From an uncultured Flammeovirgaceae bacterium (GTDB lineage Bacteria; Bacteroidota; Bacteroidia; Cytophagales; Cyclobacteriaceae): a stretch of 64,000 bases of DNA. The stretch lies in NCBI GenBank assembly GCA_937883755.1, contig CAKZYA010000006.1:62001-126000 (forward strand), written 5' to 3'. Below are positions 1 to 64,000 of this stretch, one piece after another. The translations under genes and the position numbers were made by a program. The number at the start of each line of letters is the position of its first letter. Within the stretch, counting starts at the first letter, position 1. The notes beneath the pieces were generated by a model. The model did not search any database and was not told where the DNA came from. It saw only the letters and a list, made by a program, of their open reading frames with translations.

Positions 1-75
1 GAAGTAATCTACTACTTGGGAGGAGATCACTTCGTCGCTCATCCTTCGCTTCTCGTGATGACGTGTACTTGGTTT
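1..75. repeat. REP-like dispersed intergenic element (GTCAT..GCGA..GAAGCRA..GATCTCC type)
   Basis: Reverse complement reads CACGTCATCACGAGAAGCGAAGGATGAGCGACGAAGTGATCTCC; resembles the element at 53440-53480 (ACGTCATTGCGCGCGAGATACGAGCAAAGCAATCTCC). Confidence 0.45.
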
Positions 76-109
76 GTTTGTTTTAGTAAAGCAGTCGCTT
101 TCAGTACGA

Positions 110-646
110 TTAATTACCAAGTAGATTTTGATCCTTAAATACATCAGTAATTACATCTACTCCTGCTTTGGCCAACTGACCAAGACCTTGATCAATAAGC
201 TTTCCTTTCAGTTGTTGAAACCAGTCTTTCTTGCCAAGCACATTCAACAGATTTTTCAGGGTTTCTATTTCTTTTAACAGATCATCATAGATAATCTCCT
301 GTCCTACTTCCAACTTATTTAATCTAACAGCTAACTCATCTAATCGGATAGCTATTTCCTTCTGTTGATCAGATGAAAATTTGTCTTTCGGGGCATAGTC
401 GGATACCTCTGAGAGTTCTTCTACGTATTCAGCTCCATTGGCTGTCAATTCTACACCCAGACTATCTTTTGATAAATAGTCATCAAGGTATCCAATTGTA
501 TTTAGACTTTTGATGATTTGGATGGCTTCGTTCCACGTTGCATCAATATCATACTCATCATAGAATTTACGTAGGTCAACAATGCCCTCTGATTTTCTAG
601 CGTATAGCCATTTCAAAATAAGTTCTTTATGTTCCTTAATGGTCAT
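110..646 (-). CDS. hypothetical protein; possible N-terminal winged-helix, C-terminal coiled coil
   Basis: 178 aa ORF; N-terminus resembles a small winged-helix fold, central Leu/Glu-rich coiled coil. Confidence 0.55.
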   Translation of the reverse strand: MTIKEHKELILKWLYARKSEGIVDLRKFYDEYDIDATWNEAIQIIKSLNTIGYLDDYLSKDSLGVELTANGAEYVEELSEVSDYAPKDKFSSDQQKEIAIRLDELAVRLNKLEVGQEIIYDDLLKEIETLKNLLNVLGKKDWFQQLKGKLIDQGLGQLAKAGVDVITDVFKDQNLLGN

Positions 647-665
647 CTGTCAAGTACCTCTTCAA

Positions 666-3600
666 TTAAAAAGAATTTACCCGAACCTCGATCTGGTTTA
701 TGCCGGGTTTTAGACGGATAGAACCGAAATCGGGATTGGTAGTCTCTCCATTTAGCGTAACGATGGCATTTGCCGCATTGGGCAGAGAAAATTCGGCTAC
801 TGTGTTGGCGGGTAGTTCAATAGTATACTGTTGGCGACGGTTACTGACGAACTCGTATTCGCCAGTTATTGCACCTTTAACAGTAGGCATTTTAATACTG
901 CTCTTCTTCAAATTGCTCATTTGTGGCTCAATAGTGATGATACCAAACCCTGGAGTTTTAGGCCGGATGCCCCAGAGGTAACGGGGAATAATGTTGGCGG
1001 GAGCGGCACCCCAGGCGTGGTTCCAGTCCAGGTTGGGTTTATATTTCATATCCCAAGCTTCCAGGGCAACAGTAGAGCCAGCGGCAATCATATTCCACCA
1101 ACTACGGTCGTGAGTAGCCGTCATTAATTCCAGGACGTAGTCACTGGCTCCGGCTTCGTACAAGCCTTCCAGCAAAAACTGAGAGCCGTATACGCTACAC
1201 GCCATTCCCCGCGATTTAATGAATTCTACTACCGTTTTCTGATGTTCCGGAGGGACTAAGTCAAAAGCCAGCGGCATCATGTTGGAGTGTAGAGATGAGT
1301 GGGTCGCACCTTCGCCATCGATATAAATGCCGTTTTCTTTATCAAACAACGTAGTATTGATGGCTTGCTTTACTTTTGCGGCCATCAGTGCGAAGTGAGT
1401 AGCATCTTCGGACTTACCTAGTACCTCGGCTAGTTCCGCCATAATCTTCATATTCTGATAGAAAAAGCTGTTCACTACCGTGTTAATCGGCAGCATTTGG
1501 TGACCGTCGCGCTCACCTTCGGGAGTAGAGAGCTTCCAGCCGGTATCTTTTTGGGCGGGAGGCCAATCTACTATATCTTTCAATCGGTTAGTAGTATCTG
1601 AGAAACCTAGCTGAGCCATATACTCTCCAGTTACCTTGCCAGAGGTGGAGCTAATCAGTCCGTCTTCCCGTACTAAATCTATCAAAGTTTTACTCTTCAA
1701 TGGCTCGTAGTATTTTTCAATCAGTTCGGTGTTGCCACTATAGTAATAATCCTGATACATCATCAGAGCGGTATGCAGCAGCCACTCGGTGGGCCAGGTT
1801 GGGTTGTTCATGAACCATTCAATAGTTCGCTGCGCCATCGCGTACTCCCGGTCGGTGGTGTAGTGCCCAAGCTGGTTGATGTAGGCATCCGCCTCATAGG
1901 GAATCCGTTCCCGGTCACCGTCTACGTATATTCCAGTAAAAGAAGTCGCTTTCATGCTGTACTTGCACAAATCCCACACTTGGTTTAGTAGCGTATCGGA
2001 GGAAGTAAAGCTACTGGCGTCTTCGTTCCAGTAGTTGAAATAAGCTAATTGAGTAAGATTGTCTTCGGTCAATTCAGTCTGCAACCCTTCCAGTTCGGCG
2101 TAACGGAAGGGCATTATGATGCCAAATGAGTCGGGCAGGGCTACGGCTACGGGCAGGGTATTGCGCTCGTTTCGTTCTAATTCAATAATGTAAGTCGTCT
2201 GATCCGGTTGAACCGCCAGTTGCACTTCCTGATAACGCAAAGTGCCCCCCGGCTCCCGATCAATCTGACCACCTTTCAGCTTTTCGCCTAGTCGGACAGT
2301 AATTGTACTCGCATTAGTAGTCTTGTACTGCAATTCCAACGTACCGAAAGCGTGTTTGCCAAAATCAACCAAGTAACTATCCTCTCCGGTATTTTGTAAT
2401 GTAATTGGTTTTATGCGTTCCTGTTGAAAAACTTTATCAGGAGCAATACCCGACTGAAAATTGCTAGTCTGGAAAGAATGAACTTCCGAATAATTAGTCA
2501 CCCGATTGCCTTCGTCCCAAATGCGTACTTTCCAATAGTAAGTAGTGTTAGGGTTCAGTGATTCACCTTGATGCGAAACATTGGCAGATTCGTTACCTCG
2601 GGCTTGACCGCTATTCCAAACATCCCCAATATTCTGCGCCAACTTCTCCGTTGAAGAAGCAACTAGTAATTGGTAGCCTTGCTGCCGGACTGCGCCACCA
2701 GGCAGTACCCAGCTATATTCCGGCAAAGGATCGTTAATGGCTTTGGTGTTCGACGGACGAATAAATTCCACCATTAAACTATGCGGAGCAGCAGAAAGTG
2801 AATCACTCTTTTGACTGATGAGTCGGTCGCAAGCTAATTGCATTTGGCTGAGTACATCTTGATATTTCGGATTATCGGCTAGATTGTTAATTTCCTGCGA
2901 ATCGTCCGTCAGATGGTAAAGTTCTTCACTAGATTTATCATTGATATAGCGAAAGTATTTCCACTCCGCTGTACGAACCCCCTCGCTGGGCGGAATATTC
3001 TCAAACTCCCACAAATGCTCAATCAGTGCCGTATCTCGGCTCAGGCTGGTGCTCTCACCCGAAACAATCAGCTGCAAACTCTTGCCCTGATAACTTTTCG
3101 GCACATCTACGCCCGCCAGATCAACAATAGTTGCCGGAATATCTACGTTCTGAGCCATCTCAGTTACATCCTGGTGCTTACCTTCCCTAGGGTCAAATAC
3201 AATCAAAGGAACCCGCACGGAGTTATCGTAGAGTAGCCATTTACCAGCCAGTTGGCGCTCACCCAGAAAATAGCCATTGTCACCCATCAAAATGATGACC
3301 GTATTCTCGTCTAGTTTCTTCTTCTTCAGTTGCTGCCGAATTTTTCCCAGCTCGCGGTCAATTCCTGAGATCATGCGGTAGTAGCCTTTTACACTATGTT
3401 GGTGCTTTTCGGGAGTATCGTACCGCCAGTGCCAGCGGGTGCGATTGAATCCTTCGCGCACGGGTTCAGGTAGTTCATTGAAATATCGGTCAGCACCTAG
3501 CTCTGGATCGGGTACCGTAGTTTTCGCCAGTAGTTTGTCAGACTCTTCTTGCCAGAAGTATTGATCCTCGGCGGGATCATGAGCATGAGGAGCACTAAAG

Positions 3601-4229
3601 CTAAGTGACAGGCAGAATGGCGTATTCGGATTAGCTTGGTCGATAAAATCCAGGGCTTTTTGTCCGGTATAGCGGGTAAGGTGAACCGTATCTTCACCCA
3701 GCGTTTTGTAATAGTAGCCTCGGCGATCTTTAAATCTACCGTTGCGGTCATAGGATTCATGAACATCAAATAATTCATCTAAAGCAGCGTAATTCACCCC
3801 GAATTTACCGAAGAATCCGGTCTGGTAGCCAGCATTTTTGAGGAGCTTGGGGTAGGCCTGCTGCATATACGCTGATTGAATTGGCCCGGTTTGGAAGTTG
3901 TAGCGATGGGTTCGTTCGTACAATCCGCTTAAGATACTCGCTCGGCTTCCAGCGCAGATAGGAGTGCTTACCATAGCGTGGGAGAAGTATGTTCCCTGCT
4001 CAGCCAGCTTATCCATCTCTGGGGTATGAATTAGTTCATTTCCAGCGTAGCCAAGAGCATCCCAGCGTTGATCATCGGTAAGAATAAAAATAATGTTAGG
4101 TCGAGAGGGGTTATTGTTTGTTTTTTGAGCGAAGCTAGTAAGTCCTGCTCCGGCTATCAGCCAGATTAATAATACTACTCTGATCATCTTAGTAAATATA
4201 GTTAGGTTGTTAGACTCCCATGCCATCAA
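666..4229 (-). CDS. bifunctional sulfatase (S1 family) / alpha-L-rhamnosidase (GH78-like)
   Basis: N-terminal NIIFILTDDQRWDALGY and formylglycine-type CAGSRASILSGLYERTH; C-terminal half has GH78-type YVDGDRERIPYEADAYIN, EWLLHTALMMYQDYY, WNHAWGAAPANIIPRYLWGI. Confidence 0.9.
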   Translation of the reverse strand: MMAWESNNLTIFTKMIRVVLLIWLIAGAGLTSFAQKTNNNPSRPNIIFILTDDQRWDALGYAGNELIHTPEMDKLAEQGTYFSHAMVSTPICAGSRASILSGLYERTHRYNFQTGPIQSAYMQQAYPKLLKNAGYQTGFFGKFGVNYAALDELFDVHESYDRNGRFKDRRGYYYKTLGEDTVHLTRYTGQKALDFIDQANPNTPFCLSLSFSAPHAHDPAEDQYFWQEESDKLLAKTTVPDPELGADRYFNELPEPVREGFNRTRWHWRYDTPEKHQHSVKGYYRMISGIDRELGKIRQQLKKKKLDENTVIILMGDNGYFLGERQLAGKWLLYDNSVRVPLIVFDPREGKHQDVTEMAQNVDIPATIVDLAGVDVPKSYQGKSLQLIVSGESTSLSRDTALIEHLWEFENIPPSEGVRTAEWKYFRYINDKSSEELYHLTDDSQEINNLADNPKYQDVLSQMQLACDRLISQKSDSLSAAPHSLMVEFIRPSNTKAINDPLPEYSWVLPGGAVRQQGYQLLVASSTEKLAQNIGDVWNSGQARGNESANVSHQGESLNPNTTYYWKVRIWDEGNRVTNYSEVHSFQTSNFQSGIAPDKVFQQERIKPITLQNTGEDSYLVDFGKHAFGTLELQYKTTNASTITVRLGEKLKGGQIDREPGGTLRYQEVQLAVQPDQTTYIIELERNERNTLPVAVALPDSFGIIMPFRYAELEGLQTELTEDNLTQLAYFNYWNEDASSFTSSDTLLNQVWDLCKYSMKATSFTGIYVDGDRERIPYEADAYINQLGHYTTDREYAMAQRTIEWFMNNPTWPTEWLLHTALMMYQDYYYSGNTELIEKYYEPLKSKTLIDLVREDGLISSTSGKVTGEYMAQLGFSDTTNRLKDIVDWPPAQKDTGWKLSTPEGERDGHQMLPINTVVNSFFYQNMKIMAELAEVLGKSEDATHFALMAAKVKQAINTTLFDKENGIYIDGEGATHSSLHSNMMPLAFDLVPPEHQKTVVEFIKSRGMACSVYGSQFLLEGLYEAGASDYVLELMTATHDRSWWNMIAAGSTVALEAWDMKYKPNLDWNHAWGAAPANIIPRYLWGIRPKTPGFGIITIEPQMSNLKKSSIKMPTVKGAITGEYEFVSNRRQQYTIELPANTVAEFSLPNAANAIVTLNGETTNPDFGSIRLKPGINQIEVRVNSF

Positions 4230-4525
4230 TTATTTAACAGAGTAGGGAGTTGTATGGGTTAAAGTAAAAGGTTTCTTATCCGAACCTCATCCTGCTTCAC
4301 CCTGCTTCGTTTTTCCTGATTAGGAAATTTAAGGGATTGGTAGATAAAAATAGTCTACACTACTATTGGATATGGTATTCCATGACTGTTTACCATTTTA
4401 TCCCTCGAGTACATCACTGGACATTACCATCCATCTTTATTACTTTTGCTCAGATACTGATTAAAGTCAGCCACTTTAATTTTTCCGACATCGGTAAAAC
4501 CCGTTGCTAACAACCCAGTTACACT

Positions 4526-5149
4526 GTGCTAACCAATTTTTTAGTTGCCTTTATCCTAGCGTTTGTTGGTTACCTTCCGTTCGGAACGGTGAACATGGTC
4601 GTATTGAATACGGCAATTACTCGTGCCTTTCGTCCAGCAGTAATGATTGCACTGGGGGCAGCCGTGGTAGACCTTTTTTATACGTATATAGCCATTACCC
4701 TTAACCAATGGCTAGGTCGCCAACTCGTTAACAACATCTACGTAGATATTGCTGCCCTCATTATTCTGGTCAGTGTGGGGTTATACTTCTGGTTTTCTTC
4801 GCCCCAGCAGAAAAAACAATCCCAGTCTGCTAAGCAAAGCTGGGGGTTTTTCGGTACCGGATTAACCTTTGGCGTTATCAATCCTCAAAGCTTACCCTTT
4901 ATTACATTAGGACTGCTGTACGCCAAATCACAAGATTGGGTATTTCTGACTGGTTTTAGTAATTATTTGGGGCTAATGCTGGGAGTGGCTGTCGGACGTT
5001 TCCTATCCCTGGTGCTCTACGCACAAGCCGGACAGTGGTTGGCTACCCAGCTAAAGCAGTTTACCCAATGGGCTAATAAAGTAACGGGTGGTATTCTTCT
5101 TTCCCTAGGTGGTTATCAGGCATTTCGGGTGTTTGCTGAAGTGTGGTAG
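4526..5149 (+). CDS. LysE family translocator
   Basis: 207 aa, multi-TM; FVGYLPFGTVNMVVLNTAITRAFRPAVMIALGAAVVDLFY is LysE-like. Confidence 0.75.
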   Translation: MLTNFLVAFILAFVGYLPFGTVNMVVLNTAITRAFRPAVMIALGAAVVDLFYTYIAITLNQWLGRQLVNNIYVDIAALIILVSVGLYFWFSSPQQKKQSQSAKQSWGFFGTGLTFGVINPQSLPFITLGLLYAKSQDWVFLTGFSNYLGLMLGVAVGRFLSLVLYAQAGQWLATQLKQFTQWANKVTGGILLSLGGYQAFRVFAEVW

Positions 5150-5160
5150 TAATGTTGTGT

Positions 5161-5198
5161 TTATGTATTCATATGTTCGTGAGTACCTGAATACATAA
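5161..5198. terminator. inverted repeat / possible terminator after LysE gene
   Basis: Perfect 11-nt arms TTATGTATTCA (5161-5171) and TGAATACATAA (5188-5198), 12 nt after the 5149 stop. Confidence 0.4.
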
Positions 5199-5283
5199 AT
5201 ACATGAATATACGAACACCCTATCGCTAGCTTTACAGTAGATTTTCCAGTAGATTAGTTCGTAGCAACCTAACATCAACAACT

Positions 5284-6630
5284 ATGCACCGAAGAAATGC
5301 GCTGAAAGGGCTGGGGCTGGCCGGATTAGGCTTTACCGTTCCGGCAGCATCGGCTACTGCCAAACACCAAAATCTTAACCGAGGCATGAAACCTGTTACC
5401 ATCACCAAAGTAAAAGCCATTGCTACCTGTCCGCACAACATTGAGTTGATTGTAGTAAAAGTAGAAACCAGTGAACCAGGGCTGTACGGAGTAGGCTGTG
5501 CCACCTTCCGGCAACGAGCCCACGCGGTAGTTTCGGCTATTAACGATTATCTGGATGATTTTTGCCGAGGTAAAGATGTAGACAATATTGAAGATATCTG
5601 GCAAACGGCTTACGTGAGCTCCTACTGGCGCAATGGCCCGGTATTGAATAATGCCCTAAGTGGATTAGACCAGGCTCTATGGGATATTAAGGGAAAACGA
5701 GCCGGAATGCCAGTATATCAACTGCTAGGTGGCAAATGTCGGTTTGCCGTAGACTGCTACGCCCATGGCGGTGGAAAAACCGTAGAAGAAACGATAGAAA
5801 ACGTGCAACGCTTCATGGAAGAAGGCTACCGTCACGTCCGGATTCAGTTAGGCGGTTACGGAGCCGCACAAATGTTAGGCGGTTACGGGAATACTACCGA
5901 TCAAACGCCTGATTTCAAAAAGGCTAATTTCGGTACACCGGATGATAACTACATGAATCCGTACTTGTACACCAAGTCAGTCCCCAAGCTATTTGAAGAA
6001 GTGCGGAAAGCTTGCGGTGAGGAAGTAGAATTGCTGCACGATGTACACGAACGACTACAACCGCTGGATGCCATCAACATGATTAAGGCATTAGAAGAAT
6101 ATCGTCCCTTCTTTATTGAGGATCCGTTTTCACCCGAGAATATTGGCTACTTTCCCATGTTACGGCAGCAAACTACCGTACCCATTGCGATGGGCGAGTT
6201 GTTCAACAGCCCTCACGAGTGGCTGAACCCCATGAGTGAAAGGTTGTTTGACTTTATACGTATTCATATCTCCCAGATTGGAGGTATTACTCCGGCAATG
6301 AAAGTAGCTCGCTTGGGTGAGTGGTTTAATGTACGCACCGCCTGGCACGGCCCCGGTGATGTTTCTCCAGTAGGCCACGCTGCTAACGCCCATATCGATT
6401 TTGCAGTGTGGAATTTTGGTATTCAGGAGGCAGTGAGCTTTTCGGATACGCTACGAGAAATCTTTCCGGGTGCCCCCGAAATGAAAGACGGCTACATGTA
6501 CATTAACGAAGTGCCCGGTTTAGGGGTGGATGTGAATGAAGAGCTAGCCCTAAAGTACCCATTGCCTGAGAAGAATAACTATAACTGGACGCAACTACGC
6601 AAAGGGGATGGTACTCCGGTACGCCCCTAG
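5284..6630 (+). CDS. enolase superfamily (mandelate racemase/muconate lactonizing, RspA/mannonate dehydratase-like) with N-terminal Tat-like signal
   Basis: ALSGLDQALWDIKGKRAGMPVYQLLGGK, HDVHERL, FIEDPFSPEN, MGELF, HISQIGGITPAMKVARLGEW, WHGPGDVSPVGHAAN; N-terminus MHRRNALKGLGLAGLGF. Confidence 0.9.
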   Translation: MHRRNALKGLGLAGLGFTVPAASATAKHQNLNRGMKPVTITKVKAIATCPHNIELIVVKVETSEPGLYGVGCATFRQRAHAVVSAINDYLDDFCRGKDVDNIEDIWQTAYVSSYWRNGPVLNNALSGLDQALWDIKGKRAGMPVYQLLGGKCRFAVDCYAHGGGKTVEETIENVQRFMEEGYRHVRIQLGGYGAAQMLGGYGNTTDQTPDFKKANFGTPDDNYMNPYLYTKSVPKLFEEVRKACGEEVELLHDVHERLQPLDAINMIKALEEYRPFFIEDPFSPENIGYFPMLRQQTTVPIAMGELFNSPHEWLNPMSERLFDFIRIHISQIGGITPAMKVARLGEWFNVRTAWHGPGDVSPVGHAANAHIDFAVWNFGIQEAVSFSDTLREIFPGAPEMKDGYMYINEVPGLGVDVNEELALKYPLPEKNNYNWTQLRKGDGTPVRP

Positions 6631-7277
6631 CGCTTCTGAGATGTTACTTTTAGTTCTTCTACTAAGTTACGCTCGGTTTGTAACTCACGACGCAAGCGAC
6701 GTTCTTTTTCCAGCGAGGTTTTTCTGAATTCCTCTAGCTCATGCTGAATTTTACGATAATCCTGCCGAGTGCGAGAGGTCACTTTCTGACTGCTCCGATA
6801 CTGGTAAATCGCTCCGGCTAACAGTAAAGCCAAGACTAGTACAGTGATCCAGAAAAAATTCAGGAAACCTGTTTTCGGGAAGTCGAGACCTAATACGGAA
6901 ATATGCGTACTCTCGTGCTCGCTCGCTGCAATGATAGCATCTTTCTCTCGAATACTAGCGTTTAGCGAATTAAGCTCACTATCTTGAGAAGCTACCCGAT
7001 CTTGAGTTTGCCGTAGATCCTGGCGAACATTCTTCAGGGAATCCTGAGCATTTCTCCAAAAGCGGTTCAGACGGTTTAGGCTCACTACCCGATACTCATT
7101 CCCGGATCGGGATGTTACTGAGTTAGACCCTTGTACCATCTCCTGAAACTGCTGAGGCAAGGGTTGAGGAACAGATGGAATATTTTCTTCCTGAGCTACT
7201 AGGGGATTGGCAATAAAAATGATAATCCCAATAAAAGTGATAGCAAAAAGGACGTTGCGTAGGTTAATCGTTTTCAT
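6627..7277 (-). CDS. hypothetical membrane-anchored coiled-coil protein
   Basis: Signal/TM at N-terminus, coiled coil, second TM (FLNFFWITVLVLALLLAGAIY), C-terminal Lys/Arg/Glu helix. Confidence 0.6.
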   Translation of the reverse strand: MKTINLRNVLFAITFIGIIIFIANPLVAQEENIPSVPQPLPQQFQEMVQGSNSVTSRSGNEYRVVSLNRLNRFWRNAQDSLKNVRQDLRQTQDRVASQDSELNSLNASIREKDAIIAASEHESTHISVLGLDFPKTGFLNFFWITVLVLALLLAGAIYQYRSSQKVTSRTRQDYRKIQHELEEFRKTSLEKERRLRRELQTERNLVEELKVTSQKR

Positions 7278-7515
7278 AGTTGATACTCACGGTTAATCAA
7301 TTATACCGACAGTAGGGATGCAAAGGTAGCGTATGTCTTATCAAATTCAAAAAACAAGCGAAGGTGTAGTCCGGTTCAGCTAATCAAACAAAGAATTCTT
7401 ATTGCTAACCAATTAATCCATGTTTTTACTATCGAAAAATTAGCTACACTAACTACTTATTTCTCGGCCTGTTCAATGATGCAAAGTAATTTCACTGTTC
7501 TAACGTATTGTTTTT

Positions 7516-8391
7516 ATGATTAGCATACCCCAACGCCTTCTTCACGAATCTTTTGTCACGGTATTGCTTCGGTCATCTCAGGCACTCTTCATCCAGAAAG
7601 AGTTGAATAAGTCGGCTGGGAATTGACAGAGCTACATCTCCCGGCACGTACTTACCACCGTCTTAGAGGGAGAGCAACATATTTTCAGTAACGATGGATA
7701 TAAGATTATCGTTCGAGCCGGAGAAATGGCCGTACTCCGGCGCGGATTATACACCGTAACTGATTTGATTTCTGGACAGGGTAGTTTTCGGGCTAATCTG
7801 ACATTCTTTGAAGAAGATATTTTTAGTAGTTTACCCTTTGCTACTAATACCGCCTATTCCTCCTCAACATCTACTGAGTTGTCAGGAGAGAAATTTCCTA
7901 CTCCAGCATCAATCACACTATTTTGGCAATCACTTATACCATGGCTACACACAATATCCAGCCCAAATGCTGCGCTTCAGCATATCAAAGCTCAGGAGTT
8001 TTTTGCTTTGTTAGCTGCCAGCGAAGTAATATCTTCTGTGTTCAGGGTAGTGAAATCCGAGCGAAAAGCTGCTCAGAACATTCGGCAGTTTATGGAAGAA
8101 CACTACGACAAGCCACTTTCCGTAGCCGACTACGCCTATTTAACTGGTAGGAGCGAGTCTACTTTTCGACGAGAGTTTAAAATTAAGTTTGGTACGACAC
8201 CGCGGCAGTGGATTATCCAAAAGCGACTGGAAAAAGCTAATAGTTTACTACAGACTACCTCAAAAGACGTCACTCAGGTTGCCGTGGATGTGGGTTACGA
8301 AAATGTATCGCACTTTATCAGCGAGTACAAAAAGCAGTACGGATATACTCCCAAGCAACGCCCAACCCTAACTACCGTGCAACTGCGCTAA
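7516..8391 (+). pseudogene. AraC family transcriptional regulator with an in-frame TGA at 7624-7626 (ORF track starts at 7726)
   Basis: Frame from ATG 7516 gives MISIPQRLLHESFVTVLLRSSQALFIQKELNKSAGN*QSYISRHVLTTVLEGEQHIFSNDGYKIIVRAGEMAVLRR..., continuing into the AraC HTH (YAYLTGRSESTFRREFKIKFGTTPRQWI). N-terminal AraC-type sensor residues precede the called start. Confidence 0.6.
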
Positions 8392-8513
8392 CCTTCTGAC
8401 TGAAATCCGGTATCCTGCCCGATAACCCGCAGTTTCTTATAGTACGCGCGGCGATCTTTAACTCAAAAATTATCAATTTTCAATCGGGCGCCGAGCGCTG
8501 TAACCTATCAACT

Positions 8514-9392
8514 ATGCAAGTAACTTTTATTGGATTAGGCATTATGGGCAGCCGGATGGCAAAGAACCTGCTGAAGAATAATATTAAACTTACCGTTTTT
8601 AATCGCTCACCGGAGCCAGTACAAGAACTAGTTAAACAAGGCGCGAGTAGCGCTAATTCAGTAGATGAAGCAGTGGCTGAAGCTGATATTGTCATCACGA
8701 TGCTATCTTCACCCGAAGCAGTAAAGCAGGTGATGCTAGGCGATAGGGGTGGTCTGGCAAGTATGAAAGAGCGAGCCCTTTGGATTGATTGCTCAACGGT
8801 TAACCCTTCATTTTCTCGGGAAGAGAAACAGGCAGTAGATACTCAAGGAAAGCGGTTTATGGATGCCCCGGTAGCGGGATCGAAACCTCAGGCGGAGCAG
8901 GCTGAACTTATATTCTTTGTTGGTGGCGAAGAACCTGACTTATTGGAAGCTGAAGAGTTACTTCAGCTGATGGGTAAGAAAGTAATTCACGTAGGGGAAG
9001 CTAGTAAAGGTACGTCGTTCAAGATGTTGGTAAATGCGATGTTAGCGCAATCAATAGTTTTGTTTTCGGAAACACTACTGCTGGGCGAGAAGATGGGGTT
9101 GGATCAAGATTTTTTACTAAAAACAATGCCTGGCTTACCCGTGGTAGCTCCGTTTGTTCAGGCCAAAACTGATATGATTCGTTCAGGCGACTACGACACC
9201 CAATTTTCTCTGGAGCTGATGTACAAGGATTTACATCTGGCGTCAATTACCGCCTACGAATACCAACAACCATTGTATTTGGCAAACTTGACAAAGGAAT
9301 TATACGCCCATGCTACCCAAAATGGACTAGGGCGAGCTGATTTTGCGGCTATTCATCAGTTTTTGAGCGAGAAGAAGCAGCGTTATGGCTAG
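8514..9392 (+). CDS. NAD(P)-dependent oxidoreductase, 3-hydroxyisobutyrate dehydrogenase family
   Basis: MQVTFIGLGIMGSRMAKNLLKNNIKLTVFNRSP; DAPVAGSKPQAEQAEL; KMLVNAMLAQ. Confidence 0.92.
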   Translation: MQVTFIGLGIMGSRMAKNLLKNNIKLTVFNRSPEPVQELVKQGASSANSVDEAVAEADIVITMLSSPEAVKQVMLGDRGGLASMKERALWIDCSTVNPSFSREEKQAVDTQGKRFMDAPVAGSKPQAEQAELIFFVGGEEPDLLEAEELLQLMGKKVIHVGEASKGTSFKMLVNAMLAQSIVLFSETLLLGEKMGLDQDFLLKTMPGLPVVAPFVQAKTDMIRSGDYDTQFSLELMYKDLHLASITAYEYQQPLYLANLTKELYAHATQNGLGRADFAAIHQFLSEKKQRYG

Positions 9393-9802
9393 TGCGGTAA
9401 CTTGTCTCGGAGCAATCCATAAACATAAGTGCCTAGTACCGCAGAAAGAATCATGATGATGACTATGGTCATCCCGCTGCCTAGCAAAATGAACATGGGA
9501 CCAGGACAGGCGCCCGTCAACGCCCAGCCTAAACCAAAAATAATCCCCCCAAACAGGTACCTAGGGCTACTGCGCTGCTTAGGGCTAATCACAATGGGTC
9601 GATTGTCAATTGACTTTATATTGAAGCGTTTGATCAATTGGATCAGAACAATACCAATAAGTACTGAAGACCCAATCACCCCGTACATATGAAACGACTG
9701 AAACCGGAACATTTCGTAGATGCGATACCAGGAGATGACTTCTGCTTTCGCTAACGTAATTCCAAAGATGACTCCGACGAATAAATATTTTAAGAATTTC
9801 AA
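9389..9802 (-). CDS. YeeE/YedE family (DUF6691-like) sulfur transport half-protein
   Basis: KYLFVGVIFGITLAKAEVISWYRIYEMF; YLFGGIIFGLGWALTGACPGPMFILLGSG. Confidence 0.85.
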   Translation of the reverse strand: MKFLKYLFVGVIFGITLAKAEVISWYRIYEMFRFQSFHMYGVIGSSVLIGIVLIQLIKRFNIKSIDNRPIVISPKQRSSPRYLFGGIIFGLGWALTGACPGPMFILLGSGMTIVIIMILSAVLGTYVYGLLRDKLPH

Positions 9803-9815
9803 ATTACTGCTCTAG

Positions 9816-10382
9816 TTAGATGGTAAGTAAATAGGGAAGGATGAAGTACGTGGCTACCAGTCCGCCAATGAAAAATCCGATAACTGCTACCAGCGAAGGA
9901 AATTGTAAATCTGATAGACCACTGATAGCGTGCCCCGACGTACACCCACCAGCGTAGCGAGTTCCAAATCCGACCAGAAAACCACCTACTACTATCATAA
10001 TAATTCCTTTTACCGTAAGCAGAGCCTCCCAGGTGAAAATATCAGCAGGAAGTACGCTTTCGCCTGGGTTCTTTATACCTAACTCTTGTAGTTCAGTGAC
10101 GGTAGCTTGAGAAATATGGACTTGTTGGCCAGGCATGAAATATTTGTAGGTAATGGCTCCACCAATCATCATTCCTGCCGCAAAGACTAAGTTCCAAACT
10201 TGTTTTCGCCAGTTAAAGTTGAAAAATGCACTCTGTCGCCCAGCTCCAGCAATAGAGCACATAGTTCGTAGGTTGGCTGAAATCCCAAAGCTGTTGCCAA
10301 ACCATAGTAGAGCAAACATAATTGATGCAATGATAGGCCCCGCTACATACCACGGCCAGGGTTGACTAATAAATTCAATCAT
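9816..10382 (-). CDS. YeeE/YedE family sulfur transport half-protein
   Basis: GGFLVGFGTRYAGGCTSGHAISGLSDLQFPSLVAVIGFFIGG is the YeeE/YedE Cys motif. Confidence 0.88.
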   Translation of the reverse strand: MIEFISQPWPWYVAGPIIASIMFALLWFGNSFGISANLRTMCSIAGAGRQSAFFNFNWRKQVWNLVFAAGMMIGGAITYKYFMPGQQVHISQATVTELQELGIKNPGESVLPADIFTWEALLTVKGIIMIVVGGFLVGFGTRYAGGCTSGHAISGLSDLQFPSLVAVIGFFIGGLVATYFILPYLLTI

Positions 10383-10410
10383 CTTACGTCTCGAAAATCA
10401 TTATTAATTA

Positions 10411-10428
10411 AAGCATAAAAGTATGCTT
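10411..10428. promoter_or_regulatory. second dyad AAGCATA-AAAG-TATGCTT between sulfur box and YeeE start
   Basis: Perfect 7-bp arms read directly. Confidence 0.35.
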
Positions 10429-10445
10429 ATCCGAAGAGAGATCTT

Positions 10446-10459
10446 GTAACAATTGTTAC
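10446..10459. promoter_or_regulatory. putative Crp/Fnr-family operator GTAACAATTGTTAC (box 1)
   Basis: Perfect 14-nt palindrome upstream of the YeeE/YedE pair; same GTAAC-N4-GTTAC as boxes 2 and 3. Confidence 0.65.
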
Positions 10460-10588
10460 TTAGAAAAGAGGAGGAAGAATAGTAAAAAAATAAGTGATTA
10501 GACTACAAACGTTGGTGCTTGTAGCCTAACCATCTTTTACTAACGGTTCATCTATGTTACACCGTATCCGCCTGAGTTCTTAGCCGAC

Positions 10589-12001
10589 TTACTGTTTTAA
10601 TGCAGTCGGACATACGTAATCAGTACGGGGAATATCGGTTTCTTTAATGGCCTTGAATCCTCCGGCAATATCAGTCACCTGGTGATATCCGCGTGATTTG
10701 AGAATAGAAGCGGTAATCATTGAGCGGTAACCTCCGGCACAGTGCAGATAGTAGTGCTCTTGCTGATCTACTTCATCCATATTCTCACTGATAAAATCTA
10801 ACGGAAGATTAACCGCCTTCTCTAGGTGCTCGGCGTCGTATTCCGTTGGTTTCCGAACGTCTAACACGTTCAATTTTTCCGATTTTAACTTTTCAGCCAG
10901 TTGATCGGCACTGATCGACGTAACCTGATCCGTTTCTCGCCCGGCAGCTTTCCAGGCATCAATGCCTCCTTTTAGGTAGCCTAGCGTATTATCGTAGCCA
11001 ACCCGAGAAAGACGAGTAACTACTTCTTCTTCTCTTCCCGGATCAGCAACGAAGATGATAGGCTGCTGAAGGTCAGGAATTAGGGCGCCTACCCAAGGGG
11101 CAAAGCTACCATCAATACCGATAAAAATGGCATTAGGGATATGATCTTGGGCGAAAGCCTGAGGAGATCTTGTATCTAGCACTAATGCACCTTCGTGATT
11201 AGCCATTGCTTCAAACGTATCAACATCCAGTGGGATATTACCTTTCTCAAGTATTTTATCTAAGCCAATTGCACCCGATTTATTCATGGCCACGTTCTGA
11301 GCAAAGTACTGAGGCGGAGGCAGTAATCCTTCGGTCACTTCCTGAATGAACTCTTCTTTAGTCATATTCGCCCGAAGCGCGTAATTTGTTTTCTTTTGTC
11401 TACCTAGCGTATCATTAGTCTCTGAGCTCATATTTTTTCCGCAAGCTGAGCCAGCACCGTGAGCCGGATACACAATAACATCATCGGGCAGTGTCATAAT
11501 TTTACTGCGAAGACTATCGTAGAGATAACCCGCCAAATCGTTTTTGGTCAATGTGCCCTTTTGAGCTAAATCAGGTCGGCCAACATCACCGATGAACAAC
11601 GTATCACCACTGAAAATAGCCTGTTCTTTGCCATTCTCATCTATCAGAAGGTAGGTGGCACTTTCCATCGTATGTCCTGGGGTGTGTAGCACCTTAATTT
11701 GCACATTACCCAATTGAAATACTTCACCGTCTTCTGCCTCATGAATATCATATTCTGCTTTGGCACCCGGCCCGTAAATAATCGTAGCTCCCGTTTTAGC
11801 CGCTAAATCGACGTGCCCCGATACAAAATCAGCGTGGAAGTGAGTCTCAAAAATATACTTGATTTGAGCGTCCTCCTTTTTTGCTTTGTCAATGTAGGGT
11901 TGCGATTCGCGAAGTGGATCAATAATCGCTGCTTCTCCTTCACTTTCAATGTAGTAGGCTCCTTGAGCTAGGCAACCGGTATAAATCTGTTCTATTTTCA
12001 T
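10589..12001 (-). CDS. MBL-fold metallohydrolase with two rhodanese domains (persulfide dioxygenase / CstB-like)
   Basis: THFHADFVSGH, HTPGHTMES, FSGDTLFIGDVGRPDL, VYPAHGAGSACG; rhodanese 1 VLDTRSPQAFAQDHIPNA (no obvious active-site Cys), rhodanese 2 VLDVRKPTEY...HCAGGYRS. Confidence 0.92.
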   Translation of the reverse strand: MKIEQIYTGCLAQGAYYIESEGEAAIIDPLRESQPYIDKAKKEDAQIKYIFETHFHADFVSGHVDLAAKTGATIIYGPGAKAEYDIHEAEDGEVFQLGNVQIKVLHTPGHTMESATYLLIDENGKEQAIFSGDTLFIGDVGRPDLAQKGTLTKNDLAGYLYDSLRSKIMTLPDDVIVYPAHGAGSACGKNMSSETNDTLGRQKKTNYALRANMTKEEFIQEVTEGLLPPPQYFAQNVAMNKSGAIGLDKILEKGNIPLDVDTFEAMANHEGALVLDTRSPQAFAQDHIPNAIFIGIDGSFAPWVGALIPDLQQPIIFVADPGREEEVVTRLSRVGYDNTLGYLKGGIDAWKAAGRETDQVTSISADQLAEKLKSEKLNVLDVRKPTEYDAEHLEKAVNLPLDFISENMDEVDQQEHYYLHCAGGYRSMITASILKSRGYHQVTDIAGGFKAIKETDIPRTDYVCPTALKQ

Positions 12002-12048
12002 ATTAATTGGCTTTTTTATAATACTACGAATATAATACTGCGATGGGC

Positions 12049-12062
12049 GTAACCTTTGTTAC
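12049..12062. promoter_or_regulatory. putative Crp/Fnr-family operator GTAACCTTTGTTAC (box 2)
   Basis: GTAAC-N4-GTTAC; 47 nt separate it from the MBL-rhodanese start codon. Confidence 0.65.
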
Positions 12063-12070
12063 ACTACGCG

Positions 12071-13837
12071 TCAAATTTTATTTTTTATAGCTACCCCATG
12101 CTGAAGGGCAAGGTCTCGGTACTGATAATCTCCATCAGGTGAGGCATTGACGGCATCGTTCAGGGTTAAATAAATATTTTCTTCACCAATGATACCAAGT
12201 AGCCCAGTTCGATGTAATGTATCTCTTACTGGGCCGATTACATCACTTAACAATAATTGAATATTCTTTTCTTGAAATGTACCCAGCAGATCGGAGATGC
12301 CTTGGGCAGCGGAAGCATCAATCTGACTAACTGCCGATGCATCCAAAATCACCTGCTTAATTTTATCATTTTCTTCTAGTAGTGCCTCAATATAATCTTT
12401 AATATTTTGGATATTGATGAATGTTAGCGGAGCATCAATTCTAAGAATCGCCCGGTTATCCCAGACCTCCAGATCACGAAACCGCTTAATATTTCTAAAT
12501 TCACTCTGCCCTTTCAAGCGCCCAAGCTGAGCAATGTGCGGATACGCGGCTCGGTAGAGCAGAATGAGAATGGATAGCACCACTCCCGATACAATTCCGG
12601 GAACCATACCGAAAGTTATGGTAGCAAAAAAGGTAACCATGAGCAGCCCAAACTCAATTTTGTTCTCACGCCACAGCTTTTTTACGTATCTGAAGTCAAT
12701 CAATCCGGCTACGGCTACCATAATTACTGAGGCGAGAATAGCAGTAGGCAAATAATAGAATAGAGGCGTGAGGAACAACAGTGTTAGACCAATTAGTGTT
12801 GCGCTAAAAATTGATGCTAACGGAGTGTGGGCTCCCGATTGATGATTAACTGCCGAGCGGGAAAACCCTCCGGTTACCGGATACGACTGAAACAAAGAAC
12901 CAATCAGGTTAGCTGCTCCCAATCCAATGAGCTCCTGGTTAGCGATTACTTTATGATTTTTCTGCTTGGCTTCAATGGCCTTGGCTACGGAAAATGCCTC
13001 CATAAATGCCACCACCGAAATAGTTAACGCGAGCGGAATCAACTCGCTTATTTTACCCAATTCGAACTGTGGCCACTGAAAAGATGGCAATCCTTTGGGA
13101 ATACTTTCTACGATATTCACTCCAGCACTATGTAGCTGAAAAAAGTATACGATAGCGGTACCGGCAGCCACTGCGATAAGTGCACCCGGTATATTGTTAT
13201 GAATTTTCTTGGCACCTTTAATTACTACGATACCGCCAATGCCTATAAATAGCGTTATCAAATGCGTTTCGTCTATTTTTTGTACGGCACTCCAAAGTAT
13301 CTCGTACACCTTATTACTCTTTTCAATCTCAGTTCCGAGTAAGTATTTCAGTTGGTTAATCCCGATGATTAGTGCGGCGGCGGAAGTGAAGCCACTGATT
13401 ACTGGTTTAGACAATAAGTTAGTAATGAAGCCCATGCGGAAAACTCCAAGTAACAACTGAAACGCTCCCATAAAAAACGCTAACAAAATGGCAAAGCCAA
13501 TGTAAGCGTCAGTGCCTTCGGTAGCTAGCACCGAAACTCCGGCGGCTACCAGTAGTGAGTCCATAGCCACCGGTGCTACCGATAATTGCCGCGACGTACC
13601 GAAAATAGCGTAGATAATCTGAGGGACAATGGAAGCATAAAGCCCATACACCGGAGGTAACCCGGCGATTAAGGCGTAAGCCATACCCTGAGGAATCAGC
13701 ATAATACCTACAGTCAGGCCAGCAAACAAGTCACCGGGCAAGTAAGCACGCTGGTAGTTAGCTAACCATTGGGTTATGGGGAATGTCTTCTGAACAATAT
13801 TCATAGTGTAACCGAATACTTCAAAATACGAAATCAT
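12071..13837 (-). CDS. SulP family inorganic anion transporter with STAS domain (likely start 13804)
   Basis: GDLFAGLTVGIMLIPQGMAYALIAGLPPVYGLYASIVPQIIYAIFGTSRQLSVAPVA; GSLFQSYPVTGGFSRSAVN; C-terminal STAS VILDASAVSQIDASAAQGI. Confidence 0.95.
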   Translation of the reverse strand: MISYFEVFGYTMNIVQKTFPITQWLANYQRAYLPGDLFAGLTVGIMLIPQGMAYALIAGLPPVYGLYASIVPQIIYAIFGTSRQLSVAPVAMDSLLVAAGVSVLATEGTDAYIGFAILLAFFMGAFQLLLGVFRMGFITNLLSKPVISGFTSAAALIIGINQLKYLLGTEIEKSNKVYEILWSAVQKIDETHLITLFIGIGGIVVIKGAKKIHNNIPGALIAVAAGTAIVYFFQLHSAGVNIVESIPKGLPSFQWPQFELGKISELIPLALTISVVAFMEAFSVAKAIEAKQKNHKVIANQELIGLGAANLIGSLFQSYPVTGGFSRSAVNHQSGAHTPLASIFSATLIGLTLLFLTPLFYYLPTAILASVIMVAVAGLIDFRYVKKLWRENKIEFGLLMVTFFATITFGMVPGIVSGVVLSILILLYRAAYPHIAQLGRLKGQSEFRNIKRFRDLEVWDNRAILRIDAPLTFINIQNIKDYIEALLEENDKIKQVILDASAVSQIDASAAQGISDLLGTFQEKNIQLLLSDVIGPVRDTLHRTGLLGIIGEENIYLTLNDAVNASPDGDYQYRDLALQHGVAIKNKI

Positions 13838-13850
13838 AACACTATTCGGC

Positions 13851-13864
13851 GTAACTATTGTTAC
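13851..13864. promoter_or_regulatory. putative Crp/Fnr-family operator GTAACTATTGTTAC (box 3)
   Basis: GTAAC-N4-GTTAC between the Crp/Fnr and SulP genes; 46 nt from the internal SulP Met at 13804. Confidence 0.65.
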
Positions 13865-13870
13865 AGAGGC

Positions 13871-14512
13871 TTACAAAATATCAATACGGTTGCGGTATTG
13901 CTCAATCCTACCTTCCTTCTCTAGTTTCTTTAACAAGCGGGATATTACTACCCGCGAGGTATTTAGCTCATTGGCAATCTGCTGGTGGGTTTTGTGAATC
14001 TCGAAGGAGCCGGTTGCTTGCTGGGTGTCTAGTAGGTACTTGTACAACCGTTCGTCCATATGGTGAAAGACTACGCTATCAATGGCGTTGAGCAGCTCGT
14101 CAAACCGGGTTTGGTACGCCTGGAAAACATACTTCTTAAACGATTGGTACTTAGATATCCACGGATCGATGTAGGACATGGGGATCATCCACAGTAGGGA
14201 GTCCTCTTCGGCTACTACTTTAAACGTAGATATTTTGCCTTCCAGACAGCAAGTGATGGACATCGCACAGGTTTCACCGCCTTCAAGATAGTACAAGAAA
14301 ACTTCCTGCCCATTAGCGTCCTGGCGCATTACCTTCAGTAAACCGTTCAGCACTAATGGTATCTCATCACTCGAGTTACCGGGGCTTATCACTGTCTGCC
14401 CTTCCTTGGTTTTTCTAAGGCGACCGATTATCTGTATTTCTTCAATGAGCTTAGGCTCTAGGTTAGCCCTTCTCAGTACAGTATCTACTAATTCATTTGT
14501 AAGTGTAGCCAT
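13871..14512 (-). CDS. Crp/Fnr family transcriptional regulator, Cys-rich (C-AMSIT-CC)
   Basis: cNMP-fold GNSSDEIPLVLNGLLKVMRQDANGQEVFLYYLEGGETCAMSITCC; HTH THQQIANELNTSRVVISRLLKKLEKEGRIEQ. Confidence 0.92.
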   Translation of the reverse strand: MATLTNELVDTVLRRANLEPKLIEEIQIIGRLRKTKEGQTVISPGNSSDEIPLVLNGLLKVMRQDANGQEVFLYYLEGGETCAMSITCCLEGKISTFKVVAEEDSLLWMIPMSYIDPWISKYQSFKKYVFQAYQTRFDELLNAIDSVVFHHMDERLYKYLLDTQQATGSFEIHKTHQQIANELNTSRVVISRLLKKLEKEGRIEQYRNRIDIL

Positions 14513-14553
14513 CTTTTACGTTTTAACTCACTGAGAACGTATCAGTCTGGTTT

Positions 14554-15339
14554 CTAGTTACGTACTGAACCAATAAACGCCGTAATATCCTTTTCCAGAT
14601 CTTGGCTTTCGGCTAGGGTTTTGATAAAAGCACTGCCAATAATGGCTCCCTGAGCGTATTGGCAGGTCTGACTGAAAGTTTCGTGGTTAGAGATACCAAA
14701 GCCAATTAGCTGCGGATGATGCAACTGCATAGCCTGAATGCGATTAAAGTAGGTAATCTGCTCTTTAGTAATACTCCCCCGCGCTCCGGTGATACTGGCG
14801 GATGAGACCATGTAAATAAATCCGTGCGAATGCTCATCAATCAGTCGGATGCGCTCTTCGGATGTTTGGGGAGTGATTAAAAAGATGTTGTACAGCCCGT
14901 AGGATTCAAACATGGTTTTGTACTCCTCCAAATAGGCTTGCATAGGTAGGTCGGGAATAATTAGCGCATCGATGCCTATTTCTTGACACTGCTCACAAAA
15001 CTTTTCCACTCCGTACTGAATCACTGGATTTAAATAACCCATCAGGATAAGCGGAATATCTACCTTCTGCCGGATGTCTTGTAATTGTTGCAACAGCACC
15101 TTAATACTCATTCCATTGTCCAGCGCCTGCTGGCTACTATCCTGAATAGTGGGGCCATCAGCTAAAGGATCAGAATACGGCATCCCGATCTCGATCAGAT
15201 CGGCACCCGCTTGTTGCAGATACTCAGCAATGCTAACGGTATCGTCTAACTGAGGAAACCCAGCAGTATAGTAAACGGAAAGTATCTTTTCCTTCTTCTG
15301 CTGAAAAAGCTGATCTATTCGGTGAGTGGTTTGAAGCAT
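14554..15339 (-). CDS. trpA: tryptophan synthase alpha subunit
   Basis: LIEIGMPYSDPLADGPTIQDSSQQAL, PLILMGYLNPVIQYG, GFIYMVSSASITGAR, GFGISN. Confidence 0.97.
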   Translation of the reverse strand: MLQTTHRIDQLFQQKKEKILSVYYTAGFPQLDDTVSIAEYLQQAGADLIEIGMPYSDPLADGPTIQDSSQQALDNGMSIKVLLQQLQDIRQKVDIPLILMGYLNPVIQYGVEKFCEQCQEIGIDALIIPDLPMQAYLEEYKTMFESYGLYNIFLITPQTSEERIRLIDEHSHGFIYMVSSASITGARGSITKEQITYFNRIQAMQLHHPQLIGFGISNHETFSQTCQYAQGAIIGSAFIKTLAESQDLEKDITAFIGSVRN

Positions 15340-15437
15340 AGTTATCTAATTGAAAGTTGAAAATGCATAGTTAATAATGTGTAGTGTGTGGGGCAACCCG
15401 TGCAATAAAAATTGGCTTGTTTGTTGGATTTAGAGCT

Positions 15438-15944
15438 TTATGACGTTATTGTAGCATTTTCAATTTCCTCTTTAAGGTATCTGCCGAAAAACTCCGCATC
15501 TTGTCGTATTTGCCAAATGAAATAAAGTAAAAACATTACAAATCCTATCGGAAAAATCAGAGTTGAGCTATCGTCATATTTAATGTAGACATAGATTGCA
15601 ATAACCATCCAAATAGGGATTCCAATTAACATGAGGTTCTTTATCTGGGATTTCAAGCTAACCCATAGGTTAATTTTTAGGAGGTTGTTCTCTAATTCAT
15701 AATCACCTGAAATCAGGCTAAAATCTAAGAGAGAAGGCTTAAATTCGCTCTTATAGAAAAGCTTATTTTTCTTCTCTATCCAAAAAGTCTTATTCTTGAG
15801 TTCGCCATACAGGTGTTTGTCAGTCGAGTCAAAAATATTTCCCGAAGAATTTGGGGAGTCAACTTTGTTACGAAACCAATGAATAAATTGGCTTTCATTA
15901 GATTTTAGCTCGATCAGTAAGTATTTTGTGAAGCTCAAGTTCAT
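15438..15944 (-). CDS. hypothetical protein with two TM segments
   Basis: 168 aa ORF; hydrophobic pair near C-terminus. Confidence 0.5.
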   Translation of the reverse strand: MNLSFTKYLLIELKSNESQFIHWFRNKVDSPNSSGNIFDSTDKHLYGELKNKTFWIEKKNKLFYKSEFKPSLLDFSLISGDYELENNLLKINLWVSLKSQIKNLMLIGIPIWMVIAIYVYIKYDDSSTLIFPIGFVMFLLYFIWQIRQDAEFFGRYLKEEIENATITS

Positions 15945-16027
15945 AACTATATACCCTGTAGCAGTAGATAGTAGCTCATTGTCAGTTGGTAAATCTTTCT
16001 ACATTATTTTTTAAATGCCATAAGAGA

Positions 16028-16909
16028 TCATCGGAAACGCTCATTGATTGCTTGGGCAAAACGGTAGGGCGATTTAGTATCGGTGCGAAAATACAACGAA
16101 GGTTCGATCAATTCTACTTCCATAAGCGCAAATTCGCCGGCTGGTAAACGAACCAGGTCAATTCGGGCGTAGAGTGGACTAAAGGGAATGGCCTTGTAAA
16201 CCTGCTGAGCGGTTTCTAGTAAATTAGTAGATGGCTGAGTTGCCTGGATCAGCCCACCATGCTCTTCCTGTACCCGAAAATCATTCGCTTTGGGAATTTT
16301 TACAATCGCATGGCTATACGATCCACCGAAGAAGAAAAGCGAGTATTCTCCTTCTTCCAAAATAGCCGGAATAAAAGGCTGCACCATAAACGAGCGTTGC
16401 TGAAAGGTTTGAGCTACGGTTTCCCAAACGGCCTCATCGGTTTCCTGGGTAAGCCAAAAGGTATCATCGGCATTCGCACTGACGGTTGGTTTGATAATCA
16501 GTTCGGTAGTATTCCAGCCTTGCCACCACTGTTTAATCGTACTACGATCAAAAGTTGTACCCCATTGCGTAGGCACAATACGAATTCCTTGCCTTTCCAG
16601 ATCATACAAATAAATTTTATCAATATTCCACCGTACCAAATCAAGGCTGTTTTCCATTGGGACACCAGAGGCTACTATATCTTTCAGAACCTTCAAGAAT
16701 TCTTGAGGTGCCTGCTGGTAGTCCCAAGGAGTACGGATGATTACCGCATCGTAGCGGTTCGCCGCCCGGTCACTCCAGTCAGTATCTATACTGCGCCAGG
16801 AAATAGGGTGTACTCGCCAGCCTAATTCGGCTAGCGGTTCGTAGGTAAGTGCATCGTCGCTCACGAAGCCTTCCAGGCTATCCATTGTAAGAAAGACACA
16901 GTTTTTCAT
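16028..16909 (-). CDS. ATP-grasp domain protein (glutathione synthetase/RimK-like)
   Basis: YDAVIIRTPWDYQQ, LIIKPTVSANADDTF, MVQPFIPAILEEGEYSLFFFGG, DLVRLPAGEFALMEVELIEPSLYF. Confidence 0.85.
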   Translation of the reverse strand: MKNCVFLTMDSLEGFVSDDALTYEPLAELGWRVHPISWRSIDTDWSDRAANRYDAVIIRTPWDYQQAPQEFLKVLKDIVASGVPMENSLDLVRWNIDKIYLYDLERQGIRIVPTQWGTTFDRSTIKQWWQGWNTTELIIKPTVSANADDTFWLTQETDEAVWETVAQTFQQRSFMVQPFIPAILEEGEYSLFFFGGSYSHAIVKIPKANDFRVQEEHGGLIQATQPSTNLLETAQQVYKAIPFSPLYARIDLVRLPAGEFALMEVELIEPSLYFRTDTKSPYRFAQAINERFR

Positions 16910-16918
16910 TAACCGAGT

Positions 16919-17947
16919 TTACAGCTTTTCTTTTAGGCTTTGAATAGCAGAAGATAAACGTTTTTCAGCGATGGCTACGTATTCGGTATTTTTCTCAAAA
17001 CCAATAAACCTCCGCTGGTGATTCACGCAAGCTACGCCCGTACTTCCACTACCCGTAAACGGATCGAGAACTATACTTTTTTTGTGAGTGACAAGTTTTG
17101 CCAAATGCGCCATTAGCTTCACAGGCTTCTTAGTCGGATGATGGTTGAAGTCATCCGCATGCTGACGAACTTTGGGAACTAGAAAGAATTTATCGTAACC
17201 GTCATCAAACGGATCAGTCCGTAGTACATTGCCAGTAACCCGACCTTTAGGATGTGGGTTATGACCTACTTTTCCTTCGCCCCTTTCATACGGGATTCGT
17301 GTATCTTCCAGATTCAGCGCACCAGTGCCATGCTTGAGAACATTTTGGGCTACGGTTACGCCGCTTGGTAGTGGTTTTCGCACCATAATAATGGGTTCGT
17401 AGCAGGGTTTAATTCCCATGCCCCAACCTTGATAGTTTTTGCCTTCTTCGCTCGCAGGTTCGTAGCGATATTTTCTTTCTTCTTCTTTGCGGTCAGTTGC
17501 GTAGCGGTCCGCCGCGCGGTAACTCTCAGCCCCTCCTTTTTTATAACCCTGTACGTAATTGTAAGTACCAGTTTTAGTACTTTCCACGTCTAATTCTTTA
17601 TCAATATCCAGTCCCACATCACGGCTTTTGGGCATACCATTTAGGAAGACCCACATTAATATATCTTTGATATGGAAGCCGGAATTTTCTAAATGCAGCA
17701 TTAAGTGGTGCATCAAACGGATGGAAGAGAATACCAAAGCATACCCCCCGGGCTTCAGTACCCGAAAACAATCTTTCCAGATCTGTTCATTCGGTAGAGC
17801 TTTATCCCACTTGTGCGCCTGAAAACCAATACCGTAGGGAGGGTCGGTAATCACTGCATCAATTGATTCGTTTTCAATTTCTGGTAATCCGTAGCAACTT
17901 TGGTTATGGATTTGGTAGAGATCGTTGTGGTTGGAATCATTTATCAT
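16919..17947 (-). CDS. DNA methyltransferase, N4-cytosine/N6-adenine type (beta-class order)
   Basis: Motif IV DPPYGIGF near N-terminus, motif I DPFTGSGSTGVAC near C-terminus. Confidence 0.9.
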   Translation of the reverse strand: MINDSNHNDLYQIHNQSCYGLPEIENESIDAVITDPPYGIGFQAHKWDKALPNEQIWKDCFRVLKPGGYALVFSSIRLMHHLMLHLENSGFHIKDILMWVFLNGMPKSRDVGLDIDKELDVESTKTGTYNYVQGYKKGGAESYRAADRYATDRKEEERKYRYEPASEEGKNYQGWGMGIKPCYEPIIMVRKPLPSGVTVAQNVLKHGTGALNLEDTRIPYERGEGKVGHNPHPKGRVTGNVLRTDPFDDGYDKFFLVPKVRQHADDFNHHPTKKPVKLMAHLAKLVTHKKSIVLDPFTGSGSTGVACVNHQRRFIGFEKNTEYVAIAEKRLSSAIQSLKEKL

Positions 17948-18009
17948 GAACGGGCTATAGTTTTACACTATCGCCCGTAATTTACGCTATTTATTGCTAC
18001 CAGGCAGCG

Positions 18010-18504
18010 TTAGTTCAATTTCTTCCAGAAGACCACTTTATCTTCGCCCTCCTGATAAAAATCGCGAATAACGGCTTCTCGAGCATAACCGCACTTATCG
18101 TAAAACTCTCGAGTAAGCTCAAACTCCGGTAAGCCAGAAGTCTCTACAATCAGCACTCGGTGTCCTGCCTCCCGGAGTAGTTTTTCAATATAGCTCATTA
18201 TTTTGGCACCAATGCCGTTACCCTGATATTCTTTACGAACGGCAATTAAATACAGATTGTAAGTCCCTTCGGTCATTTTTTCGGGAGCGCAATAGGCTAT
18301 GGCCACTGGGATGCCTTCTTCATCTTTCGTCAGCCAAATATCTTCTGATGATGGGTTATTAAAGTAGTCAGCGATCATCTCATCCAATAGTTCCGAGGGA
18401 AATAGTTCGCTTGAGTCTATTACTGCCTTTAAATCTTGTACGTCGATTGGGCTAACTTTTCTAATGGTTGAGCTCATTTGGAGTAAGTATTTTTGTTCGT
18501 ACAA
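18010..18504 (-). CDS. GNAT family N-acetyltransferase
   Basis: LYLIAVRKEYQGNGIGAKIMSYIEKLLRE; LTREFYDKCGYAREAVIRDFY. Confidence 0.9.
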   Translation of the reverse strand: MYEQKYLLQMSSTIRKVSPIDVQDLKAVIDSSELFPSELLDEMIADYFNNPSSEDIWLTKDEEGIPVAIAYCAPEKMTEGTYNLYLIAVRKEYQGNGIGAKIMSYIEKLLREAGHRVLIVETSGLPEFELTREFYDKCGYAREAVIRDFYQEGEDKVVFWKKLN

Positions 18505-18524
18505 AGTTCTTACTTTCCACTCAA

Positions 18525-19244
18525 CTACTCTTGTAACGTTCTGCTATTGTACACCTCCGATGGGCTGATGCCTAACCGCTCTTTGAAAGTTTTACTAAAA
18601 TGGGCTTGGTCGTAAAATCCGCAGCTTAGTGATGCTGAAAAAAGGCTATCGTGATTTTCTAGCACTAATGCTATGGTCTTCTTCAATCGGCACCACGCCC
18701 GATATTTTTTGAGCGAAATGCCTACGTTTTCTTTAAACAAATGGGATAGCCTGCTTTCGGAAAGATGAGTTTTATCTTGTAAAACCTTGATCATTGAATT
18801 GTATTCTATATCTTGGTTCTCCAGAAAATCTAAGCATACATTAACTCGTTCGTCATAGGTTTTGGTAGCGTTAACCTGACGAGCAGCCTGCTCCAAGTAT
18901 TCTAGTAATGCTAATCTATCATTGGCTGAGTTTTCAATATATACTCCATTCTTAATGCTGATTTTATATTGAGCTAAAGCTGCTTTTATCCACGAATCCT
19001 GGTGTTCAACCATCAATAATCTTAACTGACATCCATCGGCCAAAACTTTGTGTGGAACATTAGTATCAATTACTGCGAAAGTGATATCAGCGTGATTTGA
19101 GTCAGACGTCAAAGTTGAAAAACTGCCTTCAGTGGCTACGATAATCTCAACAGCGGGGTGAGAATGTAATGCGGCATTGAAGTTGGTAATCTCAAAGCTA
19201 TAGATACCTTGATGGGTGTCAAACTCTCGGACAGTCATTATCAA
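18525..19244 (-). CDS. AraC family transcriptional regulator
   Basis: C-terminal HTH KTHLSESRLSHLFKENVGISLKKYRAWCRLKKT...GFYDQAHFSKTFKERLGISPSEV. Confidence 0.92.
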   Translation of the reverse strand: MIMTVREFDTHQGIYSFEITNFNAALHSHPAVEIIVATEGSFSTLTSDSNHADITFAVIDTNVPHKVLADGCQLRLLMVEHQDSWIKAALAQYKISIKNGVYIENSANDRLALLEYLEQAARQVNATKTYDERVNVCLDFLENQDIEYNSMIKVLQDKTHLSESRLSHLFKENVGISLKKYRAWCRLKKTIALVLENHDSLFSASLSCGFYDQAHFSKTFKERLGISPSEVYNSRTLQE

Positions 19245-19277
19245 TTATTCTCCTTCACCTGTCCATTGTTATACTAA

Positions 19278-20486
19278 CTAATATTTTCCCCATTTAATGT
19301 AGGTCTCCAGGTCTTTATCGCCCCGGCCTGACAAATTGATAATAACCACATCACTAGGTTTTAGCTCCATTTGCGCGAGAACACTAATGGCATGAGCGGT
19401 CTCAATGGCGGGAATAATACCTTCCAGTCGGCTAAGTTGGATTCCGGCCTGCATAGCTTCATCGTCAGTTACATTGTAGAATTTAGCTCTTCCGCTATCG
19501 AACAGATGAGCATGCAGCGGACCGATGCCCGGATAATCTAGTCCGGCAGAAATAGAGTGAGGCTCTACTACTTGACCGTCTTCGGTTTGCATTACTAACG
19601 AGCGACTGCCGTGCAAAATACCGGCTTTACCTAGAGCAGTGGTAGCGGCTGATCTTCCTGAAGCAACTCCCAACCCACCCGCTTCTACGGCAATCAATTC
19701 AACGTTGGATCGATTTAAATAATGGTAATAAGCTCCAGCGGCATTGCTGCCTCCGCCTACGCAGGCTACTACGTAATCTGGGTCTTCTGAACCAATTTTT
19801 TCTTTGAGCTGCCATTTGGTTTCCTCACTAATCACTGACTGAAAACGGGCGACCATATCAGGGTAAGGGTGAGGTCCAACGACTGAACCAATGATGTAAT
19901 GACTATCAATTGGATTGTTAATCCAGTGACGCATGGCTTCGTTCGTAGCATCTTTCAGGGTTTTGCTACCGCTGTGGGCAGGAACCACTTCGGCACCTAG
20001 AATTCGCATTCGCTCTACGTTAGGCTTTTGGCGCTCGGTGTCCAGTGCGCCCATAAACACTTTACACTCCATCCCCATCAGGGCACAGACGGTAGCCGTA
20101 GCTACGCCGTGCTGTCCGGCTCCGGTTTCGGCGATGATGTATTTCTTATTCAGTCGCTTGGCTAAAAGGATTTGTCCAATAGTATTGTTTACTTTATGTG
20201 CTCCGGTATGGCATAAGTCCTCCCGTTTCAGGTAGATATTCGCCCCGTACTCTTGCGAAAGTCGTTCGGCAAAGTAAAGCGGAGTAGGACGACCGACGTA
20301 ATCTTTCAGCAATTGCTGAAATTCTTCTTGAAAGTCTTCTTCTCGTGTAATCGCAAGATAATTCTCCCGTAGCTCTTCAATATTAGGGTGGAGCATTTCG
20401 GGGATAAACGCCCCGCCAAACTGCCCGTAGTAGCCGTTGTTGTTTACCTGAAACGATACTTGCGGTTTTTCTTGTACCTCGTTCAT
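19278..20486 (-). CDS. trpB: tryptophan synthase beta subunit
   Basis: [78 protein letters not shown]. Confidence 0.98.
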
Positions 20487-20645
20487 AAGTCCTCTGAATT
20501 AAGACTGAAAATTACAAAATATAGTTGAAAGGTGATAGCGGATAATTGATAGCGAATAACAAAGAAGGGCAGTTCTACAACTTTTTATCCAACTGCGGAC
20601 TACTGACTGTCGACTGTGGACTAGATTTTCAAAGTTTTCCCTATT

Positions 20646-21821
20646 TTGCGGTTTGAGTTTTTACTGATGCCCGACCAACCTTTGTATGTGTTAGCGATGC
20701 TTTGCTTGAGTGTGCTCATTTGTGAGTGGCTGGTTCGCACTACGTTTCTTAAGCATCTGAGTACAGCCTTGCTGGTCATTCTGTTTGTGGCTTTACTGGC
20801 AAATTTGGGCATTATGCCTTCAGCTTCGCAGGGTTCACCCGTTTACTCCGGCATTTTCACTTACGTTGCCCCACTATCTATTTTCTTTTTGCTGCTGGAC
20901 GTCAATTTGGAAAGTATCAAAAGGGCGGGAGCACCGATGCTGATTTTGTTTGGAGTAGGTATTGTCGGCACAGTGCTGGGAGTGCTGGCTGGAATGTATC
21001 TAATTGGTGGGGGCGAGCAGTTTGGCGAACTATATCCAGCCATTAGTGGGATGTTTGTCGGTACGTACACCGGGGGTAGTGTCAATTTTAACGCCATTGC
21101 TATTCACTACAATGTGATGGAGGAAGGAGTGTTGTACGCTGGAATGGCAGCGGTTGATAATATCATTACTGCGTTGTGGATGGTGGTTACCCTACTGGTA
21201 CCGACGTTGTTCCGCAAGAAGGCTAATCGCCCCGTGACGAATATTACCGATCAGGCTACTAAAACCATTCCTCCCGAACGGGAGAAGGAAACGATTGGTA
21301 TCATCTCACTGAGCATTTTGCTGAGTCTAGGCTTTTTCAGCTTACTAATTTCCAATCTATTAGCTGAATGGTTGGCAACGCTGGGAATTGTAATTCCCTC
21401 CATTCTTATTCTAACGACTATTGCCTTGCTGTTAGCACAGATTCCGGCATTACACCAATTACCGGGCGGACATTTACTGGGTTTGTTTAGTGTTTACTTG
21501 TTTCTCGCGGTAATTGGGGCATACTGTGAGTTTGCTGCGCTCAGTCAAATTGGTGATTTGGCATGGCGGTTGTTAGTACTGGTAGTCACCATCGTACTGA
21601 TTCACGGGCTTTTCACATTCGGGGCAGCCGCTATCGGGAAGTTAGATTGGGATGTGGCCGCTGTTGCCTCCCAGGCCAATATCGGTGGCTCTTCATCAGC
21701 CCTAGCCCTAGCTAAAAGCCTAAACCGAATGGATTTATACCTACCAGGAATTCTGGTTGGTGCCTTAGGCAATGGGGTCGGTACATATTTAGGGTTTTTA
21801 ATTGCTGGGTGGTTGGCGTAG
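20646..21821 (+). CDS. DUF819 family membrane protein
   Basis: ~10 TM protein; GMFVGTYTGGSVNFNAIAIHYNV and ASQANIGGSSSALALAKSL. Confidence 0.85.
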   Translation: MRFEFLLMPDQPLYVLAMLCLSVLICEWLVRTTFLKHLSTALLVILFVALLANLGIMPSASQGSPVYSGIFTYVAPLSIFFLLLDVNLESIKRAGAPMLILFGVGIVGTVLGVLAGMYLIGGGEQFGELYPAISGMFVGTYTGGSVNFNAIAIHYNVMEEGVLYAGMAAVDNIITALWMVVTLLVPTLFRKKANRPVTNITDQATKTIPPEREKETIGIISLSILLSLGFFSLLISNLLAEWLATLGIVIPSILILTTIALLLAQIPALHQLPGGHLLGLFSVYLFLAVIGAYCEFAALSQIGDLAWRLLVLVVTIVLIHGLFTFGAAAIGKLDWDVAAVASQANIGGSSSALALAKSLNRMDLYLPGILVGALGNGVGTYLGFLIAGWLA

Positions 21822-22031
21822 GTATAAATCCCCCTTAACCCCTTGAGGAAAGCAGAGCTGTTGTATTCCAAAATACATTACGAGATACTGTACCCATCGT
21901 CAACGCTGTAATTTCACATAAGATTGCTACTTACTCTACTAATGGTAATGGTGGTGTCCGGAAAGGTCACTACTATTTATCGATGAAGATGAAAAAGAGG
22001 AGCTATGTTCCAGTTCATTAGGTATAGACAC

Positions 22032-22535
22032 CTAAAACAAACTCAGCACCCCGTGGGCGATGCGCTTTTCGTGGTCGAGTAGCCACTTTTTACGCCACAT
22101 GCCACCATTGTAGCCCGTTAGGTTGCCACTTGCCCCGATGATGCGGTGGCAGGGGACAATAATCGCAATCCGGTTTTTGCCATTCGCCAAACCCACTGCT
22201 CGGCTGCTTTTGGCGTTACCAATCTGTCGGGCCAAGTCAGCATAGGTATTCGTCTGACCGAACGGAATCTTTAATAGTCCTTGCCAGACGGTTTGTTGAA
22301 AAGGAGTACCTTCCTGCTGGAATTGTAATCCAAACGTTCGGCGCCATCCGGCAAAGTATTCATCTAAGTGCGTAGCACATCGTCGGAGTAAAGCTGGGGC
22401 ATCATCGGCATTCACCGCTTCTTCTTCTAATTCCTGGTGCAAATCAGCGTAGCGCACCCCGGTAAGGAAGGACTCATTTCCGCTGATGAGTAAATCACCT
22501 AAGGGGGAAGGATGCACGATGGTGAAGGTATGCAT
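22032..22535 (-). CDS. ogt: methylated-DNA--protein-cysteine methyltransferase
   Basis: GTPFQQTVWQGLLKIPFGQTNTYADLA; IIVPCHRIIGASGNLTGYNGG. Confidence 0.95.
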   Translation of the reverse strand: MHTFTIVHPSPLGDLLISGNESFLTGVRYADLHQELEEEAVNADDAPALLRRCATHLDEYFAGWRRTFGLQFQQEGTPFQQTVWQGLLKIPFGQTNTYADLARQIGNAKSSRAVGLANGKNRIAIIVPCHRIIGASGNLTGYNGGMWRKKWLLDHEKRIAHGVLSLF

Positions 22536-22540
22536 GGCAT

Positions 22541-23359
22541 CTATACATGCTTACGGTAAGCTTCAATAATCTGGTTGAGAAACTCAGCTTGATCCATGCT
22601 CCAGTAGCGGTTAGAAAAAATTTCTACTTCAATCATCCCCTTAAACCCAGCTTCTTCCACCCATTCCCGAATCTGAGGCACATTGATGCAGCCTTCGCCC
22701 ATTAGTCCTCGGTCGAGTAGGAAATCTTCGGTAGGTACCCGCCAGTCGCACACGTGGAAAGCTGAGAGGTTACCGTTGCGCCCGCAGCGCATAATTTCGG
22801 ATTGTAAATTATCGTCCCACCAGAGGTGATATACGTCAGCAGCAATGCCTACCCAGGGGGAATCGATGGATTCCGCCATATCGTTGGCCTGCCCCAGCGT
22901 ATTCACTGCTGAGCGGGTATCGGCGTACATGGGGTGCAGCGGTTCAATGGTTACTTGCACCTGATTAGCTTCGGCGTGGGGCAAAATAGCTTCTATCCCT
23001 TCCTGAATCTGCTGTCGTGAAGTAGTTAACGGCTGGCTGGGTTCAGCCCCGCAGACTAGCACTACCATTGGTGCGCCTAATTCAGCCGCCTCGTCAATTG
23101 CTCGCTTATTATCATCAATAGTGGCCTGTCGTTTCTCAGCACTGCTAGCCGGAAAAAATCCGCCTCGGCACAGCGATACTATGCTCAACGCATGATTGCG
23201 CAGGCGGTCACCCGTTTGAGCAATATTTCTTCCTTCTAAAGCATCGCGCCATACGGTAATACCTTTCACACCCGCTTCGGCAAAGCGTTCGGATGATTCT
23301 TCAATACTCCAGGGCTTGGTAGTGATGGTATGGATGCAGAGTTGAGACAGGTCTTCCAA
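22541..23359 (-). CDS. sugar phosphate isomerase/epimerase (AP endonuclease family 2 TIM barrel)
   Basis: SIEESSERFAEAGVKGITVWRDAL; QVTIEPLHPMYADTRSAVNT; VGIAADVYHLWWD; GMIEVEIFS. Confidence 0.88.
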   Translation of the reverse strand: MEDLSQLCIHTITTKPWSIEESSERFAEAGVKGITVWRDALEGRNIAQTGDRLRNHALSIVSLCRGGFFPASSAEKRQATIDDNKRAIDEAAELGAPMVVLVCGAEPSQPLTTSRQQIQEGIEAILPHAEANQVQVTIEPLHPMYADTRSAVNTLGQANDMAESIDSPWVGIAADVYHLWWDDNLQSEIMRCGRNGNLSAFHVCDWRVPTEDFLLDRGLMGEGCINVPQIREWVEEAGFKGMIEVEIFSNRYWSMDQAEFLNQIIEAYRKHV

Positions 23360-23445
23360 TGTAGTACTAGTTTAATCGGTGAATAGCGATTAAAATTACA
23401 AAAGGAATTTACTTACTCTAGCATTCTACTAGGTTTTCTCAACGT

Positions 23446-24552
23446 TTACCCAGTGATAGAAAAGGCATGAGCCGGAATTTCTCCTAGATTCTTCATCATA
23501 TTAACGTGAGAAACCAGTGCATCCCGAAAGCGCGTCTTTTCATAATAGGGCAATTGAAACTCTTTAGCTGTCTGCTCCACAATGGGAGAAATAGCTTCGT
23601 AGTGGATATGGCAGATATTTGGAAACAGATGATGCTCTACCTGAAAGTTAAGTCCTCCTACATACCAATTTAACAAGCGGTTACTACGAGCAAAGTTGGC
23701 CGTCGTTTCTAACTGGTGAATAGCCCAGGCATTTTCAATATTACCTTCTTCATTAGGTAGCGGCTGCTCTACATCCTCTACGATATGCGCCAGCTGAAAC
23801 ACTAGAGTAAGTATGTACCCCGCAGTGAAGTGCATAGCTAAAAGTCCGATTATTACTTGCCACCATAATAAGGGAGTGATTAGTATTGGAAGAGCAATTG
23901 TAAAGAAGAGATACAACACCTTCGTAAAAATAAGTTTCGTCAGTTCGCTAGAGAACTTTGTTTTTTGCCGCTCTACCATCCCAGTTCGATGATAGTTGAG
24001 TAGCTTAATCAAGTCGCTGATGATGAAAAACAGGGTATTGAACCCGTACAAGAAGAATACATATACGTACTGGTAGCGGTGTATCCACTGGAGGGGCGCG
24101 TGCTTTGATAGGCGAATAACCAATTTAGTTCGGATGTCGTCATCTAGCCCATGAATATTGGTGTAAGTATGGTGTAGTACATTATGCTGTATTTTCCAGA
24201 CGACTGGGTTAGCCCCAATAAAATAGGTGAGATAGCCTACCCAGCGATTAACGGTAGCGTTACGGGAATAAGAACCGTGCAGGGCATCATGCATAACTGA
24301 CATACCAATACCGGCCATTGCTACTCCCATAACAACTGCTAATGGCAAAAGCCACCAGGCATTGACCGATAAGGTAAGTATGGCTGCATAAGAGCCGAGG
24401 TAGAGCGTTGTGAGAATAATGGTTTTTGCTACCATTCTCCGGTTGCCATAATGAGAGATTTCCTTGTCTTTAAAATACTGATTGACGCGTTTGCGCAGCG
24501 TCGGAAAAAAGGTTGATCGATCAGCATCGACAAACCGTACTTGGTAGTTCAT
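23446..24552 (-). CDS. fatty acid desaturase / acyl-CoA desaturase (front-end-like)
   Basis: Three His boxes HDALH, HNVLHH and QVEHH. Confidence 0.92.
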   Translation of the reverse strand: MNYQVRFVDADRSTFFPTLRKRVNQYFKDKEISHYGNRRMVAKTIILTTLYLGSYAAILTLSVNAWWLLPLAVVMGVAMAGIGMSVMHDALHGSYSRNATVNRWVGYLTYFIGANPVVWKIQHNVLHHTYTNIHGLDDDIRTKLVIRLSKHAPLQWIHRYQYVYVFFLYGFNTLFFIISDLIKLLNYHRTGMVERQKTKFSSELTKLIFTKVLYLFFTIALPILITPLLWWQVIIGLLAMHFTAGYILTLVFQLAHIVEDVEQPLPNEEGNIENAWAIHQLETTANFARSNRLLNWYVGGLNFQVEHHLFPNICHIHYEAISPIVEQTAKEFQLPYYEKTRFRDALVSHVNMMKNLGEIPAHAFSITG

Positions 24553-24750
24553 ACAACTGGTTTAAAGAGCGAAAATGATACGCTGCTCAGTCAAGAAAGA
24601 TGAGCCAAACGAGAGGGAGTGAGATAACACCGTCTGGTGGGGCAATGATCCTTAGTGTCTGTATGCCACGCTAATTTAATTCCCCTCTACTACATATTGT
24701 TTTAAGAGAATGTTCAAGGGAAAGGCAAAATAGAATAAATTTCCCGCTAA

Positions 24751-25236
24751 TCAATTGCTTTTCTTTACTATCAGCGCTACCGCATGAGTGGCTACACCTT
24801 CTTTTCTCCCCACAAACCCCATTTTCTCGGAGGTAGTTGCTTTAATGGATAGAGCTGATTCGTCTACCTGCATTACTTTAGCCATAGTAGTCCGCATTGC
24901 CAGAATATGAGGATTTACCTTTGGAGCTTCCAGGCATACCGTGGCATCAATATTTCCTAATTCGTAGCCTTCCCTACGCAGTAGTTGCATTACTTCTCTC
25001 AGCAAAATTTTGCTATCAACCCCTTTATACTGTGGGTCAGTGTCGGGAAAGTGAAAGCCAATATCGCGTAAGTTCGCTGCACCCAACAAGGCATCACAGA
25101 TCGCGTGAATCAGTACATCGGCATCCGAATGGCCTTTTGCCCCGTGGGTGTGTTCCAGGCGAATACCTCCTAGCCAGAATTCTCTTCCCTCTTCTAGTTG
25201 GTGAACATCGTAGCCGTAACCAATTCTAAAACTCAT
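24751..25236 (-). CDS. ispF: 2-C-methyl-D-erythritol 2,4-cyclodiphosphate synthase
   Basis: RIGYGYDVHQLEEGREFWLGGIRLEHTHGAKGHSDADVLIHAICDALLGAA; IKATTSEKMGFVGRKEGVA. Confidence 0.97.
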   Translation of the reverse strand: MSFRIGYGYDVHQLEEGREFWLGGIRLEHTHGAKGHSDADVLIHAICDALLGAANLRDIGFHFPDTDPQYKGVDSKILLREVMQLLRREGYELGNIDATVCLEAPKVNPHILAMRTTMAKVMQVDESALSIKATTSEKMGFVGRKEGVATHAVALIVKKSN

Positions 25237-25240
25237 AGAA

Positions 25241-25270
25241 TAATTGAAAATTGATAGTGGATAATTGATA
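25241..25270 (-). repeat. leader repeat (CTATCAATTATCCA-CTATCAATTTTCAATTA) upstream of ispF
   Basis: Two degenerate units on the minus strand, ending 4 nt before the ispF ATG; related to 33953-33987 and 44829-44845. Confidence 0.5.
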
Positions 25271-25431
25271 GTTTTTAAGTTGCTGAAAATCAGTGCTCTG
25301 AATTGTGAGTAACGTATAGGTTTAAGATGGAATTAGTATGAATGCAATGATACGAAAAGCTATCTACTTGTCACTACTTTATCGGCATTCATATCTTTTG
25401 CTATTTTCTATCGTTCACTGTTAATTGCACC

Positions 25432-26682
25432 GTGCCACGGTGGCACTGTACATTGCTTCCTTACATGGCAGATACCATTCAGTACCAATACGATCCCGAT
25501 CATCTACAGAACTCTGAGCCTACCAAATATCGGGCTGAGGATTTAACTCCCGAGCAGATGGTGATTAATATCGGCCCCCAGCATCCCTCTACCCATGGTG
25601 TACTTCGACTAGAGGTGGTTACAGAGGGAGAGGTCATCGTAGATGTAGTGCCACATTTGGGCTATTTACACCGATGCTTTGAAAAGCACGCTGAATCATT
25701 ACCTTATAATCAGATCATTCCCTACGTAGACCGGATGGATTATTTGGCAGCAATGAATTCTGAACACGCTTACGCGATGGGAGTGGAGCGTATGCTAGGG
25801 ATTCAAGATAATATTCCGGCTCGGGTAGAATATATTCGAGTGCTGGTGGCGGAGCTGAATCGTTTGGCTTCGCACTTCGTAGCGATTGGTACCTACGCTA
25901 TGGATATTGGGGCGTATACCCCTTTTTTATGGATGATGCGTGATCGCGAACATATTCAGCGGATGCTGGAGTGGGTCTGCGGAGCCCGGATGCTCTATAA
26001 CTACATCTGGATTGGTGGTTTATTTTACGATCTGCCCGTTGGCTTTGAAGAACGCTGCCAAGAATTCGTTACTTACTTGCGACCAAAGCTAAGCGAATTA
26101 GAGCAGTTGGTTATAGATAACAAAATCTTCGTAGAGCGTACCGCTAACGTAGGCGTATTGCCATTGGATTTAGCTATTAATTACGGAATCTCAGGCCCAA
26201 TGCTTCGGGCTTCAGGTTTACGTTACGACCTAAGGCGGGTAGACGGTTACTCAGTATACCCCGAGTTGGAATTTGATATTCCGATTGGGGAAGGAAAAAT
26301 GGGTGCCGTAGGCGATTGCTGGGATCGAACCTATGTTCGGGTACGGGAGTGCTACGAATCGTTACGGATCATCGAGCAGTGTATAACCCAACTAACTGGC
26401 GACCACAAGCGCACCCGAGAATTTGATCCCCGAGCCGTAGTTCCTAAGAAGATCCGTCCGAAGCAACAAGATTTATACGTACGAGCTGAGAACCCTCGGG
26501 GCGAACTGGGTTTCTATTTCCGGGCTGATGGGCGCAGCGACATTCCCTTCCGCTGCAAAGCCCGTAGCTCCTGCTTTGTAAACCTTTCTATTCTGGCTGA
26601 GCTCAGCCGAAGCGGCATGATTGCCGACCTGGTAGCCATCCTTGGCTCTATTGATATTGTACTGGGCGAGGTAGATCGGTAA
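25432..26682 (+). CDS. nuoD: NADH-quinone oxidoreductase subunit D (likely start 25465)
   Basis: [84 protein letters not shown]. Confidence 0.97.
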
Positions 26683-26822
26683 CCAAGCATTTTTCAGTGT
26701 AATTTCCAACTTAATATGCCAGATGTAATTTAGCTACTCAAATTCAGTATTAAGAATCTCATTAAGGCTATACTTTTGGTTGAGTGTTTATAACTAATAA
26801 TACGGTCTAAAACATAAGATTC

Positions 26823-28343
26823 ATGACATTCGCCCAGATACTGAATGCGGGTATCCGAGATGATCAGCCTTCTCACTTACAAAAAAAAATAAGGATTGCC
26901 AACAGCGTAGCGCTCATTGTTAGCTTTGGGGTAGCCCTGCCCTTCATAATCGTTTCGCTGATTCATTTTCCTCCTGTAGCAATTCTTCCTAGTATTGGTT
27001 TCTTTGTTTGCCTAGGTTCTATAGGAGCAAATGCATTAGGAGCTCCAGTGACTGGAAGGGGAATTATTTCACTGTTACCGGTTACACTAACGGCTCTCTT
27101 TCATGTTGGCTTGGCAGCTGCTGGCGAACCACCGATATTTGGAGTGTACTTAATAGCATTAAGTTTTTCTAGTGTTGTGTTTTTGGTGTTTGACTTGCGG
27201 GAAAAAACCTATTTATTTTCTATCGCTGGTATTATAGCACTCATTTTTATCTCATTCCCCTACACCCAACATTGGTGGGAGCCTGTGATCGATGATACAA
27301 TCATCCGAGAGGGGTACGTGAGCATTGTTGCTATTCTTACCAGTCTTACTTTTGCTTTTGGTAGCGTTCTTACATTGGTAACTCAAAACCAATTATCCGA
27401 AAAAAAAACTGCCCAATTACTTGCTGAAGCAAATGAAATCAATGAAAAAGCTAAAGAGTCAGAGCAAGAACTAAAGGAAAGCCTGAAGCAGTTAGAAGAA
27501 GCCCAAGAGGAAGAGAAACGGCGACAGTGGGTAGCTGAAGGGCTAGCCCAAACGGTAAGCATACTTCGTGAGAATGATGATCTACAAAGTATGAGCGACC
27601 GAATTATTAGCCATATCATTCGCTATATCAATGCCAATCAGGGGGGGCTGTTTATCGTCGATGAACAAGGTGGCAATGAGTGCCTTCGTCTTCAAGCTTG
27701 TTATGCCTACGGGCGCAAAAAATTTAGAAAAAAGACAATAGCTATCGGAGAAGGGCTACTGGGGCAGACGTATCTAGAGAAAGAATACAACTACCTCACT
27801 GACATTCCTCAGGACTACGTTGATATTACTTCCGGCTTGGGTAAGGCCACTCCTCGTGCTTTACTGATTATACCCCTTATGATTAATGAAGAAGTTGAAG
27901 GAGTGTTGGAGTTAGCTTCTTTACAAGAGCTTAAGCCGCATGAGATTGAGTTCGTTCAAACATTAGGCGAAAACATTGCCGCTACGCTGCGGAATGGTCG
28001 GATAAGTACCGAAACTAAAATGCTGTTGGAAGAGTCGCAGCAGCAGACTGAAGAGATGCGGGCACAGGAAGAAGAGATGCGCCAGAACATGGAAGAACTA
28101 CAAGCTACTCAGGAACAATCGGAACGCTTAAGGGCTGAGCTAGAAGAAAATGAAAACTTATTAAAAGAAAAGCTTCAAGAACTAGAAGATGCTCAGCGGG
28201 AAACCGAGGAAGTGCGCCGGGTTGAGAAACAACGTGCTGATGAGCAAATCAAGTCCAGAAATAAGATGATGGAAAAGGCCATGCAAAAATTTAAGGAAAG
28301 AGAACAAGAATTGATGGCTCAGCTAGAAGCTGCCAAAGAATAA
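26823..28343 (+). CDS. membrane-anchored GAF-domain sensor with flanking coiled coils and no recognisable output domain
   Basis: About 6 TM, coiled coil, GAF-like region (VSILRENDDLQSMSDRIISHIIRYINANQGGLFIV...GVLELASLQELKPHEIEFVQTLGENIAATLRNGR), long C-terminal Glu/Gln coiled coil. Confidence 0.85.
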   Translation: MTFAQILNAGIRDDQPSHLQKKIRIANSVALIVSFGVALPFIIVSLIHFPPVAILPSIGFFVCLGSIGANALGAPVTGRGIISLLPVTLTALFHVGLAAAGEPPIFGVYLIALSFSSVVFLVFDLREKTYLFSIAGIIALIFISFPYTQHWWEPVIDDTIIREGYVSIVAILTSLTFAFGSVLTLVTQNQLSEKKTAQLLAEANEINEKAKESEQELKESLKQLEEAQEEEKRRQWVAEGLAQTVSILRENDDLQSMSDRIISHIIRYINANQGGLFIVDEQGGNECLRLQACYAYGRKKFRKKTIAIGEGLLGQTYLEKEYNYLTDIPQDYVDITSGLGKATPRALLIIPLMINEEVEGVLELASLQELKPHEIEFVQTLGENIAATLRNGRISTETKMLLEESQQQTEEMRAQEEEMRQNMEELQATQEQSERLRAELEENENLLKEKLQELEDAQRETEEVRRVEKQRADEQIKSRNKMMEKAMQKFKEREQELMAQLEAAKE

Positions 28344-28377
28344 ATCGTTTACCCATTTATTAAAGATAAAATGCCCT

Positions 28378-28797
28378 ATGGAAAATATTAGCGAAAGTTT
28401 TTTTGAAGCAGAGTATGATCAATCTATCAACACTATTGTAGTACGATGGCTTACTTCGCCCTCATCTCAAGAATTCAGAATAGGTATGAATCATATTATT
28501 ACTCTTTTACGAGAGCATCCAACTGGTACGCTGCTAACGGACACTACTAATTTGGGTGCAATTGATGAAGATGACCAAATATGGTCTTATACCGAATGGC
28601 TAGAGCAGGCGGTGGTTAACGGATACGATACCCTCGTACTTGTTATGTCTCCTGATATCTTTGCCCAAATGTCGGTGGAAGATATTATGACTCAAGCCAA
28701 TGCGGCTACAAAAGGTCGAATAGTTAATCAGTACTTTGATAACGAACAGGATGCCAAAGCGTGGATAAAGCAACGATCCGAAACGGTTAGTCAATAG
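28378..28797 (+). CDS. SpoIIAA/STAS-like small protein, paralog 1
   Basis: MSPDIFAQMSVEDIMTQ...YFDNEQDAKAWIK shared with the next two ORFs. Confidence 0.75.
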   Translation: MENISESFFEAEYDQSINTIVVRWLTSPSSQEFRIGMNHIITLLREHPTGTLLTDTTNLGAIDEDDQIWSYTEWLEQAVVNGYDTLVLVMSPDIFAQMSVEDIMTQANAATKGRIVNQYFDNEQDAKAWIKQRSETVSQ

Positions 28798-28968
28798 AGA
28801 CAGAAACATACAATTGCTAATCAGTAAGGTGACCTCGTATCTAGGCTGGTGAACTGAAGTTAACCAAAGCGAGAGCTACTAAGGCTTATCAGCCCAAAGA
28901 AACTACACTTCAAGTAGCATTACAGCAAAAAGAAGAATTAAACCGTCTTGTAAAATCCCAAAATTAAT

Positions 28969-29364
28969 ATGACTATGGTATCTTTTGATGAAAAGTTCTT
29001 ACAAATTTATTACGATGAAACGGTGCCTTGTGTCACCATGCAGTGGAAAGACTTTGCTACCAGTGAAGAGTTTAAGATCGGTCTAAATAAGGGCTTAGAC
29101 TTGCTTATGGAGCAAAATACAGAAAACTGGTTGGCAGATTTACGAAAGATGGATGTGATTGATCCAGACGATGAAAAATGGAGCAACGAAGATTGGTTTC
29201 CAAGAGCTTTGGCGGGTGGAGTAAAGAAGATGGCGCTCATCCCATCTGAAGATATATTTAACAATATGTCGGTAGAGAGTATTATGAACGAAGTGGCAGG
29301 AACAGGCTTGGTAGTTCATTACTTTGATAATGTAGAAGAAGCGAAAACGTGGTTGAAGTCATAA
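28969..29364 (+). CDS. SpoIIAA/STAS-like small protein, paralog 2
   Basis: SEDIFNNMSVESIMNE...YFDNVEEAKTWLKS. Confidence 0.75.
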   Translation: MTMVSFDEKFLQIYYDETVPCVTMQWKDFATSEEFKIGLNKGLDLLMEQNTENWLADLRKMDVIDPDDEKWSNEDWFPRALAGGVKKMALIPSEDIFNNMSVESIMNEVAGTGLVVHYFDNVEEAKTWLKS

Positions 29365-29396
29365 ACTTTTTATTAATCATTTAAATAAATCTATGT

Positions 29397-29804
29397 ATGG
29401 AAGTAACAGTAATTTCGGTGAAGAATGCTTTAGGGGAAGACATTCTTCAAATCGAGCACGATGAAGCTCGTGATTGGCTTTACACTCGTTGGATAGGTGA
29501 TGTAACCGTTGAGGATGTTAAAGCAGGGGGAGAAAAGATGCTAGAGCAAATTCAAGAAAAATCTTGCCAAAAGGTACTAAACGATAATCGTGATGTTACT
29601 GGCTCTTGGGATGATGCAAATGAGTGGATCACTCAGAATTGGATGCCTCGGATTGTCAGTGCTGGTTTGCAGAAATTTGCTCATATTATATCGCCAGATA
29701 TTTTTGCTGCTATGTCAGTGGAGGAAATGATGACTCAAGTAAGTGGCTTTGAGATGCATATTTTTGAAGATGAAGAGAAAGCGAAAGTCTGGTTGAGGTC
29801 GTAA
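29397..29804 (+). CDS. SpoIIAA/STAS-like small protein, paralog 3
   Basis: ISPDIFAAMSVEEMMTQ...IFEDEEKAKVWLRS. Confidence 0.75.
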   Translation: MEVTVISVKNALGEDILQIEHDEARDWLYTRWIGDVTVEDVKAGGEKMLEQIQEKSCQKVLNDNRDVTGSWDDANEWITQNWMPRIVSAGLQKFAHIISPDIFAAMSVEEMMTQVSGFEMHIFEDEEKAKVWLRS

Positions 29805-29830
29805 TCAATTCGGTCTTACCGTAGAATACT

Positions 29831-29853
29831 AAAGGCGCCAATGGCGCCTTTTT
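29831..29853 (+). terminator. intrinsic terminator closing the GAF/SpoIIAA-like locus
   Basis: AAAGGCGCC-AAT-GGCGCCTTTTT, perfect hairpin plus T-run. Confidence 0.85.
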
Positions 29854-29951
29854 GCGTCGAGGCCTATTATCTACTCAACTATCTTTCAAGAGTAGTTTTT
29901 TCAATCTGCAGATAAATAGATAACTTATACAGTCGTCTTAGCTGTAATCTC

Positions 29952-32900
29952 ATGCGTTATCTACCTCTCTACCTTGCTTTATTATTCTTCCTAGTAGCTA
30001 TTGTAAACAGTTGTACTCATCAGTCTTCGGACAACCAAGCAGCCGTTAAATCTGAAGATCAAGCCCTTTCGATTCAACAAAGCGATACCACAATTTCAGT
30101 ATTTCGAGCTAATCAGAATCAGCCTATTCTAACCCAACTGGCTAAAGCCGATTTTCGTCCTTATTTGCATCCCATCATCGCGCCCGACGGAAAAGGGGAG
30201 CTCACCGAGTACAGCCCTGGTCACCACAAACACCAGACTGGACTTTATTGGGGTTTTACCCGAGTAAATGGTCGAGACTATTTTCATCACCCTGAAGGGG
30301 GTTACTGGCAGAAAGTCTCGGCTTCGGTTATTCAATCCGAGGGGGAAACAGTAGAGTGGCAAACAGTCTACAACCTGCTGGACTCAACTGGTAGTGCGGT
30401 GCTGACCGAAACCCAGAACTGGACAATACAACTGGATTCGGGAAAGTATATTCTAGATTTAGAATGGCGAGGCGAAGCCCAGACGAACGTCACTATTGGC
30501 GAATATGATTACGGTGGACTGTTCCTGCGAATGCCCTGGTACGAAGGTATTCCCGGTGAAGTAGTGAACGCCGCTCGCCAGCGTGACGAGAAAGCCGAAG
30601 GTCAACGAGCCATGTGGGTAGATGTTGGCATGCAGGTAGAAGGTCGTGGCGATCTGGCACATATCACCATCTTCGATCATCCAGATAATGCCGGATTTCC
30701 CCAGCCTTGGCGAGTAGACGGTCAGCTAGGTATTGGTCCGGTAAGGGCACGATTAGGGGATTGGACGATTGCTGAAGGGGAAACCGAAGTAATCCGTCAT
30801 CGGCTCGTCGTGTATACTGGCGATCTGGATGATGTGGAAATGAAAGCAGCTTGGGAAGAATATACTGGGGAAGGAGCTATGTATTCTACCGCTGCTCTCT
30901 GGAAAATTGCTCAGCAGGAAGCCCGCGAAGCTAAGTTCCTAACTCCCGAAGCAGCCGTAGAGTCTATGACCGTAATGGATGGCTATCAGGTAAATGCTTG
31001 GGCCGCCGAACCCATGCTTACTCAGCCTATGGCATTCTGCTGGGATGATCGTGGTCGACTGTGGGTTGCTGAAAATCTGGATTATGAATCGCGAGGGCAT
31101 GGCTTTTCTAACGATGGCAATAGCCGAATTCTAATTCTGGAAGATACTGACCGGGACGGAGAGGCAGATAGCCGGAAAGTTTTTCTGGAAGGTATTCCCT
31201 TCCCGGCAGCGATTGCAGTGGGCATGGGCGGATTATTTCTGGGTGCCCCGCCCAATTTGTTGTTTGTACCTGATCGTGATGGCGATGATAAAGCCGATGA
31301 AGACGATATTGAAATCCGGCTGACGGGTTGGGGCATTCGTGACCGTCACGAAACGCTAAACAGTTTGCATTGGGGGCCAGACGGATGGCTCTACGGCTGT
31401 CAAGGCTTTGCCACTCCTTCCAAAGTAGGTAAACCAGACAAAAATGCGCGTATTTATCGGGCTAATGAATCTTTTCCAGAAGATATTCTGGAAGGCAATG
31501 GAGTAGATTTTAATGGTGGAGTTTGGCGCTATCACCCTACTAAAGATCGCTTTGAAGTAGTAGCCCATGGCTTTAGTAATCCCTGGGGGATTGACTACGA
31601 TGCGAAGGGGCAACTATTCATCAGTGCTTGCGTGATTCCACATATGTGGCACGTCATTCCTGGGGGTATTTACCACCGGCAGGGCGGACAGCACTTCAAC
31701 CCCTATGTTTACGAAGACATTAAAACCATTGCTGACCATCGGCACCGTTCGGCTCACGGTGGGGCTAGAATTTATCAGTCCGATGCATTTCCAGCGGAGC
31801 AGCGTGGGCGAATTTTCATGGCTAACATTCACGAACATGCGGTACTTACCGATGTACTAGAGCCAAAGGGCTCGGGCTTTGTAGCTCACCATGGTGACGA
31901 GTTTATGATGGCTAATAATGCTCAATGGGTAGGTTTTAGTATGGAAATTGGCCCGGATGGTGGAGTGTATGTACTCGATTGGCATGATGCCGATATTTGC
32001 GGTAAGGAAGTACTACACAAAGAGACCGGACGCATTTTCCGTATTACCGCTAAAGAATCACTAGCCGAAGATTGGGAAGGAAGGTACTCCGATCTGAACC
32101 AAATGAGCGATCAGCAACTAATCGAATTACAAACCAGCCCTAGTGACTGGCACGCCCGTCGGGCTCGGGTTATTTTACAGCACCGGGCAGCGGAGGGTAA
32201 ATTGAAAAATGACACTCATCGGCAGTTACGCCAAATCTACCAATCAGCTTCTAATGTTGACTATCGGCTAAGAGCGATGTGGTCGTTGCATGTAACCCAA
32301 GGCTTTTCGGTTAAACAACTTCAGAAAGCTTTGTCCGATGAAGATCAGTACGTTCGGGCTTGGGCTATTCAGCTTTTGTGTGAAGACCAATCTCCTTCGC
32401 CTTCTGTTCTCAAGCAGTTCACTAAAATGGCAGCGAATGATTCCTCTCCGGTGGTACGGTTATATTTGGCCACCGCTTTACAGCGTATCAATCCTGAGGC
32501 TCGTTGGGATGTTGCGCAAGCACTAATGACGCACAGAGAAGATGCCGACGATCATAATTTGCCCAAGATGATTTGGTATGGCTTTGAATCGTTAGTGGAA
32601 GATGATCCTGAGCGAGCATTAACTGTTGCTTCCGAAAGTCGTATTCCGATGCTGGCGGAGTTCACCGCTCGCCGGACTATTGATGCTGATGTTCCCGATA
32701 TGCTCGTAGACCAACTGGGAAAGAATCCAGCTACTCTAATCAGTATGCTGGAGGGTACTCGCGATGGTCTGGAGGGACGATCCGATCTGACTGCTCCAAA
32801 AAATTGGTCAGCTACTTACGCGAAATTGAAGCAAGCGAAGAGTAAAGAAGTGAACCAGTTAGCCCTGGAAATAGCTCAGCAGCTTGGTGACACTGAAGCT

Positions 32901-33800
32901 GCTCAGCAGTATCTGGCTACGCTAAAAAATCAGCGAGTACCCATAGAACAGCGCAGAAAAGCCTTGCAAAATCTGGCCGATCAACAGCGAAACGAGTTAC
33001 TAGCAGAACTGCCAAGCTTATTAAATGATAAAAATTTGCGTACTGAAGCCATCCGAGCCGTAGCTGTATTTGACGAAGAATCACTCGGTGAACAGCTGCT
33101 TAGTCAATATGCTTCGCTAAATACCAATGATAAACTGGAAGCGGTACAGGCGTTAGCTTCTCGTCCCAAATATGGGTGGATGCTGGCTCAAGCAATCAAA
33201 AGTGAAGAGATACCCAAACGAGATGTTCCGGCTTATGTAGCTCGGCAATTGCGGCGGGTAGTAGGCAGCGGTTTCGTAGAGATTTGGGGACCGATTGATG
33301 AACTTAGTGGTGATTTAAGCGCATCTTACGCCAAATACCGAAGCCTGCTTACCGAAACGGCCTTAGCTACGGCTAATCCGGTACACGGCCGCACCCTATT
33401 CACCCGAACCTGCGGGCCCTGCCACCAAATGTACAGTGAAGGGGGAAATGTGGGGCCGGATATTACCGGGGCAAATCGTCAGAACGTAGAATACATTCTC
33501 AGTAACGTGCTGGAACCCAGCAGCGAGATTCAGGATGATTATAAAATGACGATAGTAACTACTCGCAGCGGGCGTACCTACGCGGGTAATATCACTACTG
33601 AGAATGATCGCCAACTTACCTTGCGAGTAGTTGGACAAGAAGCCGTCGTAATCAATAAATCAGAAATACAGTCGCAGGAGGAATCGCCTAACTCTATGAT
33701 GCCAGCCGGATTGTTCAATATACTTTCGGATGAAGAAGTACTAGATCTAATGGCTTATCTGCGCACTGATCAGCAAGTAACTTCGCTAGAAAGCGATTAG
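29952..33800 (+). CDS. lipoprotein: DUF6807 (PmoA-like) + PVC-type heme/dehydrogenase beta-propeller + HEAT-like repeats + C-terminal cytochrome c
   Basis: Lipobox-like VNSCTHQ; SPGHHKHQTGLYWGFTRVNGRDYFHH; GYQVNAWAAEPMLTQPMAFCWDDRGRLWVAEN; RTCGPCHQMYSEGGNVGPDITGANR. Confidence 0.88.
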   Translation: MRYLPLYLALLFFLVAIVNSCTHQSSDNQAAVKSEDQALSIQQSDTTISVFRANQNQPILTQLAKADFRPYLHPIIAPDGKGELTEYSPGHHKHQTGLYWGFTRVNGRDYFHHPEGGYWQKVSASVIQSEGETVEWQTVYNLLDSTGSAVLTETQNWTIQLDSGKYILDLEWRGEAQTNVTIGEYDYGGLFLRMPWYEGIPGEVVNAARQRDEKAEGQRAMWVDVGMQVEGRGDLAHITIFDHPDNAGFPQPWRVDGQLGIGPVRARLGDWTIAEGETEVIRHRLVVYTGDLDDVEMKAAWEEYTGEGAMYSTAALWKIAQQEAREAKFLTPEAAVESMTVMDGYQVNAWAAEPMLTQPMAFCWDDRGRLWVAENLDYESRGHGFSNDGNSRILILEDTDRDGEADSRKVFLEGIPFPAAIAVGMGGLFLGAPPNLLFVPDRDGDDKADEDDIEIRLTGWGIRDRHETLNSLHWGPDGWLYGCQGFATPSKVGKPDKNARIYRANESFPEDILEGNGVDFNGGVWRYHPTKDRFEVVAHGFSNPWGIDYDAKGQLFISACVIPHMWHVIPGGIYHRQGGQHFNPYVYEDIKTIADHRHRSAHGGARIYQSDAFPAEQRGRIFMANIHEHAVLTDVLEPKGSGFVAHHGDEFMMANNAQWVGFSMEIGPDGGVYVLDWHDADICGKEVLHKETGRIFRITAKESLAEDWEGRYSDLNQMSDQQLIELQTSPSDWHARRARVILQHRAAEGKLKNDTHRQLRQIYQSASNVDYRLRAMWSLHVTQGFSVKQLQKALSDEDQYVRAWAIQLLCEDQSPSPSVLKQFTKMAANDSSPVVRLYLATALQRINPEARWDVAQALMTHREDADDHNLPKMIWYGFESLVEDDPERALTVASESRIPMLAEFTARRTIDADVPDMLVDQLGKNPATLISMLEGTRDGLEGRSDLTAPKNWSATYAKLKQAKSKEVNQLALEIAQQLGDTEAAQQYLATLKNQRVPIEQRRKALQNLADQQRNELLAELPSLLNDKNLRTEAIRAVAVFDEESLGEQLLSQYASLNTNDKLEAVQALASRPKYGWMLAQAIKSEEIPKRDVPAYVARQLRRVVGSGFVEIWGPIDELSGDLSASYAKYRSLLTETALATANPVHGRTLFTRTCGPCHQMYSEGGNVGPDITGANRQNVEYILSNVLEPSSEIQDDYKMTIVTTRSGRTYAGNITTENDRQLTLRVVGQEAVVINKSEIQSQEESPNSMMPAGLFNILSDEEVLDLMAYLRTDQQVTSLESD

Positions 33801-33952
33801 CAAACGGCTTTGCTACTTTGGTAAGTCAAATTTTCTCACTGTCCTTGTGTATTCCTGTCAGGATACCCATCTTTACAATGAAAAATTGATAGCGATTTAC
33901 GCGGTTATGAATTAACCTTCCAGTTAGTCTGTGATATACTACTGCCCACTAT

Positions 33953-33987
33953 CAACTTTCCATTTTTCACTGTCAATTTTCAACTAA
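33953..33987 (+). repeat. leader repeat upstream of thyA
   Basis: CTATCAACTTTCCATTTTTCACTGTCAATTTTCAACTAA then 4 nt and ATG 33992; two degenerate CAYTRTCAAYTTTC units. Confidence 0.5.
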
Positions 33988-33991
33988 AGTT

Positions 33992-34786
33992 ATGCAACAG
34001 TACCTTGATTTGATGCGCCATATCCTGGATCATGGTGTAAAGAAAGAAGATCGAACTGGAACCGGTACATTGAGTGTGTTTGGTCATCAAATGCGCTTCG
34101 ATTTACAGGAAGGTTTTCCGGTTACTACTACCAAGAAATTACACTTACGCTCCATTATTCATGAGTTGCTTTGGTTCTTACAGGGCGATACCAACATTCG
34201 TTACTTAAAAGAGAATAAAGTTAGGATTTGGGATGAGTGGGCGGATGAAAATGGCAATCTGGGTCCGGTATATGGACATCAATGGCGGAGCTGGCCTACT
34301 CCCGATGGACGCTCTATTGATCAAATTAAACAAATACTTTATCAGATTAAAAATACTCCCGATTCACGCCGAATCATCGTTTCAGCTTGGAATGTGGCCG
34401 ATGTGGAGAAGATGGCCTTGCCACCTTGCCACGCTCTGTTTCAATTTTACGTAGCCGAGGGTAAACTTTCCTGTCAGTTATACCAGCGTAGTGCTGATGT
34501 ATTTTTGGGGGTGCCTTTTAATATTGCTTCCTACGCTCTGCTGACTATGATGGTAGCTCAAGTATGCGATCTAGAGCCCGGTGAGTTTATTCATACCTTT
34601 GGCGATGCCCATTTGTATACTAACCATTTAGAGCAGGCTGGATTACAACTTAGCCGAAATCCTCGTCCACTACCCATTATGAAAATTAACCCCGAAGTGA
34701 AAGATCTTTTTGCATTTTGCTATGAGGATTTTGAGCTAATCAATTACGACCCTCACCCCCATATTAAAGCTGAAGTAGCGGTGTAG
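33992..34786 (+). CDS. thyA: thymidylate synthase
   Basis: [86 protein letters not shown]. Confidence 0.98.
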
Positions 34787-35084
34787 TGCAAGGTTTTAGT
34801 AACCTTGCTGTATTCCGGTAACTTATACCTCTAAAAGAGTTGCTAGTTACATGAACAGCATTGGTTAGTAAGGCCTCTAAAACACTTATAAAGACAATTA
34901 ATAATATAAATAATAATATAAAATGATCTTTTTCTTCCCTATTTTTCTTTACTAACAATAGTAATGGCAGGTATTCCTAGTTAACATTACTTAGCTGGGA
35001 TTCATGGCTAAACTCAGGATTAAAGTAGTCAGATAGGTGTCAAGTTTGATGCAATTAGGCTGAACGTCTAATTATCAAACTGCC

Positions 35085-35738
35085 ATGAAATACATCATTT
35101 GTTTACTGTTCCTTAGCATTACTGTGCAATTTGTAAAAGCTACTGATCTCCCTCAATACGGGGTTTGGTGCACCGGGAAAGTAATACTAGATAATGATGT
35201 AGTATTAGAAGGTAAGATTAGTTACGATCTCAAATTTGAAGCCCTTCAGGTTAAAACAGGTGATTTGGTACGCACCTACACAGCCGAAAATATTGTGGAT
35301 TTCGAAATGTTTGACCCAATCAAGTATCGCCACCGTAAGTACGTAGCAGTTGATCATTCAATGAAGGAAGGATACAAGCGTAAGACCTTTTTTGAAGTAT
35401 TGTCGGATGGAGAGATTACCATACTCCGTAAAAGTAAATATGTACGCCGTCCACGAGTTACAGAAGACTTTCGTGCTCCGCATATATACTTGAATGCGGT
35501 TTGCCGACACACGTACTACATATATCATCAGGAAAAGTTTACTGAGATAGAAGATTTTCGAGCCCAAGTAATGCCCCTGATGAGCTCATACCAGCAAGAA
35601 GTAAATGATTACGTTCAGAAGTGTAGGCTTAAACTAAAGGAAATTCATGAGCAAATGCGAGTTATCAATCTCTATAACCAATTAGCTGCTCAACAAACAG
35701 ATCCCCAGTTCATCAGCGAGTCGTTAGGTGATGAGTAG
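35085..35738 (+). CDS. hypothetical secreted protein
   Basis: N-terminal signal MKYIICLLFLSITVQFVKA; 217 aa. Confidence 0.6.
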   Translation: MKYIICLLFLSITVQFVKATDLPQYGVWCTGKVILDNDVVLEGKISYDLKFEALQVKTGDLVRTYTAENIVDFEMFDPIKYRHRKYVAVDHSMKEGYKRKTFFEVLSDGEITILRKSKYVRRPRVTEDFRAPHIYLNAVCRHTYYIYHQEKFTEIEDFRAQVMPLMSSYQQEVNDYVQKCRLKLKEIHEQMRVINLYNQLAAQQTDPQFISESLGDE

Positions 35739-35745
35739 ATCGCTA

Positions 35746-36567
35746 CTAAATAGCGGCTTGCCATACTGAGTAAGACTTACTTAACCTATCTACATCAGGT
35801 TTCTGCTCAAATAGCCCGTACAGGGTAGAGCCTGACCCACTCATACTCGCGTAAAATGCCCCAGTCTGGTAAAGCTGATCTTTGATATTCTGCAAAATCG
35901 GGTGTTGCGCGAATACCGAAGGCTCAAAGTCGTTCACCACAGTACTTTTCCAATTATTAGGTTCGCTACCTTTTAGGAGATCATCTAAAGGAATCGTGGA
36001 AAGTTGAGAATTATGGCGTGGTACCACCTCAGCATACGCCTGAGCGGTAGAAATCGCAACGTCAGGAAAGACCAGTACAATATACTTCCCACTCAGATCC
36101 AGTGATATTTCCTGAAACTCATTACCTGTTCCACTGGCCAGCACTGGCTGATTACGAATAAAGAACGGGCAGTCACTCCCAAGTTGACTGGCGTAGCTTT
36201 CTAGCTGCTCATCGGTAAGTGATAGAGAAAAAAGGTCATTTAAACTACAAAGTAGAAAAGAAGCATTAGAGGAACCACCACCTAATCCACCCCCCATCGG
36301 GATAATTTTATGCAGATGAATTTGAACCGGAGGCAGGTCAAAGTCAGTTTGTAATAACTCATAAGCTCGCACGCACAAATTATTCTCAGATTTCCCTGGA
36401 ATGGATAATCCAGAAGTATCAAACTGAAAAGCCTTTGCTTCAATTACCTCGAGAATGTCTCGTAGTGGGATAGGTACGAAGCAGGTTTCAATGTTATGGT
36501 AACCATCCTGCCGTTTACTTACAATGTGTAAACCTAAATTGATCTTTGCGTTGGGAAAAACTACCAT
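35746..36567 (-). CDS. ispE: 4-diphosphocytidyl-2-C-methyl-D-erythritol kinase
   Basis: NAKINLGLHIVSKRQDGYHNIETCFVPI; KIIPMGGGLGGGSSNAS; LGSDCPFF; MSGSGSTLYGLF. Confidence 0.97.
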   Translation of the reverse strand: MVVFPNAKINLGLHIVSKRQDGYHNIETCFVPIPLRDILEVIEAKAFQFDTSGLSIPGKSENNLCVRAYELLQTDFDLPPVQIHLHKIIPMGGGLGGGSSNASFLLCSLNDLFSLSLTDEQLESYASQLGSDCPFFIRNQPVLASGTGNEFQEISLDLSGKYIVLVFPDVAISTAQAYAEVVPRHNSQLSTIPLDDLLKGSEPNNWKSTVVNDFEPSVFAQHPILQNIKDQLYQTGAFYASMSGSGSTLYGLFEQKPDVDRLSKSYSVWQAAI

Positions 36568-36583
36568 ACCCGGAAACCGAAAA

Positions 36584-36622
36584 CCGGAGTCTGGAAACCG
36601 AAATCCGGTTTCCAGACTCCGG
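36584..36622. terminator. 17-bp stem hairpin between fabI and ispE
   Basis: CCGGAGTCTGGAAACCG-AAATC-CGGTTTCCAGACTCCGG, perfect 17-bp arms. Confidence 0.6.
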
Positions 36623-36633
36623 ACTCCGTATTT

Positions 36634-37446
36634 TTATTTGCTCATTTCTTCAATGATTGCCTCGCTGATACCGGAGGATGAGAAGCCGCCATCATGCATC
36701 AAATTCTGCATGGTAACCATGCGGGTAAGGTCTGAGAAGAGCGTGATTACGTAATTGGCACAATCATCGGCAGAAGCATTACCGAGCGGAGACATTTTAT
36801 CAGCGTAGTCGAAAAATACATCAAAGCCGGAAATACCTGTTCCCGCCGTAGTTTTAGTAGGTGACTGAGAAACGGTATTGACCCGGATATTTTTCAGACG
36901 AGCCAGACGAGCACCGTAGCTACGGGCGATAGACTCTAACACCGCTTTCGCCTGAGCCATATCGCCGTAATCAGGAAAATTGCGTTGAGCCGCAATGTAA
37001 CTTAGGGCAACAATAGAACCCCACTCATTCACTACGTCCATTTTCTCGGCCACCTGCATCACTTTGTGGAAAGACAATCCAGAAATATCGAGGGTTTTCA
37101 GAAACCAATCGTAGTTAAGGTTACCGTATTCCCTACCTTTCCGTACATTTGGACTCATTCCGATAGAATGCAGGATGAAGTCCAGCTTTCCATCTAAAAC
37201 TTCGGTAGAATCCTGAAATAGTTTTTCTAAATCTTCTAGCGAGGTGGCATCGGCCGGTAGCACTTTGGCATCGCACTGTTCGGCTAATTCGTTGATTTTA
37301 CCCATCCGCAGGGCTACCGGAGCATTGGTCAGTGTGAACGAAGCACCTTCCTCCCTTGCTTTCAACGCTACTTTCCAGGCAATAGAATTTTCATCGAGTG
37401 CTCCGAAGATAATTCCTTTTTTTCCAGCTAATAAGTTATAACCCAT
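36634..37446 (-). CDS. fabI: enoyl-[acyl-carrier-protein] reductase (NADH)
   Basis: GKKGIIFGALDENSIAWKVALKAREEGA; LDFILHSIGMSPNVRKG; ALSYIAAQRNFPDYGDMAQAKAVLESIARSYG. Confidence 0.96.
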   Translation of the reverse strand: MGYNLLAGKKGIIFGALDENSIAWKVALKAREEGASFTLTNAPVALRMGKINELAEQCDAKVLPADATSLEDLEKLFQDSTEVLDGKLDFILHSIGMSPNVRKGREYGNLNYDWFLKTLDISGLSFHKVMQVAEKMDVVNEWGSIVALSYIAAQRNFPDYGDMAQAKAVLESIARSYGARLARLKNIRVNTVSQSPTKTTAGTGISGFDVFFDYADKMSPLGNASADDCANYVITLFSDLTRMVTMQNLMHDGGFSSSGISEAIIEEMSK

Positions 37447-37521
37447 AATCTATGAATTTTGATAGTTCAGTATGTTTTTGGTCGGCAAAACTACTATTTT
37501 TTAGCTTGGCATCAGTAGCTT

Positions 37522-38151
37522 TCAGATTAATTTAATCTCAACCTTCTTCTTCTCCGGTTCAATTTTTAACCATTCCTTGCAGCTGTTTTTCGAGATACAA
37601 TCTATCAAACTTTGATTTTGCAAATAGTTTTCAACTGACTCTTTCCCGAACCGAATGGTCATTTCGTAAATCTCTTGTCCACTTTTACCAATCCAGGCTT
37701 TTGTTTTTATTTCTTGGTTTACTCTCAGAACGGACTTTGCCAAGCTTCTCATCTCAATAGGCAGATAATCTATTCCATCGCACCAAAATCCCTGTACTCT
37801 TTCATCCTCCAACTCACCGAAATTTAGCCTATACTCTAGGTGTGTGCAAAATTCCTGATTGAAGGAAAGCTCCATTTTTAGGTTATAATTGAACGCTTTA
37901 CATTTTGGGCAATCCATATTTTCTTCTATCAATTCATCGAAATTACAGCGGTGGCATTTCCCAAAATCTTTATTGATATGAGCAACCGTAGCTTTTGCAT
38001 CTCTTAAGCTCAAACGATACTCGTCTTTTATTTTTCTAACTGCAAATAATTTAAAATCCTGAACTATCAGCCCCCAAATTTCCAGCTTTTGTTCTTCGGA
38101 GAAACTCAGCTTTACTATTTCACTTCCACATCGTTTGCAGGTTGTGTTCAT
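37522..38151 (-). CDS. hypothetical protein with zinc-ribbon-like Cys pairs
   Basis: CKRCG, CHRCNF, CPKC motifs. Confidence 0.55.
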   Translation of the reverse strand: MNTTCKRCGSEIVKLSFSEEQKLEIWGLIVQDFKLFAVRKIKDEYRLSLRDAKATVAHINKDFGKCHRCNFDELIEENMDCPKCKAFNYNLKMELSFNQEFCTHLEYRLNFGELEDERVQGFWCDGIDYLPIEMRSLAKSVLRVNQEIKTKAWIGKSGQEIYEMTIRFGKESVENYLQNQSLIDCISKNSCKEWLKIEPEKKKVEIKLI

Positions 38152-38174
38152 CTTCTCGCTCGTTAGTTTTTGAA

Positions 38175-39092
38175 CTAAAAATACAGTGCTCGTACTTTAA
38201 ATCCGTCCACTCGATTATACTCTAAAGTAGGCGCCGGAATTTTAATATAATTGAGTGCCCAAAGAACTTTCTTTAGGTAGGGGTTAGAAACTGGCAGCTT
38301 AGTTAGATTAACATCTACTGAGAGAAAAAACTGTCGGTAGCGAGTTAAACTTGGCATCTGAATACCGCGAGAAACTTCTGGGTTACGAAATTCAGATAAC
38401 ATCCCGTTGCCACTGTAGCCCCACGCCACGTTTAGCCACGGCGGTAGGCGAGATGAGCGAAATATAGATTTTAGGTTGGCTGATAGCCAGTAAGTGTGCC
38501 CATTGTAATCTTGAAAAAAACGTTCGCCGTGCGTCTCACCCAGTACCCACGGACGGTACTGAGCATAACTGGAAGGCGAATAAGAAAATTTCATTCGTAC
38601 GGCTTGTTCTCCCAGCCAAGCTTGTTGGGTTATAAACAGGGCAGAACCAGCCGCGTTAGCAATCATGTCGCCCCAAGAAAAACCGTAACCTTCGTACAAA
38701 CCATCGAATACTTCGATAGGAGTTTGTAAAACCAAGCCCAACGTACCGCCGTACCATAGTGATTTTTTGTGAGAGACTCCCGCCCAGCGCAGTGCCTGAT
38801 AACCTATCTCACTCTCAAAATAGGCCGCGTACATATGTCCGGCCTTGTCTAATTGCAACCAACCATCGTTATCGTTGTACCAATGAAACGGAACCGATTC
38901 GTGATCGCGATACCAAACAAACTGTAAATAGGATAATCCAGCAGCATAAAACGCCGACTCAGCTAGAATAACACCGCGAAGTCGCCCGGTATGAAGGGTA
39001 TCAGGGTACGTTGATTGGGCGGAGGTAGTACTAACCAATAGAACTGTTGCGAGCAAGAAAACGCTACTGAACACTATCTTTCTAATACCCAT
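38175..39092 (-). CDS. DUF2279 family (YfiM-like) protein
   Basis: DNDGWLQLDKAGHMYAAYFESEIGYQALRWAGVSHKKSLWYGGTLGLVLQTPIEVFDGLYEGYGFSWGDMIANAAGSALF. Confidence 0.85.
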   Translation of the reverse strand: MGIRKIVFSSVFLLATVLLVSTTSAQSTYPDTLHTGRLRGVILAESAFYAAGLSYLQFVWYRDHESVPFHWYNDNDGWLQLDKAGHMYAAYFESEIGYQALRWAGVSHKKSLWYGGTLGLVLQTPIEVFDGLYEGYGFSWGDMIANAAGSALFITQQAWLGEQAVRMKFSYSPSSYAQYRPWVLGETHGERFFQDYNGHTYWLSANLKSIFRSSRLPPWLNVAWGYSGNGMLSEFRNPEVSRGIQMPSLTRYRQFFLSVDVNLTKLPVSNPYLKKVLWALNYIKIPAPTLEYNRVDGFKVRALYF

Positions 39093-39168
39093 AGAAAATG
39101 AACGTTGCTTGACGGTTTGGCGTCTTTGGTGGAAGTGATTTTTACGCTACTGTCAAACAGTCTATTGG

Positions 39169-39927
39169 TTACAAGTCAGAATCTACTACCAAATGCGGAA
39201 TCGTAGCTAAATCCCAATCAATCACTAATCCCTGGGCTAGACTTTCAGCGATTTCTTTTCCGTACAAATACTCACAGAGGTACAAGGCAGCTTCAAAGGA
39301 TTTGGCTCCGCCCGCCGAGGTGATGAACTTGCCATCGTGCACGAATAACACATCTTTATGTACTTCCAGTTGAGGAAACATCTGGCGGTAAGTATTAATA
39401 TCACTCGGAAAGGTGGTAGAAGCATACCCATCTAAAATACCTGCTTTGGCCAGTACAAATGCGCCATCGCAGTGGGAAGTGACAAACTGAGCATTCTCAG
39501 CGGTTTTATGCACGAACTCTAGCATTATTTCGTCTTCCAAATCAGTATCCAGATGATGCTCGGCACTGGGCACGACCAGAATATCAATGGGTGGAACATC
39601 ATCTTTAAGGTAGTTGTAATCTGGTAAAATCCGCATTCCCTCAAAAGTAGTAATTACCTCGGTGGTATTGGCTACCGTAAATACCCGCATGGGTTTGATC
39701 CCCTCGCGGAAAATGGTATGCTGAAAAATATCGTAAGGTGCGGTGAGTTCAGTATTATACACTCCGTCCATAATCAGCAAGGCCACATTATAAGCTTCCT
39801 GTAAAGTGTCTTTCGAAACAGGATTATTTTCAGCAGTAGCGGGCTGAGTTGGATCGCAACCTGAATTACCCAAGCTAAACAGTAAGAAGACAATCAGCGG
39901 AGAAAGTAATCGTAGCATATTTTTCAA
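39169..39927 (-). CDS. DJ-1/PfpI family lipoprotein (GATase1-like)
   Basis: NVALLIMDGVYNTELTAPYDIFQHTIF; FVTSHCDGAFVLAKAGILDGYASTTFP; GAKSFEAALYLCEYLYG; N-terminal lipobox-like GNSGC. Confidence 0.85.
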   Translation of the reverse strand: MKNMLRLLSPLIVFLLFSLGNSGCDPTQPATAENNPVSKDTLQEAYNVALLIMDGVYNTELTAPYDIFQHTIFREGIKPMRVFTVANTTEVITTFEGMRILPDYNYLKDDVPPIDILVVPSAEHHLDTDLEDEIMLEFVHKTAENAQFVTSHCDGAFVLAKAGILDGYASTTFPSDINTYRQMFPQLEVHKDVLFVHDGKFITSAGGAKSFEAALYLCEYLYGKEIAESLAQGLVIDWDLATIPHLVVDSDL

Positions 39928-40231
39928 TCTGGATTCATAATTAGCTTGAAAGTAGCAAAAATTCAGATGAAGTGTAGCTAAGTTAAAAAGACTTCGACTG
40001 GACTTTTAATAAAAACTATACTACGCCAAAAGTGTCCATTACTGTCCGTTCATTTTTGTCTGGGAGACCCCGTCTTGAAACAAAAACGAACCGCAGCGGC
40101 GGCCGCCAAAAAGTTCAAGAAAATTCAATGCTTCTTCGCACAAAGCTAATGCACACCCCGCTGAATTTTCAGGCCGGCGCACCGATATTTCCAAATCTTT
40201 TATGTGAAGTTGTTTACGAAAAAGACACAAA

Positions 40232-40250
40232 GACTATTGGTACAATAGTC
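40232..40250 (-). terminator. hairpin downstream of the M56-amidase gene
   Basis: GACTATTG-GTA-CAATAGTC perfect arms; minus-strand side followed by TTTGTGTCTTTTT. Confidence 0.6.
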
Positions 40251-40279
40251 ACCGAAGTCTTCTGATAATGAGGGGCTAA

Positions 40280-41737
40280 TTATTTTCCTTGAATCTCATT
40301 GATTGTTTGCACGATCTGAGACGCCAATTGCCGTTGGTTTTTTTCAGACGCTAAAAATGCTGACTCCTGCGGGTTGGACAGAAAACCTAAATTAAGCAGT
40401 ACCGACGGACAGGGGGCTGTTTTGAGTACCAGAAAGTCAGCTTGTTTTACCGCACTTTTCCCAGCTTCGGTGAGCGTAATGTTTTGGATAAACTGCTGGC
40501 TATATTTTTCTGATAGGTCACTCTGAGCATTTTGGGTTGAATAATATGCTTCTAATCCTTGTTGTGCTTCATCATCGTGCTGATTAATGTGCAGCGAGAG
40601 AAACAAATCAGCATTACTCTGATTAGCTACTTCCACCCGGTCGGAGAGAGAAATAGCATCATCGCCTTCGCGGGTGTAGATTAACCGAATGGAAGAAGTT
40701 GAGGTCAATTCATCCATTGCTTTAGCAATCGCTAATACTATGTCTTTTTCTTCCAGTTGCCCATTGGTAGTTCCAGCATCTGACCCGCCGTGCCCGGCAT
40801 CAATTACTACGGTAAATACCGAGTCGTTTGGGTAATAGGTCAACTGGTTTGACTGACTCGTGAAGGCAGTCATTACGAATAAGCCCACTGCCGCTAGTGC
40901 GGTAAATCCTAGCTTACTGGCGAAAGCCAAGGGAGAAGAAATAGTGCGTTGCATCATAAGAATTCGGTGTTTGGTTAAAGAATAATGAAAGCCACTACCC
41001 AGATGGGGGTAAGTGCGGTGGTGCATAAAATCTAATAATGTATGACTGTAAGCCGAAGCTTTGGATATCTGGCTGACTACGTAGTTATCGGCACAAAACT
41101 CATGGTTAGCCACTAGTGCCCGTCGGTACGCCCAAAGCAACGGATGAAACCAACCGAGAATCAAGATTAGCTCAATGAATAAAATATCCAGCGTATGTCC
41201 GTGACGAACGTGAAGAGACTCGTGCCGAATAATATCTTGAGGAATGTTACTCTGTAAATATTCTTCTTGATTGACAACGACGTAGCGACCGAAACTAAAC
41301 GGAGCTACGGGTTCTTTCACCAAGCGGAGCAATATTTTACCGTTGGTATGATGCTCCGCATTTGCCAGTAGGCAGTACATTGCCCAAAGATGTTTCGCAA
41401 AGCGAAAAGTCATTCCTAACACACCGATTCCGTAAACTAAGTACAACAGATAAACTAATCTGAACTCAGATGGCTGATTGACTGAAGGTGCGCCAATTGC
41501 TCCGGCAGTTTCCGGCAGCTCCAAATCTCCAGTGCTGAACAGAAGATGGCTATCGTCAAAATAGGTGGCTTGAAATAAATCTGGCAGTGTAGCCAACGGA
41601 ATAAGCAGTGAGAAAACAATTGACCCTAGCAAATAGAACCGATTAAACAAAAACCATTTATCCTTCCGAAAGAAGAGGTAATAGCAGCCAAGTAGCAGTG
41701 CCAGGCTGATGGTAGATTTGATTAAGTAAAAAATCAT
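40280..41737 (-). CDS. fusion: BlaR1/M56-type membrane metallopeptidase + N-acetylmuramoyl-L-alanine amidase (Amidase_3)
   Basis: M56: RHESLHVRHGHTLDILFIELILILGWFHPLLWAYRRALVANHEFCAD; amidase: VVIDAGHGGSDAGTTNGQLEEKDI, ADLFLSLHIN, APCPSVLLNLGFLSN. Confidence 0.92.
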   Translation of the reverse strand: MIFYLIKSTISLALLLGCYYLFFRKDKWFLFNRFYLLGSIVFSLLIPLATLPDLFQATYFDDSHLLFSTGDLELPETAGAIGAPSVNQPSEFRLVYLLYLVYGIGVLGMTFRFAKHLWAMYCLLANAEHHTNGKILLRLVKEPVAPFSFGRYVVVNQEEYLQSNIPQDIIRHESLHVRHGHTLDILFIELILILGWFHPLLWAYRRALVANHEFCADNYVVSQISKASAYSHTLLDFMHHRTYPHLGSGFHYSLTKHRILMMQRTISSPLAFASKLGFTALAAVGLFVMTAFTSQSNQLTYYPNDSVFTVVIDAGHGGSDAGTTNGQLEEKDIVLAIAKAMDELTSTSSIRLIYTREGDDAISLSDRVEVANQSNADLFLSLHINQHDDEAQQGLEAYYSTQNAQSDLSEKYSQQFIQNITLTEAGKSAVKQADFLVLKTAPCPSVLLNLGFLSNPQESAFLASEKNQRQLASQIVQTINEIQGK

Positions 41738-42111
41738 TGCTTCTTCTTTTCCTCAATTTGTTCCTGAATAATGCTCCGTAGTTCTTCTAATTCCTTAAGT
41801 GACAGGTCAGCCTTTGCAGTGAAAAAGGAAGCAAACTGAGCCGGAGAATTATTGAAGAAGTTCTGGACAATCTGGTTGAAGTGGTTCTTCATATATTCTC
41901 CCTTCTTCAGTTTTGGAAAGTACTCTCGCACCTTGCCTCGCTGGATAAATCCTACCAGTTCCTTATTGATCATGCGAGTGAGTAAGGTGGCAATAGTGGT
42001 GTAAGCGGGTTTAGGTTCTGGAAAAGCATCTACCAGGTCTTTCATGTACGCCTTCTCCAACTTCCAGAGATAATTCATCAGTTGCTCTTCGGCTTTGGTT
42101 AGTTTTTTCAT
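41734..42111 (-). CDS. BlaI/MecI/CopY family transcriptional regulator
   Basis: LTKAEEQLMNYLWKLEKAYMKDLVDAFPEPKPAYTTIATLLTRMINKELVGFIQRGKVREYFPKL. Confidence 0.95.
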   Translation of the reverse strand: MKKLTKAEEQLMNYLWKLEKAYMKDLVDAFPEPKPAYTTIATLLTRMINKELVGFIQRGKVREYFPKLKKGEYMKNHFNQIVQNFFNNSPAQFASFFTAKADLSLKELEELRSIIQEQIEEKKKQ

Positions 42112-42142
42112 TATAAACTCATTTAAAATTTTAGTACTGCTC

Positions 42143-43396
42143 TTACTGAAATGGTTGATAGGTAAATTTGCGCCAAAGCCTTTCTAAAGGACCTTGATCA
42201 AATTTTTGCATCCAAAACCAACTGATACTGAGTTGAAGCAGCCAAATGCCTATTACAATCAGCAGTAGTTCAGCGCGTGAATACTGATTGTACTTTCCCA
42301 ATCCGTAACCGTAGAAGATCAGCCCGCAAATAATACTTTGCAGTATATAGTTGCTAAGAGCCATTCTACCCACCAGCGAAATCGGGTTAGCTGTAAATCT
42401 CTTGAGGTATTTTTGATAGACCCCATTGAATAACAGAATGTAGGCCAGCCCTAATGTCTGTTTAGGAAAAGTAAATAACCAGCTCTGTCCTACACTTTTC
42501 ACAGGTTCGAAATACTCAAATGTCCAGTGATAGTACCGGAAATAATTCGTCGTTAGTGCAGCAACCAAAATAATCAGCGTAATGGGCCAGTAATACGTTA
42601 CCGAGCGATAATTGTGGAACACGCCTAATTTGTACAGTATTATTCCGAGAACCATCATCAAGAGTGTGCGGAACAGTATGCCTTGGTAAAAGACAGCACC
42701 TTTATGGACTTTTGTATGTTCGGCATTGGCTAGCCAGCCTTGATAAAGTGTAGTCCGCGGTACATCTATATTAGAGTGATCTGCCTCACCAGGCTGAGTT
42801 CTTTTCTTCCAGGTTTCTATCCTTTTTTGATCTTCTTCGGTTTGTTCTTCTAAAGTTAGCTTAACCGCCTGGGTATATTCACGGAATTGTTCTTTAGTCT
42901 TACTCGTACGTTCGTAGGAGTTATAAAGCAGTATTCCAGCAAATAGCAGTACAACAATTACTAGCTGATTTACCTTGAATGAACGGAGGGGAAACAGGAA
43001 AAAGCCGCAAGCAGCATAGTGATACAAAACGTCACCGTCCCAGATTAAGTAGGCATGGATAAGACCAAAGATGAATAACCAAAGTAACCGTCGGGCATAA
43101 ATATCCATCGCCTTCAGTCCCAAATTTTTACGTTCTAATCTTTCTAAGAAAATATAGAAGCCCACTCCGAACAGTAAGGTAAACATACTAAAGAACTTAC
43201 CTTGGGCTAGAAAGAATACCCAAAAACGGACGAGATGGTCAGCCTCACTAGCGAAACCATATTTGTATGGATTCCAAGGGTCGGGATAGGAAAAAGACTC
43301 AATGTTGATGATTAAGATGCCTAACAATGCAATCCCTCGTAAAAAGTCAAGTGAGTTAATTCTCTCAGATAGTGAAGTAGGCTCTAGCACTAGCAA
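42143..43396 (-). CDS. DUF418 family membrane protein (TTG start as called; true start uncertain)
   Basis: RINSLDFLRGIALLGILIINIESFSYP; C-terminal NPISLVGRMALSNYILQSIICGLIFYGYGLG...GPLERLWRKFTY. Confidence 0.9.
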   Translation of the reverse strand: MLVLEPTSLSERINSLDFLRGIALLGILIINIESFSYPDPWNPYKYGFASEADHLVRFWVFFLAQGKFFSMFTLLFGVGFYIFLERLERKNLGLKAMDIYARRLLWLFIFGLIHAYLIWDGDVLYHYAACGFFLFPLRSFKVNQLVIVVLLFAGILLYNSYERTSKTKEQFREYTQAVKLTLEEQTEEDQKRIETWKKRTQPGEADHSNIDVPRTTLYQGWLANAEHTKVHKGAVFYQGILFRTLLMMVLGIILYKLGVFHNYRSVTYYWPITLIILVAALTTNYFRYYHWTFEYFEPVKSVGQSWLFTFPKQTLGLAYILLFNGVYQKYLKRFTANPISLVGRMALSNYILQSIICGLIFYGYGLGKYNQYSRAELLLIVIGIWLLQLSISWFWMQKFDQGPLERLWRKFTYQPFQ

Positions 43397-43400
43397 TGTT

Positions 43401-43436
43401 TACTATTAGTATAGTTTATATACTATAAATGTAGTA
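43401..43436. promoter_or_regulatory. TACTA/TAGTA-rich dyads; candidate BlaI operator for the DUF418-blaI-M56/amidase operon
   Basis: TACTA-T-TAGTA (43401-43411), TATAGT-N6-ACTATA (43410-43427), TACTA-N6-TAGTA (43421-43436). Confidence 0.5.
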
Positions 43437-43652
43437 ATAAAAATTGCTAATCAAAATGATCACTACTACTCGGCCGTGATACTTAATAATTCGCTAACCT
43501 TACTCTAGTCTTCTTTTACTATTAACTCACGCTCTTCGGCTATTTCAAAGAGGTGGAAGAGGAGTAAATATCTTAGTGTCAGTGAGGTGACAAACAGTAA
43601 ATAGGTAAATCAACGTTGTAACATCAGTGTTTAAACTTTAATTTTAGTATAA

Positions 43653-44165
43653 ATGTCATTACCTTCTCGAGAAAACCAATTATCAGAGTTGGCTTCATAC
43701 TCAAAACGTATGCGAATTGAAGATCAGATTCAACAGCGGACTTTCTCGAACGAATGGCATAAGCTGCGGGTTAATCTTATGTACACCAGTAACTGGTTGC
43801 GAGGTGAACTTACGCAGTTCTTGAAACCATTCGGTATTACCCAACAACAATTCAATATACTGCGAATACTACGCGGTCAGCATCCTGATGCCCTCAGCAC
43901 GCAACAACTGCGCGAGCGCCTGATTGACCGGATGTCGGACACTTCCCGGCTGGTAGATCGCCTACAACAAAAAGGGCTAGCTTGTAAAGGTGAGTGCCGT
44001 AAAGACAAGCGATTGGTCGATATTACAATCACCGAAAAAGGACTAACATTACTTTGCCAGATTGATGAGCGTATGGCTGACTTAGATAAAAACATGCAAA
44101 GCTTAACTGAACAAGAAGCCAAGGTACTCAACAGACTACTCGATCGTCTCCGCCAGGATACTTAA
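43653..44165 (+). CDS. MarR family transcriptional regulator
   Basis: LKPFGITQQQFNILRILRGQHPDALSTQQLRERLIDRMSDTSRLVDRLQQKGLACKGECRKDKRLVDITITEKG. Confidence 0.93.
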   Translation: MSLPSRENQLSELASYSKRMRIEDQIQQRTFSNEWHKLRVNLMYTSNWLRGELTQFLKPFGITQQQFNILRILRGQHPDALSTQQLRERLIDRMSDTSRLVDRLQQKGLACKGECRKDKRLVDITITEKGLTLLCQIDERMADLDKNMQSLTEQEAKVLNRLLDRLRQDT

Positions 44166-44223
44166 ATATTGTTCTAACTACTCGTGCTTATTGTGAGAGT
44201 TGTTCATCTACCATTAGTGAAAT

Positions 44224-44769
44224 ATGCTATTTTCGAAGAAGAGAAAAGAAAAGCTATTTAATCATCTCGGTGATCCTCCCGAACCATGGGAAAAAAGAGT
44301 TATTATCCCTGCATCGGGAATCATTGCGGGAGGTTGGACTAAAGATAGTAAAATCTTCTTGTTGTCCTCGAACGGATATTCGGTAATAAATCCACTGATA
44401 GGGGAAATTGAGATAAGAAATTGGGATGAGGATAATTCGGCAAATAGCAACTTCTCTTCGGATAACCTAGAATATACAATATCAGAACTAAACGAAACAG
44501 TAAGAGTATTCGGACTGAGAGGTGGAAATGGAAACCATCTTACCTCTGATTATTGGAATTTAGACTCTTTCTGTCCTGGACTTGGTCAACAGATTGTAGG
44601 GTTAATTAACTTAGAAGATAAATCTAATTATCCGGAGTATTGGAGAAATTTCTATCTAATAGAACTTAAGAGACTTGAATACTTTACTCTCACCTACGGA
44701 TTTTCTCCAAATGAAAAATGTTTTGGAATCTTTGGATCAGGCGGTGCGGAAGTTTTCAGTAGAGAATAG
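44224..44769 (+). CDS. hypothetical protein
   Basis: 181 aa ORF, no recognised domain. Confidence 0.5.
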   Translation: MLFSKKRKEKLFNHLGDPPEPWEKRVIIPASGIIAGGWTKDSKIFLLSSNGYSVINPLIGEIEIRNWDEDNSANSNFSSDNLEYTISELNETVRVFGLRGGNGNHLTSDYWNLDSFCPGLGQQIVGLINLEDKSNYPEYWRNFYLIELKRLEYFTLTYGFSPNEKCFGIFGSGGAEVFSRE

Positions 44770-44828
44770 AATGACATAAAACTTATCGGAAAGCCTCCTC
44801 TAATTACTTTCAAGTATCCATTATCACT

Positions 44829-44845
44829 TATCAATTTTCAACTAA
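44829..44845 (+). repeat. leader motif TATCAATTTTCAACTAA upstream of the peroxiredoxin-like gene
   Basis: Followed by TCTC and ATG at 44850; same core and spacing as the thyA leader. Confidence 0.5.
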
Positions 44846-44849
44846 TCTC

Positions 44850-45494
44850 ATGTCATTACGAAATAGACTAGACGCTCGGCGAACCGATTTCAACCAGAAA
44901 GCTCCCCAAACCACTAAAGACGCTTACCAGCGTGGTGTAGAATCCGTGGCTGATAGCGGTATTGTACAGCAAGCCAAAAATGAACGCGATCAGGCGATTG
45001 ATTTTATCTTATCTAATGCTCAAGGGCGATCAGTAAGTTTAGCCGAATATCTAAAGCAAGGCCCGGTGGTATTAACCTGGTACCGAGGCGGCTGGTGTCC
45101 TTACTGCAACATTACATTACGAGCACTACAACAGGCTCTACCCAAAATCAAAGCCGAAGGAGCCAATTTGTTAGCACTCACCCCCGAACTACCGAATAAG
45201 TCACTCAGTACTCAGGAAAAAAACGAATTAGAATTTGAGGTGCTTACTGACCAAGATAACCAAGTTGCCCGAGAGTACGGACTAGTTTTTAAGCTCACCC
45301 CCGAGGTAAGTGAGTTGTACAAGCGAAACCTTAGCCTGTCAGAATACAACGGAAACGATAGTGATGAGCTTCCTATCGCGGCTACCTATGTTATTGACCA
45401 AAAGGGTGAAATTCGGTACGCATTTTTAGATGCTGAGTACCGCCATCGAGCTGAACCTGAGCAGATTATTGAGGTGCTTCAATCCATCCATTAA
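44850..45494 (+). CDS. peroxiredoxin-like (AhpC/TSA) family protein
   Basis: VVLTWYRGGWCPYCNITLRALQQALPKIKAEGANLLALTPE; EVLTDQDNQVAREYGLVFKL. Confidence 0.92.
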   Translation: MSLRNRLDARRTDFNQKAPQTTKDAYQRGVESVADSGIVQQAKNERDQAIDFILSNAQGRSVSLAEYLKQGPVVLTWYRGGWCPYCNITLRALQQALPKIKAEGANLLALTPELPNKSLSTQEKNELEFEVLTDQDNQVAREYGLVFKLTPEVSELYKRNLSLSEYNGNDSDELPIAATYVIDQKGEIRYAFLDAEYRHRAEPEQIIEVLQSIH

Positions 45495-45695
45495 TCCTAG
45501 TATCTGCTCCGAATTTAGCTGAAAACTTCCTAGAGCATTATCTACTACTGATAGTAGACAATACATTTTGAGGAACTTAGGCTATTAAAATTTCTCCAGA
45601 TAGATATGAAATAAAAAAATTAATCAAATAGTTAAACTATCTGATTGTATTCACGTATCCTTACTCATCATCAGAGATTTATTTTTTAAGAAGCA

Positions 45696-46946
45696 ATGGG
45701 GATCAAAGGTGGAGCTAGTAACAGATTGAATCATAAAGGTTGTCATTTTTTGTTTCTGATACGGAGAACTCCTAAACAAGTTAGATTCATCTCTAGTCAG
45801 TGGCTACTAAGCTTTTTCGTTAGCAGTTATATGCTAATGGTCGGCACACCAGCATCAGCCCAGTGGATTGACGATGCCATCGAGTTTTTCACACTTCATC
45901 CCAATCGCCGAAATGTACGTCAGGATAGCAGCCTGTATCCGGCCAAAATAGTACTATCACCCGTGGTTATTTACTCACCAGAGACCAGCGTAGGGTTGGG
46001 GGTAGGTGCCAAATATCTATTTAAGATGAGAGGTTCCGGCAATGAGACCCGGACATCTAACATGCCGATGTCGGTCATCTACACCCTGGAAAATCAGTTT
46101 ATTGCCTACTCTGGATTTGAGATTTTCTCCAACCAAGAGCGATGGATGCTGACTGGTAACCTCCGCTATCAGATATTTCCGCAACTATACTACGGTATTG
46201 GTCGCAACACTCCCCGAAGTAATGAAGAAGAATACAACTACACCCAAGTACTGATTGAACCCATTTTACTAAAGCGCGTGTTTGCTCGGTATTTATTTCT
46301 TGGCGGTGGTGTTCGTTATAACCGAATTAGCAACGTGGAGTTAGAGACTGATGGATTATTAGCGAATAGCGACTATCCTGGTTCTAACGGATCTACCTCG
46401 GTAGGTACCCAGTTAGCTGCGGTCTACGACAGTCGCGATAATTTGCTTAACGCTCACCGGGGCTGGTATCTGGAACTTACCCACGGCTTCTATAGTAAAG
46501 TGCTGGGAGGGACGCAGGAGTTTCAGCTTACCCGCGTGGATTTACGCCACTACTTTCGCCCCTTCCGAAACCGTTCTGATGTGTTGGCTTTCCAGTTTAT
46601 GAGTCACTTCAGCTATGATGGAGCTCCCCTAAATGAGCTAGCAGCAATGGGCAGTGAAGAAATTATGCGGGGCTATTATGAAGGGCGCTACCTAGACCGC
46701 AAGCTGATTGCTGCTCAGGTAGAGTACCGGGCAAAATTAGTAGGCCGATTAGGTGGTGTACTTTTCTTGGGTGCGGGCGACGTTGCCCATCAGGTAAAAG
46801 ACTTTCAACTGGAGAATATGCGGGGTTCGGTAGGGTTTGGCCTGCGCTTTTTATTAGATAAACGAGAAGATCTGAATATCCGAGCGGATTGGGGATTTGG
46901 TAACCGCACCAATAACTATTATCTCAATATTGCCGAGGCTTTCTAG
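45696..46946 (+). CDS. BamA/TamA family (surface antigen/Omp85-like) outer membrane protein
   Basis: AAVYDSRDNLLNAHRGWYLELTHGFYSK; AAMGSEEIMRGYYEGRYLDRKLIAAQVEYRAKL; GSVGFGLRFLLDKREDLNIRADWGFG. Confidence 0.82.
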   Translation: MGIKGGASNRLNHKGCHFLFLIRRTPKQVRFISSQWLLSFFVSSYMLMVGTPASAQWIDDAIEFFTLHPNRRNVRQDSSLYPAKIVLSPVVIYSPETSVGLGVGAKYLFKMRGSGNETRTSNMPMSVIYTLENQFIAYSGFEIFSNQERWMLTGNLRYQIFPQLYYGIGRNTPRSNEEEYNYTQVLIEPILLKRVFARYLFLGGGVRYNRISNVELETDGLLANSDYPGSNGSTSVGTQLAAVYDSRDNLLNAHRGWYLELTHGFYSKVLGGTQEFQLTRVDLRHYFRPFRNRSDVLAFQFMSHFSYDGAPLNELAAMGSEEIMRGYYEGRYLDRKLIAAQVEYRAKLVGRLGGVLFLGAGDVAHQVKDFQLENMRGSVGFGLRFLLDKREDLNIRADWGFGNRTNNYYLNIAEAF

Positions 46947-47246
46947 AATAAATCCACTTAGCCATACCTTTTTGTTTTGGCGTTGATGAACCGCCTTTCT
47001 AACTTGGATTCCCCTTGCTGAAAAGCCACATAATGTGAGATAGGACTAAGAACATTTTTCTATTGTTTGGGGAAGATTTGCTGTCTGAGCAAAGCGAGTT
47101 TCAAATCTTTCTAGATTTTTTGCTTACTTTTTCATCGATGGAAAAAGCCGACGCGGCGCGGTAAGAGCCACCCAGCTTGAGGGTGAGAGTTTGATAATCA
47201 GGCGCTTATGAATTTCCATTGATAAACGTCAATCCATATTTACATC

Positions 47247-47852
47247 ATGCAGAAAGATACCGAAGAAAAAATTCTGGATGCCGCCAAAGAGATTTTCTCT
47301 CAAAAGGGTTTTGACGGTGCTCGTATGCAGGAGATTGCCGATAAAGCCGATATTAATAAGGCTATGCTACATTACTACTTTCGGAGTAAGCAGCAGTTGT
47401 TTGAGCGAATTGTAGAATCGCATATTCAGCTCATTACTCCCAAGTTAGTAGAAGCAATTTCGGATTCAGGTACTGTTATAGAAAATTTGGAGCGGTTAGT
47501 AGATATATATATTGATACCATCATTGAGAACCCTTCCATGCCGATGTTTTTGTTGAATGAGCTGTCGCAGCGGCGGGTAGATGCGTTTAAGCAGATGAAA
47601 AAAGTGTTGGAACGCGAGAAAGCAATCGCTAAGCTATTTCAGAAAATGAAGGAAGAGCAAAAGCGGGGAGTTCTTAAAGAAATTCCGCCGCATCATTTGC
47701 TGCTTTCGGTCATGTCGCTTATTGTGTTTCCGTTTATTGCCTGGCCAGTTTTTCAGCATCTCATCGAGATTCCCGAGGAACAATACAATTCCATGATGCT
47801 AGAACGAAAGCCAATTGTTAAAGATTTTATTCGCTCGGCGATAACCAAATAA
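47247..47852 (+). CDS. TetR/AcrR family transcriptional regulator
   Basis: TEEKILDAAKEIFSQKGFDGARMQEIADKADINKAMLHYYFRSKQQLFERI. Confidence 0.96.
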   Translation: MQKDTEEKILDAAKEIFSQKGFDGARMQEIADKADINKAMLHYYFRSKQQLFERIVESHIQLITPKLVEAISDSGTVIENLERLVDIYIDTIIENPSMPMFLLNELSQRRVDAFKQMKKVLEREKAIAKLFQKMKEEQKRGVLKEIPPHHLLLSVMSLIVFPFIAWPVFQHLIEIPEEQYNSMMLERKPIVKDFIRSAITK

Positions 47853-47869
47853 AAAATTTTACGTATTCT

Positions 47870-47883
47870 TAACTAAATGGTTA
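47870..47883. promoter_or_regulatory. putative TetR operator copy 1, TAACTAAATGGTTA
   Basis: One mismatch from the perfect dyad at 47981-47994. Confidence 0.6.
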
Positions 47884-47980
47884 AATCAATTGATGGGAAT
47901 GGTTTCACAACATTTTATCCTCACTATAAATAGCGGGATCTAAATCACAGGAGGAAAGCGCTATTTTTTTGAATACAAAC

Positions 47981-47994
47981 TAACCAAATGGTTA
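47981..47994. promoter_or_regulatory. putative TetR operator copy 2, TAACCAAATGGTTA (perfect dyad)
   Basis: TAACCA-AA-TGGTTA, 20 nt before the TolC-like ATG. Confidence 0.65.
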
Positions 47995-48013
47995 AATCTA
48001 ATTGTAATACTCA

Positions 48014-49291
48014 ATGGCAGAAGTAAGAATTATGACGGGGATATGTTTAGTACTGGCTGCGCTTACTGCAGTCGGACAAACTGCCCCGTCGCCAACACTA
48101 ACGCTGCGAGAGGTATATCAGCTAGCCGAACAGAACTATCCGCTTATTAAAGATGCGGCTTTTATCGACAAAATTGAGGACGTTAGCCTGGAGTCTATCC
48201 AGCGTAGTGGTCTCCCGCAGATTAGTCTAAACGGAGTAGGTCAGGTACAAAGTGAGAATATCACCATTCCTCTCGGAGAAAATGTTCTGGAAGCTCCCAC
48301 CGAAACTTACAATCTCTATGTCGGAGTCAACTACGATCTCTACGACGGAGGAGCGAAGAAGGCTCAACGGAATATTGAGACGGCATCAGCGAATGTAGAA
48401 CGTAAATCACTGGATGTTCAGCTACGTAGAACTAAAGAACGGGTAAATAATCTAGTATTTGCTATTTCGCTCGCCCGAAAGCAAAAGCAGATTCTGCAAA
48501 CTTCTCGCGACGATCTGGACACGAATATCGCCACGCTGCAAGCAGGCTATGAGAATGGAGTAGTTCTGGAAAGCGAAGTTGCTAAACTCAAGGTAAGGCA
48601 ACTTGAACTTGCCTCCGAAATTATTAAGACCGACGGCAATATTGATACCTACTTTGCCCTTCTAGGGCAACTGACTGGCCGAGTATTCCCTAGAGACATA
48701 CAAATCGATATGCCTAAGGAGTATCCTCCCTTTCAGTTGAATGAAGTTAGTCGGCCCGAGCAGGAGCTATTTAATAACCAAAAGCGGTTGTTTGAGGCTC
48801 AGGAATCATCCATCTCCGCTCGTACCCGTCCTAAAATTTCACTGTTTGCCCAGGGTGGAATAGGCTATCCCAATCCGCTAAACTTCGCTGACTTTAGCAC
48901 CGCCCCCTACGGCCTAGGTGGAATAAAACTTAACTGGAACCTAATCGACTTCGGAAAAGGAAATCTGGATAAACAACGGTTGCAACTACAGCAAGAGCAG
49001 GTAGAAGTAGACCGAGAACTTTTTCTGTTTGATGTTAACTCCGAAGCAAAAGAATATCAAGAGAAAATCGCGACGCTAGAGGCTCAAATTGAAAACGACG
49101 AAACCATTGTGCAGTTTCAGCAGGAAATTCTGGATCAGTCGCAGGTACAGCTAGATAACGGGGTAATCAATTCCAACGATTATGTTACCCAAGTCAATGC
49201 CACTATCAATGCTGAACAGCAACTGGAGTTTAATAGGATTCAACTCGAACAAACCATTATTGATTATCTGACGCTACTAGGTCAATTATAA
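48014..49291 (+). CDS. TolC family outer membrane efflux protein
   Basis: LTLREVYQLAEQNYPLIKDA; YDGGAKKAQRNIETASANVE; periodic coiled-coil helices. Confidence 0.92.
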   Translation: MAEVRIMTGICLVLAALTAVGQTAPSPTLTLREVYQLAEQNYPLIKDAAFIDKIEDVSLESIQRSGLPQISLNGVGQVQSENITIPLGENVLEAPTETYNLYVGVNYDLYDGGAKKAQRNIETASANVERKSLDVQLRRTKERVNNLVFAISLARKQKQILQTSRDDLDTNIATLQAGYENGVVLESEVAKLKVRQLELASEIIKTDGNIDTYFALLGQLTGRVFPRDIQIDMPKEYPPFQLNEVSRPEQELFNNQKRLFEAQESSISARTRPKISLFAQGGIGYPNPLNFADFSTAPYGLGGIKLNWNLIDFGKGNLDKQRLQLQQEQVEVDRELFLFDVNSEAKEYQEKIATLEAQIENDETIVQFQQEILDQSQVQLDNGVINSNDYVTQVNATINAEQQLEFNRIQLEQTIIDYLTLLGQL

Positions 49292-49292
49292 A

Positions 49293-50204
49293 ATGAACAG
49301 CATGAAGCTATATTATTTACTAGGTGTAATTGCCGTTTTTCTAACGAGCTGCAACAATGGCGAGAAGTCTGACGCCTACGGTAACTTCGAGGCGACCAGC
49401 ATTACGGTAAGTGCCAAAGGTAGTGGTGAACTGATTACATTCAACGTAGAAGAAGGCCAACAACTAAAGGCGAATCAGCCGATAGGACTGATTGATACCA
49501 CTCAACTTCATTTAGAAAAACTAAGATTACAAGCCCAAATTGAAGCCCTCGATCTTAAACTACAGGAAGCCGATCCCGAAGTGGCCGTGCTGGTAAAAGA
49601 TAGAAGCAACCTCACTCGAGAGCGTGACCGTACCGAACGGCTACTGAAGGAGAAAGCCGCTACCCAGCAGCAGTTAGATGATTTTAACGGAAAGATTGAC
49701 GTCATCAACCAGCGAATTGAAGCCACCCGGCGTACGATCAACATTGCTAACCGAGGAATTCTGGCCGAACGAAAACCGCTGGAAGCTCAAATTGCCTTAG
49801 TAGAAAAACAATTACGCGATTATCGCATCATAAATCCGATCTCGGGTACGGTGCTCACTAAGTTTGCCGAACCCAGCGAACTGGTTAACCAAGGCTCACC
49901 GCTGTATAAAGTTGCCAATCTGGACGAGATGAAGCTCAAAGCCTACACCAGCGCTACCCTGCTGCAAAACGTCAAGCTCAATGATAAAGTAACGGTACTG
50001 ATTGATAAAGGAGAAGAGGATTATGAGGAACTCAGTGGGACTATCTCCTGGATTGCCAGCGATGCGGAGTTCACTCCCAAAACCATAGAAACTAAAGAGG
50101 AGCGGGTCAACCTGGTGTACGCCATTGAAGTGAAAGTCAGGAACGACGGCACACTGAAAATAGGCATGCCCGGTGAAGTGGTGTTTAACTCAACCGACGG
50201 ATAA
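49293..50204 (+). CDS. HlyD family periplasmic adaptor (YbhG/YhiI-like), lipoprotein
   Basis: FLTSCNNGEKSDAYGNFEATSITVSAKGSGELITFNVEEGQQLKANQPIGLIDT; DYRIINPISGTVLTKFAEPSELVNQGSPLYKVANLDEMKLKAYTS. Confidence 0.93.
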   Translation: MNSMKLYYLLGVIAVFLTSCNNGEKSDAYGNFEATSITVSAKGSGELITFNVEEGQQLKANQPIGLIDTTQLHLEKLRLQAQIEALDLKLQEADPEVAVLVKDRSNLTRERDRTERLLKEKAATQQQLDDFNGKIDVINQRIEATRRTINIANRGILAERKPLEAQIALVEKQLRDYRIINPISGTVLTKFAEPSELVNQGSPLYKVANLDEMKLKAYTSATLLQNVKLNDKVTVLIDKGEEDYEELSGTISWIASDAEFTPKTIETKEERVNLVYAIEVKVRNDGTLKIGMPGEVVFNSTDG

Positions 50205-51128
50205 ATGTCAGCCATTGTAGTAGACAATATCAGTAAGAGCTACGGCGATGTCCGGGCGCTAAAGTCTATCAACTTTGCCGTAGAAGACGGCGAACTCTTT
50301 GGGCTGATTGGCCCGGATGGAGCCGGTAAATCTACCCTCTTTCGGATTCTTACTACCCTATTGTTGGCCGACGAGGGCAATGGCCAGGTAGTAGGCCACG
50401 ATGTGGTGAAGGAATACAAAGCAGTCCGTCAGAAAGTAGGCTATATGCCGGGGCGATTTTCTCTCTACCAGGATTTAAGCGTAGAAGAAAACCTAACCTT
50501 CTTTGCCACCATCTTTGGTACCACTATTGAGGAGAACTACGATCTGGTCAAAGATATTTACGTTCAAATTGAGCCGTTTAAAGATCGCTTGGCGGGCAAT
50601 CTCTCGGGCGGGATGAAGCAGAAACTAGCACTCTGTTGTGCCTTGATCCATAAGCCGGAAGTGCTCTTTCTGGACGAGCCAACAACCGGAGTAGACGCGG
50701 TTAGTCGAAAAGAATTCTGGGACATGCTCAAAAGCCTTAAGGAAAAGAATGTCGCGATTTTGGTGAGTACGCCCTACATGGACGAAGCCAGTCTGTGCGA
50801 TCGCATCGCCTTGATACAAAACGGGGAAATCCTGAGTATTGATCAGCCCCAGCGCATGGTAGAAAAGTTCGATAAGCCGCTGTACGCGATCAAGGCCGAA
50901 AATACCTACCAAGCGCTCAAAGACCTGAGAACCCAACCGTTTACCGAAAGTGCGCTACCCTTCGGAGAATATATCCACCTCATCACTACCGACTTCCACG
51001 AAGCCCCCGAGATCAAGGCGCTGCTGGAACAAGAAGGAATTAAGGTGGAAGAAGTTAAGCCGATGAAAGCTACCGTAGAAGACATCTTCTTGGATCTATC
51101 AGAAGCGGAGGAAACGATTACCACTTAA
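50205..51128 (+). CDS. ABC transporter ATP-binding protein (resembles N-terminal half of YbhF/YhiH)
   Basis: Walker A GPDGAGKST, signature LSGGMKQKL, Walker B VLFLDEPTTGVD. Confidence 0.95.
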   Translation: MSAIVVDNISKSYGDVRALKSINFAVEDGELFGLIGPDGAGKSTLFRILTTLLLADEGNGQVVGHDVVKEYKAVRQKVGYMPGRFSLYQDLSVEENLTFFATIFGTTIEENYDLVKDIYVQIEPFKDRLAGNLSGGMKQKLALCCALIHKPEVLFLDEPTTGVDAVSRKEFWDMLKSLKEKNVAILVSTPYMDEASLCDRIALIQNGEILSIDQPQRMVEKFDKPLYAIKAENTYQALKDLRTQPFTESALPFGEYIHLITTDFHEAPEIKALLEQEGIKVEEVKPMKATVEDIFLDLSEAEETITT

Positions 51129-51137
51129 TGTAGCCAA

Positions 51138-51863
51138 ATGACTAAGCCAAATGTGATCGAAGTACAGGAACTGACGAAAAAGTTTGGTGATTTCACCGCG
51201 GTGGATGCGATTACCTTTGAGGTGGAACGCGGAGAGATATTCGGGTTTCTGGGAGCCAACGGAGCTGGAAAAACTACGGCGATGCGAATGCTCACTGGCC
51301 TGAGCAAACCTACAGCAGGTAAAGGCTCAGTCGCCGGGCTAGACGTAGTACGGCAGTCGGAGAAGATCAAGGAGCGCATCGGCTATATGTCGCAAAAATT
51401 CAGCCTCTATAACGACCTGACCGTCAAGGAAAACATCCGATTCTACGGTGGAGTATACGGGCTTTCACGCCAGCAGATTCGGGAGAAAACAGCAACGATT
51501 CTTAACGATCTCCAGCTTACCGAAGTAGCTAACAAGCAAGTAAAATCTCTACCGTTAGGTTGGAAACAGCGCTTGGCTTTTGCCATATCCATGGTGCACG
51601 ATCCGGACATTGTGTTTCTGGATGAGCCTACCGGAGGGGTAGACCCGCACGTGAGAAGGCAGTTCTGGGAAGCTATTTACAGTGCAGCCGAAAAAGGCCG
51701 CACCATCTTCGTTACCACTCACTATATGGACGAAGCAGAATACTGCGACCGAGTGTCTATTATGGTTGCCGGAAAAATAGAGGCGCTCGATACCCCTAGC
51801 CAATTGAAGCAACAGTTTGAAGTGCAGACCATGGACGAGGTATTTCTCAAACTAGCTCGATAA
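51138..51863 (+). CDS. ABC transporter ATP-binding protein (resembles C-terminal half of YbhF/YhiH)
   Basis: Walker A GANGAGKTT, divergent signature LPLGWKQRL, Walker B IVFLDEPTGGVD. Confidence 0.95.
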   Translation: MTKPNVIEVQELTKKFGDFTAVDAITFEVERGEIFGFLGANGAGKTTAMRMLTGLSKPTAGKGSVAGLDVVRQSEKIKERIGYMSQKFSLYNDLTVKENIRFYGGVYGLSRQQIREKTATILNDLQLTEVANKQVKSLPLGWKQRLAFAISMVHDPDIVFLDEPTGGVDPHVRRQFWEAIYSAAEKGRTIFVTTHYMDEAEYCDRVSIMVAGKIEALDTPSQLKQQFEVQTMDEVFLKLAR

Positions 51864-51888
51864 ACAAGTAAACCATAAATAAAAAGCT

Positions 51889-52314
51889 ATGAAACAGATC
51901 GTATTGATAGTCATTACCGCGATAGCGTTCATGAACTTCACCCCCGCCAATATAGGTAAAGTGACGGTAGAGCTTACTGGAATTGAGAAAACGGAGGGGC
52001 AGGTTGTATTTATGCTCTTTGATCAGGAAGATGGCTTTCCCAACCAGCCCGACAAAGCCTTGAAAAAGGGTATTGTCCAAAAATACAGCGATAAAGCTAC
52101 TTATTCTTTCGAGGGCATTCCTTACGGCACCTACGCCATTGCTGTTTTTCACGATGAGAATAGTGACGGAGAGATTGAAAGAAATTTTGTGGGAATGCCC
52201 AAAGAATCAGTCGGAGCTACTAATATGTTCAAGATGGGTAGACCCAATTTCAATAAATGCTCCTTCGAGCTGAAGGAAGATGAGAAGAAACTCAATATGG
52301 TATTTATCATTTAG
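51889..52314 (+). CDS. DUF2141 domain-containing secreted protein
   Basis: VTVELTGIEKTEGQVVFMLFDQEDGFP; YSFEGIPYGTYAIAVFHDENSDGEIERNFVGMPKESVGATN. Confidence 0.88.
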   Translation: MKQIVLIVITAIAFMNFTPANIGKVTVELTGIEKTEGQVVFMLFDQEDGFPNQPDKALKKGIVQKYSDKATYSFEGIPYGTYAIAVFHDENSDGEIERNFVGMPKESVGATNMFKMGRPNFNKCSFELKEDEKKLNMVFII

Positions 52315-52317
52315 AGG

Positions 52318-53427
52318 ATGGGAAAAGTATTCTGGGCATTTGTACGGAAAGAGTTCTATCACATCATCCGGGATAAGCGCACGCTGCTCATCCTTTTCGG
52401 GATGCCGTTAGCCCAGATTCTCATTTTTGGCTATGCGGTCACCAACGAATTCAATGATGCTGAGATCGATGTGCTAGATTACGCTCGTGACGAAGCTAGC
52501 CAGCAGTTAATCCAGCATCTGCAAAGCTCCGGTAACTTCGTGGTCAATAATGTACTGACTTCCGAAAAGGAGATAGAAGCAGGAATGAGAGCGGGCAACG
52601 CAAAAGTAGTAGTAGCCATTCCGGACGATTTTTCCGAAATGCTCTACGCTGGTCAGCCCCAGAAAGTGCAGGTTATCGCTGATGGTTCCGATCCTAATAA
52701 TGCCACCACCCTGGTGCAGTACGTCACCCAGATGGTCAACAGCTTTGAAATGGAGCGGCGGGAGATTTCCCCCAACCCCTACCAGATAGGTATCGAAACC
52801 CGCATGATGTACAATCCACAACTGGTGGGCGCATATAATTTCGTACCGGGTACTATCGCTCTAATCTTGCTGATCATCTGTGCGATGCTCACCTCCCTTA
52901 CTATCGCGCGAGAAAAAGAACTGGGTACGATGGAGATACTGTTGGTTTCCCCTTTGCCCCCTCTACTGATTATTGCCGGTAAAGTAACACCCTACGCCTT
53001 TCTGTCCTTCATCAATGCGGTACTAGTGTTGCTAATTGGCTACTTCGTTTTCGATGTTCCAGTAGTAGGTAGTGTTGGGCTTTTGCTGCTGATGTGCTTT
53101 CTGTATGTAGTAACAGCCCTGTCGTTAGGTATTTTGATCTCGACTGCATCGGCCACTCAGCAGGATGCGATGATGCGGTCGTTGATGGGACTGATGATGC
53201 CCTCGATGATTCTGTCCGGTTTCATTTTCCCGCTAGCCAGTATGCCACTGATACTTCAGTACCTAGGGAAAATTGTACCGGCCACTTACTTTATTGAGAT
53301 TCTGAAGGGAGTGATGCTGCGCGGAGTGGGCCTGAACTTTATTCTATTTGAGGTAGGCATACTGTTACTAATGACTGTGGTGCTACTGCTACTGACGTGG
53401 CGAAATTTTAAAATACGGTTAGAGTGA
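52318..53427 (+). CDS. ABC transporter permease (ABC-2 type)
   Basis: FVRKEFYHIIRDKRTLLILFGMPLAQILIFGYAV; TIAREKELGTMEILLVSPL; SGFIFPLASMPLILQYLGKIVPATYFIEILKGVMLRG. Confidence 0.95.
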   Translation: MGKVFWAFVRKEFYHIIRDKRTLLILFGMPLAQILIFGYAVTNEFNDAEIDVLDYARDEASQQLIQHLQSSGNFVVNNVLTSEKEIEAGMRAGNAKVVVAIPDDFSEMLYAGQPQKVQVIADGSDPNNATTLVQYVTQMVNSFEMERREISPNPYQIGIETRMMYNPQLVGAYNFVPGTIALILLIICAMLTSLTIAREKELGTMEILLVSPLPPLLIIAGKVTPYAFLSFINAVLVLLIGYFVFDVPVVGSVGLLLLMCFLYVVTALSLGILISTASATQQDAMMRSLMGLMMPSMILSGFIFPLASMPLILQYLGKIVPATYFIEILKGVMLRGVGLNFILFEVGILLLMTVVLLLLTWRNFKIRLE

Positions 53428-53439
53428 TTAAGGATTTCA

Positions 53440-53480
53440 GAACGTCATTGCGCGCGAGATACGAGCAAAGCAATCTCCTA
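53440..53480. repeat. REP-like element in the permease-permease gap
   Basis: ACGTCATTGCGCGCGAGATACGAGCAAAGCAATCTCC; similar to bases 1-75 in reverse complement. Confidence 0.45.
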
Positions 53481-53508
53481 CAAATGGATCGATTTTAAAC
53501 AGAATAAT

Positions 53509-54633
53509 ATGAAGATACTAGGCTATCTCATTCAGAAAGAATTTATCCAGATCATCCGGAACAAAGCATTGCTGCCGATGATGACCATTTTGCCGATTGT
53601 GCAGCTTATTGTGCTATCGAACGCAGCTTCCAACGAGGTGAAGGATATTAAAATTGTACTGGTAGATAAAGATCAGTCGGAAATATCGCGGGCACTCACC
53701 AACAAGATTGTAGCGAACGATCGGTTCACGCTAGTTTCCGCTCCGTTCGACAATCAGGAAGCTTTTAATCTGATGCAGAAAAACCAGGCTGATATTGTAT
53801 TGGAAATACCCATTGACTTTGAAAAAGCCTACTACCGGGGCGAGACTCCCAAAGTGCAAATGTTGGTGAACGCTATCAACGGGCAACAGGCAACGGTAGG
53901 CTCGGGCTACCTGAACAGTATTATCGCTTCTCTAAATGCTGAGATCATCCAGCGAGAGCCGATGATGATCAGTACGGTACAAAATCAGATAGCTTCGGTA
54001 GTGGTTTCCTCCAACAGTTGGTATAATCCCGAACTTAAGTATCCGCATTTTATGGCTCCGGGCATTCTGGCCGAACTAACCGCTTTGCTCACCATTGTAC
54101 TTTCGGCTATGAACGTAGTGCGTGAGCGGGAAATAGGAACTATTGAGCAGATCAACGTAACCCCTATCAAGAAATGGCAATTCATTGTCGGCAAGCTGGT
54201 GCCATTTCTCTGCGTGGGATTGATCTTACTAACCGTGGGTCTAATCGCCAGTAAGCTGATTTTCGACATTCCCATGCGTGGTAGTATTGCGCTAATCTTC
54301 GGTTACGCCATCATTAATCTCATCTGTGTTTTAGGACTAGGATTACTCATCTCCAACTTCGCCAACACCCAACAGCAGGCCATCTTCGTTGCTTTCTTTT
54401 TTGTGATGATATTTATTCTGATGTGCGGGCTGTTCACTCCGATAGACAGCATGCCTAAGTGGGCGCAGTACCTTACCATCCCTAATCCCTTAGCTCATTT
54501 CATCTCCGTCAGCCGAAAAGTATTGCTCAAAGGCAGCGGCTTTGTGGATATCCGATGGGAGTTCATTTACACCTTCCTGCTCGCTATTGTCTTCAATACA
54601 TTGGCAGTGTGGAGCTACAAAAAGCAAGAATAA
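53509..54633 (+). CDS. ABC transporter permease (ABC-2 type)
   Basis: LIQKEFIQIIRNKALLPMMTILPIVQLIVLSNAA; VVREREIGTIEQINVTPIKKWQFIVGKLVPF; FTPIDSMPKWAQYLTIPNPLAHFISVSRKVLLKGSG. Confidence 0.95.
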   Translation: MKILGYLIQKEFIQIIRNKALLPMMTILPIVQLIVLSNAASNEVKDIKIVLVDKDQSEISRALTNKIVANDRFTLVSAPFDNQEAFNLMQKNQADIVLEIPIDFEKAYYRGETPKVQMLVNAINGQQATVGSGYLNSIIASLNAEIIQREPMMISTVQNQIASVVVSSNSWYNPELKYPHFMAPGILAELTALLTIVLSAMNVVREREIGTIEQINVTPIKKWQFIVGKLVPFLCVGLILLTVGLIASKLIFDIPMRGSIALIFGYAIINLICVLGLGLLISNFANTQQQAIFVAFFFVMIFILMCGLFTPIDSMPKWAQYLTIPNPLAHFISVSRKVLLKGSGFVDIRWEFIYTFLLAIVFNTLAVWSYKKQE

Positions 54634-54706
54634 GCCATTTAAAAGCTAAATCTTTACCTACTGACAGAATCGCCTAATTAGGTTTTTGCAGTAGATCACT
54701 CTTATA

Positions 54707-55753
54707 TTGAGGTTTTTAGAGGGGATCTATGCTTTGTCGGTCAGCTTACCTTTACCTAGTGCATCCTCTTATATCTTTCCGGAAAAAATCAGAGTAATGA
54801 GGCTGAAAATACATCATATCTTTAGCTGGATTTTGTTGTCTATCCTACTTGTTCGGTGTATTGGCACTGATGTGGTAGATGATGCCAACGACATTTTTCC
54901 GATAATTATTCAATCTCCCGCGCAGAATTCACTACTGGTGGGTGAAGCACTAACGCTGACTGCCGAACGTCAGACTATCGGTGGCGAAACCATCCCGACT
55001 GAATCGTTTACCTGGACTAGCTCCAATCCGGATGTAGCTTCGGTAAGTCCGCAGGGTGCTGTAGAGGCAATTGCTGCTGGGCAAACCCGCATTACTGCCG
55101 CAGTAGGAAACTCCATGAGCGAACCTTGGCTACTCACTGTAGTAGCTAACCAAGAGGAGGTAGCTCAAATATCGGTGACTGCTGAACAAACGAGTCTGGA
55201 AATAGGAGAAACATTGCAACTAACGGCAATGGCCAGAAACGTGTCAGGTGAGCTTATGTCTGATCAGATGTTTAGCTGGCAAAGCTCCGACGAAAGTGTG
55301 GTGACCGTCAATGATGCTGGACTGTTAACGGCTATCGGGAACGGATCGGCGGAAATAGTAGCTCGGATAGATGATATAGAAAGTGCCCCCTTCTCAGTAA
55401 TTGTTGGGGCAACGGCTCGCACCGGTACTTTTCAAGGGGTTGGTAGTTACGATGCCAAAGGAATGGGTACTCTCAGTCTGAACGAAGCCGGTGAGCTTAT
55501 TCTCACGACCAGTGATGATTTTGAAACCGAATTTGCGGCGGGTACTTTCTTATACTTGGCAAACAACACTTCAGGCTCTACCGTCGCGGCTGAAGGAGTA
55601 GAGATTGCTGATATATCGGATAACCTAAGTGGAGCCCAGACCTTCAATATCAGTGAGATCAACGAAAATATTGAGCTGGATACTTACCGCTACATTATCA
55701 TTCTTTGTAAACCCTTCCGAATCACTTTTGGCCTGGCCGATTTAGACGCATAG
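54707..55753 (+). CDS. bacterial Ig-like (BIG2) domain protein (probable start at MRLKIHH, 54797)
   Basis: Two repeats: FTWTSSNPDVASVSPQGAVEAIAAGQTRITAAV and FSWQSSDESVVTVNDAGLLTAIGNGSAEIVARI. Confidence 0.82.
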   Translation: MRFLEGIYALSVSLPLPSASSYIFPEKIRVMRLKIHHIFSWILLSILLVRCIGTDVVDDANDIFPIIIQSPAQNSLLVGEALTLTAERQTIGGETIPTESFTWTSSNPDVASVSPQGAVEAIAAGQTRITAAVGNSMSEPWLLTVVANQEEVAQISVTAEQTSLEIGETLQLTAMARNVSGELMSDQMFSWQSSDESVVTVNDAGLLTAIGNGSAEIVARIDDIESAPFSVIVGATARTGTFQGVGSYDAKGMGTLSLNEAGELILTTSDDFETEFAAGTFLYLANNTSGSTVAAEGVEIADISDNLSGAQTFNISEINENIELDTYRYIIILCKPFRITFGLADLDA

Positions 55754-55758
55754 TAATT

Positions 55759-56604
55759 ATGAAATCTATTCGCATACTCTTATTTATTAGCATATTGACC
55801 CTTCCATCGGTGGTTTTGGCCGGAGGAGGTTGGACGCAGCCTCTAAAATCGGGATACTTCAAGCTGGGACAGAATTTTATCATTGCCAACCAATTTTATC
55901 AACCTGACGGCGAAATTGTAGATATTACTACTGTTAGCCTCTATACCACCAGCGCCTATTTAGAATACGGATTCACTGATCGGCTTACCGGCACGCTTTA
56001 CGTTCCCTTTTTCGTGCGTAGCACGCTAAATGAAGTAGAATATACTTCGGGGCGTCCGTCTGATCCTGGTGACGTTGTGAATAGCATCGGGGATACGGAC
56101 ATTGGCCTTAAATACGGATTATTGCAAAACGGTCCGGTGGTGCTAGCCGTAGGTCTCACCCTAGGTTTGCCTTTGGGCGAAACTGAAGGTGGGGAAACTG
56201 GGCTATTGCAAACTGGCGACGGAGAATTTAATCAACTTCTTACAGTAGAGGCAAGTCGCGCCCTCGGCAATTTCTACGCTACGGCTTTAGTCGGATTTAA
56301 CAATCGTACCGAGGATTTCTCCGATGAATTTCGGTACGGACTTGAGATCGGTCGCTCTTGGAACAACCGCTGGATTACTCAACTTCGGTTTTATGGAGTA
56401 GAATCGTTTATGAACGGAAACACTGAAGGTGGAGGAGGCAACAGTATCTTCGCTAATAATCTGGAGTTTCTAGCCATCACTCCTGAGGTAGCTTACAACA
56501 TTCGTGATAATTTCGGAGTTACGGTTAATGCTGGGTTTGCTGCCTTCGGAAGGCGAATACTGGCCAACCCTAACTACGGAGTAGGTTTGTTCTACACATT
56601 CTAA
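55759..56604 (+). CDS. outer membrane beta-barrel (transporter/OmpW-like) protein
   Basis: Signal peptide; YLEYGFTDRLTGTLYVPFF; alternating strands; ends in aromatic GVGLFYTF. Confidence 0.7.
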   Translation: MKSIRILLFISILTLPSVVLAGGGWTQPLKSGYFKLGQNFIIANQFYQPDGEIVDITTVSLYTTSAYLEYGFTDRLTGTLYVPFFVRSTLNEVEYTSGRPSDPGDVVNSIGDTDIGLKYGLLQNGPVVLAVGLTLGLPLGETEGGETGLLQTGDGEFNQLLTVEASRALGNFYATALVGFNNRTEDFSDEFRYGLEIGRSWNNRWITQLRFYGVESFMNGNTEGGGGNSIFANNLEFLAITPEVAYNIRDNFGVTVNAGFAAFGRRILANPNYGVGLFYTF

Positions 56605-56612
56605 TCATTCTC

Positions 56613-57458
56613 ATGAAGTACTTCTCACTTTTTTTAATTTTTGCCCTATTCACTCAAACCGTTTGGGCTCAAGATGACATTACTATTTGTGGCTTAGCAG
56701 ATGCTGAAAATACCGAGTTATTTGCTTCTCTGGCCGATGATCCGGTTTTTAGAGCTAAGCACGACTTGGTTTCTTACACCCACGAGAACGCTAAGGGCGA
56801 AGAAATAACTTTTGATACTTCCGACGGACAGCAGGGGAGTGCCTATTACTTGGCAGCCAAAGGAAACTCTAATCAGTACCTACTGGTGATTCACGAGTGG
56901 TGGGGACTAAATGATCATATTAAACGAGAGGCTGAAAGGTTGCATAAGGATCTGGATAACGTACACGTGATGGCGTTGGATATTTACGATGGCAAAGTAG
57001 CTACCAGTCGCGAGTTGGCCCAACAGTACATGCAGTCCGTCACTACCGACCGGGCGAAAGCCATCATTGACGGAGCCATTCAGCACGCTGGGGATAATGC
57101 CGAAATTGCTACCATCGGCTGGTGCTTCGGTGGAGGCTGGTCATTAAGAGCTACTATTTTAGCCGATGAGCAAGCGATTGGCTGCGTAATGTATTACGGT
57201 ATGCCAGTGCAGAACATGGAAGAAATCAAAGAGATAGAAACCGATGTGCTAGGAATCTTTGCCGAATACGACGGCTACATCACTCCGAAAGTAGTAAAGG
57301 AATTTGAGCAGCAAATGAAAGAGGCCGACAAAGATATTGAAGTTCACATGTACGAAGCTGACCACGGCTTTGCCAATCCCAGTGGCTCCCGTTACGATGA
57401 AGATGCAGCTAAAGATGCCTACGATAAAACGTTAGCTTTCTTGAAAGAGCGTTTGTAG
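56613..57458 (+). CDS. secreted dienelactone hydrolase family protein
   Basis: LLVIHEWWGLNDHIKREAERLHKDLDNVHVMALDIYDGKVATSRELA; ATIGWCFGGGWS; HGFANPSGSRYD. Confidence 0.95.
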   Translation: MKYFSLFLIFALFTQTVWAQDDITICGLADAENTELFASLADDPVFRAKHDLVSYTHENAKGEEITFDTSDGQQGSAYYLAAKGNSNQYLLVIHEWWGLNDHIKREAERLHKDLDNVHVMALDIYDGKVATSRELAQQYMQSVTTDRAKAIIDGAIQHAGDNAEIATIGWCFGGGWSLRATILADEQAIGCVMYYGMPVQNMEEIKEIETDVLGIFAEYDGYITPKVVKEFEQQMKEADKDIEVHMYEADHGFANPSGSRYDEDAAKDAYDKTLAFLKERL

Positions 57459-57462
57459 CAAA

Positions 57463-58086
57463 TTAATTAGACACTATTTCTATATTATCAATTTTCCAAT
57501 GGTCATCAATTAGCCTGATGGTGGCTTCACACCTCTTATTCCAGAAATATCTCCCAGAAGAATCTTCATTATAGAATTGACCTGAGATAACCACTACCGT
57601 TGGGTTTACAGCTTCAATATTGATAATTTTTATTCCATCTACTGGTTCCAGTTCTAATGTCCATCGGTAAAAACTGAAGAAGTCACAGCCAATACTTTCG
57701 TAGCCGTCAATATCCTCAAATTGCACGGCCAATTTTTCAAATTCTATGTTACTGATCTGTTCACTGCAATTTTGATAACGTTGTATTTCTTTGCTGATAA
57801 GCGAGTCAGAAAAGTGATGTCTTCTCAAATTGCCAATATACTTTTCCAATGCGATAGTGGACATTCCATTATCGTTAGCAGCGAATCGCGGTTGATATTC
57901 GTCAGTTAATCCCTGCCTAATCGCAGTAAAATACCATTCATAGAAGTCAGTAACATAATCGGCGATTTTGCCTGTATTTACATTTTCTTGACTATACGTG
58001 TGGGTCAGGATATTCGTCAGAGTAATTATGACAATAACCAGTCTTACTTTTTTTCTCGAGATGTTACAAAATCCCCTCATCAGCAA
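57463..58086 (-). CDS. hypothetical secreted protein (NTF2/SnoaL-like size)
   Basis: 207 aa; overlaps the radC ORF by 23 nt so the true start may be internal. Confidence 0.5.
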   Translation of the reverse strand: MLMRGFCNISRKKVRLVIVIITLTNILTHTYSQENVNTGKIADYVTDFYEWYFTAIRQGLTDEYQPRFAANDNGMSTIALEKYIGNLRRHHFSDSLISKEIQRYQNCSEQISNIEFEKLAVQFEDIDGYESIGCDFFSFYRWTLELEPVDGIKIINIEAVNPTVVVISGQFYNEDSSGRYFWNKRCEATIRLIDDHWKIDNIEIVSN

Positions 58087-58765
58087 AGCTCAAGTAACTT
58101 TGATCGGTAAAAATAATATGATCTAGTACGGGTAAATCTAAGTGTTTGCCCGCTTCTTTGAGTTTACGAGTCAGATGAATATCCGCTTCGCTAGGTTTAA
58201 GATTACCCGATGGGTGGTTATGCACTAGTACAATTGAACTGGCAAGTTTTTCCAGTGCTTCCTTAAAAATAGTTTTAGGATCAGCTATCGTACCACTCAC
58301 TCCGCCCTGACTTATGCAGTGGGTATTGATGACCATATTAGCGCGATTAAGCAAAATGATCCAGAACTGTTCTAAAGGCTGATCAAGCAAGTAGGGCTGC
58401 ATAATGCGGTAGGCATCTTCTGAACTTAGAATTTTCTCTCGCTTTATAGGCTCACTACTCTTACGCCTTCGTCCCAATTCCAGTGCACTCACAATGCTAA
58501 TCGCCTTAGCTTCGCCGATTCCCTCAAACTTTTTTAAATCAGCTACCGAGAGTTTCGCTAGTTCGTGTAGGTTGTGATTCACACTGTGTAGAATTATCTT
58601 ACCTACATCTACTGCGCTTTTATCGCGGGTACCCGAGCCAATTAAAATAGCAATCAGTTCAGCGTCCGATAAAGCCCCTCTACCCTTCAGTAATAGTTTT
58701 TCCCGAGGACGATCTTCTTCCGCCCAGCTTAAGATTCCACGTTCTCGCAAATGAGTTTCTTTCAT
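58064..58765 (-). CDS. radC: DNA repair protein RadC (JAB/MPN domain)
   Basis: DRPREKLLLKGRGALSDAELIAILIGSGTRDKSAVDVGK; LVHNHPSGNLKPSEADIHLTRKLKEAGKHLDLPVLDHII. Confidence 0.97.
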   Translation of the reverse strand: MKETHLRERGILSWAEEDRPREKLLLKGRGALSDAELIAILIGSGTRDKSAVDVGKIILHSVNHNLHELAKLSVADLKKFEGIGEAKAISIVSALELGRRRKSSEPIKREKILSSEDAYRIMQPYLLDQPLEQFWIILLNRANMVINTHCISQGGVSGTIADPKTIFKEALEKLASSIVLVHNHPSGNLKPSEADIHLTRKLKEAGKHLDLPVLDHIIFTDQSYLSFADEGIL

Positions 58766-58779
58766 AGTGAGACGAAGAA

Positions 58780-58814
58780 AATAAAAAAGCCTTACGCTTG
58801 CTAAGCATAAGGCT
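58780..58814 (-). terminator. intrinsic terminator of rpsT
   Basis: Minus strand AGCCTTA-TGCTTAGCAAGCG-TAAGGCTTTTTTAT. Confidence 0.85.
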
Positions 58815-58838
58815 CATCTATATAATGTATGTACTTTT

Positions 58839-59093
58839 TTACGACAATTGGTTCACGTGCTTCGCTAGGTGTGATTTCTGATGCGCCGCCTTATTCTTAT
58901 GAATGATATTGTTCTTAGCCAATTTGTCAATCATTCCGGCTACTTTTGGGTATAGCTTTTCGGCTTCAGCCTTATCAGTGGCGTTTTCTAAACGCTTGAT
59001 AAACGTGCGAGTAGTTTTCAACTGGTAGCGGTTACGAAGCCGTCGGGTTTCATTAGAACGAATGCGCTTAAGAGCTGACTGATGATTTGCCAT
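58839..59093 (-). CDS. rpsT: 30S ribosomal protein S20 (ORF track over-extends to 59195)
   Basis: MANHQSALKRIRSNETRRLRNRYQLKTTRTFIKRLENATDKAEAEKLYPKVAGMIDKLAKNNIIHKNKAAHQKSHLAKHV; true Met at 59093. Confidence 0.96.
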   Translation of the reverse strand: MANHQSALKRIRSNETRRLRNRYQLKTTRTFIKRLENATDKAEAEKLYPKVAGMIDKLAKNNIIHKNKAAHQKSHLAKHVNQLS

Positions 59094-59266
59094 AATTATT
59101 TGATGTATCTGCTTCTGTTCGCTGATGAGAACAGAAAAATTTCCGCTTTGGTTTAAAAGGACTGCAAATTTAGAGATATTTCTCAAATATGCCAATCATA
59201 ATTTAATTGTTTAATCGTACTTGGGTTAGAGAATATAATTACAACTTCTACCTGAGCTATTATCCA

Positions 59267-60151
59267 TTACGCCCTGTAAAGCAATGGAAAAAACTGACCT
59301 TCCATTGGCTCACCCTTCTTAACCGGAGGTACCCCGGCTAGTAGTTCATCATTGGTATCTGACTGAGTTCCGTCGGCAAACACATTCAGCACAAACGCTC
59401 GACGGGATCGTTCCGAATGGTTAGCATAGGAGCCGTGTACCGTGAGTGGATGGTGAAAGGAACCGTAGCCCCGCTTCATTTCTACGGGTACTGGTTTGAA
59501 TTCAGCTTTCTGTTCTTCCGTGAGGTAATCCATGACTCCCTCCATATCTCCAGCAAGTTCAGGCTTATCCAGCAATCCCCAGCGATGACTACCGGGTACA
59601 TAATACAAACAACCGTTTTCAGTAGAGGCATCATCCAGTCCTACCCAGCAGGTGAGGTGCTGCATCGGAATGGTTCTCGTCCAGTAAGAATAGTCTTGAT
59701 GCCAAGCGACCACGCCACCGTGCCGAGCGGGTTTACAGAACAGTTGATCGTGCCAGAAGCGTACGGAGTTGTTACCTAACAATTGACTGGCCGTCATGAC
59801 AAAGGCAGGGTTCCATAAAATATCGTGGAAACCCGGTTTGATACGCCAGTGACCCAGTGAATGAAACAGCGTGGTATTTGGGTCAGCCGATTCATTAGAA
59901 TGAAACTCGTAAAACAGCGAGTGTCCTGGATGATTGGGGTTAGTGAGATCTTCTAACTCATCTCGCAAGACATCCACTTGCCAATCTTCCAGTAGCTTGA
60001 TATTGAATAGATAGCCATTTTCCTGAAAAAACGCTACTTGCTCATCGCTAAGCCGATACTGATCCCACTCTTTGGAAGTTTGGGGTTGTTTGAATAAATC
60101 GGATACTAAACTGTGGATTTCGGATAGATCCTGAGTAGTTGCTGATTGCAT
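59267..60151 (-). CDS. phytanoyl-CoA dioxygenase (PhyH) family protein
   Basis: FFQENGYLFNIKLLEDWQVDVLRDEL; VAWHQDYSYWTRTIPMQHLTCWVGLDDASTENGCLYYVPGSHRWGLL; SFHHPLTVHGSYANHSERSRRAFVLNVF. Confidence 0.94.
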   Translation of the reverse strand: MQSATTQDLSEIHSLVSDLFKQPQTSKEWDQYRLSDEQVAFFQENGYLFNIKLLEDWQVDVLRDELEDLTNPNHPGHSLFYEFHSNESADPNTTLFHSLGHWRIKPGFHDILWNPAFVMTASQLLGNNSVRFWHDQLFCKPARHGGVVAWHQDYSYWTRTIPMQHLTCWVGLDDASTENGCLYYVPGSHRWGLLDKPELAGDMEGVMDYLTEEQKAEFKPVPVEMKRGYGSFHHPLTVHGSYANHSERSRRAFVLNVFADGTQSDTNDELLAGVPPVKKGEPMEGQFFPLLYRA

Positions 60152-60194
60152 GTCATTAGACTTTTATCAGGTCAAGAATTTCATTACCCATAAG

Positions 60195-61640
60195 TTAAGC
60201 CAAAATATCTTTTACTACATGCCCATGGACATCTGTTAGACGATACCTTCGCCCCTGATGCTTAAAGGTAAGTTGTTCATGATCGATGCCCATTAGGTGT
60301 AGTAAGGTGGCTTGAAAATCGTGGACATGGACGCCATTGCTAGCCACGTTATAGCTAAACTCATCGGTTTCGCCGTAAACCATACCGGGTTTTACCCCCG
60401 CCCCCGCCATCCACATGGTAAAGCAACCCGGATGGTGATCGCGACCATAGTTATCTTTCGTCAAGCGCCCTTGCGAGAAGCTAGTTCGCCCGAATTCCCC
60501 GCCCCAAACCACGAGTGTATCTTCTAATAAACCGCGCTGTTTCAAGTCTTGGATTAATCCGGCAGTAGCTTGGTCAGTATCTAGTGCTTGTCGTTTAATA
60601 CCTTTAGGTAGACCACCGTGCTGATCCCAGCCCATGTGATAGAGTTGAATAAATTTCACGTCCCGTTCAGCGAGTCGGCGAGCGAGTAAACAGTTAGCCG
60701 CGTAAGTACCGGGTTTACGCGCATCCTCGCCGTACAACTCGTAAATGTGATCGGGTTCGTTACCCATATCAACGGCTTCGGGAACAGAGGTTTGCATTCG
60801 GTACGCCATTTCGTACTGGGTAATCTTGGAGTGGATTTCGGGATCACCCCAGAGGCCGTACTGGTGCTCGTTCATTTCTTTAATGTAATCTAACGCCCGA
60901 CGGCGATCTTCTTTGTGTACACCGTAAGGGTTATTCAGGTAGAGTACTGGATCTTTTCCTGAGCGGAACTGCACCCCCTGATGGTGAGATGCTAAAAATC
61001 CGTTGCCCCAGGCGGCTGAACTTAGCGGTTGGGCACCTCCACCCTTAGAGATAAGAACGATAAAATGGGGTAAATTTTCATTATCAGAACCTAAACCGTA
61101 GCTTAACCAGGAGCCAATGCTAGGGCGACCGCTAAGTTGAGAACCCGTTTGCACGAACATTACCGCTGGCTCATGATTGATCGCCTCGGTATACATGGAT
61201 TTGATGATGCACAGATCATCCACTACTTGTGAGGTGTAGGGAAAAAGCTCGCTTATCCAAGCCCCGGACTGACCGTACTGCTTAAAATCATAGATGGACT
61301 GCACCAACGGAAAGGTAGATTGTCCGGTGACCATGCCCGAATTGCGCTGAGTACCCCGCACTGAATCGGGGATTTCCTGCCCGTGCCACTTGGCTAAGGC
61401 AGGTTTGTAATCAAAGGTTTCTATTTGGGAGGGACCTCCACTTTGAAACAGGTAGATTACCCGTTTAGCTTTAGCCGGAAAGTGTGGACCCGTAATGATT
61501 CCTCCGTTAGAAGATGGTTGAGCTAATGCATCAGCAGGGTTGAGTAAGTTCCCCAACGCTAAGGCACCGAACCCTAAACTGCTTTGCTTCAAAAAATCTC
61601 GGCGGGAATGCCGTAGTTGTAATCGCTTTATCTCTTCCAT
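60195..61640 (-). CDS. DUF1501 domain-containing protein, Tat-like signal
   Basis: HSRRDFLKQSSLGFGALALGNLL; RVIYLFQSGGPSQIETFDYKPALAKWHGQEIP; LVVWGGEFGRTSFSQG...GRDHHPGCFTMWMAGAGVKPGMVYGETDEFSYNV. Confidence 0.95.
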   Translation of the reverse strand: MEEIKRLQLRHSRRDFLKQSSLGFGALALGNLLNPADALAQPSSNGGIITGPHFPAKAKRVIYLFQSGGPSQIETFDYKPALAKWHGQEIPDSVRGTQRNSGMVTGQSTFPLVQSIYDFKQYGQSGAWISELFPYTSQVVDDLCIIKSMYTEAINHEPAVMFVQTGSQLSGRPSIGSWLSYGLGSDNENLPHFIVLISKGGGAQPLSSAAWGNGFLASHHQGVQFRSGKDPVLYLNNPYGVHKEDRRRALDYIKEMNEHQYGLWGDPEIHSKITQYEMAYRMQTSVPEAVDMGNEPDHIYELYGEDARKPGTYAANCLLARRLAERDVKFIQLYHMGWDQHGGLPKGIKRQALDTDQATAGLIQDLKQRGLLEDTLVVWGGEFGRTSFSQGRLTKDNYGRDHHPGCFTMWMAGAGVKPGMVYGETDEFSYNVASNGVHVHDFQATLLHLMGIDHEQLTFKHQGRRYRLTDVHGHVVKDILA

Positions 61641-61641
61641 A

Positions 61642-64000
61642 TTATTGTCGGGTAAATGCTTCGTTGGTGTTCATAATAGCGTTAGAAACCGTAGCCAAAG
61701 CTGCTACCTGAATCGTCGGTAAGGACGGGTTTCTTTCGTACTCCCCAATGCTTAGGTAAGCCTGAGCATCCTGTGGCTCATCTTCAAACCGATTAACTTC
61801 TTTTTGATAGAACTCAGTAAGCATACTCATCTCCTGATCATCAGGGCTTCGTCCGGTAATCAGTCTAAAGGCTTTTTCCAGTTGACGAGTAGCGTTTTGC
61901 TGGTTTTCCTCGATCAATCGCTCGGCTAAAACGCGGGAGGCTTCCAGGTATTGAGGATCATTCAGTAAAACCAAGGCTTGCAGCGGAGTACTGGTGGTAC
62001 GTCGGCGTACCGTGCAGATGCCTCGTTCGGGAGCATCAAAAATTAGCATAGAGGGTGGCGGAGCCGTCCGTTTCCAGATAGTATATAAACTGCGCCGATA
62101 CAATCCATCGCCCGGTTCTTGTAAGTACTGATAACGCCAACCCTTATTGCTTAACTCGTCCCACAATCCGGCGGGTTGATAGGGATATACACTCGATCCA
62201 CCAGTAGAATCAACAAGTAGGCCACTAATAGCCAACGCGTTATCCCGAATCATCTCAGCCGGCAAGCGGAATCGTGGCCCCCGAGCCAATAGTATATTTT
62301 CTTTATCCCGTTCGGCTAACTCAGGAGTGATAACTGAACTTTGTTGGTAAGTAGCTGACATCACAATCTGTTTGTGCAATGCTTTTATATCCCAGCCAGA
62401 TTCCGTAAAAGTGACCGCCAGCCAATCTAGCAGTTCCGGGTGTGAGGGTAACTCGCCTTGGTTACCAAAATCTTCCGAGGTTCGAACTAAGCCCGTCCCG
62501 AAGTGCATTTGCCAAATACGATTAACGAAGACTCGAGCAGTGAGTGGGTTCTTTTCATCAAAAAGCCACTTGGTAAGTCCCAGGCGGTTTTGTGGTAAAT
62601 CCTCATTGTAAGATAGTACCGCTTCCGGTACGCCGGGTGATACTTCCTCGGTACGGGCGTTGTATAGTCCCCGGTCTAAAATGTAAGTAGGGCGAGGCTC
62701 TTCCCGGTCGCCCATCACCATAATCTCAGGAATCTCATTCAGTGCGGTATTCATCTTAACTCGCTGGTGGTGCAGACTATCCCGTAGCGTTTTGGCTAAA
62801 GTATCCATCTCTTCCCAGTAATATTCCTGCAAAAGTGACGCTTCTTGATTAATCGCCTTCATAGCTTCCTCCGGATCGTACGAATACAGTATTTCCAGAC
62901 CAGTCAGGTTTCGGTCGTACACTTTGATCTCATCAATCCCGCCGTTTTTAAAGGGAATAATGTGGACTCTTTGCCCTAAAGTAAACCCATTAAAGCCGTA
63001 AGTATGAATATCCGGCTCGTAGAGAATGCCTTTGTACAGATTGTCTTGGTCAATATTTGCCGAAGCAGGTTGCCCATTCACATAAAGATGAACCCCTTCG
63101 GCCTGGCTGGAGCCATCGTAAGTGATCGTTACTAGTGACCATTCTTTAGCTGGCAGTGCATTCTGGGAAGTAAGCTGAATGCTGTTGTACGGCCAGGAAT
63201 GAGCCATGATGAATTGCAAGCGATTATCAGTTAGGTGTAGGGAATAGCCTTTGTAACCCAGCCGTAAATCCTCACAGTGGTAGAATACTCCAACTTTTTG
63301 GTAAACCGTATCTGGGTACAGCCAGAGCGAGACTGAGAAAGGTTCAGTACGCTCGTACCAGCCTACTTTTTCACCCAATTTCACTGAGTTATAATCGCTG
63401 ACAAAGAAAGCGTTACCTTTTTTCCCTTCTTTAATAACAGGCTCCTTTAGTGTTGCCGACTTGTGACCGTCAACTAGATTAGGTGAGGTGAACGCATCGT
63501 CATTGGATTGAATCTGATCAAACGGATAGTGAGCTACTAAATCTTGATTAATTTGTCGCTTCAGGCTAGATTCTGAAAGATTGGTATGAGCTTTCCAGTT
63601 TTGGTACTGCTCGTCTGATGATGGTTTTTGTTGCTCTAATTTTGCCTCAAGGTTCTCAATTTTTTGGCTAATAAACTGGATGATGTTTTCCTGCTCTTCA
63701 CTACTGAGTAGAAGGGAAGGGCCAGGGGTTTGATCGGGTCCGTATACCGGAGTACCTATCTCGCGGGTGCTGTTGAAAAAGCCAGAGACTTTGTAGAAAT
63801 CTGCTTGACTAATCGGATCATACTTATGATCGTGGCAACGGGCGCACTCCAGCGATAGTCCCATGAATGCTTGCCCAACTGTTCCTACCCGGTCGGCAAT
63901 GTACTCCTGCCGATATTCTTCAAATACAATCCCTGCCTCCGAATTTTTCTTGTGCAGTCGGTTAAAGGCAGTGGCTAAAATACTTTCTTGGGTAGGATTG
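61642..64000 (-). CDS. PSD1/DUF1549-DUF1553 planctomycete-type cytochrome-associated protein with LamG insert, truncated by window edge
   Basis: ECARCHDHKYDPISQADFYKVSGFFNSTRE; LamG-like FSVSLWLYPDTVYQ; NPLTARVFVNRIWQMHFGTGLVRTSEDFGNQGELPSHPELLDWLA. The minus-strand frame stays open to base 64000 (..ATAFNRLHKKNSEAGIVFEEYRQEYIADRVGTVGQAFMGLS). Confidence 0.93.
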   Translation of the reverse strand, partial: NPTQESILATAFNRLHKKNSEAGIVFEEYRQEYIADRVGTVGQAFMGLSLECARCHDHKYDPISQADFYKVSGFFNSTREIGTPVYGPDQTPGPSLLLSSEEQENIIQFISQKIENLEAKLEQQKPSSDEQYQNWKAHTNLSESSLKRQINQDLVAHYPFDQIQSNDDAFTSPNLVDGHKSATLKEPVIKEGKKGNAFFVSDYNSVKLGEKVGWYERTEPFSVSLWLYPDTVYQKVGVFYHCEDLRLGYKGYSLHLTDNRLQFIMAHSWPYNSIQLTSQNALPAKEWSLVTITYDGSSQAEGVHLYVNGQPASANIDQDNLYKGILYEPDIHTYGFNGFTLGQRVHIIPFKNGGIDEIKVYDRNLTGLEILYSYDPEEAMKAINQEASLLQEYYWEEMDTLAKTLRDSLHHQRVKMNTALNEIPEIMVMGDREEPRPTYILDRGLYNARTEEVSPGVPEAVLSYNEDLPQNRLGLTKWLFDEKNPLTARVFVNRIWQMHFGTGLVRTSEDFGNQGELPSHPELLDWLAVTFTESGWDIKALHKQIVMSATYQQSSVITPELAERDKENILLARGPRFRLPAEMIRDNALAISGLLVDSTGGSSVYPYQPAGLWDELSNKGWRYQYLQEPGDGLYRRSLYTIWKRTAPPPSMLIFDAPERGICTVRRRTTSTPLQALVLLNDPQYLEASRVLAERLIEENQQNATRQLEKAFRLITGRSPDDQEMSMLTEFYQKEVNRFEDEPQDAQAYLSIGEYERNPSLPTIQVAALATVSNAIMNTNEAFTRQ

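What the first reader, a model, noticed from the sequence alone, without database searches (positions are those of the whole stretch)
26823..29853. Candidate new signalling locus: membrane GAF/coiled-coil sensor plus three tandem SpoIIAA/STAS-like paralogs
The sensor has a TM region, GAF domain and long coiled coil, but no kinase, cyclase or methyl-acceptor output I can recognise. It is followed same-strand by three ~135-aa proteins sharing [SPDIFAxMSVEDIMTQ]...[xFDNEEDAKAWLKS] at their C-termini but divergent N-termini, and the locus ends in a strong terminator (29831-29853). Tandem duplication with divergence suggests paralogs reading different states of one sensor, or a partner-switch module without the usual anti-sigma kinase. 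SpoIIAA-like/SEC14-type STAS proteins of unknown function are known; this combination is not one I recognise.
Basis: partly seen in the sequence, partly recalled or inferred. Interest (0 to 1): 0.72.

Follow-up and report, generated by a model that had tools for sequence, protein, structure and literature searches.

The report
Membrane sensor with STAS docking tail
This is a small signalling locus of Cytophagales bacteria in which a membrane sensor without an enzyme of its own ends in a conserved coiled-coil tail that repeatedly sits next to genes for STAS-like adaptor proteins, and in related bacteria the same kind of membrane sensor and STAS domain are fused to a histidine kinase.

Summary
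In detail: a membrane/GAF/coiled-coil protein (26823-28343) is followed by three SpoIIAA-like/STAS proteins and a terminator. Linkage is conserved within the genus and in several other Cytophagales families. The specific signal is a C-terminal coiled-coil tail of about 47 residues. A search with the tail alone found 22 new C-terminal tails in 292 genomes; 8 are followed directly by a STAS gene. Among 24 close GAF/coiled-coil relatives without the tail, none is. In the same family the same membrane domain is fused in one chain to a histidine kinase and a C-terminal STAS domain, and in two other loci the order is tail sensor, STAS, histidine kinase. I read the locus as a split receptor: the tail docks a STAS adaptor, which passes the sensor state to a histidine kinase encoded elsewhere. 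Docking and output are inferred. Canonical partner switching is unlikely: no serine/threonine is conserved at the expected phospho-site. New variant of a known kind.

The parts
26771..26778 (+). Bacteroidetes-type -7 element (TAnnTTTG), the only one in an intergenic stretch of the unit; no TTG at the usual -33 spacing
   Evidence: weak, 27 such octamers on the + strand of the window
26823..28343 (+). Membrane sensor: N-terminal transmembrane region (about six helices), coiled coil, GAF domain (residues 252-389), coiled coil, C-terminal tail
28200..28340 (+). C-terminal 47-aa coiled-coil tail (ETEEVRRVEKQRADEQIKSRNKMMEKAMQKFKEREQELMAQLEAAKE), candidate STAS docking tail
28378..28797 (+). w1, SpoIIAA-like/STAS adaptor of the clade that is regularly linked to tail sensors
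28848..28967 (+). Remnant (39 codons plus stop) of the C-terminus of a second tail sensor, directly before w2
   Evidence: local score 75 against the G003 second-locus sensor tail, 0 of 5000 shuffles reach it (maximum 57)
28969..29364 (+). w2, SpoIIAA-like/STAS protein; orthologs in G001 and, behind its own sensor, in G003
29397..29804 (+). w3, SpoIIAA-like/STAS protein of a clade otherwise mostly found as solo genes
29829..29854 (+). Intrinsic terminator hairpin closing the unit

Best explanation
A split receptor. The membrane region and GAF domain sense a signal (unknown) and change the packing of the long coiled coil. The last ~47 residues form a docking tail that holds a separate STAS-fold (SpoIIAA-like) protein, w1 first of all. 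The STAS protein takes the place of the covalently attached STAS domain in RsbR/YtvA-type sensors and of the STAS domain that in cousins is fused to a histidine kinase. It would relay the sensor state, by binding rather than by serine phosphorylation, to a histidine kinase encoded elsewhere in the genome. w2 and w3 are further adaptors of older, separate lineages that were brought in with, or next to, such cassettes. Shown: genes, domains, STAS fold (model), tail-STAS linkage, kinase fusions with the homologous membrane domain, cassette assembly. Inferred: physical docking, direction of signalling, kinase output, signal.
For: Tail: shared by STAS-linked sensors even where a PAS domain separates it from GAF (L067, L084), and absent from most unlinked relatives, whose match stops near residue 455. 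Blind test: the tail profile found 22 new C-terminal tails in 292 order genomes; 8 are followed directly on the same strand by a STAS gene (G138, G189, G227, G190 twice, G145, G240, G176), and a ninth (G044) has a convergent STAS gene 89 nt away; 0 of 24 tail-less close relatives have one within the 1.5-kb flanks. Tail and adjacent STAS co-diverge, also after allowing for GAF divergence (14 pairs, partial r 0.37, p 0.006). Fusion: 6TM-coiled coil-HisKA-HATPase-SpoIIAA-like chains, with the membrane domain homologous to the window's (E 7e-16 to 3e-14; hhalign E 1e-15), about 55 hits in long open frames in the family, architecture confirmed in six. Operons tail sensor-STAS-histidine kinase in G190 and G240. 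STAS fold: pLDDT 95, best PDB matches SpoIIAA, RsbV, RsbS, TM1081. Same genome: two DUF7793 STAS-like genes directly precede a PAS-histidine kinase.
Against: No kinase lies next to the window unit. 14 of 24 C-terminal tails have no adjacent same-strand STAS gene, so the tail may have other partners or may be a generic coiled-coil end. The tail has the lowest confidence in the model (pLDDT 53-65) and no complex could be predicted. In G001 a sensor without the tail still lies near a w2-type gene. Some linked loci come from one genus (G138, G189, G227), so independent events are fewer than the count. The HK-fused STAS domains form their own clade, apart from w1.
Confidence: 0.5

Rival explanations
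1. Lipid/ligand carriers: like the Shewanella SpoIIAA-like proteins, w1-w3 bind a non-polar molecule or the membrane surface and present it to, or report it for, the membrane sensor; the STAS fold is a binding module, not a relay.
For: The Shewanella SpoIIAA-like proteins have a deep non-polar cavity and open/closed helices alpha2/alpha3 (PMC2954212); one of them, 2ook, is among the fold matches; conserved W69 and W74 lie on helix alpha2.
Against: 2ook is not the best match (signalling STAS proteins rank higher); it does not explain the tail linkage or the fusion to histidine kinases. It does not exclude a relay role either.
Confidence: 0.18
2. Canonical partner switching: w1-w3 are anti-anti-sigma factors switched by Ser/Thr phosphorylation through an RsbW-like kinase and a SpoIIE-like phosphatase elsewhere in the genome.
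For: The genome holds two HATPase_c_2 genes of RsbW size (C49, C4) and five SpoIIE-type phosphatase hits; on C4 the two kinds are adjacent; the fold is that of SpoIIAA/RsbV; one SpoIIAA-like gene of the genome lies beside an ECF sigma factor gene (L186).
Against: No conserved Ser/Thr around the start of helix alpha2 (at most 13 of 55 at any of positions 62-66); no PF01740 match; no RsbW-like kinase or phosphatase next to this unit.
Confidence: 0.1
3. One reading: three duplicated paralogs compete for one sensor and read different states of it.
For: Three paralogs do lie behind one sensor here and in G002.
Against: They are three old lineages, not local duplicates; w2 was brought in behind a second sensor's tail; in relatives w2- and w1-types each sit behind a sensor of their own. 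Competition for one tail after assembly is still possible.
Confidence: 0.12
4. Passive clustering: the genes are neighbours without working together.
For: w3-type genes are usually solo, and most SpoIIAA-like genes of these genomes are not near such sensors; tails without adjacent STAS exist.
Against: Linkage recurs across several families and was found again from the tail alone; STAS is fused to kinases with the same membrane domain.
Confidence: 0.1

Closest known systems
SpoIIAA-like family PF11964 (Shewanella YP_749275.1, PDB 2ook)
   Same: w2 and w3 pass the family cut-off, w1 is just below; same STAS/CRAL-TRIO-like fold and length
   Different: the Shewanella proteins are described as single-domain proteins of unknown function (PMC2954212); here they are tied to a tail sensor and, in cousins, fused to a histidine kinase
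RsbR / YtvA sensors of the stressosome and general stress pathway
   Same: dimeric sensor, helical linker, STAS output (PMC9237128, PMC10949197); fold match to RsbS, the Listeria stressosome and YtvA
   Different: here the STAS part is a separate protein, the sensor is membrane-bound, no RsbT/RsbS genes are linked, and the phospho-sites have no conserved counterpart
6TM-histidine kinase-SpoIIAA-like fusions of the same family (e.g. L156, L157, L158)
   Same: homologous membrane domain, long coiled coil, SpoIIAA-like domain
   Different: they carry HisKA/HATPase in the same chain and no GAF; their STAS domain forms its own clade; no description of them was found in the papers searched
SpoIIAA/RsbV anti-anti-sigma factors (PF01740)
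   Same: STAS fold
   Different: no PF01740 match, no conserved phospho-serine/threonine
DUF7793 (PF25056)
   Same: small STAS-like proteins of the same genome that also score weakly with PF11964; tandem pair before a PAS-histidine kinase (L184)
   Different: another Pfam family; w3 matches it only at E 0.06

Membership tests
SpoIIAA-like PF11964 | Pfam score above the curated cut-off of 25 bits | tested here: met
   w2 26.1, w3 27.3 bits; w1 22.4, just below, but 36% identical to w2 and placed in the same tree
SpoIIAA-like PF11964 | STAS-type alpha/beta fold | tested here: met
   AF2 pLDDT 94.9; Foldseek probability 0.97-1.0 to SpoIIAA, RsbV, RsbS, 2ook; E-values only 0.008-0.05
Canonical partner-switch antagonist (SpoIIAA/RsbV) | PF01740 STAS match | tested here: not met
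   no PF01740 match listed up to E 10
Canonical partner-switch antagonist (SpoIIAA/RsbV) | conserved phosphorylatable Ser/Thr at the start of helix alpha2 | tested here: not met
   at most 13 of 55 at positions 62-66 of w1 numbering; the site is placed from the model's secondary structure
Canonical partner-switch antagonist (SpoIIAA/RsbV) | linked anti-sigma kinase or PP2C phosphatase | tested here: not met
   no PF07228 match and no RsbW-sized PF13581 match on this contig; the genome has such genes on other contigs
Stressosome RsbR | sensor domain and STAS domain in one chain | tested here: not met
   separate genes
Stressosome RsbR | large RsbR-RsbS assembly with RsbT | not testable with these tools
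   needs purified protein
Sensor histidine kinase | HisKA/HATPase domains in the sensor | tested here: not met
   only GAF found; present in the 6TM-STAS fusions
Tail-sensor/STAS pair (as defined here) | C-terminal tail matching alignment A2 and an adjacent PF11964-like gene | tested here: met
   window is a founding member; 8 further linked loci found with the tail profile

The most novel reading that the evidence does not exclude
An unrecognised signalling class of Cytophagales: membrane GAF/PAS receptors without a catalytic domain that carry a specific C-terminal docking tail for exchangeable STAS adaptors, which transmit the signal by phosphorylation-independent binding to histidine kinases; the HK-STAS fusions are its one-chain form.
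Probability: 0.35. Interest if true: 0.75.

Novelty: new variant of a known kind. Interest (0 to 1): 0.52.

Why it matters
SpoIIAA-like proteins are numerous in Cytophagales (up to 39 hits in one genome) and I found no function assigned to them in the papers searched. A short, defined tail that predicts a STAS neighbour, plus natural histidine-kinase fusions, gives them a concrete hypothesis that one binding experiment can test, and would show how sensors without an output domain can signal.

Tried and rejected
Simple tandem duplication: rejected by the tree. Tail as a general feature of GAF/coiled-coil proteins: rejected, tail-less relatives are common and unlinked. Tail across the phylum: 1 of 396 sampled genomes, the own one, at E 1e-5, so it looks confined to the order. 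No solved structure matches w3 by sequence. Sigma-70-type promoters: no more than in shuffles; a Bacteroidetes -7 element stands before the sensor only. DNA-level match of the w1-w2 gap to the G003 tail was no better than the best shuffle; the protein-level match carries the claim. Literature: no paper in the library joins SpoIIAA-like with Bacteroidetes; PF11964 itself is nearly absent from it. A complex prediction (tail plus w1) was not possible with the tools.

Full report
Observation. The four ORFs, the GAF domain, the membrane region, the coiled coils, the three small SpoIIAA-like proteins and the terminator are all there. The sensor has no recognisable output domain. Gaps are 34 nt (sensor-w1), 171 nt (w1-w2) and 32 nt (w2-w3). 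A Bacteroidetes-type -7 element stands before the sensor and none between the genes, which fits one transcript but is weak evidence.

What the small proteins are. w2 and w3 pass the PF11964 cut-off, w1 just misses it. A model of w1 from 55 natural relatives has pLDDT 95; its best matches among solved structures are SpoIIAA, TM1081, RsbV, SpoIIAA bound to SpoIIAB, and RsbS, with the Shewanella SpoIIAA-like protein 2ook at rank 12 (E-values are modest, probabilities near 1). So they are STAS-fold proteins. At the start of helix alpha2, where SpoIIAA-type proteins carry their phosphorylated residue (established knowledge), no Ser/Thr is conserved. The most conserved positions are W24, D55, W69, F95, F120, A126 and W129.

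Conserved linkage. In the genus, G002 has sensor plus three STAS genes, G003 sensor plus one, G001 sensor plus a PAS-domain ORF and a w2 ortholog; G001 and G003 also have second sensor-STAS loci. G002's contig has the same length as the GenBank contig CAKZYJ010000315.1, an uncultured Flammeovirgaceae bacterium. Outside the genus the pair is seen in a Cesiribacteraceae genome (L067) and in G042. Among the 150 best sensor homologs in 59 genomes, 7 have one of the 150 best STAS hits within 2.5 kb downstream on the same strand, against 0.1 expected by random placement (both lists are cut at 150; 6 of the 7 are in the genus).

The tail. Linked sensors share their last ~47 residues, and most unlinked relatives do not; in L067 and L084 a PAS domain separates the GAF region from the same tail, so the tail moves as a unit. 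A search of 292 genomes of the order with the tail alone gave 24 C-terminal tails at E 4e-4 or better, 22 of them new to the model. Eight of the 22 are followed directly by a STAS gene on the same strand, among them G240 and G176, whose STAS genes are divergent. The nine best-scoring tails include eight linked ones; the ninth (G044) has a convergent STAS neighbour. Of 24 tail-less close relatives none has a STAS gene in the 1.5-kb flanks (for the longest of these proteins the flank does not reach far past the gene). Tail and neighbour STAS distances correlate (r 0.66; partial r 0.37 given GAF distance, p 0.006, 14 pairs). The other 14 tails have no adjacent same-strand STAS gene, so linkage is frequent, not obligatory. 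Nearly all genomes with a tail also hold a good STAS hit somewhere, though relatedness confounds this.

How the locus was built. In a tree of 59 STAS sequences w1, w2 and w3 sit in three separate supported groups: w1 with linked proteins of other families, w2 with its genus orthologs, w3 in a 16-row group of mostly solo genes. The 171-nt gap before w2 encodes, up to a stop codon just before the w2 start, 39 residues that align with the C-terminus of the second G003 sensor, which stands 8 nt before a w2 ortholog (score 75, best of 5000 shuffles 57). w2 therefore most likely arrived with another sensor, since deleted. In G001 the sensor has neither the tail nor an adjacent w1 (that genome is a fragmented assembly).

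Link to histidine kinases. In G018, G020 and G027 one chain holds a membrane domain, coiled coil, HisKA, HATPase_c and a C-terminal SpoIIAA-like domain. That membrane domain is homologous to the window sensor's. A search with these STAS domains in 297 genomes of the family gave about 55 hits inside frames of roughly 600-840 codons; six were opened and all have both the membrane and the STAS domain. In G190 and G240 a tail sensor is followed by STAS and then by a histidine kinase. In the window's own genome a tandem pair of DUF7793 STAS-like genes precedes a PAS-histidine kinase on C48.

Mechanism. In RsbR and YtvA a sensor drives a STAS domain through paired linker helices (PMC9237128; PMC10949197). 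I propose the same geometry in two pieces: the coiled-coil tail holds the STAS protein, whose state is read by a histidine kinase. Docking, kinase output and the signal are inferences. The genes for canonical partner switching exist in this genome on other contigs but nothing ties them to this unit.

Novelty. The parts are known folds; the tail, its link to STAS genes, and the kinase fusions were not found described in the papers searched, a limited library. I file it as a new variant of a known kind.

Noticed in passing
L186:5051-6322 (G000:C23): A SpoIIAA-like gene lies 40 nt before an ECF-type sigma factor gene on the same strand in the window's own genome.
   Followed up: partly
L184:2824-4818 (G000:C48): Two tandem DUF7793 STAS-like genes directly before a PAS-histidine kinase in the window's own genome.
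   Followed up: partly
window 29952-33800: A 1282-aa lipoprotein-like protein with a CxxCH haem motif near the C-terminus lies between the unit and a thymidylate-synthase-like gene; no ORF of that size stands at the syntenic places in G001 and G003.
   Followed up: no
L174:1576-6605 (G090:C56): A tail sensor without adjacent STAS is followed by a 7TMR-DISM/GAF/SpoIIE phosphatase gene.
   Followed up: partly
L079:5490-5885 and L082:7943-8338: A 131-aa PAS-domain ORF lies behind GAF sensors in G001 and G002, in the place where a STAS gene would stand.
   Followed up: partly
L159:1294-2301 (G056): A 335-aa protein with an internal SpoIIAA-like domain and a long acidic region.
   Followed up: no
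L166:1176-7649 (G240:C86): A 2157-aa GAF protein ends in the same tail and is followed by STAS and a histidine kinase.
   Followed up: partly
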